A DNA stretch of 64,000 nt from contig CADAKQ010000001.1 of the NCBI GenBank assembly GCA_902788555.1, forward strand, positions 163,145 through 227,144. The letters run 5' to 3'. The position numbers and the translations under genes are program-made. Positions 1 to 64,000 of the stretch are shown here, one piece after another; the stretch's first letter is position 1; each line of letters opens with the position of its first letter. This DNA is from an uncultured Lachnospiraceae bacterium. Lineage in GTDB: Bacteria; Bacillota; Clostridia; Lachnospirales; Lachnospiraceae. Below the pieces are notes generated by a model. That model made no database searches. It was not told the origin of the DNA and worked only from the letters and a program-made list of their open reading frames with translations.

Positions 1-1
1 A

Positions 2-643
2 ACTACGGAAGCCTTGGTGACCGAAATGGAGCAAAATGTAACGGAGGAAATCATTACTACTGAAGCAACAACGGAGTCTGTTACAGAGCTTACAGAGAAT
101 GACACAACACAAGATACTTCGGAAGAGGAGATAACTACCCGGGCAGAAGAGATAACTACTCAGGCGGAAAGCGATAATGTTGATTTGTCAGGAAAAAATG
201 CTGATAAAAGCTTTGATATTGCTGCATTTGCGGGTATAAACGAAGCTTCCGTCAAGTATTCATATTATATGATTACTGATGAATATCCGTCTATGGATCA
301 TGATGGTGTTGCTATTACCATAGAAGCTCCAAACGGATATAAGCTGCTGGTACTTAAGTTTAATCTTGAAAACAAAACCGGAGATGACCAGTATATTGAC
401 TTATATAGTAAGAATCTTGAATACAGCATAATTATAAATGACAGTAAATCTGCGAAGCAGATGCTTACAATTCTTATAGATGACCTGTATACTTATCAGG
501 GTACCATAAAAGGAAATATGTTTGAAGAGGTTGTTTTACTTTTTCAGGTGTCTGATTCCGTGGCAGAAGAGATAGATAGCGGAAGCTTAAAGCTTAGGGT
601 AACAGATGATAATAATAACAGTACAATAATCAATCTAGATTAA
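2..643 (+). CDS. Secreted or lipoprotein-like protein, 5' end outside window
   Basis: The reading frame is open from the first bases, so the N-terminus (presumably a signal peptide or lipobox) lies upstream. The visible part starts with a Thr/Glu-rich linker of about 50 residues, the same style of low-complexity spacer as in other secreted proteins of this window. It is followed by a ~130-residue globular domain rich in beta-strand patterns. The layout resembles small extracytoplasmic Ig-like domains (DUF4352/DUF5067 type), but I see no decisive motif. It ends 21 bp before cheV. Function unknown; the secreted location is inferred from the linker. Confidence 0.6.
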   Translation, partial: TTEALVTEMEQNVTEEIITTEATTESVTELTENDTTQDTSEEEITTRAEEITTQAESDNVDLSGKNADKSFDIAAFAGINEASVKYSYYMITDEYPSMDHDGVAITIEAPNGYKLLVLKFNLENKTGDDQYIDLYSKNLEYSIIINDSKSAKQMLTILIDDLYTYQGTIKGNMFEEVVLLFQVSDSVAEEIDSGSLKLRVTDDNNNSTIINLD

Positions 644-664
644 TATAATGCAGGGAGGTAGCAT

Positions 665-1579
665 ATGGATACAAATATTTTATTGGAGAGTGGAACTAAC
701 GAGCTGGAGGTACTTGAATTTGTTATAAGGGGTAATCATTACGGAATTAATGTTGAGAAGGTGCGTGAAATTCTTACATATCAGGAGGTTACTCCTATTC
801 CGAATTCGCATCCTTGCATTGAAGGTATTTTTATGCCGAGAGAAGATATAATTACGGTTATTGACTTATTTGCGGCTCTTGGCTTCGACAATGAAGAAAA
901 AAAGAATAATTTCTTTATAGTTACGAATTTTAATAATCTTAATATAGCCTTTGATGTTGAGGCTGTTTTGGGAATTAACAGAGTATCGTGGTCTGATGTT
1001 GTAAAGCCGGATGCATCCGTAAGCGGACCCGGATCGGGTGTAGCAACCGGTATTATTAAAAAAGAAAAAAATCTTTTGATAATCCTTGATTTTGAAAGGA
1101 TAGTTGAGGAAATTTGTCCGGAGACAAGCCTAAAGGTTTCACAGGTTGAAGCTCTTGGTGAAAGAGAAAGAAATGATATACCTATTCTTATTGTCGAGGA
1201 TTCGCTTATGCTTTGTCAGTTGATTAAAGACTCACTTTGTATGGCAGGATACACAAAGCTTACGGTTAAGAATAATGGACAGGAGGCATGGGATTTCCTG
1301 TCAGAGCTTAAGAAAAATAACGGTGTTGATTATGGTGTTAAATGTGTAATAACTGATATAGAGATGCCTCTGATGGACGGACATCATCTGATTAAGCTTA
1401 TAAGAGAAACAGAAGGCTTAAAGCATCTTCCTATAGTTATCTTCTCATCTCTTATTAATGATGATATGAAGAGAAAGGGCAATCTGCTTGGTGCAAACGA
1501 GCAGATTAGTAAGCCGGAGATAGGAAAGCTTGTAAGCGTTCTGGATCATCTGATAGGAAGCAGTATCTACGAAAAATAA
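665..1579 (+). CDS. cheV: CheV-type chemotaxis coupling protein (CheW + receiver)
   Basis: 304 aa with a CheW-like domain at about residues 12-155 and a response-regulator receiver at about 172-300. The receiver has the acidic pair in ILIVEDS, the phospho-acceptor Asp231 in VITDIEMPLMDG, and the late Lys in ISKPE. CheV proteins couple chemoreceptors to CheA and use receiver phosphorylation for adaptation. The start is ATG preceded by GGGAGGTAGCAT. No other che genes are visible nearby, so it may be an orphan linked to chemotaxis genes elsewhere. Family assignment is firm; in-cell role is inferred. Confidence 0.9.
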   Translation: MDTNILLESGTNELEVLEFVIRGNHYGINVEKVREILTYQEVTPIPNSHPCIEGIFMPREDIITVIDLFAALGFDNEEKKNNFFIVTNFNNLNIAFDVEAVLGINRVSWSDVVKPDASVSGPGSGVATGIIKKEKNLLIILDFERIVEEICPETSLKVSQVEALGERERNDIPILIVEDSLMLCQLIKDSLCMAGYTKLTVKNNGQEAWDFLSELKKNNGVDYGVKCVITDIEMPLMDGHHLIKLIRETEGLKHLPIVIFSSLINDDMKRKGNLLGANEQISKPEIGKLVSVLDHLIGSSIYEK

Positions 1580-1591
1580 ATCTGTGTCAAA

Positions 1592-1634
1592 TATGTCACG
1601 GGGGCGTTTCTTTTCGGAACGTCCCCGTGACATA
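1592..1634. repeat. Strong intergenic hairpin between cheV and argD
   Basis: Near-perfect inverted repeat, arms TATGTCACGGGGGCGTT and AACGTCCCCGTGACATA around a TCTTTTCGG-like loop. No T-run follows on either side, so it is not a typical intrinsic terminator. It resembles dispersed GC-rich TGTCACGGG hairpins, and a related TGTGTCATGGGACG sequence occurs as a tandem repeat at 16939-17004. It may limit read-through or protect the cheV mRNA 3' end. Confidence 0.6.
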
Positions 1635-1661
1635 ATGTAAATGCGTTAGGAGATAGATAGT

Positions 1662-2873
1662 ATGAAATTAAGTGAAACAGGTAAGAAAAAAGATGATATC
1701 AAGGATATGTATGATACATATTTTTATGAGACCTTTAAGAGGTTTGATTTTATAGCGGAAAGTGGTCATGATGCGTATCTTGTGGATGAAAACGGAAAGG
1801 AATATCTGGATTTTATGGCAGGTATAGCCGTAAATAGTGCGGGACACTGTAATCCTAAGGTTGTTGAAGCAATCAAGGCTCAGTGTGAAACCCTTATACA
1901 TGCTTCAAATTACTGCTATACAATTCCACAGGGGATGTTGGCAGAGCTTATTTGTACAAGTATTGGTATGGAAAAAATATATTTTCAAAATTCCGGAGCA
2001 GAGGCAAATGAGGTCATGATGAAGCTTGCGAGAAAGTACGGAAAGGATAATTACGGACCTAATCGTTATAAGATTGTAACTGCGACAAACAGCTTTCACG
2101 GCAGAACGCTTGCTACACTTGCTGCTACCGGACAGCCGGGGTCGGCAATTCAGCACAATTATGATCCGTTCATTCCGGGTATAACATATGCGGAGTTTAA
2201 TAATCTTAAGGCTTTTGAGGATGCCTGTGATGATGATACGATTGCAGTTATGGTCGAGCCTGTTCAGGGTGAGGGCGGTGTTATACCGGCAGATAAAGAG
2301 TTCCTTCAAGGACTAAGACAACTTTGTGATGAACGAAATATGCTTCTTTTATTTGATGAGGTTCAGACCGGATGGGGAAGAACCGGAAGCCTGATGGCTT
2401 ATATGGGATATGGTGTAAAGCCGGATTGTGTAAGTATGGCTAAGGCTATGGGTGGCGGTATGCCTATAGGTGCTATGTGTACAAGCCAAAAGCTTGCACT
2501 GACCTTTGGCCCGGGAGCACACGGAAGCACTTATGCCGGAAATCCTGTCTGCTGTGCAGCTTCTTATGCACAGGTAAAGGAGATAATTGATAATAATCTT
2601 TCGGATAACTCTCAAAAAATGGGAGAATATTTCAGGGAGAAGCTAAAAGGTCTTACTCATGTTAAAGAGGTAAGAGGTCTTGGACTTATGGTAGGTGTTG
2701 AGTTTGACAGGGATATAGCAACAGATGTCAAGTATAAGTCTGTTGATGAAGGATTGCTTATGACGGCTGTCAGACCTTCTGTTATAAGACTTGTGCCGCC
2801 TCTCAATGTTACAAAAGAGGAATGCGATAAGGCTTTTGAAATTATAGATAAGGTTGTAAAAGAGCTTGTTTAA
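1662..2873 (+). CDS. argD: Acetylornithine aminotransferase-family PLP enzyme
   Basis: 403 aa, class-III PLP aminotransferase. It contains the PLP-phosphate region NSGAEANE, the Asp of LLLFDEVQTGWGRTG, and the Schiff-base Lys in SMAKAMGGGMPIGAM. Length and motif order match ArgD, which transaminates N-acetylglutamate semialdehyde in arginine synthesis; the family also includes succinylornithine and ornithine aminotransferases. Start ATG follows AGGAGATAGATAGT. No other arg genes are adjacent, so the substrate is inferred by similarity. Confidence 0.85.
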   Translation: MKLSETGKKKDDIKDMYDTYFYETFKRFDFIAESGHDAYLVDENGKEYLDFMAGIAVNSAGHCNPKVVEAIKAQCETLIHASNYCYTIPQGMLAELICTSIGMEKIYFQNSGAEANEVMMKLARKYGKDNYGPNRYKIVTATNSFHGRTLATLAATGQPGSAIQHNYDPFIPGITYAEFNNLKAFEDACDDDTIAVMVEPVQGEGGVIPADKEFLQGLRQLCDERNMLLLFDEVQTGWGRTGSLMAYMGYGVKPDCVSMAKAMGGGMPIGAMCTSQKLALTFGPGAHGSTYAGNPVCCAASYAQVKEIIDNNLSDNSQKMGEYFREKLKGLTHVKEVRGLGLMVGVEFDRDIATDVKYKSVDEGLLMTAVRPSVIRLVPPLNVTKEECDKAFEIIDKVVKELV

Positions 2874-2975
2874 CAGGTATACTTTGATATATAAGCAGGG
2901 TAGAATAATAAGGTAAGATATAGTGTTACAATCAAAATAATATTTTAATGAAAATGTTGTTAAGTGAGGTATGTG

Positions 2976-4355
2976 ATGGAAAGACAGAATGCTTGGAAGA
3001 CATATGATGAGAAAGTCTTAAAGGAGGTTGATGAGTTAAGTATAGGCTACAGAGATTTTCTTAATAACGGAAAAACTGAAAGAGAGTGTGTAAAGCAGAT
3101 TATAAAGGCAGCCCGTGAAAAAGGATATGTTAATCTTTCGGAGCTTCTTAATGATGAAAGGGGTATTAAAAAGGGAGATAAAATATACAGTATATGTATG
3201 GATAAAACCGTAGCCTTGTTCAATATAGGTGAGGCACCTATTGAGCAGGGTATAAATATACTCGGTGCACATATTGATTCTCCCCGTATGGATATAAAGC
3301 AGAATCCACTGTACGAAAAGGGGGATTTCGCTTATCTGGATACACATTATTATGGTGGTATTAAAAAATATCAATGGGTAACCCTGCCTCTTGCAATACA
3401 TGGCGTTGTAGTTAAAAAGGATGGTAAGATAATTGAGGTTTCCATAGGAGAAAGTGAAGAGGATCCGGTTTTCTGTGTTACGGATTTGCTTATTCATCTT
3501 GCGGGAGAGCAGATGGAGAAGAAAGCAAATAAAGTAATTGAAGGAGAAAATCTTGATATTTTATTTGGAAGCATACCTTTAAAGGATGAGGAGAAGGATG
3601 CAGTCAGGAAAAATGTATTAAATATCATAAAGGATAAGTATGATATGGATGAGGATGATTTCATATCTGCCGAGCTTGAGGTGGTTCCTGCCGGAAAAGC
3701 AAGAGAATCCGGAATAGATAAAAGTATGATTATGGCCTATGGTCAGGATGACAGAGTATGTGCATACACATCCCTGCTCGCTATGCTTGAGGTTGATAAT
3801 GTCGGTAAGACAACCTGTTGTCTTCTTACAGATAAAGAAGAGATAGGCAGTGTAGGTGCTACAGGTATGCAGTCGAGGTTTTTTGAAAATACTGTTGCTG
3901 AAATTATTAATTTGATGGAGGATTACAGTGATATTAAGCTTAGAAGATGTCTTGCTGCATCGAGAATGCTTTCTTCAGACGTGAATGCCGGATATGATCC
4001 GTTATTTGAAAGTGCATTTGATAAAAATAATGCCTCATACTTTGGAAGAGGTGTTGTATTCAGTAAATTTACCGGTTCGAGAGGAAAATCCGGGTCGAAT
4101 GATGCAAATGCAGAATATATAGCTGATATAAGAAGTATCATGGATAAAAATAATATTTGCTTTCAAACCGCAGAGCTTGGAAAGGTAGATGTGGGCGGAG
4201 GCGGAACCATAGCTTATATACTTTCGCTTTATGGCATGGAGGTAATTGATTGCGGTGTTGCTGTACTCAATATGCATGCACCGTGGGAGATTACGTCAAA
4301 GGCCGATATATATGAGGCATATAAATGCTATAAGGCTTTTTTAAGGGAAGCATAG
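2976..4355 (+). CDS. M18-family zinc aminopeptidase
   Basis: About 459 aa, the usual length for M18 aspartyl/aminopeptidase I. Motifs for the co-catalytic zinc site are visible: HIDSPRMD near residue 95, DDRVCAYTS around 260, the acidic DKEEIGSVG around 290, and a C-terminal MHAPWEITSKAD with the last His ligand. It probably trims N-terminal residues from peptides in the cytosol. The chosen ATG at 2976 sits 7 nt after GTGAGGT; a GTG at 2964 is an alternative. It is transcribed alone between argD and the sensor kinase. Confidence 0.88.
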   Translation: MERQNAWKTYDEKVLKEVDELSIGYRDFLNNGKTERECVKQIIKAAREKGYVNLSELLNDERGIKKGDKIYSICMDKTVALFNIGEAPIEQGINILGAHIDSPRMDIKQNPLYEKGDFAYLDTHYYGGIKKYQWVTLPLAIHGVVVKKDGKIIEVSIGESEEDPVFCVTDLLIHLAGEQMEKKANKVIEGENLDILFGSIPLKDEEKDAVRKNVLNIIKDKYDMDEDDFISAELEVVPAGKARESGIDKSMIMAYGQDDRVCAYTSLLAMLEVDNVGKTTCCLLTDKEEIGSVGATGMQSRFFENTVAEIINLMEDYSDIKLRRCLAASRMLSSDVNAGYDPLFESAFDKNNASYFGRGVVFSKFTGSRGKSGSNDANAEYIADIRSIMDKNNICFQTAELGKVDVGGGGTIAYILSLYGMEVIDCGVAVLNMHAPWEITSKADIYEAYKCYKAFLREA

Positions 4356-4391
4356 CCTGTAATATTTTAAACGGGCATAATCGAAAAACTT

Positions 4392-7300
4392 ATGGTAAGA
4401 TATATGAAGAATAAAACAAGACAATTAAAGAGAAAAATTCAGGCATTCCTTATGGTATGCCTTTTTCTCGTGTCAATAGCTTATGTATCGTTTGATTCCT
4501 ATGCAAGGGATACATTTCTTTCTTCGTTTACCCAGACAATATTCAATCAAAGCAATGGTATTGGTAACAATGAAGTAAACTGTCTTCTTCAATCCTCATC
4601 AGGATATATATGGGTTGGAACGGACGGAGGCTTATACAGATATAATGGCTCCGGATTTGTAGCAATAAATCTGTGGAATACCGAGAGTGCGGATGTTTAT
4701 TCTATTAACTGTCTTATACAGGATTCGAAAGGAAGAGTTTGGATTGGAACAGACAATTACGGTTTGTTTTATTTTAAAGACGGAGAATATAAGCATCTTG
4801 AAAATGAATACTATGATGGCTTAAAAGCAATAAATGATATATGTGAGACGGAAAGCGGCAGGATTTTTGTCACAACGCCTAAAGGAATTTATGAGGCAAA
4901 GGAGGAAACTGATGGTACGGTTTTTCTTTCAGCTTTATCTATGGATGAAACGGAAGGTGTTGAATTCGGAGATGTTGAGGTTATAGGAGACAGAATTTAT
5001 GCCATTTCGGGTAAAAGTGAAATTTATATATTTGAAAATGAGGAAATACTTGAAAGGATAAATACTCAGGAAATTTCCGCAGGCGATGATTTAAGATGCT
5101 TAAGTATTATAAACCAAAAGGTGTATGCAGGAACCTCAGGAAGAAGCATTATATCTTTAGACGGTGTAGAAGGCTATGAGATTATTGACACGGATGTTTA
5201 CGGAATCAATCAAATAATGTGTGATAACAGCGGGTTGATATGGGTATGTGCAGATAACGGAATTGGTTTTATAGCTTCTGACGGAAGCTTTATAAGACTA
5301 AGTGAATGTATCATAGACAGCTATTTATCGGATATAATTGAAGATTATGAGGGGAATTATTGGATTTCCTCGGCAAGAATGGGAGTGTTGATGCTCTCAA
5401 AGAGTAAGTTCGTAGATTTTAATATGTTTACGGGTATGCCGGAAACAATGGTAAACGCTGTTTATGTTTATAAAAACAACCGTTATATATGTACAGATGA
5501 TGGTCTTATTATCTATAACGTAAACGGAGAGCGTGTCAATAATGAGCTTACAGATGCACTGGATGGTATAAGCGTAAAAAATATAATTGCGGATTCCGAG
5601 GGGAATCTCTGGATAAGTACATACAGAAAATACGGACTGATGAAATATACCTTTGGAATGGAAACCTTTGAGGAAAGCGTAAATAATATTACGAGAGGCT
5701 CCGGACTTCCGAGTAATTCCGTTAATTCCTGTGTGGAGCTTGATAACGGTAATATTGCGGTTGCTACAACTGAGGGAATAGCAGTTGTAAACAAGGACTG
5801 TGAGGTCATACATAAATTCGATAAAAAAGACGGATTAAGCGATGATGAAGTGCTTTGTATATGTCAGGGATATAATGGATATATATATGCGGGAACAGAT
5901 GGGGGAAGTCTTTACATTTTCAGAAGAAATATCGGTGAGATTGTAGATACCTTCAATTCCGATAATGGTCTTAATGCAGGTATGATTACATCCATAGAAC
6001 CCGGCGAAAAGGGCTTATGGATTGGTACTGACAACGGACTTGGATTCTATAATGATACATATAGAACGATAACCAATATAGAATATTCAAATAATATTTA
6101 TGATATTATAATAAATGATGAATTTGTCTGGCTTATAAGCTCTATGGGAGTTTTGCGTACTACCGAAGAGGAACTGCTTGGTTCAAACGGTATTTCGGGA
6201 AGATATCTGGATGCCGATGACGGACTTGGTAAAACCATAAATACATATAGTAATTCCTTTATTGACAGAAACGGAATTTTATATATATGCTGTAATACAG
6301 GTATATGCTCACTGGACACTAAAAATATATCTTATAACCAGATACCGCCTAAGATAAGGGTTACAGCCGTTGATGTGGATGGAAAAAAGTATGAATTTGA
6401 TGATTTTGCCAATGGTCTTGAGGTTGCAAGTGATGTATCAAGGATAACGATTGATTTTGCGGTATTCAGCTATAGAAACAGGGGAGATATACAGGTTGAA
6501 TATATGCTTGAGGGCTTTGACAGTGAACCGATTTTGCTGTCCGGAAGAGATACGATGCAGGCTGTATATACCAACCTTGAAGGGGGAATATATACCTTCC
6601 GTATAAATGCTTATAATGGTGACAATACACCGTGTGAAAATGAGATTTCATTTATAATTGAAAAAGAAAACAGCTTTACTGAAAATCCTGTATCAAGAAT
6701 AATAATAGTTTCTGTGGTTTTGATTGTTTTACTGCTTATAACCATCGGTATACTCGGGATGCGAAAAAGCATTAAAAATAAAAACAAAGAGCTTGAAGAG
6801 CTATCCAAGGAGCACGAGGAGGTTATCAAAACCAGCACGGCGAAAAATGACTATCTTGCCAATATGAGTAATGAGATTAAAACTCCGGTCAATGCAATGA
6901 TTTCAAAAGCGGACGAACTCATAAAGCTTATGGATGCCGAGGATGCCTATAAGGAAAATGTTCAAGATATATATGATATTGGAAACGGAATACTTGAAAA
7001 GGTGGATGATATAATTCTTCTGGCAAAGATAGAAGCAGGAAGAATCGAGTGTGTAAATGCTCCATACTCGGTTTCTACGATTATTTATGAACTGTCGGAA
7101 TATGCAAAGGAAAGTATAGATAGCGAAAATATCAGACTTTTTGTTGAGCTTGGTGACAATATAACGGATAATTTAATCGGAGACGGAGATAAGGTTGAAA
7201 GTATCTTAAAGATATTTGTTGATAATGCAATTAAATATACAAAGGAAGGCTCAATAACCATATCCGTTGATGCATATGAATTTAGTGATAAGGAAGTAAA

Positions 7301-8750
7301 TATGAGCTATACCATATCCGATACCGGAATAGGTATTCAGGATGAAAGACTTTCCGAGATTTTTGAAGTATATGGTGCTACTGACAATAAGAAGGGAAGC
7401 GGCAATAAGACTAACGGTATTGGACTTGCTATAGCCAAGGGCTATTCCAAGCTGATAGATGGTGATATATCTGTAGAAAGTGTTTATGGTGGAGGCTCTA
7501 ATTTTACACTTTCACTTAATCAGAAAATCGCTGATGACATGGTTGCCGAGCGCGGAAGAGAAAGAATAGATGATATAGTCTCTCAGGAGATTGCAGATAA
7601 AATGTGGCTGCCTTCGGTTAAGGCACTTGTTGTGGATGATGAAGCCGTAAGCCGCGAGGTTTCGGTTAAAACACTTGAGGGCTTTGAAATGAGTGTTGAT
7701 ACGGCTGACACGGGCATGACAGCAATTGATATGGTTATGAACAATGATTATGATGTTGTTTTTATGGATCTTGTTATGCCTATTATGAATGGTACGGATG
7801 CAATGAAGGAAATCCGCAGTCTGGATGGCGAAAAATACCTTTTACTTCCTATATTTGCATTGGATTATAATACCATATCAGACAACAGCGATGTTTTAAT
7901 GGAAGACGGTTTCTCGGGTATAATTTTAAAGCCTATGGATGTAAGAAGAGTGGCAGCAATACTTATGGATTGCCTTCCTGAGGATAAAATAAAGGAAAAA
8001 TCAAGTAATGTAAACGAATATATAAGTAATTCCAAGTATTATGAGGGATTAAGTAAGCTTGAATCAGAGATAAATATTAGAAAGGCTATTGAAAAAATAG
8101 GTGGAAGTATAGATGTATTTAATAAGATACTGAGATCCTTTTATAAGAAAAACAGTAACCTGAAGGACATAATAGAAGCACATGGTGTAAATGATACCAG
8201 ATGGTTAAAGCAAAGAATCCACACATTGAAGGCATCAAGCTATAATGTCGGAGCATATGCATTTTCACAGGAAGCAGCAAGAATAGAGGCAGCAGTTAAT
8301 TCTAATAATAAAATTTATATGCATAATAATTACGAAAAGCTGATTGTACATCTTGATGAGCTTATGAAAGAAATCGGTGAATATTTTGAATATGTTGATA
8401 ATTTAAATGAAGGTGAAACCGTTGAAGGTATTGAGTATAGGAAAATAACAGATAAAGACATGCAGCTTTCCAAGGAAAATGTATACTCAGATGACGAGCA
8501 GACTAAGGAAGATAAATATTCGGAAGAAACAAATACTGAAGGAATTAATCTTCTCCTTCTTGAAGAGATTAGAACGGCTGTCGTTAATGAAAAATATGAT
8601 TTAATCAAAGACAAGGCCGGTAAGCTTAATCAGTACACCTATGAAGGTGAGGATAATGATTTTATGCTCGTTCTTAACGAAAGCATAGAGAAAAAGGATT
8701 ATGATAAGATTAAAGAATTGATTACAACCTATATTGATTTAAATTCTTAA
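4392..8750 (+). CDS. Giant hybrid sensor protein: propeller sensor, kinase-like core with Asn in the H-box, receiver, Hpt
   Basis: 1452 aa. An N-terminal anchor (about residues 14-34) precedes an extracytoplasmic region with many two-component-propeller blades (repeats of the type GYIWVGTDGGLYRYN) and a Y_Y_Y domain near 690-770. A membrane segment follows (IIIVSVVLIVLLLITIGIL), then a HisKA/HATPase core, a receiver (Asp1126 in VVFMDLVMP, Lys in LKPMD) and an Hpt domain with His1277 in RIHTLKASS. The architecture matches hybrid two-component sensors for polysaccharide breakdown products. The H-box reads MSNEIKTP: the phospho-acceptor His is Asn827, while the N, G1 (DTGIGI) and G2 (GIGLAIA) boxes remain. 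The receiver also lacks the usual switch Thr (FALD). It may act as a pseudokinase or phosphorelay scaffold. Start could also be the ATG at 4404. Confidence 0.88.
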   Translation: MVRYMKNKTRQLKRKIQAFLMVCLFLVSIAYVSFDSYARDTFLSSFTQTIFNQSNGIGNNEVNCLLQSSSGYIWVGTDGGLYRYNGSGFVAINLWNTESADVYSINCLIQDSKGRVWIGTDNYGLFYFKDGEYKHLENEYYDGLKAINDICETESGRIFVTTPKGIYEAKEETDGTVFLSALSMDETEGVEFGDVEVIGDRIYAISGKSEIYIFENEEILERINTQEISAGDDLRCLSIINQKVYAGTSGRSIISLDGVEGYEIIDTDVYGINQIMCDNSGLIWVCADNGIGFIASDGSFIRLSECIIDSYLSDIIEDYEGNYWISSARMGVLMLSKSKFVDFNMFTGMPETMVNAVYVYKNNRYICTDDGLIIYNVNGERVNNELTDALDGISVKNIIADSEGNLWISTYRKYGLMKYTFGMETFEESVNNITRGSGLPSNSVNSCVELDNGNIAVATTEGIAVVNKDCEVIHKFDKKDGLSDDEVLCICQGYNGYIYAGTDGGSLYIFRRNIGEIVDTFNSDNGLNAGMITSIEPGEKGLWIGTDNGLGFYNDTYRTITNIEYSNNIYDIIINDEFVWLISSMGVLRTTEEELLGSNGISGRYLDADDGLGKTINTYSNSFIDRNGILYICCNTGICSLDTKNISYNQIPPKIRVTAVDVDGKKYEFDDFANGLEVASDVSRITIDFAVFSYRNRGDIQVEYMLEGFDSEPILLSGRDTMQAVYTNLEGGIYTFRINAYNGDNTPCENEISFIIEKENSFTENPVSRIIIVSVVLIVLLLITIGILGMRKSIKNKNKELEELSKEHEEVIKTSTAKNDYLANMSNEIKTPVNAMISKADELIKLMDAEDAYKENVQDIYDIGNGILEKVDDIILLAKIEAGRIECVNAPYSVSTIIYELSEYAKESIDSENIRLFVELGDNITDNLIGDGDKVESILKIFVDNAIKYTKEGSITISVDAYEFSDKEVNMSYTISDTGIGIQDERLSEIFEVYGATDNKKGSGNKTNGIGLAIAKGYSKLIDGDISVESVYGGGSNFTLSLNQKIADDMVAERGRERIDDIVSQEIADKMWLPSVKALVVDDEAVSREVSVKTLEGFEMSVDTADTGMTAIDMVMNNDYDVVFMDLVMPIMNGTDAMKEIRSLDGEKYLLLPIFALDYNTISDNSDVLMEDGFSGIILKPMDVRRVAAILMDCLPEDKIKEKSSNVNEYISNSKYYEGLSKLESEINIRKAIEKIGGSIDVFNKILRSFYKKNSNLKDIIEAHGVNDTRWLKQRIHTLKASSYNVGAYAFSQEAARIEAAVNSNNKIYMHNNYEKLIVHLDELMKEIGEYFEYVDNLNEGETVEGIEYRKITDKDMQLSKENVYSDDEQTKEDKYSEETNTEGINLLLLEEIRTAVVNEKYDLIKDKAGKLNQYTYEGEDNDFMLVLNESIEKKDYDKIKELITTYIDLNS

Positions 8751-8788
8751 TTATTATTGTTTTATGTAGCAAAAAATTATTTTTTTAG

Positions 8789-8817
8789 TTGACACGAGCA
8801 AAACATTATGTTAATAT
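8789..8817 (+). promoter_or_regulatory. Promoter of tRNA-Gly
   Basis: TTGACA at 8789-8794 and TAATAT at 8812-8817 with a 17-bp spacer, about 30 bp upstream of the mature tRNA. This is a near-consensus housekeeping sigma promoter. Confidence 0.8.
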
Positions 8818-8848
8818 ATGTCTTGTCGTGATGACACGGCAAGCAAAT

Positions 8849-8920
<72 letters not shown>

Positions 8921-8925
8921 CTTAT

Positions 8926-8963
8926 AAAAAATAGGGAATACCGAATGGTATTCCCTATTTTTT
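8926..8963. terminator. Bidirectional-looking terminator after tRNA-Gly
   Basis: Perfect stem AAAAAATAGGGAATACC / GGTATTCCCTATTTTTT with loop GAAT. It terminates tRNA-Gly and could work from the opposite side too. Confidence 0.85.
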
Positions 8964-8965
8964 AT

Positions 8966-9060
8966 GAGACCCTACGGGTCTCAAAGGTTCGATCTGTCTC
9001 GTCTGTCGACTCGGTCCTCGCTAAACGCTTGCCACCGGACACCCTGCGCCGTCTCGCGCT
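8966..9060 (+). repeat. tRNA-3'-end-linked repeat, Gly copy
   Basis: A small inverted repeat GAGACCC-TAC-GGGTCTC (8966-8982) precedes GGTTCGATC (8986-8994), identical to the T-loop side of tRNA-Gly. A GC-rich insert follows (8995-9048), then CCGTCTCGCGCT (9049-9060), identical to the last 12 nt of tRNA-Gly. The insert shares GCTAAACGCTTGCCACCGG with the two copies downstream of tRNA-Leu at the far end of the window, although its hairpin 3' arm is degraded here (GGACACC instead of GGCAAGC). It is not protein-coding. Its origin is discussed in the findings. Confidence 0.8.
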
Positions 9061-9062
9061 TT

Positions 9063-10001
9063 TTATATGTCTGTAAACAAATTAAGTGTATTTTTGTTGT
9101 ATGTAAGGTTACCGTATAAAAAATCGGTTGTAGTATCATTTTTGTTGTTGTCTGAACTTCCGATGCTTGCAATTATATCAAGCATATGATCATAGAAATC
9201 CATTAATATCTCATATTGTGAATAGGAAAGTAAATTATTTAAGGTGTTACCGGTCCTATAATCAAATATGTTGGTTGTAGCTGTTTCGCCTGTTTTCTTC
9301 AAGGCCTCTGTAACCGTATTGTTAAGTGATGTATTGTTATAAGGATTAGCGGTTCGGCTGACAGTGCTTTCTTCTTTTTTTTCTGATTCTGTATTACTTA
9401 TCGCAGTGCTTTCAGTTTGTTTTGTAGAAATAGCATTATTACTTTTAGTGTATGTTACAGCAGGCACTTCATTTGAAACTCCCGTGCCTAATGCATCATA
9501 TACCTTGGATATATAGTGATTTACACTATCATATGGAGGAACACCGCCATATTTTTTTACTGCTCCGGCACCTGCGTTGTAGGCGGCAAGCATGAGAGTT
9601 ATATCTCCGTCGTATAAATCTGAAAGCCCGTTTAAGAGCTTGGCGGCTCCCATAATATTTTGGTATGGATCATAAGCATCCGTAACTCCGAGTGAAGCAG
9701 CAGTCTCGGGCATAAGCTGCATTATACCCATAGCACCTGAAGAGGAGGTGTCATATGGATTAAAACGTGACTCAACATATCCTACAGCCTTTAATAAGTC
9801 CTCTGATATGCCGTATGTTTCTGAGGCTTCCTTAAATATTGCATTTAAATCATAAGTCTTTCCTTCGTTATTCAGCTTTTCTGTTTCCTGTGAAAGCAAA
9901 ACGTCAAAGGAATTATTGCTTACCGGTTCTGCCTGTTTTGTATTTACGGCATTTGTCGTTATACTGTCATTGACGTAGCCGATTCCTTCTATAAAAAGCA
10001 T
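9063..10001 (-). CDS. Lytic transglycosylase (SLT domain)
   Basis: 312 aa. An SLT/GEWL-like lysozyme domain spans about residues 55-165. It has the catalytic Glu in VGYVESRFNP, the GAMGIMQLMPETA motif and the NAGAGAV-KYGGVPPY segment of family 1 transglycosylases. It would cleave glycan strands of peptidoglycan. There is no classical signal peptide; the N-terminus is polar and Asn-rich, as in YjbJ-like proteins. The tail (about 170-312) is Ser/Thr-rich low complexity. Start ATG at 10001 follows AAAGGAGCATTGCT. It is convergent with the tRNA-Gly unit. Confidence 0.88.
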   Translation of the reverse strand: MLFIEGIGYVNDSITTNAVNTKQAEPVSNNSFDVLLSQETEKLNNEGKTYDLNAIFKEASETYGISEDLLKAVGYVESRFNPYDTSSSGAMGIMQLMPETAASLGVTDAYDPYQNIMGAAKLLNGLSDLYDGDITLMLAAYNAGAGAVKKYGGVPPYDSVNHYISKVYDALGTGVSNEVPAVTYTKSNNAISTKQTESTAISNTESEKKEESTVSRTANPYNNTSLNNTVTEALKKTGETATTNIFDYRTGNTLNNLLSYSQYEILMDFYDHMLDIIASIGSSDNNKNDTTTDFLYGNLTYNKNTLNLFTDI

Positions 10002-10113
10002 AGCATTGCTCCTTTATCTGTCTGTGTAATTCCATCTGTTGCTATTATAACAGATATATCGACATTTACCAATAAATAAGTAACTAAAATCATAAGTTTG
10101 GATAATATTACTA

Positions 10114-10142
10114 TTGTTAGCTTTGACTAACTGTGCTATAAT
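10114..10142 (+). promoter_or_regulatory. Putative promoter with inverted repeat in spacer
   Basis: TTGTTA (10114-10119) and TATAAT (10137-10142) are 17 bp apart upstream of the ABC exporter. The spacer region holds GTTAG-CTTTGA-CTAAC, a short inverted repeat that could be an operator. It would drive the gene starting at 10237 and its partner. Confidence 0.55.
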
Positions 10143-10236
10143 TCGAGCGAATAACAGCTTAATTTTATTTTACGGTTAAATATTCAATCGTAAAAATACT
10201 TATAAAATGTTTCAATTATCGTTGGAGGATAAAAAG

Positions 10237-10944
10237 ATGGCTAAAGGATTTATAGAATTTAAGGATGTTGTAAAAAAATACGGTAAAGGGGAAGCGGAGC
10301 AGATTGCAGCAAAGGACGTTAGCTTTACAATTGATAAAGGTGAGTTTGTAGTGGTTCTCGGACCTTCCGGTGCAGGTAAGTCAACTATACTTAATATACT
10401 TGGAGGTATGGACAGTCCGACCACCGGTGAGGTTTATGTAGACGGAGTTGATATCTCAAAGCTAAGCAGAAAGGAGCTTTCAAAGTACCGTGCTGATTCG
10501 GTGGGCTTTATCTTTCAGTTTTACAATCTTATACCAAGTCTTACGGCAAAGGAAAATGTTGCACTTACGAAGAGCATAGTTAAGGATGCTCTTGATCCGG
10601 TAAAAATGCTTGAAGAGGTTGGACTTTCTGAGCATGTCAATAAATTTCCTTCTCAGATGTCGGGTGGTGAGCAGCAAAGAGTATCAATCGCAAGAGCCCT
10701 TTCCAAGAACCCTAAGCTTATTCTCGGAGATGAACCTACCGGTGCACTTGATTCGGAAACGGGTGTTATGGTGCTTGATTTGATTCAGCGTATGGCACAC
10801 GAAAAGGGTAATACCGTTATATTGGTTACACACAACGCTGATATAGCCCAGTGTGCGGATAAGGTTATTCGTATGAGAAGCGGAAAGATAAGAGAGATTA
10901 GGATTAACGAAAATCCTGTTCCCGTTAAGGAGGTTGAGTGGTAA
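10237..10944 (+). CDS. MacB/LolD-type ABC transporter ATPase
   Basis: 235 aa. Walker [10 protein letters not shown] near residues 43-50, Q-loop in [10 protein letters not shown], signature MSGGEQQRV, Walker [13 protein letters not shown] and a His switch in VILVTHNAD. The LolD/MacB subgroup pairs with FtsX-like permeases in export of peptides, lipids or antibiotics. I chose ATG 10237, 7 nt after TTGGAGGAT, over the upstream ATG 10207. Its stop TAA overlaps the next ATG (TAATG), so translation with the permease is coupled. Confidence 0.92.
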
Positions 10945-13247
10945 TGCTTGTAAAAAAGATGCTTCGCGATATTACTAAAAATATCGGTCAATTCATATCC
11001 GTGCTTCTTCTTTCGGCATTGGCGCTTGTTACTTTTTCGGCATTTAAAAGCGAAGCCTCAGGCGGACTTAGAAGGATGGATAATTTATCTGATAAATATA
11101 ATCGTGCAGACGGATGGATATACGGAGAGGGCTTTACAAAGGAAGACCTTGATGCGGTTAAGAACCTTCCAAAGGTTAAGGATGCACAGCTAAGAACCAT
11201 GCTTTCCGGTGAAACTATTGAGTTTGAACAGGCTCAGGTTATTCTTTATCTTGAGGATGAAAATGTGGTATCGCTTCCTTACCTTGTAGAAGGAGAGGAG
11301 TTTAATCCCGCAGACAAGGAAAGTGTTTGGATAAACAAGCAGTTTGCAAAGGAGTGGGATATAGAGCTTGGAGATACCATATCGGTAAATGTAATGGGAG
11401 TAAAGATAGATAAAAAGGTTGCAGGGTTTATTTATTCACTTGAGCACATCTACATAAAGGCCGATAAGGATATGGATACAGACTTTAAAAATATAGTTTA
11501 TATGTATATGTCTTCCAAGGCGATTGATGAGTTAGCGGATATGAAGCCTACACAGCTTATATTTACAACCGATGAAAAATCTGTTAAGAAGCTTGAGGAA
11601 GATATATCAAAGGCTCTTAACGGTAATTATTCAGTGCTTGTCGATGCCGATTCTATATCCGGAATTAAAAATTATGTGAGTGAAATGGAACAGCATAATG
11701 CCTTTTCGTATGTATTTGCCGGTATATTTGTCGTTGTAAGCATATTTATCATCATGACAACCATGAGAAGAATTATAGAAGCTCAAAGAACCCAGATAGG
11801 TACTATGAGTGCGCTTGGAGTGAAGCCTTGGAAGATAGCATTTCACTATGCATCATATAGCTTTGTTCCGTCACTTGTCGGTTCGTTTGTTGGTATATAT
11901 CTTGGAATGTTTGCCATACGAAAGCTTATGTATATACTTACAAATTATTATACGCTCCCGGGTTGGAAACCGGAATTTTTGCCGGAATTTTATTTGTGTG
12001 CACTTGTTGTTGTGATAGCATGTATGCTTTCATCTTACTTTAGCTGCAAGAGACTTCTTCGTATAGAGCCTGCAGCTGCTTTAAGACCTGCACCTCCAAA
12101 GGCCGGCAAGAATACTATATTTGAAAAGCTTCCTTTTTGGAGTAAGCTTAGCTTTACGAGCACCTATAATTTGAGAGATATTTCGCGTTCAAAGCTCAGA
12201 ACTGCCATGTGTCTTATCGGGCTTTTCTTTGGAACGGCTTTTGCACTTTCGGCATTCTTTTGTTCAACTACAATGGATAAGATGAAGGATTGGAGCATGG
12301 ACAAGGTATCAGCGTATAATTATCAGATAGCTTTTCAGGGAAATGTTGATATAGATACAGCGGATAAACTTGCAGATGAATATAATGGTGAGCTTATAAT
12401 GGGAGCTCAGATTGAGATTGCAAAGACTAAGAATCAAGCTTCAGATAAAAGAGATGCATGTAATCTTGTGGTTACTGAGGGAAAAGGCTTATATGGACTG
12501 ACTGATGTCGATATAAATGAAGTAAGTATAAAGCCGGGCACGGTTGCCCTTACAAGAAAACTTGCTAAGAAGTATGGATTAGAAGTGGGTGATACGGTTT
12601 ATTGGCATGTTTACGGGGAAAATACATGGTATGAATCCGAGATTGGACTTATAAACAGGAACTTTAATACACAGGGTATTACAATTTTAAGAGCAGATTT
12701 TGAAAAGCTTGAAAATGTAACCTATAAACCTGCTCAGCTTATTACAAATGATGACGTAGATAAAAATAAGCTTCTTGATAATGAATTTATAACCTCTGTT
12801 TATTCTAAGGAGGAGATGATTGAAAATTTTGATAAGGCATGGGAAGCTATGGACGCACTCACTGCCGTATTTGCCATATTTGCCGTGATGTTTATCGTGA
12901 TAGTTCTTTACAATGCCGGAAATCTTTCTTTCAATGAAAGAAAAAGAGAGCTGGCAACCTTAAGAGTACTTGGACTTTCTGATAGCAGGATTGCCAATCT
13001 TCTTACCGTACAAAATTTATGGCTTACTATAGTTGGTATAGTAGTTGGTACACCTATCGGAAAGGCGATGATAACTGCTATGATGGATACCAATGGTGAG
13101 CAGTATGATTATGCAATATTTACCAAGCCTATGGACTATATAAAGTCATACCTTCTTGTATTTATAACGTCTGTAGTTACAAGTCTTTTATTTACGGGAA
13201 GAATAAAGAAGCTTGATATGGTTAGCCAGTTAAAGGCAAATGAATAA
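10944..13247 (+). CDS. ABC transporter permease, two FtsX domains
   Basis: About 767 aa. One N-terminal membrane helix, a large extracytoplasmic segment, three helices near residues 255-380 (first FtsX domain), a second anchor near 420, a second extracytoplasmic segment and a C-terminal FtsX helix set ending at KLDMVSQLKANE. It is the membrane partner of the ATPase immediately upstream, overlapping it by one base pair at the start codon. Start ATG 10944 is 10 nt from AAGGAGG; GTG 10938 is possible. Cargo cannot be told from sequence. Confidence 0.9.
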   Translation: MLVKKMLRDITKNIGQFISVLLLSALALVTFSAFKSEASGGLRRMDNLSDKYNRADGWIYGEGFTKEDLDAVKNLPKVKDAQLRTMLSGETIEFEQAQVILYLEDENVVSLPYLVEGEEFNPADKESVWINKQFAKEWDIELGDTISVNVMGVKIDKKVAGFIYSLEHIYIKADKDMDTDFKNIVYMYMSSKAIDELADMKPTQLIFTTDEKSVKKLEEDISKALNGNYSVLVDADSISGIKNYVSEMEQHNAFSYVFAGIFVVVSIFIIMTTMRRIIEAQRTQIGTMSALGVKPWKIAFHYASYSFVPSLVGSFVGIYLGMFAIRKLMYILTNYYTLPGWKPEFLPEFYLCALVVVIACMLSSYFSCKRLLRIEPAAALRPAPPKAGKNTIFEKLPFWSKLSFTSTYNLRDISRSKLRTAMCLIGLFFGTAFALSAFFCSTTMDKMKDWSMDKVSAYNYQIAFQGNVDIDTADKLADEYNGELIMGAQIEIAKTKNQASDKRDACNLVVTEGKGLYGLTDVDINEVSIKPGTVALTRKLAKKYGLEVGDTVYWHVYGENTWYESEIGLINRNFNTQGITILRADFEKLENVTYKPAQLITNDDVDKNKLLDNEFITSVYSKEEMIENFDKAWEAMDALTAVFAIFAVMFIVIVLYNAGNLSFNERKRELATLRVLGLSDSRIANLLTVQNLWLTIVGIVVGTPIGKAMITAMMDTNGEQYDYAIFTKPMDYIKSYLLVFITSVVTSLLFTGRIKKLDMVSQLKANE

Positions 13248-13410
13248 AAATTTAATTTACTTTTTTGCATGAACTTAGTATAATTCTTTCTTAATAAAGT
13301 GATATATAATACTTTACATTTTAACTGTCAGATGTTAAAATATATTTTGTAAAAGTAAATTGCACACAACTAATTCTGAATGTTGACATAGATAAGGAAA
13401 GGAAAAGTTC

Positions 13411-16400
13411 ATGCTTCAAATTAAAGGAATTAAGAAGGAATACAAAACAGGAGGGCGGGTTTCGCTTGCATTGAACGATGTAAGCCTCGCCCTTCGTGAC
13501 AATGAATTTGTGGCGATACTTGGTCCGAGCGGTTCGGGTAAGACCACGCTTTTAAATATAATCGGCGGTTTGGATAGATATAATAGCGGAGACCTTATTA
13601 TTAATGGGATATCTACGAAAAAATATTCTGACAGAGATTGGGATTCCTACAGAAATCATGCGGTGGGCTTTATATTTCAAAGCTATAATCTGATTCCGCA
13701 TCAAAATGTACTTTCAAATGTTGAGCTTGCTCTTACCATATCAGGTGTTTCCAAAAAGGAACGAAGGAAAAGAGCCGAGGAGGCTCTTATTAAGGTCGGT
13801 CTTAAAGAACATATGCATAAGCTTCCGAGTCAGATGTCGGGCGGACAGATGCAGCGTGTGGCTATCGCAAGAGCTTTAGTAAATGACCCGGAGATTTTAC
13901 TTGCCGACGAGCCTACAGGTGCTCTTGATTCTGAAACCAGTGTGCAGATTATGGAGCTTTTAAAAGAGGTTGCAAAGGACAGACTGGTCGTTATGGTAAC
14001 TCATAATCCCGAGCTTGCCGAGCAGTATTCAAATCGTATTGTAAGGCTTAAGGATGGAATTATCACCTCAGATACGAATCCGGTAACCGATGAGGAACTA
14101 AAGGATGAGGGTGCGGTTCATAAGAATATGGGTAAAAGCTCTATGTCTTTTATTACTGCATTGGCTCTTAGCTTTAATAATCTTAGAACCAAGCTTGCAA
14201 GAACAATACTTGTGGCTTTTGCTGGTTCAATCGGTATTATAGGAATTGCTCTTATTTTATCCCTTTCCAACGGCGTGGATGTATATATAAAGACGGTTGA
14301 AGAGGAAACCTTAAAGGAATATCCGTTACAGATAACCAGTCAAAGCTTTGATTTATCGGTACTTGCACCTGAATATGCCGATGAGGATGAGGATGATAAA
14401 GCCAAAAAGAAAAGAGAGGAAACAGAGGTTAGGGAGTTCAGGATGGCATCAAGAGCCTTTTCCACTGTTACTTCAAATGATTTGGCAGCATTAAAAAAGT
14501 TTATAGACAGTCCTGAAAGCGGTATGGATGAGGTGACTCGTGCGGTAGAGTATTCCTATGGCGTGGCTCCTTTATTGTATCAGACAAACGGGGACAGTGT
14601 TCGTCAGGTTAATCCGGACAAGACATTTTCTGCATTGGGATTTGGAAATACCGGAAGCATGAGCAGTATCCTATCCTCCGTTAGCAGTACCAATGTTTTT
14701 TTCGAAATGCCAAAGGATACAGGGCTTTATGAAGGTCAGTATGATGTGATGGCAGGGCGTTGGCCGCAAAATTATAACGAGTGTGTAGTTGTTCTCACCT
14801 CAGGTGGAGCTCTTGCAGATGTAGCTGTCTATGCAATGGGACTTCGTGATGCTTCTGAGCTGGATGAAATTGTAGAATCATTTATGAGAGGAGAAAAAAT
14901 TGAAACGGATACCGAAGAATACTCTTATAAATATACTGATCTTATCGGCATTACATTTAAGCTTGTAATTCCGGGAGATTTATACGCATATGATGAAAAT
15001 TTTGATATCTGGACAGATAAATCCGGTGACGATAAATATATGAAAGAGCTTTTGGATAGCTGTGAGGATGTGACTGTAGTCGGTGTAGTAAGGCCGAAAG
15101 AGGATGCTGTTACTACCATGCTTCAGCTTGGTATCAATTATCCTTATACCTTATCTGAGCATGTTCAGAAGGAGGCAGAAAAAAGAAAAATTGTTCAGGC
15201 ACAGCTTTCAGACCCTGATACGGATGTGTTTACCGGATTGAAGTTCGGTGAAGATGAAAATAGGGACGAGCTTGGTGTTGAGGATATGTTCACTATAGAT
15301 GAGGATAAAATGCAGGAGGCATTTAAGATTGATGAAAGCGCGCTTGCTTTTGATTATTCCGGTATCGATTTGGATGCTTCCGATATATCAATAGTGGTAA
15401 ATCCTGAAGATTTCAGCATGGATTTTCCTGAGCTTTCCGAGGCTGAGATAGCAGATATGATAAGTGGCGTTAAATTTAATATGTCCGAAGAGGCGCAGCG
15501 TGAGATGTTTAACCAAATTATTGCAGGTTATCTGGTATACGCCGCAAATGATCCTTCAACGAACTATGCCAATATGCAGTCTGCAATAGGTGATTATCTG
15601 AATACCGAAAGCGCAAGAAAAGTAATTACGGATAATGTGAGAGAGATAATAGAGACCTCAGGACAGCAAATTATAAGCACGGAGGAATTGGCATCTCTTG
15701 GAAGCAGTCTTTTGTCAGGGTATTCCGGCTGGGCTGTTTCAAATGGTTATATTACACCGGAGGATATGCAGTCGCATATCGGTGAATATCTGGCTACAGA
15801 GGAAGCGCAAGGTATCATTAATCAGGCTGAAAACAGTATGATTAATAATCTGATGTTAATTTCCGTATCTGATGAACAGATAAATAAGCTGATGACAGAG
15901 CTTTATGCCGGTTACATCACATATGCCGCACAAAATAATATGCCGGATCCTACAAAGCTTTTGCCTTCCTTTTCCGATTATTTGTCAACGCCTGAGGCTT
16001 CGGCAATTATTATGGATGGTGTATCAAAAAGTCTGGATACCTCTGAGCTTGAAAATCGTATGACACAGACTATGGGAAATTATTCTAAAGAGATTTCCGA
16101 GCAGCTTGCTAAGGGCATGGAAAACATGATGCAAAGTGCTATGGAGGCACTTGGCAGCCGTATAAAAACCGGTATGGAAAATGCTATGGGAAATATGGGG
16201 GAAAGTCTGGAAAACGCATTCTCCTTTGACGAGAAAGCATTTGCAGAGGCGATTACATTAAATATGTCTGAGCAGGAGATGAGCGAGCTTTTTACGACTT
16301 TACTCAGTGATGAGCACTCCACCTATGAAGGCAATTTAAGAAAGCTTTCCTATATAAATCCGGAAAATCCGAATTCCATTACCATATATCCTATAGATTT

Positions 16401-16938
16401 TGACAGTAAGGAAAAGATTAAGGAAATATTGGATTCATATAATGAACGAATGAAGCTTGAGGATGAAGATAAGGTTATTGTATATACTGATATTGTCGGT
16501 ACACTGATGAGCTCTGTTACGGATATTACAAATGCGATTACCTATGTTTTGATTGCCTTTGTATCCATTTCACTTGTGGTTTCTTCAATAATGATTGGTG
16601 TAATTACGTATATAAGTGTTTTGGAGCGTAGAAAGGAAATCGGAATTCTCAGGGCTATAGGTGCTTCAAAGCATAATATATCTCAGGTATTCAATGCGGA
16701 AACCTTCATCATAGGATTACTTGCGGGTATTATGGGTATTGTAGTGACACTTATATTGATTGTTCCGATTAATCATATAATCGCTTCATTTACCGATCAG
16801 CCTATAAGGGCGGCGTTGCCGTTTTTCGGAGGGGTATCCTTGGTATTGCTTTCTGTGATACTTACTTTGATTGGTGGAATAATCCCATCGAGAAAGGCGG
16901 CAAAGAGTGATCCTGTGGCAGCACTTAGGACAGAATAA
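13411..16938 (+). CDS. Fused ABC ATPase-FtsX permease
   Basis: 1175 aa. Residues 1-230 form a MacB-type ATPase ([35 protein letters not shown]). A membrane helix follows (about 255-278, LVAFAGSIGIIGIALILSL), then a very long extracytoplasmic region of about 760 residues rich in Met, Ser, Asp and Glu. The last ~140 residues carry the FtsX helices and end SRKAAKSDPVAALRTE. One polypeptide therefore supplies both ATPase and permease halves. It follows the separate exporter by 163 bp and may be co-regulated. No sensor or regulator is adjacent. Start ATG with AAGGAAAGGAAAAGTTC upstream. Confidence 0.9.
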   Translation: MLQIKGIKKEYKTGGRVSLALNDVSLALRDNEFVAILGPSGSGKTTLLNIIGGLDRYNSGDLIINGISTKKYSDRDWDSYRNHAVGFIFQSYNLIPHQNVLSNVELALTISGVSKKERRKRAEEALIKVGLKEHMHKLPSQMSGGQMQRVAIARALVNDPEILLADEPTGALDSETSVQIMELLKEVAKDRLVVMVTHNPELAEQYSNRIVRLKDGIITSDTNPVTDEELKDEGAVHKNMGKSSMSFITALALSFNNLRTKLARTILVAFAGSIGIIGIALILSLSNGVDVYIKTVEEETLKEYPLQITSQSFDLSVLAPEYADEDEDDKAKKKREETEVREFRMASRAFSTVTSNDLAALKKFIDSPESGMDEVTRAVEYSYGVAPLLYQTNGDSVRQVNPDKTFSALGFGNTGSMSSILSSVSSTNVFFEMPKDTGLYEGQYDVMAGRWPQNYNECVVVLTSGGALADVAVYAMGLRDASELDEIVESFMRGEKIETDTEEYSYKYTDLIGITFKLVIPGDLYAYDENFDIWTDKSGDDKYMKELLDSCEDVTVVGVVRPKEDAVTTMLQLGINYPYTLSEHVQKEAEKRKIVQAQLSDPDTDVFTGLKFGEDENRDELGVEDMFTIDEDKMQEAFKIDESALAFDYSGIDLDASDISIVVNPEDFSMDFPELSEAEIADMISGVKFNMSEEAQREMFNQIIAGYLVYAANDPSTNYANMQSAIGDYLNTESARKVITDNVREIIETSGQQIISTEELASLGSSLLSGYSGWAVSNGYITPEDMQSHIGEYLATEEAQGIINQAENSMINNLMLISVSDEQINKLMTELYAGYITYAAQNNMPDPTKLLPSFSDYLSTPEASAIIMDGVSKSLDTSELENRMTQTMGNYSKEISEQLAKGMENMMQSAMEALGSRIKTGMENAMGNMGESLENAFSFDEKAFAEAITLNMSEQEMSELFTTLLSDEHSTYEGNLRKLSYINPENPNSITIYPIDFDSKEKIKEILDSYNERMKLEDEDKVIVYTDIVGTLMSSVTDITNAITYVLIAFVSISLVVSSIMIGVITYISVLERRKEIGILRAIGASKHNISQVFNAETFIIGLLAGIMGIVVTLILIVPINHIIASFTDQPIRAALPFFGGVSLVLLSVILTLIGGIIPSRKAAKSDPVAALRTE

Positions 16939-17004
16939 AATGTGTCATGGAGCGTGAGTCTTGTCGCATAGAATGTGTCATGGGACGTGAGCCTTGTCAC
17001 ACAG
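16939..17004 (+). repeat. 33-bp tandem repeat, two units
   Basis: Units 16939-16971 and 16972-17004 share AATGTGTCATGG and GTGAG-CTTGTC with a few substitutions. They lie between the fused ABC gene and the nitroreductase. The TGTGTCATGGGACG core resembles the hairpin arms at 1592-1634. No coding role is evident. Confidence 0.7.
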
Positions 17005-17034
17005 AAATAAGATAATATAAAAGGAGAATTTGAC

Positions 17035-17694
17035 ATGGATATTTTAGAGGCAATTGAAAAAAGACATTCTGTAAGAGTCTATAAGGACATACCTGTAGCA
17101 GAGGATGTAAGAACAAAGCTTGATGCTTTTGTGGAGAAATGTAAAAATGAAAGCGGTCTTTCAATAAAGGTTGTATATGATGATCCGGAAATATTTGACT
17201 CAAGACTTGCACATTACGGTAATTTTAAAAATGCAAATAATCTTATCATAATGGCAGGAGATAAGAATACCGATAACGATGAAAAATGTGGTTACTATGG
17301 AGAAAAGATAGCCTTATATGCACAGACTCTCGGACTCAATACCTGTTGGGCGGCACTTACCTTTAGCAGAGGCAAGGTTAGGAAAATGCTTGATGAAGGT
17401 GACAGATTATGTGTAGTTATAGCCTTTGGATATGGTGAAACTGAAGGCGTGGAAAGAAAGAGTAAGAGTATAGAAGAGGTTGTGGTATCTAAGGGAGATA
17501 TGCCGGATTGGTTTGAAAAAGGTATCAAAGCTGCTCTTCTTGCACCAACTGCTGTTAATCAGCAGAAGTTTAAATTTGGTATAAAGGATGGCAAGCCTGT
17601 GGCTGTGGCATCAGGTAGAGGACCTTGCGTTAAGGTGGACCTTGGAATTGCTAAATATCATTTTGAGGTTGCATCAGGCAGGAAAGTATGCTAA
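17035..17694 (+). CDS. Nitroreductase-family flavoprotein
   Basis: 219 aa. The N-terminal ILEAIEKRHSVRVYKD is the FMN-binding Arg/Ser motif of nitroreductases. A mid-protein stretch LYAQTLGLNTCWAAL and the LLAPTAVNQQKF segment (about 165-176) fit the subgroup often called putative TM nitroreductase. It likely uses FMN and NAD(P)H; the substrate is not predictable. Start ATG follows AAAAGGAGAATTTGAC. It ends about 25 bp before the cobalamin riboswitch. Confidence 0.85.
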   Translation: MDILEAIEKRHSVRVYKDIPVAEDVRTKLDAFVEKCKNESGLSIKVVYDDPEIFDSRLAHYGNFKNANNLIIMAGDKNTDNDEKCGYYGEKIALYAQTLGLNTCWAALTFSRGKVRKMLDEGDRLCVVIAFGYGETEGVERKSKSIEEVVVSKGDMPDWFEKGIKAALLAPTAVNQQKFKFGIKDGKPVAVASGRGPCVKVDLGIAKYHFEVASGRKVC

Positions 17695-17720
17695 TATATG
17701 CGAATGAAAATTAGATACAT

Positions 17721-17980
17721 GCGGTAATCGGTGCCGATATACTTAGATTATTCTTATATGGATATTTGTGTATGAAATGCTTCTTACAATAAGTATTGAC
17801 GTTAAAAGGGAAGCAGGTGTGAATCCTGCACGATCTCGTCACTGTATTAGAGGAGTATAGGGTATGTGCATTTAAATGTGTGTTCAGAATACATTTTTTT
17901 GCAGCCACTGACAGATTATTTGTTGGGAAGGTATATCCTGTATGATGATGCTTAAGCCAGGAAACCTGCCGATTATTAGG
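17721..17980 (+). promoter_or_regulatory. Cobalamin riboswitch
   Basis: Hallmarks are in order: GGTGCC near 17730, GGGAAGCAGGTGTGAATCC at 17808-17826, GCACGATCTCGTCACTGTAT, GCCACTG at 17903-17909, GGGAAGG at 17925 and the AAGCCAGGAAACCTGCC box (17954-17970). P1 is formed by TAATCGG (17725-17731) and CCGATTA (17969-17975). It precedes the surface chelatase gene and, by proximity, the corrinoid uptake genes. Adenosylcobalamin-type ligand binding normally represses the downstream genes. Confidence 0.93.
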
Positions 17981-18198
17981 GTACAGGGATATAATCCCGG
18001 ATTACGAGGCATTAATCGTACCGTTAAAACACGAATTATTTCGGGTTCTTCTTTTAATGTCTTTTACTTTTATGTAGGAGACTTTTTTACTTTATGGAAG
18101 AGTTTTTCCATTAAGTATAATAACGGGAAAATAAACGGATATGAATGGATTTTATTTTTGTGCTTTGTCTGTATCATATAAAAGGAGGACATTTAATT
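17981..18198 (+). other. Riboswitch expression platform / 5' leader
   Basis: AT-rich leader between the aptamer and the chelatase start. It contains GGGAT-ATA-ATCCC (a candidate L13-type stem-loop), TACGA...TCGTA and a weak ATGGAA/TTCCAT stem near 18094-18111, but no convincing GC-rich terminator. Regulation could act on translation initiation. No gene is supported here. Confidence 0.4.
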
Positions 18199-19239
18199 AT
18201 GAGAAAGAAACTTTTGGTACTTGCACTTGCAGGTTGTATGGTACTTGCAACAGGCTGTGGTAAGGATGAGGCTGATAAGGAAACTACCACAGCAGAGGAA
18301 ACAACAACAGAAGCAGTTACGGAAGAGGTAACTGAGGAAGCAACCGAAGAGGCTACGGAGGAAGCTTCTGATGATGCAGAGGAGGAAGATGAGGAGGATT
18401 ATACTACAGGTGATGCAAGCCTTGATAATCCTTTGAATCAGGATGATATAGGTGAATCAGAGCTTTTGGTTGTAAGCTTCGGTACAAGCTTCAATGATAA
18501 CAGAAGACTTACAATCGGTGCCATAGAGGGTGCACTTGCTGATGCATTTCCTGATTACGGCGTACGCAGAGGCTTTACAAGTCAGATTATAATCGACCAT
18601 GTGAAGAGTCGTGATGGTGAGGTTATAGATAATGTGGGTGAGGCTCTTGACAGAGCTGTTGCAAATGGGGTTAAGACACTTGTTGTTCAGCCTACACATC
18701 TTATGGATGGTTATGAGTATAATGACCTTGTTGATGAAATCGGTCAGTATGCGGATGCTTTTGATCAGATTAGTATAGGTGAGCCGCTTCTTACTACAGA
18801 TGAGGATTTTAAGGCTGTTGCAGAGGCTATCGTTGCGGCAACAAGCGAATACGATGACGGTAAGACTGCAATCTGCTTTATGGGACATGGAACCGAAGCT
18901 GATTCAAACGGCGTATATGCACATATGCAGGAGGTCCTTGATGAGCTCGGCTATGAGAATTATTTTATAGGTACTGTTGAAGCAACTCCAAGCCTTGATG
19001 ACCTTATAGCTGCAGTAGGCGAGGGTGAATACGAAAGAGTAGTTCTTGAGCCTCTTATGGTTGTTGCAGGCGACCATGCTAACAATGATATGGCAGGTGA
19101 TGAAGAGGATTCATGGAAGTCAACCTTTGAAGCAGAGGGCTATGAGGTTGTATGTGTATTAAGAGGTCTCGGTGAGTTTCCTGATATCCAGAAGCTTTAT
19201 ATCCAGCATGCTCAGGAGGCTATAGATAAGCTTAATTAA
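18199..19239 (+). CDS. Surface lipoprotein with CbiK-type cobalt chelatase domain
   Basis: 346 aa from ATG 18199 (AAAGGAGGACATTTAATT upstream). A lipoprotein signal peptide ends in the lipobox ATGC (Cys near residue 18). A Thr/Glu-rich linker runs to about residue 80, then a complete CbiK/anaerobic cobaltochelatase domain (about 90-340). Metal-site residues known from CbiK appear conserved: His230 in FMGHGTEAD, Glu261 in VEATPS and His293 in VAGDHANND. CbiK normally inserts cobalt into sirohydrochlorin in the cytoplasm; here the protein is predicted to be outside the membrane under a B12 riboswitch. A role in tetrapyrrole or corrinoid capture, or metal handling, is inferred. Confidence 0.88.
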   Translation: MRKKLLVLALAGCMVLATGCGKDEADKETTTAEETTTEAVTEEVTEEATEEATEEASDDAEEEDEEDYTTGDASLDNPLNQDDIGESELLVVSFGTSFNDNRRLTIGAIEGALADAFPDYGVRRGFTSQIIIDHVKSRDGEVIDNVGEALDRAVANGVKTLVVQPTHLMDGYEYNDLVDEIGQYADAFDQISIGEPLLTTDEDFKAVAEAIVAATSEYDDGKTAICFMGHGTEADSNGVYAHMQEVLDELGYENYFIGTVEATPSLDDLIAAVGEGEYERVVLEPLMVVAGDHANNDMAGDEEDSWKSTFEAEGYEVVCVLRGLGEFPDIQKLYIQHAQEAIDKLN

Positions 19240-19255
19240 TCTATTAAAGTATGTA

Positions 19256-19483
19256 CGGTTGAAGCAGATTATCTGTGATTGACAAGCATATGTGTAACTT
19301 GCCATCAATTTGTGAAATCAGGGCATATGCCATCTCTATATTAGCACGAAATCGATAAACTCGCTTCGCTCAGACATATCGATTTCTGAGCTAATATATT
19401 CGATGCCATATTGCTGATTTTACACAAATTGGGCAAAATGTTACACATATACTTGTCACTCGCAATCTAATCTGCTTCGACCG
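19256..19483. repeat. 228-bp imperfect palindrome A
   Basis: The 340-bp gap 19240-19579 is dominated by one long inverted repeat. The outer arms are CGGTTGAAGCAGATTA and TAATCTGCTTCGACCG; matching continues through ATATGTGTAAC, CAATTTGTG and ATATTAGC segments. The central turn around 19351-19390 has AAATCGAT / ATCGATTT around a loop containing CTCGCTTCGCTC. The RNA would form a ~100-bp imperfect duplex. No ORF is supported. It could be a MITE-like element or a large terminator. Confidence 0.8.
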
Positions 19484-19579
19484 ATATAGTTTCGAATTCG
19501 ATTGTTGATATGTTATAATACTATTCATATAAGCCAATATAAGAATATTAGAAATTAGAAAAATGTAAGAGGAATTGTT

Positions 19580-20563
19580 ATGAAAAAGTTTTTTAGCAAG
19601 GCTGTTGTAATATCAGTATTTTTAGCTCTTGGATTGACAGGCTGTGCTTCTGATAAGAAGGATGATACAACTGCTGTAAGCGAGACAGAAATAGTAACTG
19701 AGGATGCGACTGAGGAAGTTACTACAGAGGATGTGGTTAAAGAAGATAATGAAGCTGATACAGAGGAGGCTACTGCATCGGATTCTTCGGATAAGGTTGC
19801 AGATGCTTCTGAGATGACAACTATTGATGAGGTTGTAGAAGAGGGTATGGTTCCTATATATGCTGACCAGGTTAATGATGGTGTATATGATGTTACTGTA
19901 TCTTCCAGCTCGTCTATGTTTAAGATTGTAAGCTGTGAATTAACCGTTGCGGATGGTAAGATGACTGCAACTATGCATATGAGCGGTACAAGCTATCTTT
20001 ATCTCTATCCGGGAACAGGTATAGAAGCAGTAGATGCAGATGAAGCTGATTACATCCCGTTTGATGAAGCGGCGGACGGTTCACACAGCTTTGAATTTCC
20101 TGTAGAAGCCTTAGATGAGGGTATACCTTGTGCGGCATACAGTAAGAATAAGGAAAAATGGTATGACAGAACCATACTTTTCCGTGTGGACTCACTTCCG
20201 GTAGATGCCTTTAAGGAAGGTGTATTTACAACGGTTGATTCTCTTGGACTTTCAGACGGAACTTATACTGTAGAGGTAAGTCTTGCAGGCGGTTCAGGTA
20301 AGGCAAGCGTTGATTCACCGGCTGACATAAAGGTAGAAAACGGAGAATGTATCGCAACTATCGTATGGAGCAGTCCTAATTATGATTATATGGTTGTAAA
20401 CGGGGAGAAATATCTGCCTGTTAATACAGAGGGGAATTCTGTATTTGAAATACCTGTAACCATATTTGATAAGAATATGAAGGTTATAGCAGATACAACC
20501 GCTATGAGTGAGCCTCATGAGATAGAATATACACTTTATTTTGATTCGACGACAATTAAGTAA
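19580..20563 (+). CDS. Lipoprotein with two related beta-sandwich domains (NEAT-like), B12 cluster
   Basis: 327 aa. Signal peptide with lipobox LTGC (Cys22), Thr/Glu-rich linker to about residue 85, then two related domains (about 95-205 and 215-325). Each begins DGVYDV/DGTYTVEV and contains a GKASV/MFKIVS strand, a YLYLYPG/YDYMVVNG turn and a FEFPVEAL/FEIPVTIF strand. This pattern resembles NEAT haem-binding or similar Ig-fold ligand domains, though the classical YxxxY signature is not obvious. Position between the chelatase and the BtuF-like protein suggests a corrinoid or haem ligand; this is inference. Start ATG with AAGAGGAATTGTT. Confidence 0.7.
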   Translation: MKKFFSKAVVISVFLALGLTGCASDKKDDTTAVSETEIVTEDATEEVTTEDVVKEDNEADTEEATASDSSDKVADASEMTTIDEVVEEGMVPIYADQVNDGVYDVTVSSSSSMFKIVSCELTVADGKMTATMHMSGTSYLYLYPGTGIEAVDADEADYIPFDEAADGSHSFEFPVEALDEGIPCAAYSKNKEKWYDRTILFRVDSLPVDAFKEGVFTTVDSLGLSDGTYTVEVSLAGGSGKASVDSPADIKVENGECIATIVWSSPNYDYMVVNGEKYLPVNTEGNSVFEIPVTIFDKNMKVIADTTAMSEPHEIEYTLYFDSTTIK

Positions 20564-20650
20564 TAATTAGGATTTTAAACTTAATAAATTAAAATTATAT
20601 ATTTTATAAAAAATAAAGTATTCTTATTAATTATTTATAGGAAATTAAAA

Positions 20651-21838
20651 ATGACAAGTAAAAAGACAGAAAATACGAATTTGTTGCTTTGCATTCTGTT
20701 GATATTTTCACTTGTGCTGACAGGCTGCGGAGCAAATAAAAAAACTAATAACGAAGTAAGCAGTAACACAGATGCAATTAATGAAGAAGCCCCTTTGATA
20801 GAGGGGCTTCATTTTAAGGAAATTGTTCCGCTTGATTATGCAAAGTGTTTTACTATTTACAGATATGAGGAAGGTTATTCTCTTATCAGTGTAAGTGACG
20901 GAAGGAATTATTTACTTGTGCCTGAGGGTAAGGTTGTCCCTGATGGTGTAAAGGATTATTTTATAATTAAAAAGCCTGTTTCTAATATATATCTTGCTTC
21001 AACCTCAACTATGGCGCTATTTAACGCTATGGATGCACTTGATGTGATAGGCACTACATCTCTTAATGCAAATGACTGGTATATAGAAGCAGTAAGAGAG
21101 GCTATGGAGGATGAAAGTATTGTCTTTGCAGGTAAGTATTCGGAGCCTGATTATGAATATCTGATGGATGATGAATGTAAGCTTGCCATAGAAAATACGA
21201 TGATTCTTCATACCCCTGAAGTTCAGGAAAAATTGGAAGAACTTGGAATTACGGTTTTTATCGACTGCTCAAGTTACGAGGAACATCCTCTTGCAAGAAG
21301 CGAATGGATAAAGGTTTATGCAGAGATAACAGACAGACAGGACGAAGCAGATGCATTTTTTGCCGAGCAGAAAAAATATGTTGAGGAGCTTTCGGATTAT
21401 GAAAGCACAGGAAAGACTGTCGCATATTTTTATATAAATGAATCCGGCTCTGTTGTCGTGCGAAAGACCTCTGATTACATACCGAAGATGATTGAGATAG
21501 CAGGCGGAGATTACATATTTGATGACCTTGGAGCTGATGATGAAAAAGCATCATCGAGCACAAACATTACCATGGAAGAGTTTTATAATACTGCGAAGGA
21601 TGTTGACTATCTTATATATAATGCAACCATTGATAATCCGCTTCACAGTATAGATGAATTAATAGATAAAAATGAGCTGTTCGCAGAGTTTAAAGCAGTT
21701 AAAAATGATAATGTATGGTGTACGGAAAAGAATATGTTTCAGGCTACGGATGTTATTGGAAATATAATCGGAGATTTCCATACTGTTTTGACTGACGAAA
21801 GTGCCGAAACGCTTGAATTCCTTTATAGGATACATTGA
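20651..21838 (+). CDS. Substrate-binding lipoprotein of a corrinoid/iron-type ABC importer
   Basis: 395 aa. Signal peptide with lipobox LTGC (Cys near 25). The mature part is a class III periplasmic-binding fold (FecB/BtuF family): the lobes include VSNIYLASTSTMALFNAMDALDVIG, KLAIENTMILHTPEVQEKLEELGI and DYIPKMIEIAGGDYIFDDLG. It binds the ligand and delivers it to the permease encoded 270 bp downstream. Cobalamin is the likely cargo because of the riboswitch upstream and cobQ downstream. Siderophore or haem uptake is the alternative. Confidence 0.85.
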   Translation: MTSKKTENTNLLLCILLIFSLVLTGCGANKKTNNEVSSNTDAINEEAPLIEGLHFKEIVPLDYAKCFTIYRYEEGYSLISVSDGRNYLLVPEGKVVPDGVKDYFIIKKPVSNIYLASTSTMALFNAMDALDVIGTTSLNANDWYIEAVREAMEDESIVFAGKYSEPDYEYLMDDECKLAIENTMILHTPEVQEKLEELGITVFIDCSSYEEHPLARSEWIKVYAEITDRQDEADAFFAEQKKYVEELSDYESTGKTVAYFYINESGSVVVRKTSDYIPKMIEIAGGDYIFDDLGADDEKASSSTNITMEEFYNTAKDVDYLIYNATIDNPLHSIDELIDKNELFAEFKAVKNDNVWCTEKNMFQATDVIGNIIGDFHTVLTDESAETLEFLYRIH

Positions 21839-21849
21839 GTTCTTTTTGA

Positions 21850-22043
21850 CAAATTGAGTGTGTAGACAAGTTTCAACGCAAACACGCTCTCGCTCGGTTT
21901 TTTACGTTGCGGTACTAAACTCCTTGTCTTAAAATGATAATTAACTTCTTACTTCGTAAGGTTAATTATCATTTAAGCCAAATCGCTAAGTACCGACGTA
22001 AAAAAGACGGTTTGCTTATGAAACTGTCTACACACTCAATTTG
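21850..22043. repeat. 194-bp imperfect palindrome B
   Basis: Arms CAAATTGAGTGTGTAGACA (21850-) and TGTCTACACACTCAATTTG (-22043) continue inward through TTTTTTACG / CGTAAAAAA and end in a near-perfect inner stem ATGATAATTAAC...GTTAATTATCAT around TTCG-containing loop 21945-21962. It lies between the binding-protein and permease genes. Same architecture as palindrome A but different sequence. Confidence 0.8.
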
Positions 22044-22107
22044 ATTTACACAGTGAAAAGGGATATAATTGTTTTTAATATGTACTATTTATTTGAGGAT
22101 ATGAAGT

Positions 22108-23160
22108 ATGGTAAAAAAAGATAATTCGATTAATTTTGAAAAACATAGTACGAAAAGTAAAATAAGATATTCTTTTTTCTTTGTTTTTATGCTTATTCTC
22201 TTTATAATTATTACGATTTTGAATATTAATATCGGTTCGGTTGATATTTCCGTACCGGATATTTTTAAGATTATTTTTTTGAGAGAGGGAGAGAAGGGCT
22301 ATTATAATATTATCTGGCATATCAGACTTCCGAGGATTTGCATGGCTGCGATTTTAGGCGGAGCACTTTCGCTGTCTGGGCTTTTGCTTCAGATTTTTTT
22401 CAATAATCCTATTGCAGGTCCTTATATTCTCGGTATCTCTTCGGGTGCCAAAATGGTGGTTGCGCTTACCCTTGTTTTCTTTCTTGAGAGATTCGGGAGG
22501 GTTTCATCCATTTCTCTTGTTATTGCGGCATTTGCCGGTTCTATGCTCTCGATAGCATTTATTCTTGTTTTATCCAGATACATTAAGTCTATGTCGGTTC
22601 TTATAATCGGCGGTATAATGATTAATTATATCTGCTCGGCCATTACGGATTTTATCATAACCTTTGCAAGCGATTTGGACATTATCAATCTTCACGGCTG
22701 GTCACTCGGAAGCTTTTCGGCTTCTAACTGGCGTGATGTTTTTATTGCATTTGTTATAGTAACGATTACATCGATTATCATATTTATACTTGCAAAGCCG
22801 ATAAGTGCATTTTTGCTCGGAGAAGCTTATGCAAAAAGTGTAGGAGTAAATATAAGGGTGTTCAGGGTTGTGCTTATTCTTTTGTCGAGCGTTCTTTCGG
22901 CATGTGTGACAGCTTTTGCAGGCCCTATATCCTTTGTCGGTATCGCGGTGCCTCATCTTATAAAGAGAGGGCTTCGTACTTCCAAGCCAATAATTGTTAT
23001 ACCGGCATGCTTTATAGGCGGAAGTATATTCTGCATGGTATGTGACCTTATAGCGAGGACTGCATTTTCACCGACAGAGCTTAATATAAGCACGGTTACG
23101 GCGGTATTTGGTGCACCGATAGTTATTGCGATGCTGATTAAGGGCAGCAAGAGGGAGTAG
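22108..23160 (+). CDS. FecCD/BtuC-type ABC permease
   Basis: 350 aa, about 9-10 membrane helices. It has the family motifs LPRICMAAILGGALSLSGLLLQ and, near the C-terminus, FAGPISFVGIAVPHLIKRGL. It forms the channel for corrinoid or iron-chelate import. It precedes the ATPase by 3 bp, so the pair is translationally linked. Start ATG follows TTTGAGGATATGAAGT. Confidence 0.92.
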   Translation: MVKKDNSINFEKHSTKSKIRYSFFFVFMLILFIIITILNINIGSVDISVPDIFKIIFLREGEKGYYNIIWHIRLPRICMAAILGGALSLSGLLLQIFFNNPIAGPYILGISSGAKMVVALTLVFFLERFGRVSSISLVIAAFAGSMLSIAFILVLSRYIKSMSVLIIGGIMINYICSAITDFIITFASDLDIINLHGWSLGSFSASNWRDVFIAFVIVTITSIIIFILAKPISAFLLGEAYAKSVGVNIRVFRVVLILLSSVLSACVTAFAGPISFVGIAVPHLIKRGLRTSKPIIVIPACFIGGSIFCMVCDLIARTAFSPTELNISTVTAVFGAPIVIAMLIKGSKRE

Positions 23161-23163
23161 GAA

Positions 23164-23934
23164 ATGGATTATTATTTAAAGACATCGAAGCTTTCAGTCG
23201 GATATAACGGCAAGCCGATTGTAAAGGATATAGAGTTTGGTGTAGGCAAGGGTGAGATTCTTACGCTTATCGGTCCGAACGGCTCCGGAAAGTCTACAAT
23301 TTTAAAAAGTATAACCAGACAGCTTGAGGTGGTTTCCGGTACGGTATTTATCGGTGAAAATGATTTAAAGGATATTAATTATAAGGATATGGCGAAAAAG
23401 GTTTCCGTACTTTTGACGGAGCGTGTGAGACCGGAGCTTCTTACATGCTATGACGTTGTGGCGCTTGGAAGATATCCATATACAGGTAAAATGGGAATCC
23501 TTGGCAAAGAGGATGAGAAGATAATTTACGAGTCTATGGAGATGGTCGGAATACTTTCGCTTAAGAACAGGGATTTTCAAAAGCTGAGTGACGGACAAAA
23601 GCAGCGTGTACTTTTGGCAAGGGCTATATGTCAAAAACCCGAAGTACTGGTTTTGGATGAACCGACCTCATACCTTGATATAAAGTATAAGATAGAGCTT
23701 TTGGAGGTTTTAAAGAGGATGGCAAAAACTGAAAAGGTGGCTGTTATCTTATCCCTTCACGAGATAGAACTGGCAGGCAAGATATCTGACAAGGTGCTTT
23801 GCGTAAAGGGTGAAAATATCTCCTGCTACGGTACACCTAAAGAGGTGTTTAAGAAGAGTATAATTATGGATTTATTTGATATAGATGAGGATGCATTTAA
23901 GATGTATTTTTCAAAGGTGGATTTCTACGAATAG
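23164..23934 (+). CDS. FecE/BtuD-type ABC ATPase
   Basis: 256 aa. Walker A IGPNGSGKST, signature LSDGQKQRVLLARA, Walker B VLVLDEPTSYLD and switch His in LSLHEIELAG. It energises the permease encoded immediately upstream. GRYPYTGKMG in the helical domain is typical of the FecE/BtuD subgroup. Start ATG with AGGGAGTAGGAA. Confidence 0.92.
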   Translation: MDYYLKTSKLSVGYNGKPIVKDIEFGVGKGEILTLIGPNGSGKSTILKSITRQLEVVSGTVFIGENDLKDINYKDMAKKVSVLLTERVRPELLTCYDVVALGRYPYTGKMGILGKEDEKIIYESMEMVGILSLKNRDFQKLSDGQKQRVLLARAICQKPEVLVLDEPTSYLDIKYKIELLEVLKRMAKTEKVAVILSLHEIELAGKISDKVLCVKGENISCYGTPKEVFKKSIIMDLFDIDEDAFKMYFSKVDFYE

Positions 23935-23994
23935 GTTAATAAACTATTATGATAAGTTGATTAAGATTTTAACGGATTAGATTAAGAGGTATCT

Positions 23995-25599
23995 ATGGCT
24001 AAGGTTATTATGGTTCAGGGAACCATGTCAAATGTTGGAAAAAGCTTAATAGTGGCAGGCCTTTGCAGAATATTTAAGCAGGACGGATATAAAGTGTGCC
24101 CGTTCAAGTCGCAGAATATGGCGCTTAATTCATATATAACCGCCGATGGTCTTGAGATGGGACGTGCACAGGTTATGCAGGCGGAGGCAGCAGGAATTAT
24201 GCCTGATGTGGCTATGAATCCCATACTTCTTAAGCCTACAAGTGACGTAGGCTCTCAGGTTATCGTAAATGGTGAAGTAATCGGCAATATGAAAGCCAGA
24301 GAGTATTTTGAGTATAAAAAAAAATTAGTGCCTGAGATTATGAAGGCATATGAGAAGCTTGATAAGGAATATGACATTATCGTAATCGAGGGTGCGGGAA
24401 GTCCGGCGGAGATTAACCTTAAGGAAAATGATATCGTAAATATGGGCATGGCAAAGCTTGCGGATGCTCCGGTTATCCTTGTGGGAGATATAGACAGGGG
24501 CGGTGTATTTGCTCAGCTTCTTGGTACTCTTATGCTTTTAGAGGAGGATGAGAGGGCACGCGTTAAGGGACTTGTTATAAATAAGTTCCGTGGTGATAAG
24601 ACAATACTTGATCCGGGTATAGAGATGCTCGAGGAAAAAGGCAAGGTTCCTGTGGTTGGAGTAGTGCCGTATATGAACCTTAATCTTGACGATGAGGACA
24701 GTTTGACGGACCGTTTTGATAAAAGTGTAAAAGACAGCAAAAACTATAATGATTCAAGCGCGGTTAATGATGAAACCGATAGAGGATTTCAGATAAATAT
24801 AGCCGTTATCAGACTTCCTCATATATCTAATTTTACGGATTTTAATGTATTTGAACAGACGGATATAATAAATCTTCGCTATGTTAATGATGTAAATTCA
24901 CTTGGCAATCCTGATATGATAATTCTTCCCGGAAGTAAGAATACAATAGGAGATATGAGGTGGCTCAGAGAAAGTGGATTTGAAGCCAAGATTAAGAAGT
25001 TAGCATGTGCAGAAAATGACCGTTTGGATACCAAAGGCATAGATCGAAACAAAGAGTTTGAAAAAAAATCTGATTTATGTGTACCGGTTTTCGGAATCTG
25101 TGGCGGTTATCAGATGCTTGGCAATATGATTTACGACGAAGAAGGACATGAAGAAGGTGGATGCATAGAAGGTATGGGACTTCTTCCGATAAATACGCAT
25201 ATCTGCGAAGAAAAAACACGTAAGCAGATAAGCGGAAGGATTGGAAAGCTGACAGGTGTATTTGAAGCGTTATCGGGAAAAGAATTTGAAGGCTATGAGA
25301 TACATATGGGCGTTTCTGAGAGCGCAGATAATATGGACACTACAGATAATACATACAGCCCTGTGGTTCAAAAGGAAAATGTTTACGGAACCTACGTACA
25401 CGGAATATTTGATAAAGGCGATATAGCAGAAACTATCATAAAGGTGTTGGCTGAAAGAAAGAATGTTAATCTTGAAGATATTGATATAAAAAGCTATAAA
25501 GATATAAAGGAAGCAGAATATGACAAGCTTGCAGATACCTTAAGAGAGTTTATGGATATGGATAAGGTGTATAAGATTATGGAAAATAATCTATCATAA
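23995..25599 (+). CDS. cobQ: Cobyric acid synthase
   Basis: 534 aa. The N-terminal ATP-dependent amide ligase domain starts [13 protein letters not shown] and contains [13 protein letters not shown] and [12 protein letters not shown]. The C-terminal glutaminase-like domain has the nucleophile Cys in [10 protein letters not shown] and His in GTYVHGIFD. CobQ/CbiP amidates four side chains of adenosylcobyrinic acid diamide. It follows the importer by 60 bp and fits riboswitch control. Its presence without ring-synthesis genes here points to remodelling of imported or partly built corrinoids. Confidence 0.95.
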
Positions 25600-25666
25600 G
25601 AAGGTGATATAGTAATAATAAAAATAACCTTGGTACAATAGGATTGAAGGAGAGGGAGATATAATA

Positions 25667-25981
25667 ATGTCAGTAATAGATACAGATAAATTAGATGGAA
25701 TTGCATTAACGAATGATTATAAAGGATTGGTTTTGTTAATAACCGATCATTTAAATTGGAAAGATGAGTATAATCATTTGTTGATATTACAGGAGAAGAT
25801 AAATAATTATATTTCTTTTTATGAAAATAAACAATATGATGAAATATATCCTGACAATGATATATCATACTGTATTATTGAGATTCATTTTATGTATGAT
25901 ATAACGGAAAAAACCGAAAGCTTTTTACAGGTTGTCAGAAATAATGTTGAAGAAATTGGCATAGAAATTAAATATGAATAA
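25667..25981 (+). CDS. Small DUF6572-like protein
   Basis: 104 aa, acidic, soluble, no signal. The N-terminal pattern SVIDTDKLDGIAL followed by LVLLITDHLNWKDEYNHL matches my memory of DUF6572 proteins, often found beside polymorphic-toxin or accessory genes. GAAGGAGAGGGAGATATAATA precedes the ATG. Base composition is more AT-rich than cobQ upstream. No partner toxin is visible. Function unknown. Confidence 0.6.
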   Translation: MSVIDTDKLDGIALTNDYKGLVLLITDHLNWKDEYNHLLILQEKINNYISFYENKQYDEIYPDNDISYCIIEIHFMYDITEKTESFLQVVRNNVEEIGIEIKYE

Positions 25982-25984
25982 GAA

Positions 25985-26068
25985 ATGGGTGCCGCTATTA
26001 TAGTGGTTACCACACAGGCAACTTATGTGATTAATTGACACACGCTATAACAGGCTTACACACCCATC
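25985..26068. repeat. Imperfect inverted repeat in intergenic gap
   Basis: ATGGGTG at 25985 pairs with CACCCAT at 26062, with CTATTATAG / CTATAACAG in between. It lies between two convergent small genes and may be a terminator or a decayed element. Confidence 0.35.
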
Positions 26069-26139
26069 TAATAATTATTATATTTAAATGTAAAGAAATA
26101 ATACCATAAATGCTTCTAAAATTCAACTTTTATATTTGA

Positions 26140-26820
26140 TTATTTTCCAAATAATTTTATTGGAAAAGTATTTATTTTGTGTATTTTTTTTAAAAAAATA
26201 TTGTAGTACGATGAATCATTAAATTCATAATATCCGTATATAGCATTAGCTATATAATCTGCTGCCTGAATAGGATATGCGTATCTACTGTCAGAGTCAA
26301 TATATTCAACATTAAAAATAATATCAAAATCTTTATCATATAAAAAATGTAGTTTTATATATTCTTCAAATGTATTTGCTGATGCGACTTTAGTAGTTTT
26401 GTTATCACATAATATATTAATATGTTCTCCGTTTTTAAAGGTTGTGATAATTGAGTCTAATAAAAGTTTCATCATAAAGTTATAAAAAATATTTTTATCT
26501 GCTAACAATTTAGGCTTCACATGATATAAATCTGCTACTATATATGATATTTTTAATTCTTTTTTTGTTATGCATTCGAGTAAATGATATTTAATACATG
26601 GATATGCATCTTTTGCTTTGATTTCGTGAATATGTAATTTGGTTAATTCGGGAAATATTTTTTTAGCCAAGCCTATTTTAGTGTGCATAATGTTATATAG
26701 TGATTTATAATTATATGTATCAATAGCTGCAATAACAAAATATCGTCCGCTACTCCCTAAATTACCGGATTCATCTATAATGATACACCTGTTATTTTGA
26801 TATTTGGTAAATGAATTCAT
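26140..26820 (-). CDS. DUF3800 family protein
   Basis: 226 aa. The N-terminal CIIIDESGNLG is the DExG acidic motif of DUF3800, and CDNKTT plus SRYAYPIQAADYIANAIYG carry the later conserved Asp residues. DUF3800 has an RNase H-like fold and occurs near mobile and defence genes; its activity is unproven. The gene is notably AT-rich and stands alone on the minus strand next to other accessory genes, which suggests acquisition. Start ATG at 26820; the upstream region has GGAGATGATGTAATGCT. Confidence 0.8.
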   Translation of the reverse strand: MNSFTKYQNNRCIIIDESGNLGSSGRYFVIAAIDTYNYKSLYNIMHTKIGLAKKIFPELTKLHIHEIKAKDAYPCIKYHLLECITKKELKISYIVADLYHVKPKLLADKNIFYNFMMKLLLDSIITTFKNGEHINILCDNKTTKVASANTFEEYIKLHFLYDKDFDIIFNVEYIDSDSRYAYPIQAADYIANAIYGYYEFNDSSYYNIFLKKIHKINTFPIKLFGK

Positions 26821-26924
26821 AGCATTACATCATCTCCATTCTTACATAACAAGAACCAATGTTCGATTAAATTATATAACAAAATTTACTTTAATGCAAT
26901 ACTATATTTTATGATAATAAAAGG

Positions 26925-27254
26925 TTAAATTCTTATAAACTTATTATCTTCATCAGATTTTGGCATATCATCAGAAACATATCTTTCTACCTTCATATGC
27001 AAGTCATATTTTTCGCGCAGCTTTGCTATCGTCTGCATCATCGGTGAGGCATGGTGAGCATCAATTGCTTCCTGACTCTCCCAGGCATCAATCAACAAAA
27101 CCATCTCCGGATCATTCATAGGGAAAAAATACTCATATCTAATATTTCCTTTTTCGGCACGTATCATATCTGCCGTTTTGCTGCTTTCCATCTCTTCGGC
27201 AAACTTTCGGGCGTTGCCGTTTTTACCTGTATAATATAGATTAACTGTTATCAT
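26925..27254 (-). CDS. Antibiotic biosynthesis monooxygenase-like (ABM) protein
   Basis: 109 aa with a ferredoxin-like ABM fold pattern: MITVNLYYTGKNGNARKFAEEM, then ILIDAWESQEAID-type strand (VLLIDAWESQEAIDAHH) and SPMMQTIAKLREKY. Such small dimeric proteins include quinol monooxygenases and haem-degrading relatives. Start ATG follows ACGAGGTGAATAAAA. Solitary gene; substrate unknown. Confidence 0.8.
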   Translation of the reverse strand: MITVNLYYTGKNGNARKFAEEMESSKTADMIRAEKGNIRYEYFFPMNDPEMVLLIDAWESQEAIDAHHASPMMQTIAKLREKYDLHMKVERYVSDDMPKSDEDNKFIRI

Positions 27255-27449
27255 TTTTATTCACCTCGTATTATAAAGCCATTACTATCTGTTTGTATTA
27301 TACGCGTGATTAAATGCACAGTAAATTAAAAATTCATTTATATAATAATTTACAAAACAGGGTATGAATGCGTTTATTATTAATGATAAGGTATAATTTG
27401 TTATAATACTATTGTAGTTTATTGATGTAATATATGAAAGGGGATTGTT

Positions 27450-28406
27450 ATGAAAAGTAAGAAAAATATTTGTCCGAGGAAACAAATAGTGGCTTATCTG
27501 ATGATTATTTCACTTTTATGCTTATGTTGCGGTTGTATTAAGGATAAAAATGAAAAGGAATGCGTTAAGCGTTTTGATACAGACGCGGTTATTGAAAATG
27601 AAGATAATGAGCATATGAAAAAAACGGATATGTCCTTTGCGCTTGATTATAAGATTCTTTTATTAGCAGGATTAACCGTATTTATGCTCAGTATGGCAAA
27701 GAATTCGGGCTTTTATTTTTCGACTATTGATATGGCAGACGGTATAAGTCTTGAACTTACACGAACCTTTTATGCGTTGGGATTAATAATTGCGGGAATT
27801 GTAAATGATAAAAACCGTAAGCTTGGAGCAGTACTATGCGTATCAACGCTTGCTTTTCCTTTTGCACTGCTGGTACTTAAGAGCAGCCTTGAAAGCAGCA
27901 TAGTTGTGTGGATTCTAAGCTACGGATTTTTCGGTTTCTTTTCTGTTTACAGAGTTGTCCTATTTGCTGATTTTGCCGGAAAGAAGGAAAAACTTATATG
28001 GATTGCCGGCATGGGGCTTATGGCAGGAAGGCTTGGAGATGCGGCAGGAGTTTATGCAGGTATGAAGCTTATGGATAATATTTCTGTTCTTGTACTTCTT
28101 GCGGCTTTGGTATTTATGTTTACCATATTTTTATTTGTTTTACTGTTTCAAAAGATTTATACACCGATTATTGTTTCAGCAGAAGAGAGGAAAGGAATTG
28201 AGGATTTTTGCAGAAGCTTTTTGTTTTCACCACGAGAGCATGATGTGTTTAAACTGATTGACGAGGGATTGTCAAATACAGAAATTGCAGACCGCCTTTT
28301 CATATCTGAAAATACGGTTAAATTTCATATAAAAAACATCTTAAGAAAGACCGAAAGCAAGAATCGAATAGAGTTGTTAAATAATTATGAAAGATATAAG
28401 GCTTAA
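27450..28406 (+). CDS. Half-size membrane LuxR-family regulator
   Basis: 318 aa. About 6-7 helices (12-30 and 65-235) are followed by a C-terminal LuxR HTH (about 253-312) with FSPREHDVFKLIDEGLSNTE and ISENTVKFHIKNIL. Its helices align with only the second half (TM7-12) of the full-size regulator encoded at 32094: ISLELTRTFYALGLIIAGI versus MSFELSRSFYSIGLIVAGL. The first half is replaced by a leader with a Cys-rich LLCLCCGC stretch and an acidic spacer. It probably senses something at the membrane and controls the neighbouring surface-protein genes. Start ATG with GAAAGGGGATTGTT. Confidence 0.82.
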   Translation: MKSKKNICPRKQIVAYLMIISLLCLCCGCIKDKNEKECVKRFDTDAVIENEDNEHMKKTDMSFALDYKILLLAGLTVFMLSMAKNSGFYFSTIDMADGISLELTRTFYALGLIIAGIVNDKNRKLGAVLCVSTLAFPFALLVLKSSLESSIVVWILSYGFFGFFSVYRVVLFADFAGKKEKLIWIAGMGLMAGRLGDAAGVYAGMKLMDNISVLVLLAALVFMFTIFLFVLLFQKIYTPIIVSAEERKGIEDFCRSFLFSPREHDVFKLIDEGLSNTEIADRLFISENTVKFHIKNILRKTESKNRIELLNNYERYKA

Positions 28407-28417
28407 GTATAATAAAA

Positions 28418-28452
28418 AAGCGTCGCATTAACAATTGCTAATGCGACGCTTT
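28418..28452. terminator. Bidirectional terminator
   Basis: Perfect 13-bp stem AAGCGTCGCATTA / TAATGCGACGCTT with an 8-nt loop, flanked by A-run and T-rich sequence. It separates the convergent LuxR gene and surface-protein gene. Confidence 0.88.
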
Positions 28453-28474
28453 ATTTATTAATGACGAATATTTT

Positions 28475-29086
28475 TTATTTTTGCTTAATCATAAATCGTA
28501 ATGATATAGCAGATAAAAGCATGAGTGATACTACAAGTATTATAGGAGTTGTATCACCTGTCTGAGGAGCCTTTGTATCGGTTTTTGCTGTTATCGTTGT
28601 ATCTTGAGTAGTAGTTTCCGTAGTTGCCTGTGTGGTGTCTTCTGTGGTTGTAGTAGTTGCTTCCGTAGTAGTTGCCTGTGTGGTGTCTTCTGTGGTTGTA
28701 GTAGTTGCTTCTGTAGTAGTTGTCGTTTCAGTTGTGGTTTCAGGAATCTTCACAATTGCAGTGGTCCAATCGCCACCTTCATAGTCAGCAACATATACCG
28801 TGTACTCGGTACCTTCTTTTAATGTTAAATCATCAATGACTCCTAAAAATTTACCATCCACCGTTCCGAAGGATTCCATTTTTATAATGTTGTCTTCAGC
28901 ATTTCTTACCTGAACCATAACGGCAAGTGCCTTTGTACTTCCGCTTACGGTAACATCTGAGGTTGTGCCTTCGGCAGCGGATATTGTAACTGTTTCGTTC
29001 TTTGCATAAGCCGTTAATGAAAATGCAAGGATACAAATCATTATTAATATTAAAGATAATTTGTTTTTATTTTTTCTCATACTCAT
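28475..29086 (-). CDS. Secreted protein with Thr-rich repeats and C-terminal anchor
   Basis: 203 aa. Signal peptide (about 1-29, ending TAYA), a ~90-residue beta-rich domain, then a Thr/Glu tract and a C-terminal sequence APQTGD, hydrophobic helix and basic tail IKQK. The tail resembles an LPXTG-type sorting signal with Ala in place of Leu. The Thr tract is encoded by a 48-bp tandem duplication. Its start codon directly follows the stop codon of the large surface protein (TAA-ATG), with GAGG of the ribosome site inside the upstream gene, so the two are co-translated. Probable wall-anchored partner. Confidence 0.75.
   Translation of the reverse strand: MSMRKNKNKLSLILIMICILAFSLTAYAKNETVTISAAEGTTSDVTVSGSTKALAVMVQVRNAEDNIIKMESFGTVDGKFLGVIDDLTLKEGTEYTVYVADYEGGDWTTAIVKIPETTTETTTTTEATTTTTEDTTQATTTEATTTTTEDTTQATTETTTQDTTITAKTDTKAPQTGDTTPIILVVSLMLLSAISLRFMIKQK
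28623..28718. repeat. 48-bp in-frame tandem duplication
   Basis: Two units, 28623-28670 and 28671-28718, nearly identical, each encoding 16 residues of TTEATTTTTEDTTQA type. Tandem units of this kind can vary in number by slippage and would change stalk length. Confidence 0.8.
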
Positions 29087-31858
29087 TTACCTCGCAAACC
29101 ATTTTATATGTCCGTCCCAATGCACGCCTGCGCCTGCACCTATCTGGGTTCCGCCATATGTTTTATCATCGTCGTAGCCTGCATTGATTACGGTCGCACT
29201 GAAACCGCCGGTATTTCCGAACTTGTTCTTATATAACTGACTTGCTATAGGACCGTTCGAATCATGAGCAGGAGCAAATCCTATTATAAATGAGGTGGTT
29301 GCTACACCGTCGTCGGTTGCGGGCGCATATCCGTTAAAATTACGTTCTTTATTAACGCTGCTTATAATCTCGCAGTTGCCGTCATCATATATTATATTAA
29401 GATACACGTTATTTCCGCCTGATAAAGTATTATCATTGGTAGGATGATAGTAGGTTGCATAAACCAATATCTGTTCGTCTTTTCCTTCATAGTCGCAATC
29501 AAACGAACATTCCGAACCGTTACAATCGCAACGTATAGCCTGATTGCCGACATCCATAAGGTAAATATACTGTATTACAAGTCCGATACGATTTATAATA
29601 AACTCTCTTTCTTTTCCGTCCGAGTAGGTTATTATTAAAGGCACGCTGTCATAGAAGTTTGAACCAAAGGTTATTTTAATCTTATCAGTATTTGATTTAT
29701 CTATGATTACACCGTCCTTCAAAGATGCATCTTTAAGTGTAATATCTTTAATACCGCTGCCTGCCAAATCAAGATTTGCATTAAGCGGTTCAATATATAC
29801 GGTCGCGTCGCCTATGTAGACATATGCCGTAGCTCCCTCGCCGGTCGCCCACACATTATCTATAGGATTGCTTTCCGAGCCGCCAAGTCGGTCATATTCC
29901 TTTGTTTCTCCTTCACCGTTAAGTATTAAGTATTTATTGTTGGCATCAAGGATTCGTAATTTGCTTGCGGCAGGTCCTATATGAAGGTCAAGGCAGACAT
30001 CTTCGTAAGCCTGACGCTGTTCATCGGTATCATAAGGGTCATATAAAGGCATGTTCTCATCATAATAAAACTCAGCCATGCAGTAAAGCTCAGCAGAATA
30101 AATTTCGTCAGTATTAAGTGTCTGAGTTAAGGTTCCGTTTCCGCCTATTACAATATTTGTAATTTGATTACTCGTTATAAGCATGGCGATATTTCTGTCA
30201 TCATTTGAAAACGATACTTCGTCTGCTCCCTTAACACGTGAATAATAGGTTGTTCCTTTACCCGTTTCAAAGTCAAAGTCCGTGCATATAATTAGCTCGT
30301 CCGGACTTTCAAGGTGAATTACCGGAATATCCATAACAACAGGTTCGCCTGTTTCGTCATATCCTAAATTAAGAGTATAAATATTTACGGTTCTCTGCCC
30401 CTCAGTGCCATCATTATTATGTACCGTTATAGGAGTACCCGTCTCTTTAAAAGTGATCCTTCCTTTAAGTTCATTAACAAGTTCTTTGATGTTTACGTAA
30501 TTTGAACGCCCGTGTTCATCAGATTGAGGGATATCGAAGCTTCCATACATTTCCACATTAAAGAACTGCATATAAAGCTCAAGGGCAAGTGCATATTTTT
30601 CGGCGTCATTAGCGTCTGCAAATTGTGTGCCGCCTACAGTTGTGGTGCTGCCATTAACACTATATGCATATATTCTGCTGTTTATGGCACCTTCAATCTC
30701 TCTTTTTCCTTCCTTTGGATAGGTCATGGCAAGGCGGATACAGTGAGGCTCAGCATCAAAATTGTTTACATCATTAAAGGTTACGGTAAGAGTGGTAGCA
30801 TCCTCGGATAATGTTGCTGCGTGTTCATCACCTGGAAGCTGTACAACACCTTCCTCACCCGGCTCCCAACCCATATCCGGTGCCAAATCGGCATATGCGA
30901 TGATTTTGGTGGCATTTCCTGCCTTTATAGGCGTATCCTTTGTTGTAATTTTAAATGTTACCGAGTTGTTCCATGTGTCAGGTGTATTTTTTATGTCAAA
31001 ATCAAGAAAAGCATTATCTTCATGTCCTTCGGAGATGGTAACAAAGCCGTCTGTGTCAAGATTAGCTCTGGCGTCATCTGCAAATGCATTATACCAGGTT
31101 CCGTTATCATAGCTGTATTCGATTTTGTAGCTTAGGTAGTGTGCTCCGTTTTCCGTATCAACTATCAGTCCGTCTGCTCCGAAATTAAAATGATTCGGAT
31201 CAGGTGGTACGATAGTCCACTTGTTATCGGTATAGATAAATTCCGTCCAGAATATATCGTCATTGTTGAAAACACTTCCGTCGCTGTCATATAAAGTAAC
31301 GCCCTGAGGAATATTTGCCGCAGAAGTCAGCATCATTCGTGCTCCTTCTTCGGCGTTTATGGTTGCGGTGAGTCTGCCGTTATCATTAAATATATTAAGT
31401 AACGAATCAGAAGCGAGACTAACCGTTCCTGAAGAAAAATCGACATCTATTATAGTTAATCGATAATTGGAAGGAACCGTTACGCTTGTTATGCCCGTGT
31501 ATTCTGCAGATTTTTCAGGGTCAATGAGAATTTCGTATGCGCCTTCCTCATTTAAAGTATAATCCTCAGCAGTTATAGTCGGACCTGCGGCAAGTACAAG
31601 TATGTCTTCATCCTCAATCATGTCCTCTGCTTCGTTATTAACCGTTTCCTGCGTTCGGGTTTCTTCGGTGACGCTTTCGTTTGCCAAATCGTTTTCGGTA
31701 TCAATCGCCTCAATTTCGATATCAGCGTCCGAATCGGTTGCAATATTTTCATCGGCATAAACCTTTATCGACTGCCCCGTCATTATGAAAAATAACATAA
31801 TGACGGCAAGAAGCAGTGCCGTTATTCTTTTTCTTTGGCGTTTTCTTTTACCTCTCAT
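29087..31858 (-). CDS. Large secreted surface protein of unknown family
   Basis: 923 aa from ATG 31858 (AAAGGAGACG 13 nt upstream; frame opens further upstream but without a signal). A basic n-region MRGKRKRQRKR and hydrophobic core form a signal peptide ending VYA. An acidic Asp/Glu-rich spacer (about 45-85) follows, then a long beta-rich extracellular region. A Cys cluster (CDCNGSECSFDC) lies near residues 800-812. No sorting signal is seen at the C-terminus (GVHWDGHIKWFAR), so retention may depend on the small anchored protein encoded next. I do not recognise a catalytic motif; adhesin or matrix role is a guess. Confidence 0.75.
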   Translation of the reverse strand: MRGKRKRQRKRITALLLAVIMLFFIMTGQSIKVYADENIATDSDADIEIEAIDTENDLANESVTEETRTQETVNNEAEDMIEDEDILVLAAGPTITAEDYTLNEEGAYEILIDPEKSAEYTGITSVTVPSNYRLTIIDVDFSSGTVSLASDSLLNIFNDNGRLTATINAEEGARMMLTSAANIPQGVTLYDSDGSVFNNDDIFWTEFIYTDNKWTIVPPDPNHFNFGADGLIVDTENGAHYLSYKIEYSYDNGTWYNAFADDARANLDTDGFVTISEGHEDNAFLDFDIKNTPDTWNNSVTFKITTKDTPIKAGNATKIIAYADLAPDMGWEPGEEGVVQLPGDEHAATLSEDATTLTVTFNDVNNFDAEPHCIRLAMTYPKEGKREIEGAINSRIYAYSVNGSTTTVGGTQFADANDAEKYALALELYMQFFNVEMYGSFDIPQSDEHGRSNYVNIKELVNELKGRITFKETGTPITVHNNDGTEGQRTVNIYTLNLGYDETGEPVVMDIPVIHLESPDELIICTDFDFETGKGTTYYSRVKGADEVSFSNDDRNIAMLITSNQITNIVIGGNGTLTQTLNTDEIYSAELYCMAEFYYDENMPLYDPYDTDEQRQAYEDVCLDLHIGPAASKLRILDANNKYLILNGEGETKEYDRLGGSESNPIDNVWATGEGATAYVYIGDATVYIEPLNANLDLAGSGIKDITLKDASLKDGVIIDKSNTDKIKITFGSNFYDSVPLIITYSDGKEREFIINRIGLVIQYIYLMDVGNQAIRCDCNGSECSFDCDYEGKDEQILVYATYYHPTNDNTLSGGNNVYLNIIYDDGNCEIISSVNKERNFNGYAPATDDGVATTSFIIGFAPAHDSNGPIASQLYKNKFGNTGGFSATVINAGYDDDKTYGGTQIGAGAGVHWDGHIKWFAR

Positions 31859-31967
31859 AAAAATTATTCGTCTCCTTTTCTTTTTGTTTTTTATTATGTC
31901 TCGTAATATAATTTGTCCATCTTCAATATTAATATATATAAACATGCTTGTACATTATAGTTATATG

Positions 31968-32013
31968 GGGTAGGTATTGATTTTTTGGGGGTAGTTTCAC
32001 TGGGTAGGTATTG
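31968..32013. promoter_or_regulatory. Direct repeats in divergent promoter region
   Basis: GGGTAGGTATTG occurs at 31968-31979 and again at 32002-32013, a 34-bp period, with a related GGGGGTAG at 31986-31993 between them. The repeats sit between the divergently transcribed surface-protein operon and the full-size LuxR regulator. They are candidate binding sites for that regulator. Confidence 0.6.
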
Positions 32014-32093
32014 CTTTTAAACCTTGAAAAATATACAATAATCACAAATTAGTAATATATATTATATGTTGGAAGTATGTTAGGAGATTAGAT

Positions 32094-33542
32094 ATGGGTA
32101 AAAGTACTAAATACACATTTGTCTTAATACTTTTGATTGGATTATTATATGGTTATGCAGGAACCGGATATTTAACATGGCTTTATAGAATTTCCGATGT
32201 GTTTTCGATAAAGCTTATAGATGTCTTTGGCAATATAATTGATTATACCTTTCAGGCTGCCGGTATTCTGGTTGCAACCTTTCTTTTGAAATCATATTTT
32301 AATAAGAATCATATTATTTTTTATATAGCTACTGTTTTTGAAGTTGTTTTTATGATACTTGCGATATTAACATCAGGTTCTTATGCAACACTTATATTTG
32401 CAATAGGTATGGACTTTTGTTTTGGAATCCTTTTTGCAAGTGCATTTTCCCTTATATCGGGTTTTCCTCATAATGTGCACGGAATTGTGGTTGGTATCGG
32501 CTGGGCTATCGGAAGCATAGCATCCTTTGTTGTTTCGGTTCCTTCGGAAGGTCGATTTATAAAAAGTGAATATTCGCTTATTTTATATATTTTATTTGCA
32601 TTTGTTTGTGCTATCCTTTTTAGATATGTTTTCTCATGGGAGAGGTATAAAGATGTTGAATATAATATAGTAGGTAATACAAACAAAGATAATAAGAATA
32701 CTTTTCCTATTAAATGGGTTATTCAATCCGTCTTGTTGATAGTTCTTTTAGAGACTACAATTAATCTGGGATTTTTGTTTCCTCTTTCGGAGGTTGTCGG
32801 TGGAAGTATGAGCTTTGAATTAAGCAGAAGCTTTTACTCGATAGGGTTAATCGTAGCAGGATTGTTATTTGTCAAAAGCAGGCAAAATGGTATTATTCTT
32901 TGCCTATGTGCACTTGTTTGTCCGTTTTTATCCTTGCTCTTTGAAAACTATGCGATAGCTGATAGCGCTATATGGGCACTTAATTATATTCTTATTGGTC
33001 CGGTTATGGTTTATGCAACTATCATATTTACACATCATGTCAAATACGGATTTTTTTTGGTGGGACTTGGATTGTTTGCAAGACGAATCGGTCAGATTAT
33101 TTCATATACTGTGGGAAGTATGTTAAGAAAATATCCGCCTGTTTTGATTATTGTTACCTTTGTATTATTGGTTTTGGCATTTTATGTAACCTATATGTAT
33201 GAAAAGAAAAACAAATTATCAGAAAATACTGTTATGGAGGAGATATCAAAGGATGCATTGGGCGGTGCACCTGTGGAAGAAAATGAAATGCATAATGAAA
33301 CAGAGGAAACAAAGCAAAAAACAGATTTGGAAATAAAACAAAATCGCTTTTGTGAAAAATATGCAATTACGTCAAGGGAAAAAGAGGTTATGATGCTGGT
33401 ACTTGAAGGAAATTCCAATCCTGTAATTGCGCAAAAACTTTTTGTGTCTGAAAATACAATTAAATTCCATATGAAAAATATTTTAAAGAAAACCGGTGTT
33501 CAAAACCGTGCCGAGTTGCGAATTATATATGATGAATTCTAA
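32094..33542 (+). CDS. Full-size MFS-LuxR membrane regulator
   Basis: 482 aa: about 12 helices (10-375) in an MFS-like layout, a charged cytoplasmic linker (about 380-420), then a LuxR/NarL HTH (YAITSREKEVMMLVLEGNS ... VSENTIKFHMKNILKKTG). Such proteins probably couple a transporter-like sensor to transcription. It is divergent from the surface-protein operon, with direct repeats in between, so autoregulation and control of that operon are likely but inferred. Start ATG follows TTAGGAGATTAGAT. Confidence 0.88.
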   Translation: MGKSTKYTFVLILLIGLLYGYAGTGYLTWLYRISDVFSIKLIDVFGNIIDYTFQAAGILVATFLLKSYFNKNHIIFYIATVFEVVFMILAILTSGSYATLIFAIGMDFCFGILFASAFSLISGFPHNVHGIVVGIGWAIGSIASFVVSVPSEGRFIKSEYSLILYILFAFVCAILFRYVFSWERYKDVEYNIVGNTNKDNKNTFPIKWVIQSVLLIVLLETTINLGFLFPLSEVVGGSMSFELSRSFYSIGLIVAGLLFVKSRQNGIILCLCALVCPFLSLLFENYAIADSAIWALNYILIGPVMVYATIIFTHHVKYGFFLVGLGLFARRIGQIISYTVGSMLRKYPPVLIIVTFVLLVLAFYVTYMYEKKNKLSENTVMEEISKDALGGAPVEENEMHNETEETKQKTDLEIKQNRFCEKYAITSREKEVMMLVLEGNSNPVIAQKLFVSENTIKFHMKNILKKTGVQNRAELRIIYDEF

Positions 33543-33685
33543 TTTTTCTTGTCTTTTCCTTTTTTGCTTATTATTAAAATCTTTTTATATAAGTAATAAT
33601 TGTTTGGTATATACATCTATATTATGTTATAATTATTAGGATTTTGATGTATATAGTTGATAATATGATATAGGGATGATTGCTT

Positions 33686-34027
33686 ATGAAAGATAACTTT
33701 TTTAAAGCTGGAAGATTTGCTTTTTTGTTACCGTATATTATTATGCCCATAATTGTTATGAGTGTTTACGGTGATGGCTTTGATGTAGGATTCGTGTTTG
33801 CATATTTTATTCCGATGGGAATTGAGTCACCGGCAATTATTATTTATCCGCTTTGCTGGATATTATCAATTGTGTCTTTTATAATATGTGCGGTTAATAG
33901 CAAAAAAAATGATAATTCTAAGGATAAAAAAACAAATATAATAATAGCTGTTATGGCAGGTATATGGGCTATAGTTCATATAATATTGATAATAATATTT
34001 ATGAATGATTTCACCATAAAATTTTAA
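33686..34027 (+). CDS. Small membrane protein, unknown
   Basis: About 113 aa with three predicted helices: residues 10-30, about 45-70 and 85-108, split by a Lys/Asp-rich loop (KKNDNSKDKK). ATG 33686 is preceded by AGGGATGATTGCTT. It lies 57 bp before an ABC-2 transporter and could be transcribed with it. I do not recognise a family. Confidence 0.6.
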   Translation: MKDNFFKAGRFAFLLPYIIMPIIVMSVYGDGFDVGFVFAYFIPMGIESPAIIIYPLCWILSIVSFIICAVNSKKNDNSKDKKTNIIIAVMAGIWAIVHIILIIIFMNDFTIKF

Positions 34028-34083
34028 AATAGCGGGTGAGATGATGGAAGTTATTTAGTATATTTTTGGGGAGATTTTGTTGA

Positions 34084-34950
34084 ATGAAAGCAATTACGAC
34101 GAATAATCTGACAAAAAAATACGGGGACATAATCGGTATTGAGAATTTGAATTTGTCCGTGGATGAGGGGGATTTCTTCGGCTTTATCGGACCTAACGGT
34201 GCAGGTAAATCAACAACCATAAGAACTCTGCTTGGACTTATCGCGCCTACATCCGGCGAGGCTTCCATATTTGATATGGATATAGTAAGTGACAATGATA
34301 AAATTCTTGACAGCATAGGATATCTTCCTTCTGAAATCAACTTTTATAACAAAATGACCGTTAAAGAGGTTATAAAGCTTTCTGCTGACTTAAGAAATAA
34401 GGATTGTTCGGATAAGGCGGCGGAGCTATGCGAAAGACTTAACCTTGATACATCAAAAAAGGTGGATGCACTTTCACTTGGAAATCGAAAGAAAGCAGGA
34501 ATAATCTGTGCCATACAGCATCAGCCTAAGCTTTTGATATTGGATGAACCTACCTCAGGACTTGATCCGCTTATGCAAAAGGAGTTTTTTAAAATTCTAT
34601 CTGAGGAAAACAACAACGGTTCAACGGTATTCTTATCATCACATATTCTTTCTGAGGTACAAAGCTATTGCCGTACGGCTGCTTTTATTAAAGATGGACG
34701 AATAATAATGTCAGACAAGGTTGAGAAGCTTGAAGAAACGGGTGCTAAAAAAATTACATTTTCAGGTAACTTTGATACAACGGCCCTTAAGGGTGTTTCG
34801 GATTTGCAACAAAATGAGGGATTAACAAGCTTTTTATATACAGGAGATATAAAAAAGCTCCTTAGGCTTATGTCGAAAAGTGAAATAAAGGACCTTACGA
34901 TAACCGAACCGACTTTGGAAGAAATATTTATGAATTATTATGAATCATAA
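34084..34950 (+). CDS. ABC-2-type transporter ATPase
   Basis: 288 aa. Walker A IGPNGAGKST, a signature degenerate to LSLGNRKKAG, Walker B LLILDEPTSGLD and switch His in SSHILSE. A C-terminal extension of about 70 residues fits BcrA/NatA-like ATPases of ABC-2 exporters. Its partner permease follows. Start ATG follows GGGGAGATTTTGTTGA. Confidence 0.9.
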   Translation: MKAITTNNLTKKYGDIIGIENLNLSVDEGDFFGFIGPNGAGKSTTIRTLLGLIAPTSGEASIFDMDIVSDNDKILDSIGYLPSEINFYNKMTVKEVIKLSADLRNKDCSDKAAELCERLNLDTSKKVDALSLGNRKKAGIICAIQHQPKLLILDEPTSGLDPLMQKEFFKILSEENNNGSTVFLSSHILSEVQSYCRTAAFIKDGRIIMSDKVEKLEETGAKKITFSGNFDTTALKGVSDLQQNEGLTSFLYTGDIKKLLRLMSKSEIKDLTITEPTLEEIFMNYYES

Positions 34951-35021
34951 ATTAAGTGAGAGATAAAATCGGAGATTTTTTTTTTGATACGAAAAAAGAT
35001 AAAGAATTTGGAGAGTTGAAG

Positions 35022-35810
35022 ATGATTATTTTAAAGCATGAGTTAAAACAAAACAAGGGTGCATTTATTATATGGACGGCAGCTATAGGCTTTTTTATTC
35101 TTGCATGTATTTTTTTATATCCTGAAATGAAAAACGAGATGGATGAAGCAACAAAGGTGTTTGCTTCTATGGGGACATTTTCATCTGCCTTCGGAATGGA
35201 TAAATTAAACTTCGGTACACTTATCGGTTTTTATGCCGTTGAGTGCGGAAATATACTTGGTATAGGCGGAGCGTTCTTTGCAGCTATATCGGGAGTAACA
35301 GCTCTTATGAAGGAGGAGAAAGAAAGGACGGCAGAGTTTTTATTTACTCATCCTGTATCGAGAAAAAGGGTTATAACCGAGAAGCTTATATCGGTTTTCG
35401 TTATGATAATAATGATGAATATAATTATCTTTTGTCTTGCTGTTTTATCAATGGCTGCTATAGGAGAGAAGATTCTGTGGACAAAGATTTTTCTGTATCA
35501 CCTTGCACAACTTATGATGCAGCTTGAAATAGCCGGAATATGCTTTGGGATTTCTGCATTTATCAGCAGTTCGGGGATAGGTATAGGAATCGGAATAACG
35601 GCTGCATTTTATTTTCTTAATCTGATTGCAAACATATCCGATAAGGCTGATTTTTTGAAGTATATTACACCTTACGGTTACACGGACGGTTCGGACATAA
35701 TAAACGATAAGTCAATTAATGTTACGTACCTTTTAATCGGTATGGTATTTATGGTTGTTGGAATTGTTTTAGCTTATGCGAAGTATACCAAAAAGGATTT
35801 GAAGGCATAG
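35022..35810 (+). CDS. ABC-2-type permease
   Basis: About 262 aa from ATG 35022, preceded by GGAGAGTTGAAG; an upstream GTG at 34956 would add a polar, unlikely extension. Six helices; TAEFLFTHPVSRKRVITEKL is the typical cytoplasmic motif of ABC-2 permeases. It pairs with the ATPase 71 bp upstream. Substrate unknown; bacitracin-type resistance and sodium export are examples in the family. Confidence 0.88.
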   Translation: MIILKHELKQNKGAFIIWTAAIGFFILACIFLYPEMKNEMDEATKVFASMGTFSSAFGMDKLNFGTLIGFYAVECGNILGIGGAFFAAISGVTALMKEEKERTAEFLFTHPVSRKRVITEKLISVFVMIIMMNIIIFCLAVLSMAAIGEKILWTKIFLYHLAQLMMQLEIAGICFGISAFISSSGIGIGIGITAAFYFLNLIANISDKADFLKYITPYGYTDGSDIINDKSINVTYLLIGMVFMVVGIVLAYAKYTKKDLKA

Positions 35811-35864
35811 TTGTTGATTGATGGTTAAAAATATTAAAAATGTAGTTAAAATAATAAAAAAATG

Positions 35865-35893
35865 GTTGTTTTTTTTATAAAACAGTATATAAT
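35865..35893 (+). promoter_or_regulatory. Promoter of the type III antitoxin RNA
   Basis: TTGTTT (35865-35870) and TATAAT (35888-35893) with a 17-bp spacer. Transcription would start near 35900, about 25 nt before the first antitoxin repeat. Confidence 0.8.
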
Positions 35894-35918
35894 AAAATTA
35901 AGAGCAGAAATGTTCTTC

Positions 35919-36036
35919 TTCATCTGATGAGTCCTGTGACGGTTCTGACAGGACGGTAAAATAAAAAATGACCGAGCGATGAGTCCTGTGACGGTTCCGA
36001 CAGGACGGTAAAATAAAAAATGACCGAGTGATGAAG
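35919..36036 (+). ncRNA. Type III antitoxin RNA, two 52-nt repeats
   Basis: Repeat units 35926-35977 and 35978-36029 differ at only two positions; a 7-nt partial third (GATGAAG) follows. Each holds GTCCTGT / ACAGGAC and CGGT / ACCG pairs around an A-rich segment, and the flanks CTTCATC / GATGAAG can close the array. Type III antitoxins (ToxI, CptI, TenpI) are repeat RNAs that the toxin cuts into monomers forming pseudoknots; CptI-type loci carry two repeats of ~45-50 nt. A terminator and toxin gene follow in the canonical order. Confidence 0.85.
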
Positions 36037-36044
36037 ATATTATG

Positions 36045-36068
36045 GAGAGGCATTTATGCCTCTCTTTT
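36045..36068 (+). terminator. Attenuating terminator between antitoxin RNA and toxin
   Basis: Stem GAGAGGCAT / ATGCCTCTC, loop TT, then TTTT. Type III loci typically have a leaky terminator here so that antitoxin RNA greatly exceeds toxin mRNA. Confidence 0.88.
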
Positions 36069-36086
36069 ATATTGTGGGGTGTTTAT

Positions 36087-36566
36087 ATGTCGTTACCGGA
36101 AAATGATTATCAAATATTAAAATTAACAAATGATTTCTATAATGATTATCCTAATCCGCCGCATAAGGAAATATTAGAAAAAAAGCAAAGAGCATATAAT
36201 TGTTTATTGTTTCAGTCACATTATGATTATTTTATTTGTATTCCATATAGAAGTGAAATTAATCATGAATATGCATATCATTTTAAATTTTCTTCCAGAG
36301 CAAGAAAACATAAATCGGGATTAGATTATTCAAAAATAATTATTATAAAAAACACAAAGTATTTAGATGAGAAAACTGCTATAATAGATAAAGATGAGTT
36401 TAAAGAAACTATTAAGTTTTTTGAAATAATAAAGAAAGAAGCATTAGAATATGTAGAAGATTATGTTGCATATGTAAAAAATGAAAAAAATACACATATT
36501 AGGGAATTTGAGAGAAGATACTCTTTTTCTACATTAAAGTATTTTCATGATGAACTGGGAATTTAG
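36087..36566 (+). CDS. Type III toxin endoribonuclease, ToxN/CptN/TenpN family
   Basis: 159 aa from ATG 36087 (GTGGGGTGTTTAT upstream); an in-frame ATG at 36042 would lie inside the terminator stem. Features of the family: early beta-strands with FICIPYRSEINHEYAY, the basic FSSRARKHKSGLDYSKIIII core, and a helical C-terminus. Members are endoribonucleases kept inactive by binding their repeat RNA, acting in phage abortive infection or plasmid stability. The upstream repeats and terminator make the assignment strong; which subfamily is less sure. The stop codon is 4 bp before cobT. Confidence 0.88.
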   Translation: MSLPENDYQILKLTNDFYNDYPNPPHKEILEKKQRAYNCLLFQSHYDYFICIPYRSEINHEYAYHFKFSSRARKHKSGLDYSKIIIIKNTKYLDEKTAIIDKDEFKETIKFFEIIKKEALEYVEDYVAYVKNEKNTHIREFERRYSFSTLKYFHDELGI

Positions 36567-36570
36567 AAAT

Positions 36571-37653
36571 ATGAATAAATATTTATTTGAGGATGTTTTA
36601 ACCGGAAAATATAATATTACCTTGCCTGACAGTACATATTATACTGCTGTAAAAAAACGCTGGGATAATGCAGCCAAGCCGCTTGACAGTCTCGGTGTAT
36701 TTGAAGATATAACGGCAAGGATGGGAAGCATATTAAAAACAGATAAATTAAATCTTGGTAAAAAAGCAATTATCGTTATGTGTGCGGATAACGGTGTGGT
36801 TGAAGAAGGCGTAAGTCAGAGCGGATGTGAGGTGACTTTGGCCGTTGCCAGGGCTATGGGAGAAAATAAATCATCGGTATGCAGGATGGCAGCAGTTAAT
36901 AATACAAAAATTATACCTGTTGATATAGGTATAAAGTCGGATGAAAAGATATCCGGTGTGCTTGACAGGAAGGTTTCGATGGGTACTCGGAATTTTGCCA
37001 AAGAGCCTGCCATGTCAAAAGAGGAAATGTGCCGTGCCATACAGACAGGAACGGATATCGTGTCGGACTTAAAGCATGAGGGATATGCTGTAATCGGAAC
37101 AGGCGAGATGGGAATCGGTAACACCACCACAAGCAGTGCTGTTGCCGCGGCACTTCTTAAATGTGATGAAAAGGAGCTTGTCGGACGTGGCGCAGGACTA
37201 AGTGATGATGGCTTAGAAAAGAAGAAAAAAGTGATTAATGATGCTTTAAATAATTATCAACTTTTAAAACCTGATACAGATGCACTTACAATACTTCAGA
37301 CAGTCGGTGGTCTTGATATAGCAGGTCTTGTGGGAGTCATAATCGGCGGAGCGGTTTATCATATTCCGATTGTTCTTGATGGTGTGATAAGCGCTGTTGC
37401 TGCGCTTGTTGCAGTAAGGATTTTTCCCGGTGTTAAAGATTATATATTTGCTTCACATATGGGCAGGGAACCTGCTATGAAGTATATTTTTGAAGAACTG
37501 GGGCTTAAACCGGTGATATATGGGGAGCTTGCACTTGGTGAGGGTACAGGTGCAGTTATGATGTTTTCACTGCTTGATATGGCACTTTCACTTTATAATG
37601 AACAGACAACCTTTGAGGATATTAAGATAGAGGCTTATAAAAGATTTATATGA
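36571..37653 (+). CDS. cobT: Nicotinate-nucleotide:dimethylbenzimidazole phosphoribosyltransferase
   Basis: 360 aa. The family motif GEMGIGNTTTSSAV and the C-terminal LALGEGTGAVM, with the catalytic Glu, are present. CobT activates the lower-ligand base by making alpha-ribazole phosphate. ATG 36571 follows the toxin stop by 4 bp with only a weak ribosome site (GGGA), so expression may depend on toxin-gene transcription. The ATG at 36547 would overlap the toxin. Stop overlaps cobU (ATGA). Confidence 0.94.
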   Translation: MNKYLFEDVLTGKYNITLPDSTYYTAVKKRWDNAAKPLDSLGVFEDITARMGSILKTDKLNLGKKAIIVMCADNGVVEEGVSQSGCEVTLAVARAMGENKSSVCRMAAVNNTKIIPVDIGIKSDEKISGVLDRKVSMGTRNFAKEPAMSKEEMCRAIQTGTDIVSDLKHEGYAVIGTGEMGIGNTTTSSAVAAALLKCDEKELVGRGAGLSDDGLEKKKKVINDALNNYQLLKPDTDALTILQTVGGLDIAGLVGVIIGGAVYHIPIVLDGVISAVAALVAVRIFPGVKDYIFASHMGREPAMKYIFEELGLKPVIYGELALGEGTGAVMMFSLLDMALSLYNEQTTFEDIKIEAYKRFI

Positions 37654-38243
37654 TGATTTTGGTTTATGGCGGAAGCGGAAGCGGAAAATCCGCATTTGCA
37701 GAGCAGAGGATAACTGAACTAAATGATAGCGGAGTGCCGCTTTATTATCTTGCCACAATGCAGGTGTATGGTAATGAGGATAGGGAGCGTGTGAGACGTC
37801 ATAGGATGCTTCGTAAGGATAAGGGTTTTATAACCCTTGAACAGCCAAGAGATATAGGACTTGTAGTTGATAGGTTGGGTAAAGGTGATGTATTGCTTGA
37901 GTGTATGTCTAATCTGGTGGCTAATGAGATGTTTCGAACTGAGGAAGCTGTTGAAGGATTAGGCGAAAAACTTGATGATAATGCTAATGATGAACACTAT
38001 ATGGACGATAAATTAATTTTTTATAAATGTCTTGTTATAAAGATAAAAAATGATATTGCAGCTTTAAATAAAAGCTGTGATAACTTAGTGGTTGTTTCAA
38101 ATAACGTATTCGAAGATGGTATTAAGTATGACAAATCTACTATGGAATATATTAAAGCTTTGGGAGATATAAACAGATACTTAGCCGGACTTTCCGATGA
38201 GGTTTGGGAGGTTGTGGCAGGTATCCCTATTCGGGTAAAGTGA
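37650..38243 (+). CDS. cobU: Adenosylcobinamide kinase/guanylyltransferase-like (CobU)
   Basis: 197 aa. P-loop GGSGSGKSAFAE (7-18), then YLATMQVYGNEDRERVRRHR with the His that CobU guanylylates, and a C-terminal DINRYLAGLSDEVWEVVAG match. The usual NEVG motif reads NNVFEDG, so the Glu is lost here. CobU phosphorylates adenosylcobinamide and transfers GMP. A second CobU-like gene two genes downstream keeps the EVG motif. Starts in ATGA overlap with cobT. Confidence 0.88.
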   Translation: MMILVYGGSGSGKSAFAEQRITELNDSGVPLYYLATMQVYGNEDRERVRRHRMLRKDKGFITLEQPRDIGLVVDRLGKGDVLLECMSNLVANEMFRTEEAVEGLGEKLDDNANDEHYMDDKLIFYKCLVIKIKNDIAALNKSCDNLVVVSNNVFEDGIKYDKSTMEYIKALGDINRYLAGLSDEVWEVVAGIPIRVK

Positions 38244-38289
38244 TTGGTGATTAAATACGATATATTTGAATTATTAAGAAGGAGGTAGT

Positions 38290-39099
38290 ATGGAGTTTAT
38301 AAAAGCATTTTGCATAGCATTTTCAATATATTCCAAGGTACCGGTTCCGCAATTTAAGTGGGAGGAAAAGGATATGAGATATCACTTGATATTTTTTCCT
38401 TTTGTGGGAGCTTTGATTGGTGGATTTATGTATCTTTGGAATTATATATGCTGCGTGTTTGATATCGGAATAATTACATATACGTGTATAGGTGTTGCGA
38501 TACCGCTCATCATAACCGGTGGGTTTCATGTCGATGGCTTTATGGATACAATGGATGCACTTAAATCATATAAGAGCAGGGAAGAAAAGCTTGAGATAAT
38601 GAAGGATGCACATATAGGTGCTTTTTCTGTAATCATGCTTGCTGCGTGGGGACTTGTATTTATGGGAGCGTATTCCTATATTGGTTCTTACGACTATTTT
38701 ATGTATGAGATATACGGTGTTTTTGCGTGTGTATTTGCTTTGGCGCGAATACTCAGTGCGATTTTGGTTTTGTCGTTAAAAGGTGCAAAGTGTGATGGCA
38801 TGCTTCATACATTTTCGGACAGTGCCGCATCAAAAAAGGGCTTTGTGAAAACGATGCTTTTTGTCGAGCTGATAATATGTATGGGATTTATGTTTTATGC
38901 TAATGTTTATCTTAGCATAGTTGTTGTTGTGACAGCAACATTATATGTTTTGTATTACATATGGAAGACACGGAAAGAGTTTGGCGGAATTACAGGAGAT
39001 ACAGCGGGATATTTTGTAGTCTGCCTCGAGGTTATACTGACAGTGGTTATAGCTGTTTACGGATTCGTATTATCAATTGTTACGGTTGGGATAGGATAA
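38290..39099 (+). CDS. cobS: Cobalamin (5'-phosphate) synthase
   Basis: 269 aa polytopic membrane protein. Motifs FFPFVGALIGG, GGFHVDGFMDTMDAL (acidic Mg2+ site) and GGITGDTAGYFVV are characteristic of CobS, which joins GDP-cobinamide to alpha-ribazole (phosphate). Start ATG with AAGGAGGTAGT. Fits the operon order cobT-cobU-cobS. Confidence 0.95.
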   Translation: MEFIKAFCIAFSIYSKVPVPQFKWEEKDMRYHLIFFPFVGALIGGFMYLWNYICCVFDIGIITYTCIGVAIPLIITGGFHVDGFMDTMDALKSYKSREEKLEIMKDAHIGAFSVIMLAAWGLVFMGAYSYIGSYDYFMYEIYGVFACVFALARILSAILVLSLKGAKCDGMLHTFSDSAASKKGFVKTMLFVELIICMGFMFYANVYLSIVVVVTATLYVLYYIWKTRKEFGGITGDTAGYFVVCLEVILTVVIAVYGFVLSIVTVGIG

Positions 39100-39135
39100 T
39101 TTTTGCGATAATAGTTATTGGAAAAAGGTGATAAA

Positions 39136-39543
39136 ATGATTTTGGTTATAGGCGGATATGCTCAGGGAAAGCTCGAATATGTTAAAAGTAAATATGGTGT
39201 CAGTGATGAAGATATATATGATTTTGAAAAGCTTGATTACCCGGATTTTTTCTTAAATGAAAATGAAGCTTTATTTGAGAAGCAGATTGTTTTAAACAAT
39301 ATTAATTGTCTTATTAAAAATTCAGTAAAAGACGGAAGTAACATTGATGATTTAATTGAAAAGCTTATAGCTGATTATCCGAATGCAATCATCATAACCG
39401 ATGAGGTTGGTAACGGTATAGTGCCTGTTGAAAAGAATGAGAGATTGCTCAGAGAAAAAACAGGCAGGATACAGTGCCTTTTGGCAGAAAATGCCAATGA
39501 GGTGATACGAGTAGTTTGTGGAATTGGACAGAAGATAAAGTAA
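39136..39543 (+). CDS. CobU-like paralogue, altered P-loop
   Basis: About 135 aa from ATG 39136, preceded by AAAGGTGATAAA. It aligns with the two ends of CobU: an N-terminal VIGGYAQGKLEY (Walker A-like, but Leu instead of Ser/Thr after Lys) and C-terminal IITDEVGNGIVP...GRIQCLLAENANEVIRVVCG. The central region with the guanylylated His is missing. It retains exactly the EVG motif that the upstream CobU lacks. It may complement CobU in a complex, or act in another nucleotide transfer. Confidence 0.78.
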   Translation: MILVIGGYAQGKLEYVKSKYGVSDEDIYDFEKLDYPDFFLNENEALFEKQIVLNNINCLIKNSVKDGSNIDDLIEKLIADYPNAIIITDEVGNGIVPVEKNERLLREKTGRIQCLLAENANEVIRVVCGIGQKIK

Positions 39544-39573
39544 GTTATGCATTGATGAGGAAAACAATTTAGT

Positions 39574-40242
39574 ATGAGCTATAAAACAGATTTCAAGATA
39601 GAACTGACTCTGATACGGCATGGAAGTACAAGGTCAAATGAAGAAAAAAGATACTTGGGACGGACAGATGAGGCTTTGTCTGATGAAGGTATCAGGGAGT
39701 TAACTGATAAAAAAAGTATATATAGTAAGAGTGATTTGCTGTTTATAAGTCCTATGCTAAGATGCAGACAGACTGCAGAGATTTTATTTCCGGCTCAGGA
39801 GGCTTATGTTATAGAAGAATGGAAGGAGATAGATTTCGGACAGTTCGAAGGAAAAATCTATCAGGAATTATCCGATAATCCGTTGTATCAAGAGTGGGTA
39901 GATTCGGGATGCAAAGGTCAGATACCGGACGGAGAGACCCTTGACGCATTTATAAATCGCTCTATGTCGGGTTTGAAAAAATGTTTGGATATATGTACAG
40001 AGCATATGATGAATCGAAGAAACAAGACCAAGCATGAGCTTAAAAAAATTTTTTCGCAAAAGGATGATAATTCCACAAAGGAACTCATTAGTGCAACTGC
40101 CATAGTACATGGCGGTACGATTATGTCCATACTAAGTAGTCTGACGAATTCAGATTATTTTGATTTTCAGGTTAAAAACCAAGAGGGGTATATACTGGAA
40201 TTTGATGATGACAAGCTAATTGGATTTAATCCTATTGCATAA
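39574..40242 (+). CDS. cobC: Histidine phosphatase, probable alpha-ribazole phosphatase
   Basis: 222 aa phosphoglycerate-mutase-like fold. Catalytic His in LTLIRHGSTRSNE, Arg in SPMLRCRQTAE, acidic Glu in WKEIDFGQFEGK and second His in IVHGGTIMSIL. In the middle of a cob operon it most likely removes the 5'-phosphate of alpha-ribazole or cobalamin 5'-phosphate. A charged insertion of about 20 residues (RRNKTKHELKKI) precedes the second His. Confidence 0.85.
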   Translation: MSYKTDFKIELTLIRHGSTRSNEEKRYLGRTDEALSDEGIRELTDKKSIYSKSDLLFISPMLRCRQTAEILFPAQEAYVIEEWKEIDFGQFEGKIYQELSDNPLYQEWVDSGCKGQIPDGETLDAFINRSMSGLKKCLDICTEHMMNRRNKTKHELKKIFSQKDDNSTKELISATAIVHGGTIMSILSSLTNSDYFDFQVKNQEGYILEFDDDKLIGFNPIA

Positions 40243-40326
40243 TGTATTTAAATAGATTTTAGATAATATAGTAGATTGGACTTTAGGTATAATTCGTACA
40301 GTATACAGGAGATAAATAACAGATAA

Positions 40327-41295
40327 ATGAAATATCACATTATAGCATTTGTTGCAGGTTTCATATTGGATTTAATTTTCGGTGATCCGCATTTTATGCC
40401 ACACCCGATTAGGCTTATAGGAACTTTAATTGGTGCATTGGAAAAAAGGTGGAACACGGAGGATAAAACAAAGGCATTAAGACGCGGAAGACTGCTTGTC
40501 GTCACAGTGCTTGCAATAACAGGGACAGTTACGGCTGTTATTTTTATTATTTGTTATAAACTAAATAAATATCTTGGACTGGCAATAGAGTCCGTAATGA
40601 CATATCAGATACTAAGTATAAAGGATTTGCGTGTAGAAAGCATGAGAGTTTATAAGGCACTTAAAGCTGATGACCTATCCGGTGCAAGACGGGCTGTATC
40701 CATGATAGTAGGAAGAGATGCAGATTCTCTTGATGAAGAGGGGGTTGCCAAGGCTGCGATAGAGACTGTTGCTGAGAATACCTCTGACGGATGCATAGCA
40801 CCTATGATATATACCGCATTGGGCGGTCCGATACTCGGATTTTTATACAAGGCTGTAAACACTATGGACTCCATGGTGGGCTACAAGAATGACAGATATA
40901 TTTTTTTTGGACGTTGTGCCGCAAAGCTTGATGATTTTGTAAATTATATTCCATCACGAATCAGTGCATATCTTATGATAGCTGCGAGCTTTTTGTCAGG
41001 CAAGCCTTTTAATGGGAAAAACGCATATAAAATATATAAAAGAGACTGTCGCAAGCATGCAAGTCCGAATTCCGCACAGACGGAGAGCGTGTGTGCCGGA
41101 GCACTGGGTATAAGGCTTGCCGGCGATGCAAGTTATTTTGGTAAGCTTGTAAAAAAGGATTATATAGGAGAAGAGCTTCGTGAAATTTCTTATGAGGATA
41201 TAAAATATGCCAACAGGCTGCTTTATGTTACGGTTTTTTTATCGTGGTTTCTAATGTTATTGATAATACTTTGGATATTTTTTTTGATTAGATGA
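40327..41295 (+). CDS. cbiB: Adenosylcobinamide-phosphate synthase
   Basis: 322 aa membrane protein. Motifs GFILDLIFGDPHFMPHPIRLIG, AIETVAENTSDGCIAPMIY, VNTMDSMVGYKNDRY and SPNSAQTESVCAGALGIRL are those of CbiB/CobD, which attaches aminopropanol (phosphate) to cobyric acid. It is the last gene of the run. AGGAG lies 15 nt from the ATG, a longer gap than normal. Together with cobQ it allows conversion of cobyric acid to cobinamide. Confidence 0.94.
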   Translation: MKYHIIAFVAGFILDLIFGDPHFMPHPIRLIGTLIGALEKRWNTEDKTKALRRGRLLVVTVLAITGTVTAVIFIICYKLNKYLGLAIESVMTYQILSIKDLRVESMRVYKALKADDLSGARRAVSMIVGRDADSLDEEGVAKAAIETVAENTSDGCIAPMIYTALGGPILGFLYKAVNTMDSMVGYKNDRYIFFGRCAAKLDDFVNYIPSRISAYLMIAASFLSGKPFNGKNAYKIYKRDCRKHASPNSAQTESVCAGALGIRLAGDASYFGKLVKKDYIGEELREISYEDIKYANRLLYVTVFLSWFLMLLIILWIFFLIR

Positions 41296-41318
41296 TTTAT
41301 TATATGGTTTTATAAGAT

Positions 41319-41525
41319 TTATTTATTCTTTCCCGGGACATATTTTATAATGTCAGCCGTTTCACATTTTAATATACTGCACAACAAATCTATTGTTACT
41401 GTAGAAATAGGCAAATTATGCTTTAAACGGTGAAGAGTACCGGGGTTTATGTGATGTTTATTTACGAGAGTATACCAGGTTTCGCTTGATTTTTCTAATG
41501 TTTTCCAAAATGGGTCATAGTTAAT
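41319..41525 (-). CDS. Small Xre/Cro-like HTH regulator
   Basis: 68 aa from ATG 41525 (AACGGAGGATAAA 14 nt upstream). MINYDPFWKTLEKSSETWYTLVNKHHINPGTLHRLKHNLPI followed by TIDLLCSILKCETADIIKY is the compact HTH_3/HTH_26 pattern found in many Firmicutes. It would bind DNA as a dimer. Divergent from the small gene at 41687, with palindromes in the shared gap. An alternative start, TTG at 41558, would include the ribosome site and is unlikely. Confidence 0.8.
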   Translation of the reverse strand: MNYDPFWKTLEKSSETWYTLVNKHHINPGTLHRLKHNLPISTVTIDLLCSILKCETADIIKYVPGKNK

Positions 41526-41616
41526 CATAGTATGATTTTTATCCTCCGTTAATATCAATATATTAATATTAAAATAGGTTGCATTATTTTAATAGATTGG
41601 ATATAATATACCTATA

Positions 41617-41678
41617 ATGTTTTAAAACATAGAGAAAGGTCTTGAAATTTAGAATACTGTTATGTATACTAACAGTAT
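41617..41678. promoter_or_regulatory. Two palindromes between divergent genes
   Basis: ATGTTTTAAAACAT at 41617-41630 is a perfect 14-bp palindrome. ATACTGTTA-TGTATAC-TAACAGTAT spans 41654-41678 with 9-bp perfect arms, directly before the ribosome site of the next gene. Either could be an operator for the adjacent Xre-like regulator. Confidence 0.5.
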
Positions 41679-41686
41679 AGAAAGGG

Positions 41687-42043
41687 GTGCTTAATATCAA
41701 GAAGCGTGATAAATTAAAAAAGTTATGGAAAAAAATTAAATTTGAGCTAAAATTACATATGCTTGATTCTGAGTGGAGAAGCTCCTTTGTTTTCAGTGAA
41801 TTATCAATGTATCCTCCATCTTTTTATGTAAAGCATACAAAAGAAGAAATTGAGCGTATAAAGAGAAAAGACAGAAAATTTGTCTTGGATAATTTTTTAA
41901 ATGCCGGGATGATAACACGGGAATATTATGAACAAAAATTAAATGCACCTGTTTCATGCGAAAATAAAATGATTACACAGTTGCTGGAATTGAGCCATAT
42001 TCCCTATAATATTAATGAAGATGATGAAGATACTACCGATTAA
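41687..42043 (+). CDS. Small basic/acidic hypothetical protein
   Basis: 118 aa. Lys-rich N-terminal helix, a middle EEIERIKRKDRKFVLDNFLNAGMITREYYEQKL helical part, acidic tail. No family recognised. Start is unclear: GTG 41687 overlaps the AAAGGGG ribosome site, while the site would suit an ATC codon at 41696. The last codons and stop form the stem and loop of the terminator at 42021-42060. Confidence 0.6.
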   Translation: MLNIKKRDKLKKLWKKIKFELKLHMLDSEWRSSFVFSELSMYPPSFYVKHTKEEIERIKRKDRKFVLDNFLNAGMITREYYEQKLNAPVSCENKMITQLLELSHIPYNINEDDEDTTD

Positions 42044-42060
42044 GGTAGTATCTTCATCAT
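42021..42060. terminator. Terminator overlapping the CDS end
   Basis: 17-bp perfect stem: ATGATGAAGATACTACC (42021-42037) and its complement (42044-42060), followed by TTTTAT. The 6-nt loop GATTAA contains the stop codon of the upstream gene. Confidence 0.88.
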
Positions 42061-42154
42061 TTTTATTGATTTAATCTATGTATTTGTTAAAATAGTTATA
42101 TATATTTTTGGAAATTAAAATAATATTGATTATATAGTATGGAGAAAACCACGG

Positions 42155-43045
42155 ATGATTATAGGTGAAAAACAATTTAATGAAAAAATAAATAAATGTC
42201 ATGTACCTGATATAAACCTTGATGAGGTGTCAAAAAAAGCAATGCTTGGAGATAAAAATGTTGATTTGATATTTGTGCCGTACGGGATAAAAAGGATAGG
42301 AGACTGGGCTTTTGCACATTGTATAAGGCTTAAGGAAATATGGCTTCCGGATACCTTAAAGGGATTTGGCAAGGACGTTTTTTTGGATGACATCAATCTC
42401 GAAAAAATAGTGGTATATTCGAAAATTAAAAATGAATCGGAATCCCATTCGAAAAATTCTACAGAGTTATATGATGATAAAAAAGAGCAGATGTATTTTG
42501 TGAATGATGATATATCAGAGCTTTTGGCTATAGCTGTAAAATATTTCAAGAATGGTGAAGCTTATAATTTTTCAAGGCTTATTGATGATAAATGGCTTGA
42601 ATGGTTTGACACAAATCTTTTAGCATATATAGATGAACCAGATGATTCGGGTTTTAACCCTTTTTTGGCCGGCGGAGAAGAGGACTATGAAGACCCGGAA
42701 AATGACATAAATTATTATAAAAAAAAGCAGCGTGAGAAAAAATGCGGTGCAATTTTAGTAAGGCTAAAAGCCGCCCAAAAACCAACCGCAGCTTATATTG
42801 AAAAGTATAAAAAATTTATAAATGCCCATAAGAAAGAAACCATAATGTTTATGTTGGATAAAAAGCATGAAAGCTTTAGCCTTCTCAAAATATATACAGA
42901 GTACGATTTTATTGAAGAAACCGACATACCATATCTTTTGGAAAGCTTTTCTGATGAGCAATATATCGACTGCAAGGCATACATTATAAAATATAAAGAT
43001 CATAATTTCGGAAAGAAAAGTATATGGGATGAATTTAAACTATGA
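42155..43045 (+). CDS. Protein with BspA-like leucine-rich repeat segment
   Basis: 296 aa, no signal peptide. Residues 35-90 (VDLIFVPYGIKRIGDWAFAHCIRLKEIWLPDTLKGFGKDVF) form one to two LRR_5/BspA-type repeats. The rest is charged and helical, with ankyrin-like LLLKIYTEYDFIEE-type segments near the end. Cytosolic and of unknown role; likely a protein-interaction module. Start ATG follows ATGGAGAAAACCACGG. Confidence 0.65.
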   Translation: MIIGEKQFNEKINKCHVPDINLDEVSKKAMLGDKNVDLIFVPYGIKRIGDWAFAHCIRLKEIWLPDTLKGFGKDVFLDDINLEKIVVYSKIKNESESHSKNSTELYDDKKEQMYFVNDDISELLAIAVKYFKNGEAYNFSRLIDDKWLEWFDTNLLAYIDEPDDSGFNPFLAGGEEDYEDPENDINYYKKKQREKKCGAILVRLKAAQKPTAAYIEKYKKFINAHKKETIMFMLDKKHESFSLLKIYTEYDFIEETDIPYLLESFSDEQYIDCKAYIIKYKDHNFGKKSIWDEFKL

Positions 43046-43198
43046 AGTATGCCACAATGGATATGACATGGTGCATGTACCCATGATTCAATAATATATC
43101 ATAATATTCACTTGCATTAAGCTATCTAAAGAGGTATAATTATAATAACTATAAGCTTTTGGATTTGCAGTGCTTGATTTTTGAAGGAGTGTGGTATT

Positions 43199-43666
43199 AT
43201 GATTAGTCCATATGGAATGAGCAACAATTATACAATTCCTGTGTCTAATGTAAGTCGTGTTACACCGATTTATACTGACAATACCACTCGTAGTGCTTCC
43301 AGAGTTGAACCTACTGAATGCCAGACCTGTAAGGAAAGACGTTATCAGGATGGCTCTGATGAGATGGTTTCCTTTAAGACACCGGGCAGGATAAGACCGG
43401 AGGAGTCGTATGCGAAGGTAATGTCACATGAGCAAGAGCATGTTGCCAACGCAATAGCGGAAGGTAATAAGGAAAACAAGGAATTGGTTTCTGTTTCTGT
43501 TTCTTTAAAAACTGCTATTTGTCCTGAGTGCGGAAGAGCTTATATAGCAGGAGGTAATACCAATACCGTAATGAAGACAACTTATTCAAACGATTCTTAT
43601 GGTAAGAATCAAAAGGCATTTGAAGCAGAAGCAACTAAGGGTAACAGGATTGATTTTGCGGTTTAG
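43199..43666 (+). CDS. Small protein with HExxH motif (SprA/CJM1_0395-like)
   Basis: 155 aa from ATG 43199 (GAAGGAGTGTGGTATT). An N-terminal region with CQTCKERRYQDGSDE and MVSFKTP, a central SHEQEHVANA (HEQEH = HExxH, a zinc-metallopeptidase motif) and a CPECGRAY zinc-ribbon-like pair. This combination matches the small putative metalloprotease family often annotated CJM1_0395/SprA-related. Catalysis is unproven; the protein is short. Confidence 0.7.
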   Translation: MISPYGMSNNYTIPVSNVSRVTPIYTDNTTRSASRVEPTECQTCKERRYQDGSDEMVSFKTPGRIRPEESYAKVMSHEQEHVANAIAEGNKENKELVSVSVSLKTAICPECGRAYIAGGNTNTVMKTTYSNDSYGKNQKAFEAEATKGNRIDFAV

Positions 43667-43760
43667 TAGTATTGTTTGACGATAATTCTTTAGTATAAAA
43701 TTTTGTTGCAAGCTTGTAACAAAATGGTTATAATATCATAGGTATTTGGGAATGAATATC

Positions 43761-43790
43761 AGCAGATTCATCATATATGATGAATCTGCT
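43761..43790. terminator. Perfect 30-bp palindrome, likely terminator
   Basis: Fully self-complementary 15+15 bp around TATA (arms AGCAGATTCATCATA / TATGATGAATCTGCT), followed by ATAATATTTTTT. It lies 30 bp before the flippase gene. Confidence 0.75.
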
Positions 43791-43819
43791 ATAATATTTT
43801 TTGCTACAGAGGTTTATAG

Positions 43820-45478
43820 ATGGCTAAGAAGAATAAAAAAGATGGATTTATGATACAGGCGGCAATTCTTGCGGCAGCAGGCTTTTTGTCAAGAATTATA
43901 GGTCTGTTATATGCAGTTCCTCTTTATCAGATAATAGGAGAAGAGGGAAACGGATATTATGCTACAGCGTATGATATCTATTTTATGATACTCCTTATTT
44001 CTACTTATAGTATTCCGACTGCCGTATCAAAGGTTATATCACAGAGACTTGCGGTAGAAGAATATAAAAACGCCAATAAATTATTTAAATGTTCACTTAT
44101 ATATGTGCTTGTTGTAGGAAGCTTTACGGCAGCTATCACATTTATATTTGCACCGTCTTTGGTAGTTGATCAGTCAGTGCTTTGTCTTAGAATAATGGCA
44201 CCTACTATTTTTTTCTCGGGCCTGCTATCTGTTTTCAGAGGATATATGCAGGCACATAATACTATGGTTCCGACTGCGGTTTCACAGATTATTGAACAGA
44301 TTATGAATGCTGTTGTGAGCGTTGCTGCTGCATATATATTTACAATGCCTTTCAGGGGCGGTGTAGATGAAAGCAAGATCGCAGTTCACGGAGCAGCAGG
44401 TAGTGCGTTCGGTACATTTGCCGGAGTTATGGCAGGACTCATTTTCATACTTATCATCTATCTGCGTAAACGATCAGATATTCTTGAAAAGGTACGCCTT
44501 GATAAAAATACGCATGAGGAAGGCTATAGGGATTTGTTTAAGGTAATATTTCTTATGGTTACACCGGTTATATTATCTACATTTATATACAATGTCAGTA
44601 CAACCTTTGACATGAAAATTTACTGGAGTGCGATAACGCATAAGAGTATATCTACCAAGGATGCGGCAAGAACCTACGGAATATATTCAAGACAGTTTCT
44701 TGTGCTTATAAACCTTCCTATAGCAATAGCATCCGCTGTTTCCTCAGCTCTTATACCGGGAATATCCGGAGCTTACAGTAAGGGTGATATCGAGGATGTA
44801 AATGCAAAGCTAAATAAGGCAATAAGGACAACTATGCTGATAATGATTCCATCTGCAATAGGTATGGCAGTGCTTGCCAATCCTATAATGCAGCTTTTGT
44901 TTAGCGGAACTGATGAAAGGGCAGGATATGCACTTGCGGGAGGCTGTATTTCAATAATATGCTATGCACTTTCAACTGTTACAAACGGTGTGCTTCAGGC
45001 AATTGGTAAGGTTTCGGAGCCTGTAAAAAATGCCGCAATAACACTGGTTATTCATCTTGCGTTTGTAATAATAGGATTAAATGCTTTAGATGCAGCATAT
45101 AGTCTGGCAGTACTTGTAGGCGGTTCGATTGTATATTCATTTTTTATGGTTATATTTAATGCACGTTCCATTAATAAGCATCTCGGATATAATACGGATA
45201 TGAATCTGGTCTTTTTAAGGCCGGCAGTATCTGCGGCAGTTATGGGTGTATTCGCAATCTTGATTTATAAGGCTTTCTACCATATATGTATAAGTGCTTT
45301 GCCGCAAAGAACGGCTGTAGCCAATGCCTTAAGCCTGCTTGTTTCAATACTTATATCTATAATTATCTATGCTTTTATGATACTTCGCATAGGTGGATAT
45401 ACTGAAGAAGAAATACTTGATTTGCCAAAGGGTAAATTAATAGTTAAATTTGCAAAGAAGTTTAAACTTATGAAATAA
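43820..45478 (+). CDS. MurJ/SpoVB-family lipid-linked oligosaccharide flippase
   Basis: 552 aa, about 14 helices. AAAGFLSRIIGLLYAVPLYQIIG at the N-terminus and PTAVSKVISQRLA are typical of the SpoVB/YtgP branch of the MVF superfamily. YtgP of Bacillus is a MurJ-type lipid II flippase and SpoVB acts in spore cortex assembly; which applies here cannot be decided from this window. Start ATG follows ACAGAGGTTTATAG. Monocistronic by appearance. Confidence 0.88.
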   Translation: MAKKNKKDGFMIQAAILAAAGFLSRIIGLLYAVPLYQIIGEEGNGYYATAYDIYFMILLISTYSIPTAVSKVISQRLAVEEYKNANKLFKCSLIYVLVVGSFTAAITFIFAPSLVVDQSVLCLRIMAPTIFFSGLLSVFRGYMQAHNTMVPTAVSQIIEQIMNAVVSVAAAYIFTMPFRGGVDESKIAVHGAAGSAFGTFAGVMAGLIFILIIYLRKRSDILEKVRLDKNTHEEGYRDLFKVIFLMVTPVILSTFIYNVSTTFDMKIYWSAITHKSISTKDAARTYGIYSRQFLVLINLPIAIASAVSSALIPGISGAYSKGDIEDVNAKLNKAIRTTMLIMIPSAIGMAVLANPIMQLLFSGTDERAGYALAGGCISIICYALSTVTNGVLQAIGKVSEPVKNAAITLVIHLAFVIIGLNALDAAYSLAVLVGGSIVYSFFMVIFNARSINKHLGYNTDMNLVFLRPAVSAAVMGVFAILIYKAFYHICISALPQRTAVANALSLLVSILISIIIYAFMILRIGGYTEEEILDLPKGKLIVKFAKKFKLMK

Positions 45479-45610
45479 CGTATTATCATTAAAAAGCTGT
45501 GAAAATACTTGATTAAATAGTAAAATACCTGGTTATATCGGGGTTTTAATTATAACGTAAAGTTATAACCTGTTAAAAAATAAATGTATTATGCAGAGAG
45601 GGTGAAGGTA

Positions 45611-45877
45611 ATGTATTATGTTCCTGACGGTACTTTAAAATGCGGATATTATGAGTGCCCAAAATGTAAAGAGAAATTTTTGGATGTATCAGTTAAGGAG
45701 ATAATTCCATGTCCTTATTGTGAGGATGAGACAGATTATGAAATCGGGCCTGATGAGGATTTGAATAATCTTCAATCGGATGCTAAGCTTATTCAGGTAC
45801 TTGAGGGAGAAGATGTCGAGAAAATGGATACACTTCTTTCTCTTGCCATAACAGGCGGAAACTATGACTGGATTTAG
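45611..45877 (+). CDS. Small zinc-ribbon protein
   Basis: 88 aa from ATG 45611, preceded by GAGAGGGTGAAGGTA. A CPKC...CPYC pair (about residues 16-38) forms a zinc ribbon; the remainder is acidic. The family is unknown. The in-frame ATG at 45584 would put the ribosome site inside the coding region. Confidence 0.65.
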   Translation: MYYVPDGTLKCGYYECPKCKEKFLDVSVKEIIPCPYCEDETDYEIGPDEDLNNLQSDAKLIQVLEGEDVEKMDTLLSLAITGGNYDWI

Positions 45878-45930
45878 TATGTACATAATAAACGAACAGT
45901 ATAAAAATGTATTAAACGGAGGTATTTATT

Positions 45931-46776
45931 ATGAAAAGAATTTTGACAATACAGGACATATCGTGTCTCGGAAGGTGCTCACTTACTGTAGCTCTTCCTA
46001 TTATATCAGCTATGGGTGTTGAAACCTGCATTATACCGACAGCGGTTCTTTCAACACATACAATGTTTAAGAATTTTACCTTTAAGGATTTGCAGGACCA
46101 GATAGAGCCTATTACTGATCATTGGGTAGATGAAAAAATAACTTATGATGCAATTTATACCGGTTATCTGGGTTCTACTGAGCAGATAGATATAGTTGCA
46201 CATGTTTTTGATAAGTTTAAAACTGATAATAACCTTATTATAGTAGATCCTGCTATGGCAGATAACGGAAAGCTTTATCCTGCATTTGACGAGGCTTTTG
46301 CAAAAAAAATGGCAGGACTTTGCGGTAAGGCAGATATAATAGTGCCAAATCTCACTGAGGCGGCATTTATGACGGGTAAGGAGTATAGGGAAGTACAGGA
46401 TGAGACATATATTAAGGACATGCTTCTGGCGCTTTCAAAGCTTGGTGCACGCATAAGCGTTTTGACCGGTGTAATGCTTGAGGAAGGCAAGATAGGAGTT
46501 ATGGGCTATGATGCTGAAACCAAGGAATTTTTCCATTATTATAATACCTTATATCCTTTATTCTCACATGGAACAGGAGATGTATTTGCAAGTACCTGTG
46601 TTGGTGCACTTATGAATGGAAAGAGTATTCCGGAAAGCTTTGCTGTTGCAGTTGACTATACCGGTGAGACGATAAAGGAAACCATGGAGGATGAAACAAA
46701 GAGAGATTACGGAGTAAGTTTTGAACTTGCGATACCTTATCTCCTTGACAGACTTAAGACAAACGTTTTAGACTAA
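45931..46776 (+). CDS. Pyridoxamine/pyridoxal kinase
   Basis: 281 aa ribokinase-like fold. ILTIQDISCLGRCSLTVALPI at the N-terminus, YTGYLGS, DPAMADNGKLY, VPNLTEAAFMTG and the anionic-hole motif SHGTGDVFASTCVGAL with the catalytic Asp are all PdxY/PdxK features. It phosphorylates pyridoxal or pyridoxamine to make PLP. Start ATG with ACGGAGGTATTTATT. Confidence 0.9.
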   Translation: MKRILTIQDISCLGRCSLTVALPIISAMGVETCIIPTAVLSTHTMFKNFTFKDLQDQIEPITDHWVDEKITYDAIYTGYLGSTEQIDIVAHVFDKFKTDNNLIIVDPAMADNGKLYPAFDEAFAKKMAGLCGKADIIVPNLTEAAFMTGKEYREVQDETYIKDMLLALSKLGARISVLTGVMLEEGKIGVMGYDAETKEFFHYYNTLYPLFSHGTGDVFASTCVGALMNGKSIPESFAVAVDYTGETIKETMEDETKRDYGVSFELAIPYLLDRLKTNVLD

Positions 46777-46854
46777 TTATATAAGCAGCAATATAAAATA
46801 AATTGGTACATGGATAATTATAAGACTAAATTATCAGAGAGGAAAGCCTGTTAT

Positions 46855-47610
46855 ATGAAATTAGTATCATGGAATGTAAATGGTTTGAGAGCAATTATGT
46901 CTAAGAATTTTATGGAGGAGTTTGATAGGCTGGATGCAGATATATTCTGTTTACAGGAAACTAAGCTTCAGGAAGGACAGATTGACTGGAATAAGGAAGG
47001 CTACTTTGATTATTGGAATTATGCCGAGAAAAAAGGATATTCCGGAACTGCCATATTTACAAAGAATAAGCCCTTAAATGTTACATATGGAATTGGCATA
47101 GAAGAGCATGATAAGGAAGGACGTGTCATCACGCTTGAATATGATGAATTTTTTATGATAGTAGTATATACTCCTAATTCACAAAATGAATTAAAGAGGC
47201 TCGATTATCGTATGAACTGGGAGGATGCGTTCAGAGGTTATCTTAAAGCTTTAAAAGAAAAAAAGTCTGTGATTGTTTGCGGTGATATGAATGTTGCGCA
47301 CAAGGAAATCGATCTTAAGAATCCGAAGACGAACCATCACAATGCGGGCTTTACGGATGAGGAAAGAGGCAAAATGACCGAGCTCCTTGACTCAGGGTTT
47401 ATAGATACCTTCAGATACTTTTATCCGGAGCAGACAGATATTTATTCCTGGTGGTCCTATAGATTTAGGGCACGTGAGAAGAACGCAGGATGGCGTATAG
47501 ACTATTTCCTTGTTTCAGAGGACTTAAAGGATAAGCTTAAGGATGCCAAGATCCACACGGATGTATATGGGTCGGATCATTGTCCTGTTGAACTTGATAT
47601 TGAAATATAA
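46855..47610 (+). CDS. Exodeoxyribonuclease III (AP endonuclease)
   Basis: 251 aa from ATG 46855 (AGAGAGGAAAGCCTGTTAT); the frame opens at 46810 but the canonical start is MKLVSWNVNGLRA. Catalytic motifs: DIFCLQETKLQ (Glu), GDMNVAH (Asp/Asn), WWSYRFRAREKNAGWRIDY, and terminal GSDHCPVELDIEI with the Asp-His pair. It acts in base-excision repair. A terminator follows. Confidence 0.94.
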   Translation: MKLVSWNVNGLRAIMSKNFMEEFDRLDADIFCLQETKLQEGQIDWNKEGYFDYWNYAEKKGYSGTAIFTKNKPLNVTYGIGIEEHDKEGRVITLEYDEFFMIVVYTPNSQNELKRLDYRMNWEDAFRGYLKALKEKKSVIVCGDMNVAHKEIDLKNPKTNHHNAGFTDEERGKMTELLDSGFIDTFRYFYPEQTDIYSWWSYRFRAREKNAGWRIDYFLVSEDLKDKLKDAKIHTDVYGSDHCPVELDIEI

Positions 47611-47611
47611 T

Positions 47612-47664
47612 AAAAATCCTCATATAATATGAAATGTGATAATTTCTGTTATATGAGGTTTTTT
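47612..47664 (+). terminator. Intrinsic terminator after exonuclease III
   Basis: AAAAATCCTCATATAA pairs with TTATATGAGGTTTTTT around an interior of about 20 nt that itself partly pairs. Confidence 0.8.
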
Positions 47665-47720
47665 CATAGATAAATAAAATGTACTTATAAATATTTTAGT
47701 TTTCTTACAGGAGGATAAAA

Positions 47721-49268
47721 ATGTCAGAGATTAAGAATTTCAGCGGTTACATAAGTAATAAGAAGGAACTTTCCGAAATGCTGGGCAAGCCTTTTGATGC
47801 AAAGGATGATGCAGGCTATGTAAAGGCAGCCTATGATAAATGGGGCGAGGAACTTGCAGAACATATTCAAGGTATGTTTGCCTTTATAATTTATGATGAG
47901 AGAGAAGATAAAACAATTTGCGCAAGGGACAGATTCGGAAATGAATCCATGTATTATTATGTAACTGAAGACGAGAATGTAATATTTGACCTTACGATTA
48001 ATGAAATTCTTGACAGTGGAATATATAAGAAGGAATTGAACGAACAGGCACTGGAGCTCTTTCTTACATATTCTTATCTTCCGGGTTCGGATACATTTTT
48101 CAAGGGCATAAAAAAGCTTATGCCGGGATTTGTTCTGGTATATAAAAATAACGAGAAAAAGCTTGACATAAAAAGATATTGGAAGCTTACCTATAAGGGG
48201 GATAATTCTAAGACTGCGGACGAATATGCCGAGCTTGTCAACAGCACCTTAAATGATCTTGTGGATGACTGGAAGATAGAGGGAGAGTCCTATGGTAATT
48301 TCCTTTCGGGAGGAGTTGACTCTGCGTATCTCGCAGCACTTACAAAGCCAAAGTATACCTTTTCAACTGCTTATGACAATAAGGATTTTGATGAGTCGGA
48401 GCTTGCCGCAAAGTCGGCAGAATTTTTGGGAGCAGAGCATATAAGAGTTAAGGTTACACCGGAGGATTATTTCGGAGTTGTTCCTGAGGCAATGAAAGCG
48501 ATGGAACAGCCACTTGCCGATGCATCCACCATAGCCTTTTATCTTGCCTGCCGAGGTGCAAAAAAGTATGTGGATGTATGTTATTCGGGTGAAGGAGCGG
48601 ATGAGCTTTTCTGTGGATACCACGCATACGTAAGACGTCTTGTAAACAGCAATAATCCTGATTACAGTTCAGCACCTGTGGAAACCTATTATATAGGTAA
48701 TACCAAGGTTATGAGCGAGAAGGAAAAGAGTCAGGTCTTGAAAAATTATAAGGGTGATTTGACACCTCTTGAGCTTGCAAGAAGCTTATATGATTTTGAT
48801 GAGACAACGGGTGACCTTACAAAGATGTGGCTTTGTGATTTAAATGTCTGGTTTGAGGGAGACATTATGTTAAATGCGGAGAAGATGAGTAAGGCTAACG
48901 GATTAATAGCAAGAACTCCTTTCCTTGATTCGAGAATTTATGAGGTTGCTGCACGAATTCCTACTGATTATGAGGCGAGTCTTTCCGAAAGTAAGATTGT
49001 TTTTCGTAAGGCAGCAGCTCATATGATACCTGATGAGGTAGCCTTCAGAAAGAAGCTTGGCTTTGCGGTTCCTGTACGTGTATGGATGAGAGAGGAGCCG
49101 TATATAAGAAGAATCAGGGATGAATTTAACAGTGAGAATGCGGCAAAATATTTTGATACAAATTTACTTAACGATATGCTTACCGATGAATACCTTGACC
49201 GGCCGGATAACTGGAGAAAGGTATGGTGTATATATATCTTCCTTATTTGGTACGGAATTTACTTTTAG
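47721..49268 (+). CDS. Asparagine synthetase-like protein lacking the glutaminase Cys
   Basis: 515 aa. It begins at the position of the NGEIYNY region of AsnB (FSGYISNKKELSEML), so the first ~70 residues carrying the N-terminal nucleophile Cys and glutamine-binding Arg are absent. The rest of the glutaminase scaffold (GMFAFIIYDE, RDRFGNESMYYY) and the whole synthetase domain remain, with the PP-loop FLSGGVDSAYLA and YSGEGADELFCGYHAY. It may use free ammonia, or make an amide in another context. Start ATG follows CAGGAGGATAAAA, which argues against a missed upstream start. Confidence 0.85.
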   Translation: MSEIKNFSGYISNKKELSEMLGKPFDAKDDAGYVKAAYDKWGEELAEHIQGMFAFIIYDEREDKTICARDRFGNESMYYYVTEDENVIFDLTINEILDSGIYKKELNEQALELFLTYSYLPGSDTFFKGIKKLMPGFVLVYKNNEKKLDIKRYWKLTYKGDNSKTADEYAELVNSTLNDLVDDWKIEGESYGNFLSGGVDSAYLAALTKPKYTFSTAYDNKDFDESELAAKSAEFLGAEHIRVKVTPEDYFGVVPEAMKAMEQPLADASTIAFYLACRGAKKYVDVCYSGEGADELFCGYHAYVRRLVNSNNPDYSSAPVETYYIGNTKVMSEKEKSQVLKNYKGDLTPLELARSLYDFDETTGDLTKMWLCDLNVWFEGDIMLNAEKMSKANGLIARTPFLDSRIYEVAARIPTDYEASLSESKIVFRKAAAHMIPDEVAFRKKLGFAVPVRVWMREEPYIRRIRDEFNSENAAKYFDTNLLNDMLTDEYLDRPDNWRKVWCIYIFLIWYGIYF

Positions 49269-49364
49269 AAACCTGTTCCATATAAGCCTCATTCGCACTT
49301 TGTGCGAATAAACATAAGCTAAAATGTATAAGATAATATTAGTATATTTTGGTGGAGCTTTTAT

Positions 49365-50327
49365 ATGAGCAAAGAGGTAAAGGACAGAGAATTAAGAAGT
49401 AACAGAGTTTTGGTATATGTTATATTATTTATTTTCAGTATGTTTGCCACGGGTTTTATCAGCAGAGCCTTAAATGATAATGGTAACAGATATGAAATCA
49501 GATTTAGCGGTAAGAAACAGGATATTAATACAGATGGTTTATCTCATCCCGACAAGGATTTAGCAGATACTCTGTCTTATGATAATAATAACAACAAAAT
49601 CTACGAGTCCCAGAATAATGTGCCTACGGTTAAAAAGCTTCTTACTGAGGCTATGGAACCGGTCGGGACAACTCTTTATGTGTATGGAGGCGGTTGGAAT
49701 GAGGATGACTCCGGAGCGGGAGTTGAAGCTTTATCATATGGCATAAGTCCTCGTTGGTATGAGTTTTTTAAAGAAAATGATGAAAACTATGATTTTCAGG
49801 ATACTATGTATCAGATACATGACGGACTTGATTGTACGGGATATGTAGGTTATGTGGTTTATCAGGTGTTTGGAGATAGCTTAAGTGATAAAGGCTATGT
49901 TTTTCCGTCAAAGGATATGGTGGGGGAATATGCGGATAAGTTTAACGGAACATTTATAAATAAGGATTGGATAGAAAGATATTATCCCGGAGATATAATG
50001 GGGACTGACGGACATGTATTCATAGTAATAGGAAAGTGTGTGGACGGAAGTCTTCTTTTTGTGCATGCATCACCGCCGGTTGTTTCAATATGTGGCACAA
50101 AAACACCGGATGGGAATTCGGATAGTGAGGCAGTAAGACTTGCAAAGAAATATATGTCAAAGTATTTTCCGGAAAGTTTTGGAAGGTATGACACCTGTAT
50201 AAGAGATACGGATTTCTTGACAGATTATAATCAAATGCATTGGAATAGAAATGTTTTGTCGGACCCGGACGGCTATGATGATATGACTCCGGAGGAAATA
50301 ATGATGGATTTATTTAGAGAAATGTAA
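49365..50327 (+). CDS. Membrane-anchored NlpC/P60-like wall hydrolase
   Basis: 320 aa. N-terminal helix (about 15-33) acts as signal anchor, then a spacer and a papain-like domain: Cys in GLDCTGYVGYVVYQVFG (about 163) and His in GTDGHVFIVIGKC (about 217). These fit the NlpC/P60 arrangement of peptidoglycan peptidases, with a longer insertion between the residues. Start ATG with GGTGGAGCTTTTAT. An internal TTCGCAC/GTGCGAA hairpin lies just upstream at 49291-49307. Confidence 0.75.
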   Translation: MSKEVKDRELRSNRVLVYVILFIFSMFATGFISRALNDNGNRYEIRFSGKKQDINTDGLSHPDKDLADTLSYDNNNNKIYESQNNVPTVKKLLTEAMEPVGTTLYVYGGGWNEDDSGAGVEALSYGISPRWYEFFKENDENYDFQDTMYQIHDGLDCTGYVGYVVYQVFGDSLSDKGYVFPSKDMVGEYADKFNGTFINKDWIERYYPGDIMGTDGHVFIVIGKCVDGSLLFVHASPPVVSICGTKTPDGNSDSEAVRLAKKYMSKYFPESFGRYDTCIRDTDFLTDYNQMHWNRNVLSDPDGYDDMTPEEIMMDLFREM

Positions 50328-50382
50328 TATTTGATAGGTAAAAAACATATTATATAACAACAAAATGTTATGGGAAAATAAT

Positions 50383-50859
50383 ATGAAAATCAAACAAAAT
50401 ATCAAGGAGCTTATAATCTGTATTGTAATACCGCTTGCTGTAGGTCTTGTTTCAAGTCTTTTATCAATGAATGCAAGGGAAATGTTTAGGTCACTCAATA
50501 AACCGCCGCTTGCTCCGCCGGCATGGCTTTTTCCGGTTGTCTGGACAGTGCTTTACATCCTTATGGGGGTTGCTTCTTATCTGATATTAAGAGAGGGGCT
50601 TGAAAGAGAGGATGTTCAAAAGTCTCTGGATACATATCTTTTACAGCTTTTCTTTAACTTCGGATGGTCGATAATATTTTTTAACTTCGGATGGAGATTA
50701 TTTGCTTTTGCATGGCTTGCTGCTATGTGGGCACTTATTATAAAAATGATGAATCAATTTAAGCCAATTAATAAAACTGCTTTTTATCTTATGATTCCTT
50801 ATATTATATGGGTAACCTTTGCAGGGTATCTTAATCTGGGCTTTTTCCTTTTGAATTAA
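50383..50859 (+). CDS. TspO/MBR-family membrane protein
   Basis: 158 aa, five helices. LNKPPLAPPAWLFPVVWTVLY is the TspO signature; FFNFGWSIIFFNFGWRLFAF and the Trp-rich body agree. TspO binds tetrapyrroles such as porphyrins and affects stress responses. ATG 50383 follows GGGAAAATAAT; 50365 is an alternative. Given the corrinoid genes in this window, a link to tetrapyrrole handling is possible but unproven. Confidence 0.9.
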   Translation: MKIKQNIKELIICIVIPLAVGLVSSLLSMNAREMFRSLNKPPLAPPAWLFPVVWTVLYILMGVASYLILREGLEREDVQKSLDTYLLQLFFNFGWSIIFFNFGWRLFAFAWLAAMWALIIKMMNQFKPINKTAFYLMIPYIIWVTFAGYLNLGFFLLN

Positions 50860-51010
50860 AAAAACTCAAGAATAATCATATTTATGTTGAAAAAAAACCG
50901 CATTTACAATAAAATACCTTTAGTGCTTATTTTCGTTAAAGTGTGAAAATTAAGTAATTGTGGAATATACATATTATAAAAGGTATTGAGTACAAAGGAA
51001 TGTGAAGGTT

Positions 51011-51799
51011 ATGGAAAGCGGAAGAACGGAAGTTATTATTAATAAATTAATAGATATGGTCGAAAACGGTCAGAGCGTGCCTCTTGCTGCAGGAAAGGTT
51101 ATGGTAAATAAAGACGAGACAATTCTTATGCTGAAGGAGCTTGAAAGCATAGTTGCCGGTGAATTAAAGGTCTACAGAGAGGTAAATGACAGAAAAGGAA
51201 AGATTATCAACGATGCCAAAAAGGAAGCTGAAGAGATAGTTTATGAGGCAGAAAAGAGTGCAAGCAGGATAAGAGTTACAAAGCATGTATCCTCTGTCGG
51301 CTCGGGTTTTAGAGCCTCTGATTTGGATAAGGAAGAAAAAGCAGCTTTAAGAACCGCAAGTGATATATATGCTGCATCACTTATCTATACGGACGAAATG
51401 CTAACTGAGGTTACAGATGTGATTGCACAGGCGTATGATGTTATAAATACCCAGTATGGCAGGATGGTAGCGACTCTTGAAGAAAAGGCAAAGCTTGTAT
51501 CCGACAATAAGGCAGAGCTTATGGCGAGTCTAAAGGAGCTCAGCAAGGAAGAAAGATACATGCAGATACTTGATTTAAGCCAGCTTTTGTCACATGAATT
51601 ATATATGGAGAGAGAAAAGGCAAGGGAAACTGCAAGGGAAACGGAAAATATACCGGATAATACTATCAAACCAAAGATAAATGATGAGCCTTCAGGTGAA
51701 GAGAAGGAAGAGTCTTTAGATGATAAATATGAAAAGAAAGACAGTTCAAATGATAAAGCTTCAGCCGATGATTATGTGGATGATATAAAAGAGATTTAA
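51011..51799 (+). CDS. Coiled-coil protein, DivIVA/ATP-synthase-b-like
   Basis: About 262 aa. Residues 1-50 (RTEVIINKLIDMVENGQSVP) form a compact start, 50-90 is a charged coiled coil (IINDAKKEAEEIVYEAEKSA), 90-215 is helical, and the tail is Glu/Lys/Ser-rich and disordered. This layout is common for proteins annotated as DivIVA-like in Clostridia that may help cell-envelope organisation. Start ATG 51011 after GTGAAGGTT. It ends 13 bp before metF and may share its transcript. Function uncertain. Confidence 0.65.
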   Translation: MESGRTEVIINKLIDMVENGQSVPLAAGKVMVNKDETILMLKELESIVAGELKVYREVNDRKGKIINDAKKEAEEIVYEAEKSASRIRVTKHVSSVGSGFRASDLDKEEKAALRTASDIYAASLIYTDEMLTEVTDVIAQAYDVINTQYGRMVATLEEKAKLVSDNKAELMASLKELSKEERYMQILDLSQLLSHELYMEREKARETARETENIPDNTIKPKINDEPSGEEKEESLDDKYEKKDSSNDKASADDYVDDIKEI

Positions 51800-51812
51800 A
51801 GGAGCATAAGAT

Positions 51813-52670
51813 ATGATTAAAGATAAATACAATAAAAAAACGATATTTTCCTGTGAAGTTTTTCCTCCGAAAAGAAATGATGATATATATGATATTTTTA
51901 AAACCTTAGATGAGATAAAACTGCTAAATCCGGATTTCATAAGTGTTACATACGGAGCGGGAGGGAGTAACAGCAAAAAAACCGCTACAATTGCTGCATA
52001 TATACAAAATATATGTGAGGTTGATGCGCTTGCTCATATGACCGCTGTTGGATTGGATGAATCGGCTTTAGTTACACTTTTAAACGAGCTTAAGAAAAAA
52101 AGAGTAAATAATATTCTTGCGCTTAGGGGAGACAAGCCTCGTGATATGTCAGAGGAAGATTTTGAAAGAAGATACTATAAACATGCTTCTGATTTAATCA
52201 GCGTTATAAAAGAAAAAAGTGATATGTATATAGCAGCTGCGTGCTATCCGGAGATTCATCCGGAATCAAAATCAAAGGAGGAAGATATAAAATATCTGAA
52301 ATTAAAAGCAGATTTGGGTGCTGACAGCTTTATAACACAGATGTTTTTTGATAACGATATATTATACAGATTTCTTGAGGATATAAGAAAGGCAGGCATT
52401 AATGTTCCGATTCATGCAGGAATTATGCCTATAACCAAGGTCAATCAGCTTGGAACAAGTGTTACCTTATCCGGTTCGTCTGTTCCTAAAAAGCTTTCAA
52501 ATCTGATAGCAAAATATGGAGAGAATCCGGATGACATGAAAAAGGCAGGAACCGAATATGCCATAAATCAGGTAAAGGATCTAATAAATCATGGTATAGA
52601 CGGAATACATATATATTCCATGAACAAATCAGATGTAACTACTGAGATATATAAGGCTGCAATAGCATAA
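51813..52670 (+). CDS. metF: Methylenetetrahydrofolate reductase
   Basis: 285 aa TIM barrel. FSCEVFPPKR (catalytic Glu), FISVTYGAGGS, HMTAVGLD, ILALRGDKPRD and the FITQMFFDN strand are the family motifs. It reduces methylene-THF to methyl-THF for methionine synthesis, a pathway that uses cobalamin when MetH is present. Start ATG follows AAAGGAGCATAAGAT. Confidence 0.94.
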   Translation: MIKDKYNKKTIFSCEVFPPKRNDDIYDIFKTLDEIKLLNPDFISVTYGAGGSNSKKTATIAAYIQNICEVDALAHMTAVGLDESALVTLLNELKKKRVNNILALRGDKPRDMSEEDFERRYYKHASDLISVIKEKSDMYIAAACYPEIHPESKSKEEDIKYLKLKADLGADSFITQMFFDNDILYRFLEDIRKAGINVPIHAGIMPITKVNQLGTSVTLSGSSVPKKLSNLIAKYGENPDDMKKAGTEYAINQVKDLINHGIDGIHIYSMNKSDVTTEIYKAAIA

Positions 52671-52699
52671 TCATTAGTTTTGTGTTTTGGAGGCAGTTT

Positions 52700-52975
52700 A
52701 TGGTACGAAAGAGATTAACATTTGAGGGAAGGGTTCAAGGAGTTGGCTTTAGATACAGGGCGTATTATGCTGCACAGGAGCTTAGATTGACAGGCTGGGT
52801 AAAAAATCAGTGGGACGGAAGTGTTGTTATGGAGGTTCAAGGCAGCGAAGAAAAGATAGATGCGCTTATTTCACAGATAAATAACGGCAGATTTGTGTCG
52901 ATAAGCAGAATTGACAGCAAGAGTTTACCTGTTGATGAGGAAGAGAAAAGCTTTAATATAAGGCATTATGATTAA
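52700..52975 (+). CDS. Acylphosphatase
   Basis: 91 aa. RVQGVGFRYRAYYAAQELRLTGWVKNQWDGSV has the phosphate-binding VQGVGFR loop and the Asn of GWVKN. Hydrolyses acyl phosphates. ATG 52700 follows TTTGGAGGCAGTTT. It is 29 bp after metF. Confidence 0.92.
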   Translation: MVRKRLTFEGRVQGVGFRYRAYYAAQELRLTGWVKNQWDGSVVMEVQGSEEKIDALISQINNGRFVSISRIDSKSLPVDEEEKSFNIRHYD

Positions 52976-53130
52976 TAAATATTTGCATACAAAATGAATA
53001 TTTCTTTGTAATATTTGTATTTTATAGGGCTTTAATCATAAATAATGTTGATTTTATCTATATTTTAATGTATTATATTATATTGGTTGTCAGATTTTTG
53101 ACAAACATTTTTATGTGGAGGTAGCATAAT

Positions 53131-54411
53131 ATGGTTCAAGCAGTAGTCGGAGCTAATTGGGGCGACGAAGGAAAAGGTAAGATTACTGATATGCTGGCTG
53201 AAAATGCCGATATAATTGTCAGATTTCAGGGTGGTGCAAATGCAGGACATACGATTGTAAATAATTATGGCAAATTTGCACTTCATACATTGCCGTCCGG
53301 TGTTTTTTATAAACATACGACAAGCATTATAGGTAATGGAGTAGCATTAAATATTCCGGTTTTATTTAATGAAATCAAATCAATCACGGACAAAAATGTA
53401 CCAATGCCTAAGATACTTGTATCAGACAGGGCACAGATGGTTATGCCGTATCATATATTATTTGACCAATATGAGGAGGAAAGACTTGCAGGTAAGTCTT
53501 TCGGCTCAACTAAATCCGGTATAGCTCCGTTTTATTCAGATAAATATGCAAAAATCGGTTTTCAGGTAAGTGAGCTTTTTGATGAGGCTGCACTTCGGGA
53601 AAAGATAGATAGAGTTATAGTACAAAAAAATATTTTACTTGAGCACTTATACAAAAAGCCGCTTATAGATGCTGAGGAAATTTTCAATACACTTATGGAA
53701 TATAAGAAGATGGTTGAACCTTATGTCTGCGATGTTTCTGCATTTCTTTGGAATGCAATTAAAGAGGGTAAGAATATACTTCTTGAGGGACAGCTTGGCT
53801 CTCTTAAAGATCCTGACCATGGCATTTATCCTATGGTTACATCCTCATCAACTCTTGCCGCTTACGGAGCAATCGGTGCGGGTATTCCGCCTTATGAGAT
53901 AAAGAAAATTATAACTGTTGTAAAAGCTTATTCAAGTGCTGTCGGAGCAGGTGCATTTGTAAGTGAAATTTTTGGTGATGAAGCAGATGAATTAAGAAAG
54001 CGCGGTGGTGATGGCGGTGAATACGGAGCTACCACAGGACGTCCGAGACGTATGGGATGGTTTGACTGTGTAGCTACAAAATACGGCTGTCGTATTCAGG
54101 GAACTACCGATGTGGCCTTTACCGTACTTGATGTACTCGGATATCTTGATGAAATACCTGTATGTGTCGGTTATGAAATAGACGGAGAGGTGATTACAGA
54201 TTTTCCTACTACATCAAAGCTTGAAAAGGCTAAGCCGGTATTAAAGACACTGCCGGGCTGGAAGGAAGATATAAGAGGCATCAAAGAATACGATAAGCTT
54301 CCGCTTAATTGCCGTAAGTACATAGAATTCATAGAAGAGCAAATTGGTTTTCCAATCACTATGGTATCCAACGGACCAAAGCGTGAGGATATCATAATCC
54401 GCAATAAATAG
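53131..54411 (+). CDS. purA: Adenylosuccinate synthetase
   Basis: 426 aa. VVGANWGDEGKGKITDML with the catalytic Asp, GGANAGHTI with the general-acid His, GSTKSGIAP, and TTTGRPRRMGWFD are all classic PurA motifs. Converts IMP to adenylosuccinate using GTP. Start ATG with GTGGAGGTAGCATAAT. No purine riboswitch is seen in the 155-bp upstream gap. Confidence 0.96.
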   Translation: MVQAVVGANWGDEGKGKITDMLAENADIIVRFQGGANAGHTIVNNYGKFALHTLPSGVFYKHTTSIIGNGVALNIPVLFNEIKSITDKNVPMPKILVSDRAQMVMPYHILFDQYEEERLAGKSFGSTKSGIAPFYSDKYAKIGFQVSELFDEAALREKIDRVIVQKNILLEHLYKKPLIDAEEIFNTLMEYKKMVEPYVCDVSAFLWNAIKEGKNILLEGQLGSLKDPDHGIYPMVTSSSTLAAYGAIGAGIPPYEIKKIITVVKAYSSAVGAGAFVSEIFGDEADELRKRGGDGGEYGATTGRPRRMGWFDCVATKYGCRIQGTTDVAFTVLDVLGYLDEIPVCVGYEIDGEVITDFPTTSKLEKAKPVLKTLPGWKEDIRGIKEYDKLPLNCRKYIEFIEEQIGFPITMVSNGPKREDIIIRNK

Positions 54412-54442
54412 ATGTTTTTAACGGTTATGACTGCCTCTTGTG

Positions 54443-55264
54443 TCAGTTTGGATTATTATGTTGGTATGCGTTGCGTACGGATATCTCGCCGGTGTTTATC
54501 CGGCTGAGTTTTCCGTATGAATCACGGCAGATAAGGGAGCCGTCGGGGGCGATGCCCATACAGTGATAGACAGGGAGGCTTTCATCTTTTAATTGATATG
54601 AATTATTCAGCTTGCCTGTCATTTCATAAGGTATGATATATATATCCCTATCATAGCTTATGAGTCTTTCGTTATATTCCGTTATTATTGATTTTAAATT
54701 TTGTTCGGTTAAGAAAGAATAGTATAAATCGTTAAATTCTGCTAAGATTTTTTCGATTAAAATTTCACGTTCAAATTCCATTCCTGTTTCAAGGTAAAGG
54801 GAGGATGCAATTTGGGCGATGTTTTCATCAAATTCTTTGTTGTTTACATTAATTCCTATGCCTATTACGATAAAATCCTCACATTTTTCCGTTAGAATTC
54901 CTGTTATTTTCTTTTCGTTTATAAGAAGGTCGTTCGGCCATTTAATGCCTGTTTTAATACCGTAATTATTGATTAGTGCTCGGGATATGGCTAAGGCACT
55001 TAGTAAAGTAATCTGAGATATCAGGCTTTCGTCGATATCGGGTTTAAGAAGCAAACTCATATATATGCCTTCACCGGATGGTGAAGAAAAGCTTCTGCCT
55101 ATACGTCCCCGGCCTGCCGTTTGGCAGTCTGACACTACAAGGGTTCCTTCAACACATCCGTTTTTTCCAAAATCCTTTGCACGATTGTTTGTAGAGTCGG
55201 TTTCGTCATAAACAATAACATTTTTAATTATTGGTATTTTATATATTGAGCTTGTAAAAATCAT
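54443..55264 (-). CDS. birA: Biotin-protein ligase, short form without HTH
   Basis: 273 aa. DSTNNRAKDFG, CQTAGRGRIGRSFSSPSGEGIYMSLLL, IKWPNDLLINEKKITGIL and VIGIGINVN are the biotinyl-AMP-forming motifs, and the C-terminal domain is present. The N-terminal DNA-binding domain of bifunctional BirA is missing, so it does not act as a repressor. It follows the membrane gene on the same strand by 3 bp. Confidence 0.93.
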   Translation of the reverse strand: MIFTSSIYKIPIIKNVIVYDETDSTNNRAKDFGKNGCVEGTLVVSDCQTAGRGRIGRSFSSPSGEGIYMSLLLKPDIDESLISQITLLSALAISRALINNYGIKTGIKWPNDLLINEKKITGILTEKCEDFIVIGIGINVNNKEFDENIAQIASSLYLETGMEFEREILIEKILAEFNDLYYSFLTEQNLKSIITEYNERLISYDRDIYIIPYEMTGKLNNSYQLKDESLPVYHCMGIAPDGSLICRDSYGKLSRINTGEISVRNAYQHNNPN

Positions 55265-55267
55265 ATC

Positions 55268-55765
55268 TTATAGTTCCTTTTCTTCGTCGTTTTTATTCTT
55301 AAGATAAATCACGTCATCTTCATCATGTTTAATTCTTTCATTTACAAAATCATAAATTTTTTCACAAAATTCCTTTTTGTTTGTAAAAGGTATTGTGTAA
55401 ATATCCCTGCCTGCTTTGATATTCAGAATATAGTAGATAAGGGAATCATCCGGAATAACCATAGTTATAAACTCTATGTCATCAAAGGAGTACATAGTTT
55501 CTCCGTATCTGTGCTTTACGAGCATTCCGTCCTCGGAAAATTTGTAGGTTATATTGTATGCCTGACGTCTGAAGGACATAGCAAAAAGATATAATCCGTA
55601 AGAAAAAAGCATAACTGCAAAAATCATTGTAAGCATAGGATGTCGTGAAAGAGCTTTGAAAAGTGTTACAACCTGAAGTGCTGAAATAAGCATAAAAATA
55701 CTTCCGAGAATTCTATAGGATATTCTGTTTGCCTTTCTTTTTTGAACATCATAGGTAAATGTCAT
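55268..55765 (-). CDS. Two-helix membrane protein with PH-like domain
   Basis: 165 aa. Two helices near residues 18-60 precede a beta-rich domain (75-150: YKFSEDGMLVKHRYGETMYSFDDI). This resembles bacterial PH-like YcxB-type proteins. Start ATG with TGGAGGCTTATT. Operon with birA. Function unknown. Confidence 0.65.
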   Translation of the reverse strand: MTFTYDVQKRKANRISYRILGSIFMLISALQVVTLFKALSRHPMLTMIFAVMLFSYGLYLFAMSFRRQAYNITYKFSEDGMLVKHRYGETMYSFDDIEFITMVIPDDSLIYYILNIKAGRDIYTIPFTNKKEFCEKIYDFVNERIKHDEDDVIYLKNKNDEEKEL

Positions 55766-55925
55766 AATAAGCCTCCATGGTTTTTATTGTATTAATTATG
55801 TATAATTGATAATAAGTATATATTTTATCTTTGCTTTTATCAAGAAATTATTTGAAAAAAGTATTATTTGTGCTACAATAGGAAAGGATTTACTGACAAA
55901 CACAATATGCAAGGAGAAAAGTATT

Positions 55926-57134
55926 ATGGAAAAAATAAAAATGACTACTCCTCTTGTCGAGATGGACGGAGATGAGATGACAAGAATTTTATGGAAGATG
56001 ATAAAGGATGAGCTGCTTCTTCCGTTTATAGATTTAAAGACAGAGTATTATGATTTAGGTCTTGAATATAGAAATGAAACAGATGATAAGGTTACCTTTG
56101 ATTCTGCCTATGCTACACAAAAATACGGAGTAGCTGTAAAATGTGCAACAATTACTCCAAATGCCGCACGTATGACAGAGTATGATTTAAAGCAGATGTG
56201 GAAAAGCCCAAACGGTACCATAAGAGCAATTCTTGACGGTACGGTTTTCAGAACACCGATTATAGTTAAGGGAATCGAGCCTTGTGTTAAGAACTGGAAG
56301 AAGCCTATCACTATTGCAAGACACGCATATGGTGATGTATATAAGGCTTCAGAAATGAAGATACCGGGAGAAGGTAAGGCGGAGCTTGTATTTACAGCTC
56401 CTGACGGAACCGAAACCAGAGAGCTCATACATGAGTTTAAGAGTGAGGGTATCATACAGGGTATGCACAATATAAACAATTCCATAGAGAGCTTTGCAAG
56501 AAGCTGTTTTAACTATGCTATCGATACAAAGCAGACCTTATGGTTTGCTACAAAGGATACTATATCAAAGAAGTATGACCATACATTTAAGGATATATTT
56601 CAGGAAATATATGATGCGGAGTATAAGGACAGATTTGATGAGCTTGGAATCGAATATTTCTATACATTAATAGACGATGCGGTTGCACGAGTAATGAAGT
56701 CAGAGGGTGGATATATTTGGGCATGTAAGAATTATGACGGTGATGTTATGAGTGATATGATTTCATCAGCGTTTGGTTCACTTGCCATGATGACTTCCGT
56801 GCTTGTATCACCTGATGGAAAATATGAATATGAGGCAGCACACGGAACCGTTCAGAGACATTATTATAAACACTTAAAGGGTGAGGAAACATCTACTAAC
56901 TCGGTTGCAACAATTTTTGCCTGGACGGGAGCTTTAAGAAAAAGAGGAGAGCTTGATAATATCCCTGATCTTATGAGTTTTGCCAACAAGCTTGAAGAAG
57001 CAACAATTAGGACTATTGAGAATGGAGAGATGACAAAGGATTTGGCACTTATAACAACTCTTAAGGATGTTAAGGTCTTAAACAGTGAGGACTTTATCAA
57101 GGCTATCAGAAGAAATCTTGAGGCAGTGTTATAG
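55926..57134 (+). CDS. icd: NADP-dependent isocitrate dehydrogenase
   Basis: 402 aa from ATG 55926 (AAGGAGAAAAGTATT); the upstream in-frame extension lacks a ribosome site and looks non-coding. [20 protein letters not shown] and [21 protein letters not shown], with the metal-binding Asp residues, mark the dimeric, eukaryotic-like NADP-IDH class. [23 protein letters not shown] is the NADP region. It supplies 2-oxoglutarate. A terminator follows. Confidence 0.95.
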
Positions 57135-57170
57135 TTGTACACTGATTATTATAAACGACATTTATAAGAT

Positions 57171-57195
57171 AAAAGTGTGCTGACAGCACACTTTT
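57171..57195. terminator. Terminator after icd
   Basis: AAAAGTGTGCT-GAC-AGCACACTTTT, perfect 11-bp stem; symmetric A/T runs allow use in both directions. Confidence 0.85.
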
Positions 57196-57220
57196 ATTGG
57201 TTATAAAAGGTGGAAAGATT

Positions 57221-60200
57221 ATGAATATATGGAGTGTTCTTGGAATTGAGGAAACCAGGGATAAGGATAAACTTAAAGCTGCATATAGAGAGAAACTTTT
57301 AGGTGTAAATCCTGAGGATGATGCCGAGGGATTTATGCGACTAAGACGTGCCTATGAGGAAGCTGTAAAGCTTGCTGATAGAAGTAATTATAATGATATA
57401 TCCTTTGACGATGACGAAGATGCAGACAGTGAGGATAATGAGACCGAAACTAAATTTACTTTCAAGTATAATGAAAAATATAATGCTTTACTGGAAGAAA
57501 TAGATGAAATATACAATGATTACGAAAAAAGAATAGATGAAGAAAACTGGGACAGAATTCTTAACAAGGATGAGTTTATATCTCTGGATACTTCCGAAGA
57601 GGCAACAGATGTTTTGATAAAGTATCTTATGGAGAATTTTCTCCTTCCTCATGTAATATGGAAAAAAATAGTTTATACACTTGGTATAAAGGAAAGAAAA
57701 AGAGAATTATATCAAAAATATCCAAGGGATTTTATTGATTTCATGTTGGATAATTCTGAAAATATGGATGTTATAAACTATTACCTGTTTGATAATGATA
57801 TAGATAATGATAATATAGATGATTTTATAAAGATTTATCTGAGTGCTAATTCCAGCATAAGAAGAGGGCAGGTTGATGAAGCAAAGTCCTTGCTCCGTGA
57901 ATCTGAAAGATTTGGCTATTATCATCCTTATATTGAGCTTGCAAGAATAAGGATTAAAATAAATGAGCTTGAAGACAGGGAGGATAAGGAAAAACTCTCT
58001 AAATATATGGATGAGCTTGAGGCTCTTTATAATGATTTTCCTGAGGATTTTAATATTGTAGTCGCTTGTGGAGACGTTGCGATTATATTAAAGGACACAA
58101 AAAAAGCAGAGAAATATTATGAAATAGCAAAAAAACTCGAACCAGAAAGCTATATTGTCAAGATAAAGCTTGCAGAATTAAGCTATTATAAAGAAGATTA
58201 TGAGGCTTCAAGAGATGCCTTTATGGAGCTTTTACGAAGCAACAACTATGAAAATGCGATAAGAGCAGGTATGCTTAGAGCTAATCTTGCACTTATAGAA
58301 AAATATAAGGAACGAATTCTTATTAATCCGGATGATAATGATACTAAAATTGAGATGGCATGGAGTTATTATCAAAGCTATAAATTCAGGGAAGCAATAG
58401 AAATACTTGATGACTTTGAGCCAATCGGCGAAAAGGTGTTTGAATATTTTAATGTTAAGGGAAGATCGTATCTGTGTCTTCTTGAATATGACAAGGCTTT
58501 AAGCTGCTTTTACAGATGGAAGGAGGCTATTACAGCTCTTCCTAAAAATGACGATGAGGAAATAATAAAAAAGAAAAAAAGACTGCCATATGTTAATTTT
58601 CTAATCGCAGACTGTTATCTTAAGCTAAAAAAATATGAACAAGCAGAAAATTTTTTGAATATAGCTTTGGAGGTTCCGCATGATGAAATTATTCTTTCGT
58701 ATGAAGCATTGTGTGAATTAAAGTATGAAACAAAAAGATATGATGAATGTCTTAATGCCTGTGAAAAGCTTCTTGAGCTTGGAGATAATAACTATATAGC
58801 ATATGATTATATGGCGAAATCATATTTTGAAATTCGTTATATGAAGGATGCGATAGATGCCTGTGAGAGTGCGATAAATATATATCCGTATGCAGCCGAC
58901 CCGTATGCACTTGAAGTGGAGATATTCCTTTTAATCGGACATATGGATACGGCAAAGAGAGTAGTTGAAAAATACAGAAGTTTGGGCGTCCCGAGTGACC
59001 GGATAACCTACTGTGAAGCATTGATTCTGAAAAAAGAAGAAAAATATGCTGAAGCAGTTGAAAAGCTCAGGGAAATAGAAAGAATTAATATAAATGAATC
59101 GGATTTGACAAGTATGGCTGATGTTTATCATGATATGGCAGAATGCTATGATAGAATAAACAGACTGGATATGGCTCTTGATTATTATATGAAAGTAAGA
59201 CGCATAGAGCCCGAATATGATTTTATATGTGCTGAAATAGCCGTAATATTAAAAAAATTGGGAGATTTTAAAAAAGCACGTGAATACTGGCTTATGGAAG
59301 CCAATAAGGAAAATACGGATGTACATTTGCGTAAACCGGATTTATATGCCTATTATATATATGAGGGTGGAAATATCTATAGAGCATTAGGCAACTTAAG
59401 AACTGCACTTGCAAGGTATGAAAATGCTTTACAAATAAATATCAAATATGCGGAATGCTATAGAGATGCTGCACTTTTGTATGAACATATGGGCAATTTT
59501 GATAAGGCATTTATGTATTACAAAAAGGCTATAGAATATACACAGTCTGAGGAAGCAAAGCCGTTTTTATACATCTGCGAGGCACGTGTTTTGCAATGCA
59601 TGAAGCAATATGAGATGGCCAGACAGGTATACATAGATTATTCGGAAAGCTTTGAAATAAACTGTGATTTTATATATGACTATTCTATAATGCTTCAAAG
59701 GATGAATGATATAGAAGGAGCCGTAAAGCTTATAAAGGATAATTTGAACAGCTTTAAGGATGATGACAGAGAATTAATTCTTTTGAGAAGACTCTGCACT
59801 ATATACGCAGAAGAAGGATATTTAAATAACGCCAATGAGCTTTTTGGTGTTATAATAAATAAATATCCTAATGATTATAAGACATACAAGATTATGGCTG
59901 ATGCTTTAAAAAATCAGGGACTATATTCCGAAGCAACGGAATATTATAATAAGGCAATAGCACTTGACATAGCTAAAAAAGAAAACTATTATAGTGATTT
60001 GGCAGAAAATGAAATACAAAAGAAGGGTTTGTTTAAAAAGGATTTAAGCAGTATTATATCTATGGCTGTAAAGAAAGGCGAAAGAAGGCAGACCATAATT
60101 GATTATATAAATGCGGCTAAAATCAATAGGGTTACAAAAAAATATAAGATAGCTTTACAAATTATTAATGATGGACTTAAAAGAACAAGGAGATGCTTTG

Positions 60201-60364
60201 GCTGTTTTTATAATTCCTGTCATGAGGCTTATTATGAAATGGGTAAGATTTATGAAGCAATGAAGAATTATGATAAGGCAGCAGAGTGTTATAGGCAGGC
60301 ACTTAGCATAAAGGGACATTGTGTCCTTTATGAAGATAGTTTAAAAAGGATAAATGGTAAATGA
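57221..60364 (+). CDS. J-like domain protein with many TPR repeats
   Basis: 1047 aa from ATG 57221 (AAAGGTGGAAAGATT). Residues 1-60 fit a J-domain fold ([21 protein letters not shown] ... [11 protein letters not shown]), but the HPD tripeptide reads Asn30-Pro31-Glu32. A charged linker precedes roughly 20 TPR-like helices from about 200 to the end, including [14 protein letters not shown] and EYCYRQAL-type units. The stop overlaps the start of an Hsp70 gene (ATGA), so the pair is coupled. It is likely a substrate-recruiting partner of that Hsp70; loss of HPD questions ATPase stimulation by the canonical mechanism. Confidence 0.85.
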
Positions 60365-62052
60365 TAGTAGGAATTGATTTAGGAACAACAAACAGTTTAA
60401 TTGCATATTTTGCAGACGGAGAAGCTAAAATCATACCTAACAGATTGGGAGATAACCTTACACCGTCTGTTGTCAGTATTGATGAAGAGGGAACAGTTTA
60501 TGTGGGTAAGACTGCCAAGGAAAGAAAGCTTACTCATCCTGAACAATCGGCAGATGTGTTCAAAAGAAGTATGGGAACCTCCAAAAGATTTGTACTTGGT
60601 GAGCGTGATTTTACTGCAGAGGAGCTTTCAAGCCTTGTTCTTAAATCCTTAAAAGAGGATGCAGAGGCTTATCTTAAAGAAGAGGTTAGTGAGGCGGTTA
60701 TAAGTGTTCCGGCATATTTCAATGATGCACAGAGAAAGGCTACAAAAAAGGCAGGAGAAATGGCAGGCTTTTTTGTAGAACGTATAGTAAGTGAACCGAC
60801 AGCAGCAGCTATAGCATATGGGCTTGATAAAAAGAATTCGGATACAAAATTTATAGTATTTGACCTCGGAGGCGGAACCTTTGATGTTTCTATTCTTGAG
60901 CTTTATCAAAACATAATGGAGGTAAGAGCTGTTGCCGGAGACAATTACCTTGGCGGTGAGGACTTTACAGAAATTCTTGTTCAGATGTTTTTCAGGGAAA
61001 AGAATATAGAACAGGATGAGTTGGATGTAAAAACGCTTGCTCATGTCAGAAAGCAGGCAGAGCTTTGTAAAATCGGATTCACAGATAACAGGATTTCAAC
61101 CCTAAAATGTAAGATAGGTGAAGAGTCTTACGAATACGAGATTAACATAGATGATTATGAGAAAAACTGTCAGATTCTTCTCAATAAGATTAAAAAGCCT
61201 ATTGAAAGAAGCTTAAAGGATGCTGATATAAGGCTTAAGGATATTGATGAGGTTATACTTGTCGGGGGAGCTACGAAGCTTTCTATAGTCAGAAAATTTG
61301 TCAGCAGGCTTTTTGGAAGAATACCAAATACAAGTATTAATCCGGATGAGGTTGTTGCAGCAGGCGCAGCTACACAGGCGGCCATGAAGGAAAGAAATGA
61401 AGCTGTCAAGGAAATAATCCTGACAGATGTATGTCCGTTTACTCTTGGAACTGAGGTAGTCGTATCAAGAGGCGGAATAAAAGAAAGCGGACACTACCTT
61501 CCGATAATTGAAAGAAATACTACGATTCCGGTAAGCAGAACCGAAAGATTATATACTGCTGATGATAATCAGAGTAAGATAAGAATAAAGATTTTACAGG
61601 GAGAAAGCAGATTTGCAAGAAATAATGTATATTTGGGTGAGATAGAGCTTTCTGTTCCGGTCGGACCTGCCGGACAGGAAGCTGTAGATGTAATCTATAC
61701 GTATGATGTTAATTCAATACTTGAGGTTTGTGCAAAGGTCATATCTACCAAGGCTTCAAAGAGAATAGTAATAAAAAATGAAGAGATTGATATGACGGAT
61801 GAAGAGATAGATGCAAGGCTTGCTTCGCTTTCTGAGCTCAAGATTCATCCGAGAGAAAAAGAAGAAAACAAGCTTTTACTTTTACGTGGAGACAGAATGT
61901 ATGAGGAGGCAACAGGGGACCTAAGAGGCATAATAGAGCAGTATCTTAACAATTTTGAACAGATACTTGACAAGCAGAACCCGGCGGAAATTTCAAGGGC
62001 AAGGGAAGAGCTTAAGGAATTTTTGGATAATATTGATGAGGATATTTTCTAA
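60361..62052 (+). CDS. Hsp70-family chaperone (DnaK/HscC-like)
   Basis: 563 aa. [51 protein letters not shown] and [15 protein letters not shown] are the ATPase signatures; a beta substrate-binding domain follows ([18 protein letters not shown]-like). It is shorter than DnaK, with a reduced helical lid of about 80 residues. Not the housekeeping dnaK operon: no grpE or canonical dnaJ is adjacent, and the partner is the J-like TPR protein. Confidence 0.92.
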
Positions 62053-62070
62053 AAAGTCTTAAAATGTTCT

Positions 62071-62138
62071 AAATTGAAAGTTAAAATGATTTAAATTGAA
62101 AGTTTTGTATTGACAATTTATTATGATTATGATATCTT
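62071..62138 (+). promoter_or_regulatory. infC promoter with upstream direct repeats
   Basis: TTGACA (62110-62115), 17-bp spacer, TATCTT (62133-62138). AAATTGAAAGTT is present twice just upstream, 62071-62082 and 62093-62104. The same AAATTGAAAG lies at 63484-63493 before the tRNA-Leu promoter. Confidence 0.65.
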
Positions 62139-62144
62139 ACTATG

Positions 62145-62258
62145 GTATGTTGAAGAAGCAGAGTATCCACTCTCACCTTAGCGCAAGGGCGACTCGGGTT
62201 AATATATGCATTTTAATGGTGTATTTTTGTGTGGATAGCTATGCTATCCACATTTTTA
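62145..62258 (+). promoter_or_regulatory. Attenuator leader of the infC-rpmI-rplT operon (L20-leader-like)
   Basis: The structured leader includes GCAGAGTATCCACTCTCACC and GGGCGACTCGGGTT, resembling Firmicutes L20 leaders. A terminator stem GTGGATAGC-TAT-GCTATCCAC (62231-62251) precedes ATTTTTAT. TATCCAC at 62164-62170 is perfectly complementary to GTGGATA at 62231-62237, giving a mutually exclusive antiterminator. Excess ribosomal protein L20 would favour termination in the known mechanism; the leader class here is my assignment from memory. Confidence 0.7.
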
Positions 62259-62329
62259 TGTATTAGACATAAAGACATAAAGACAGGAATTGTGTTAGTA
62301 GGATAAGCGCGTTTTATGGAGGTGTTATT

Positions 62330-62836
62330 ATTAGCGAAGTATTAATTAACGAACAAATCAGATTCAAAGAGGTAAGAGTGGTAAGCGAAGAGGGCGAACA
62401 GCTTGGTATTATGTCTTCAAAGGAAGCACAGAAGCTTGCAGAAGAGGCAGAGGTTGACCTGATACTTATAGCTCCGACTGCTAAGCCGCCGGTTGTTAGA
62501 ATTCAGGATTTTGGAAAGTATCGTTATGAACTTGCCAGACGTGAGAAGGAAGCTAAGAAAAAGCAAAAGACCATTGATATCAAGGAGGTAAGGCTTTCAC
62601 CTAATATTGATACCAATGACCTGAATACTAAGGTTAATATGGCAAGAAAGTTCTTAACCAAGGGTGACAAGGTTAAGGTTACACTTCGTTTTAGGGGACG
62701 TGAGCTTGCTCATGTAAATTCAAGTAAGGCTATACTTGATCAGTTTGCCGAGATGCTTTCAGATGTGGCGGTTATTGATAAGCCTGCTAAGTTTGAGGGA
62801 CGAAGCATGATTATGTTTTTAGCTGAAAAACGTTAA
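62330..62836 (+). CDS. infC: Translation initiation factor IF-3
   Basis: 168 aa if begun at the ATT codon 62330, 7 nt after GGAGG; the sequence then reads ISEVLINEQIRFKEVRVV. A GTG at 62378 would remove conserved N-terminal residues. Rare AUU starts are a well-known feature of infC and allow IF-3 to regulate its own translation. The body is complete (DFGKYRYELARREKEAKKKQK, VKVTLRFRGRE, FLAEKR). Confidence 0.95.
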   Translation: MSEVLINEQIRFKEVRVVSEEGEQLGIMSSKEAQKLAEEAEVDLILIAPTAKPPVVRIQDFGKYRYELARREKEAKKKQKTIDIKEVRLSPNIDTNDLNTKVNMARKFLTKGDKVKVTLRFRGRELAHVNSSKAILDQFAEMLSDVAVIDKPAKFEGRSMIMFLAEKR

Positions 62837-62890
62837 TACGTTATTGTTGAAAAAAGTAAACTATGATTTTATATTTAAGGAGGAATAAAA

Positions 62891-63088
62891 ATGCCAAAGT
62901 TAAAGACAAAAAAGGCTGCTGCAAAGCGCTTTAAGAAAACAGGAACAGGTGAATTAAAGAGAAATAAAGCTTATAAGAGTCATATTCTTACTAAGAAGAC
63001 AACTAAGAGAAAGAGAAATCTCAGAAAAGCAACCATGACTGATAAGACTAACAGTAAGGTTATGAAGCAGATATTACCATATTTATAG
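62891..63088 (+). CDS. rpmI: Ribosomal protein L35
   Basis: 65 aa, basic. [23 protein letters not shown] and the [11 protein letters not shown] segment are the L35 signature. RBS AAGGAGGAATAAAA. It follows infC by 54 bp and precedes rplT by 19 bp, the conserved operon order. Confidence 0.97.
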
Positions 63089-63107
63089 GATTAGGAGGAA
63101 TAGACTA

Positions 63108-63464
63108 ATGGCAAGAATTAAAGGCGGCGTAGGCGCTAAGAAAAGACATAACAGAGTTTTAAAGCTCGCTAAAGGATATAAGGGAGCAAGATCAAAGCAG
63201 TACAGAGTAGCAAAGCAGTCAGTTATGAGAGCACTTGCTACTTCATATGCAGGCAGAAAAGAGAAAAAGAGACAGTTCAGACAGCTATGGATAGCTCGTA
63301 TCAATGCAGCAGCAAGAATCAACGGACTTTCATACAGCAAGTTTATGTATGGCTTAAAGCTTGCTGAGGTAGATCTTAACAGAAAAATGCTCTCAGAGAT
63401 GGCTATAAGCGATCCTGAAGGCTTTGCAAAGCTTGTTGAGATTGCAAAGTCAAAGCTTGCTTAG
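63108..63464 (+). CDS. rplT: Ribosomal protein L20
   Basis: 118 aa. [29 protein letters not shown] and [19 protein letters not shown]-type motif are diagnostic. L20 binds 23S rRNA and, in Firmicutes, represses its own operon through the leader. RBS AGGAGGAATAGACTA. Confidence 0.97.
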
Positions 63465-63509
63465 TTTTCAGTAGAAATGAGTAAAATTGAAAGCTTGATA
63501 AAAAAGTTA

Positions 63510-63538
63510 TTGACATTTTAATTTAAAAATGTTAATAT
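63510..63538 (+). promoter_or_regulatory. Promoter of tRNA-Leu
   Basis: TTGACA (63510-63515) and TAATAT (63533-63538), 17-bp spacer, about 35 bp before the tRNA. Confidence 0.8.
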
Positions 63539-63572
63539 ATCACTTGCGTTGATTAATCAACGTAGGTTAAAT

Positions 63573-63656
63573 GCGGGAGTGCTGGAATTGGCAGACAGGC
63601 TAGACTAAGGATCTAGTGATGGCAACGTCGTGTGGGTTCAAGTCCCATCTCCCGCA
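63573..63656 (+). tRNA. tRNA-Leu (AAG)
   Basis: 84 nt with long variable arm, no encoded CCA. Acceptor GCGGGAG/CTCCCGC, discriminator A. Anticodon stem CTAGA/TCTAG, loop CTAAGGA, so the anticodon is AAG (63607-63609). The T-arm reads TGGGTTCAAGTCCCA. A34 tRNAs for Leu are uncommon in bacteria and need deamination to inosine, known for some Firmicutes. Confidence 0.93.
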
Positions 63657-63661
63657 TGTTT

Positions 63662-63701
63662 AAAAAAAGAGTTCGAGTCAGATGACTCGAGCTCTTTTTT
63701 T
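63662..63701. terminator. Terminator after tRNA-Leu
   Basis: 19-bp stem, AAAAAAAGAGTTCGAGTCA against TGACTCGAGCTCTTTTTTT with one G-T wobble, loop GA. Confidence 0.88.
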
Positions 63702-63717
63702 GACCAAGCCGAAGGCT

Positions 63718-63803
63718 CCTTGAACCCAAGGGTTCAAGGTCTCGCCTCCGGCTCGGTCGGTGCTGAACGTTTGCCGCCGGCAAGCAGCACCCCATCTCCC
63801 GCG
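63718..63803 (+). repeat. tRNA-3'-end-linked repeat, Leu copy 1
   Basis: CCTTGAACCC-AA-GGGTTCAAGG (63718-63739) is a perfect inverted repeat whose right half equals the tRNA-Leu T-loop GGGTTCAAG. The insert 63739-63790 holds a two-part stem: GGTGCT/AGCACC, then bulge GAAC, then GTTTGCC/GGCAAGC with loop GCC. It ends CCCATCTCCCGC plus G (63791-63803), the tRNA-Leu 3' end with A changed to G. Confidence 0.85.
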
Positions 63804-63814
63804 ATAGTGGAGCG

Positions 63815-63899
63815 CCTTAAAACAAGGGTCCAAGGTCTCGCCTCCGGCTCGGTCCGCGCTAAACGCTTGCCACCGGCAAGCAGCGCCCCATCTCCCGCA
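63815..63899 (+). repeat. tRNA-3'-end-linked repeat, Leu copy 2
   Basis: Same layout, 96 bp after copy 1: GGGTCCAAG (63826-63834), insert 63835-63886 with stem GCGCT/AGCGC, bulge AAAC, and GCTTGCC/GGCAAGC with loop ACC. It ends CCCATCTCCCGCA (63887-63899), identical to the tRNA-Leu 3' end. The outer stem differs from copy 1 but stays paired, and the unit shares AGGTCTCGCCTCCGGCTCGG with it. Confidence 0.85.
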
Positions 63900-63901
63900 T
63901 T

Positions 63902-63940
63902 AAAAAAGGGGCTGTCGCACTAAATGCACAGCTCCTTTTT
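63902..63940. terminator. Hairpin terminator
   Basis: AAAAAAGGGGCTGT pairs with ACAGCTCCTTTTT around an ~12-nt loop, with one G-T. It closes the tRNA-Leu/repeat region. Confidence 0.8.
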
Positions 63941-63953
63941 ATCTGTTTATAAA

Positions 63954-63989
63954 AACAAAAACCAGGCTATAAAAAGTCTGGTTTTTGTT
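63954..63989. terminator. Second hairpin terminator at window end
   Basis: AACAAAAACCAG and CTGGTTTTTGTT form a 12-bp stem with a 12-nt loop. It may serve a convergent gene beyond the window. Confidence 0.75.
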
Positions 63990-64000
63990 GTAAAATATAT

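Follow-up and report, generated by a model that had tools for sequence, protein, structure and literature searches.

What are the two GC-rich hairpin units that follow one another behind a tRNA-Leu gene of an uncultured Lachnospiraceae bacterium, and how did they come to lie within copies of tRNA sequence? The window, which is the whole stretch of 64,000 nt analysed here, belongs to contig C1 of the genome G000. The original prediction, made from the sequence of the window, raised three possibilities: a tiny mobile element that uses tRNA 3' ends as target, a tRNA-like decoy, and a processing or termination element. Our analysis indicates that the units are probably copies of a short mobile DNA repeat, non-autonomous and about 53 nt long, which consists of two hairpins and is moved in trans. 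The decoy and termination roles find no support in this analysis.

Two 53-nt elements in copies of a tRNA-Leu 3' half

The intact tRNA-Leu gene (anticodon AAG) is located at 63572..63657 on the plus strand (ARAGORN; Rfam RF00005, 50.9 bits), and the uninterrupted form of its 3' half is GGGTTCAAGTCCCATCTCCCGCA. Directly 3' of the gene, within inverted repeat I1, a hairpin followed by a T-run (63662..63701, plus strand) is terminator-like by eye; a terminator consensus scan called only a minus-strand site there, at 63673-63690. The first unit is preceded by a fold-back, CCTTGAACCC-AA-GGGTTCAAGG (63718..63739, plus strand), which is composed of the reverse complement and a forward copy of the 5' strand of the tRNA T-arm and resembles fold-backs behind other tRNAs. 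Element copy 1 follows at 63739..63791 on the plus strand, with hairpin 1 within 63739-63758 and hairpin 2 at 63759-63791 (70.7 bits to the element model, G000:C1:226883-226935). Next to it is a second copy of the tRNA 3' strand, CCCATCTCCCGC (63791..63802, plus strand), the first C of which is common with the end of the element. A third copy of the T-arm 5' strand, GGGTCCAAG (63826..63834, plus strand), leads to element copy 2 at 63835..63887 on the plus strand, with hairpin 1 within 63835-63854 and hairpin 2 at 63855-63887 (74.5 bits, G000:C1:226979-227031). Sequence comparison and the repeat search placed a third copy of the tRNA 3' end, CCCATCTCCCGCA, at 63887..63899 (plus strand). Both elements lie at the T-loop of the second and third copies of the tRNA-Leu 3' half.

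A repeat search of the window found one family with two 76-nt copies, 63727-63802 and 63823-63898, which are 91% identical at a spacing of 96 nt, in agreement with the predicted tandem pair. The predicted tRNA-Leu flanks, GGGTTCAAG or GGGTCCAAG on the left and CCCATCTCCCGC on the right of each element, are also present in the sequence. An insert does lie between these flanks as claimed, and its length changes from 52 to 53 nt when the bounds (63739-63791 and 63835-63887) are set by comparison with relatives and the C after the outer stem is included. What had been taken for a third copy is the uninterrupted tRNA 3' end and not an element. Hairpin 2 reads GGTGCT-GAAC-GTTTGCC-GCC-GGCAAGC-AGCACC in copy 1 and GCGCT-AAAC-GCTTGCC-ACC-GGCAAGC-AGCGC in copy 2. 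The proposed fold of outer stem, bulge and inner stem agrees with folding of the regions as DNA, compared with dinucleotide shuffles (z -2.84 for copy 1 and -2.27 for copy 2). The inner-stem wobble is present, with the correction that the G-T form (GTTTGCC) belongs to copy 1. The GC content of the elements is about 0.69-0.70, compared with 0.367 in the whole window, so the description as GC-rich sequence in an AT-rich genome holds.

A core pattern allowing up to 3 mismatches was found at 5 places in the window, compared with 0.07 expected from shuffles. These are the two Leu copies, a copy behind tRNA-Gly, the reverse strand of copy 2 and a place at 11906, which is taken for chance. The region behind tRNA-Leu(AAG) of G024 contains the hairpin, a T-arm fold-back and a partial reverse complement of the tRNA end, but no element; the fold-back can therefore exist without the element. 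The contig ends at window 63907-64000 within a sequence, GGGGCTGTCGCACTAAATGCACAGCTCC..., which is shared at 98-100% identity with the ends of four other contigs of the genome; it looks like the terminus of an insertion sequence present in several copies, which interrupted the assembly. Rfam found an L20 leader at 62150-62265 and a cobalamin riboswitch at 17761-17987 in the window, both ordinary.

The copy behind tRNA-Gly, absent from the original prediction, is decayed. It is located at 8996..9050 (plus strand; 36.8 bits to the element model, G000:C1:172140-172194) behind an intact tRNA-Gly (GCC) at 8849..8921 (plus strand, ARAGORN). In its hairpin 2, 7 of 12 pairs are broken, and this hairpin looks like a chimera with the 5' arm of one type and the 3' arm of another. 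Intact relatives occupy the same kind of site in G004, G008, G014 and G023. Nine matches to the element model were found in the whole genome G000. C1 has three, behind tRNA-Leu and tRNA-Gly, and C50 another three, around tRNA-Pro, one of which is weak. Single matches are located on C8, within a tRNA-Leu 3' half, on C22, in a tRNA-like stretch without an ARAGORN call, and on C47, at a gene start.

On C8 (L006; L011 596-681), a tRNA-Leu(CAG) gene is located about 3 kb before the tRNA-Leu 3' half that carries the element, and a frame that by eye ends like a tyrosine recombinase lies between them. In G004, G023 and G024, 67-69 nt separate tRNA-Leu from an element with these flanks, as if an integrative element had entered the G000 locus later. 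Loci of this kind bear on the explanation that the copies are relics of the attachment sites of integrases acting at tRNA 3' ends. The duplication of tRNA 3' halves beside the copies would be consistent with it, as would the frame adjoining the 3' half on C8. Nevertheless, we consider this explanation extremely improbable, because the 53-nt element also occurs without surrounding tRNA sequence and the filled and empty sites described below differ by the element alone.

Covariation and scarcity of G-U pairs

Across relatives, the element of about 53 nt has the layout TCT, hairpin 1, CGGTC, hairpin 2 and C. Hairpin 2 is composed of an outer stem, a one-sided 4-nt bulge that is usually NAAC, and an inner stem closed by CC-NCN-GG. 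The three-base loop is ACN in 136 of 146 hairpin-2 candidates. The bulge among the same candidates, for which the selection rule required xAAC, is AAAC in 103, TAAC in 23 and GAAC in 20; other bulges exist, as in family f87. At 57 of 59 public sites and 19 of 20 genus sites, a C follows the outer stem. We counted it as the last base of the element, and it may belong to the target.

The 188 raw matches were reduced to the 146 hairpin-2 candidates, to 95 copies passing the hairpin 1 rule, and to 89 distinct elements. Alignment A1 contains 86 of the 89, and the element model was built from these copies; L041:1421, L041:1600 and L053:1548 were left out, each being directly followed by another copy. 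In the 86 copies 97.6% of cells are paired, two-sided changes occur at 11 of 15 pairs, and the stems show 166 two-sided and 5 one-sided changes. The covariation score was 0.374; shuffling gave 0.098 (0 of 500), and slid structures did not exceed 0.059. Covariation is thus found in a wide alignment, as the original prediction had supposed, and it upholds the claim of selection on an RNA or single-stranded DNA structure.

Which of the two is selected may be read from the G-U pairs, whose scarcity favours DNA. They make up 5 of 1259 paired cells (0.4%) in the element stems and 5 of 657 (0.8%) on the eight pairs not fixed by the search pattern. The share in tRNA acceptor and T stems of the fetched loci, with 93 of 100 tRNAs used, is 91 of 1104 (8.2%). 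G-U pairs are 11- to 20-fold rarer in the element than in tRNA stems from these loci. Selection on an RNA leads through G-U intermediates, whereas a DNA hairpin or an inverted repeat whose arms are copied from each other need not pass through them, and the scarcity therefore favours a DNA hairpin over an RNA. We infer from the aligned sequences that pairing or arm-to-arm copying may act at the DNA level. Watson-Crick switching with few G-U steps may be a means of distinguishing DNA hairpins from RNA hairpins by sequence alone.

Distribution, empty sites and association with tRNA genes

The element model matched 20 of 37 genomes of the genus (E 0.01) and gave no match in the remaining 17, several of which are incomplete. 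Matches were found in 27 of 391 genomes drawn from the class, in 20 of 222 genera (E 0.001), with 3 of the 27 carriers identified by one weak match only. The copies per genome reach at least 14 in this sample, in which all copy numbers are lower bounds. A degenerate hairpin-2 pattern detected at least 115 stretches in a named genome collection, and the matches listed include Lachnospiraceae, Blautia, Fusicatenibacter, Defluviitaleaceae, other Clostridia and entries named only "bacterium". The plasmid collection gave no element match. In the phage collection, two unannotated faecal records match a typed consensus, MT837121.1 at 2488-2539 (90%) and MT837262.1 at 7207-7259 (87%), and these phages are a possible vehicle for the element. 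Three stretches in viral contigs match; L180 is a Defluviitaleaceae-type copy, and L178 looks like chance. Rfam had no family at gathering score for the window plus 8 loci, with only chance-level matches below it. No description of the repeat was found in the open literature, judged by titles and the starts of abstracts, and the family, present in many Clostridia, is apparently undescribed.

Four comparisons of filled and empty sites were obtained. Three of them are in one tRNA array, the surrounding genes of which look chromosomal by eye. The tRNA-Ile gene of G008 is identical to that of G023 except that TT in the T-loop is replaced by a 54-nt insert. The T-loops of tRNA-His and tRNA-Ser(TGA) are interrupted in G023 and intact in G024, and the insert in tRNA-Ser(TGA) reads as a nested pair. 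Insertion is precise and has one orientation at the three T-loops, and the insert presumably stands in the place of tRNA bases 59-60. The fourth site is a gene starting MNKNDYIIRLE, which has a reversed element just before the start codon in G000, G016 and G024 and no element in G008, G014, G022 and G012. The empty site in G008 is CAGGAGAATAAATAATG, and the filled site is CAGGAG-element-ACAAAATAATG, GGAG standing at either end of the insert. There is no target duplication at tRNA-Ile and tRNA-His, where two bases are lost, and GGAG is found on both sides at this Shine-Dalgarno site. Nested copies were found inside hairpin 2 of other copies (L038, L044 and L055). Unrelated flanks surround one and the same element sequence in genus g174 (L296 and L297 of G332, L249 and L251). 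Because of the four filled and empty comparisons, the nesting, the identical copies at unrelated flanks and the patchy distribution, we conclude that the element is mobile, as one of the original suggestions had it.

Other repeats are associated with some copies. In L174, L157, L123, L110 and L150, from Lachnospiraceae, the outer stem of hairpin 2 encloses a palindromic module of another kind, GAATATCCC...GGGATGCC..CCGGCGAGG or a similar sequence. Copies also lie inside other repeats, AGATTCTTCGC..GCTCAGAATGACA in L099, L112 and L176, and CACCTCATC..GGGGAAGGC or near forms in L130, L131 and L299-L301. Several repeat families seem to be nested in these genomes.

T-loops occur in abundant RNAs, and in the array the same loop was hit in three tRNA genes, with the same orientation. 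This would be consistent with entry of the element into tRNA or mRNA at loops and copying back by a reverse transcriptase. We regard such an RNA-mediated route as very unlikely. A reverse transcriptase match (RVT_1) was found in only 12 of 27 carriers tested, and in neither G000 nor G264, so that this enzyme was not supported as mobiliser. Moreover, the copies at tRNA-Pro and before gene starts have an antisense orientation relative to the RNA, and the few G-U pairs also speak against this route.

The predicted use of tRNA 3' ends as target holds in part. In the genus, 43 of 68 examined rows are within 250 nt of an ARAGORN tRNA, a count that includes orthologous sites and hence non-independent events; the 68 rows come from an 89-row table after repeated loci and weak matches were left out, and the overlapping contig ends L275 and L276 may count one place twice. 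Outside the genus, only 11 of 121 public-scan hits (90 of which have 250 nt on both sides, with two L084 hits taken as those of G004) and 3 of 33 class-sample copies are within this distance, and some genus copies stand before start codons instead. The copies outside the genus are mostly away from tRNAs, and the element is therefore not tRNA-specific. L312 contains one further copy in an interrupted T-loop, as read by eye, and L064 has one copy beside tRNA-Glu. In the cultured carrier Eubacterium ruminantium ATCC 17233 (L067), a distance of 85 nt separates the copy from tRNA-Leu.

The positions within the genus raise the question of whether the element is a structured RNA of the host, such as a small RNA or a processing or termination element, that is kept behind certain tRNA genes. 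The stems covary strongly, 32 of the 43 tRNA-near rows are at 60-100 nt, mostly behind tRNA-Leu, -Gly and -Pro, and the same kinds of tRNA site are occupied in many species of the genus. Site-specific conservation was assessed in 32 hand-assigned tRNA-linked genus copies, with the decayed Gly copy of G000 left out. Between genomes, hairpin 1 is alike at corresponding sites (0.891, expected 0.832, reached by 29 of 2000 shuffles), but it is not alike by genome (0.814, expected 0.802, 605 of 2000 shuffles). For hairpin 2, the likeness is among the sites of one genome (0.856, expected 0.763, 0 of 2000 shuffles), with a slight site signal in addition (0.760, expected 0.738, 5 of 2000 shuffles). The conservation of hairpin 1 by site and the residual signal in hairpin 2 would fit a host function. 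However, a host RNA is an unlikely explanation in view of the scarce G-U pairs, the copies outside the genus that lie mostly away from tRNAs, the precise empty sites and nested copies, the 17 of 37 genus genomes without a match (several incomplete), and the lack of an Rfam family at gathering score. For a mobile repeat, the same likeness looks like the result of active copies that keep replacing or converting hairpin 2 at fixed sites, which would leave hairpin 1 alike by site and hairpin 2 alike within a genome.

A second context in the genus is the start of genes. A reading-frame start is found to the left of 13 of 64 copies and to the right of 3 of 64, compared with a background of 12% per side (about 8 of 64). 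Among 71 public copies the numbers are 7 on the left and 13 on the right, below or near the 20% background. The gene-start context is therefore a matter of the genus. Only nine of the 13 left-side starts look like real gene starts, and they come from about seven genes. Nine reversed copies stand just before a start codon in the genus (L242, L266, L269, L270, L232, L271, L277, L279 and L281). The end of the element, at Shine-Dalgarno distance, is GGAGA in eight of these and CGAGA in L242, and GGAG is found on the other side in six. It is possible, if doubtful, that the mobile element hides in host signals, namely the T-loop of tRNA genes and Shine-Dalgarno sequences, where it supplies its own correctly spaced GGAG. 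Apical loops of hairpins were rejected as a general target; the signal is weak in 59 public sites (z -3.6 for folding energy and 4.1 for stem score) and fails in 20 genus sites (z -0.44 and 1.75).

Candidate mobilisers and relation to known repeats

None of the three enzymes considered matches the distribution of the element. Y1 transposases (PF01797, including RAYT) were not supported as mobiliser: within the genus, Y1_Tnp was detected in 4 of 20 genomes that have the element and in 4 of 17 without it, with no match in G000, and outside the genus it is present in 9 of 17 carriers and without match in 8 of 17. IS110 (PF01548, DEDD_Tnp_IS110) was not supported either, since matches were missing from 11 of the 17 carriers outside the genus (G351, G264, G443, G332, G347, G390, G419, G112, G331, G276 and G315). 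In the genus, the IS110 model gave weak N-terminal matches in frames of about 1400 residues, which from their size may be Cas9, and the only match in G000 is of this kind. The carriers G264, G390, G112 and G276, the last only 82% complete, have no Y1, IS110 or RVT_1 match. The fetched loci contained no longer form in which a gene separates the two hairpins; the four same-strand pairs found there all lie within 132 nt and are not gene-sized. It is possible that the mobiliser was lost after its activity, that it is borne by a phage or plasmid, or that it is of another kind; several of the genomes are incomplete.

The element may move in trans as a folded single strand, the structure being the argument for single-stranded movement. 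An enzyme encoded elsewhere would recognise the hairpins together with the bulge and the GGTC that precedes hairpin 2. In the genus, the element would have settled mainly at T-loops of tRNA genes and of duplicated tRNA 3' halves.

This is similar to REP sequences and BIMEs, which are mobilised by RAYT (TnpA-REP, a Y1 HUH enzyme). Like these, the element is a short hairpin repeat in many copies without a transposase gene of its own, and it has a conserved tetranucleotide before the foot of a hairpin, GG[TC]C before hairpin 2, which is less constant before hairpin 1. REP sequences are 21-65 nt long and carry a 5' GT[AG]G guide tetranucleotide at the hairpin foot, according to PMC6006769, whereas the tetranucleotide of the element in alignment A1 is GG[TC]C. 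The element also differs from REP in having two unlike hairpins, one of them with a one-sided NAAC bulge, in its location inside tRNA genes, and in the lack of association with PF01797. It is REP-like in build and probably also in behaviour.

MITEs share with the element a small size, the lack of autonomy, hairpin formation and many copies in some genomes. However, its ends (GTCT... and ...AGCNNC, compared by eye in A1) are not complementary, so it has no terminal inverted repeat, and the compared sites show no constant target duplication. Rickettsia palindromic elements, which are about 100-150 nt long and known from protein genes, are likewise palindromes inside genes that are possibly tolerated, a likeness in general features; the present element differs in its 53 nt, its occurrence in Clostridia and its tRNA T-loop and Shine-Dalgarno sites. 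IS110 and IS200/IS605 have no constant target duplication and prefer structured targets, and in both respects the element resembles what derivatives of them would be, but the matches are missing in 11 of 17 (IS110) and 8 of 17 (Y1) carriers outside the genus. We class it as a family of small, non-autonomous hairpin repeats, which in one genus shows unusual precision for tRNA T-loops.

The finding raises the question of which enzyme moves a 53-nt hairpin element where no Y1, IS110 or reverse transcriptase gene is detected, and whether a tRNA can tolerate 54 nt inserted at positions 59-60. At these bases of the T-loop, an extra domain might leave the tRNA fold intact. On the doubtful reading that the element hides in host signals, the interrupted tRNAs would work with a 54-nt hairpin domain extending from the T-loop, or would be restored when the insert is removed. 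Its description adds to the very small mobile DNA of common Clostridia a family that is apparently unnamed, and provides a natural case of tRNA genes interrupted in the T-loop.
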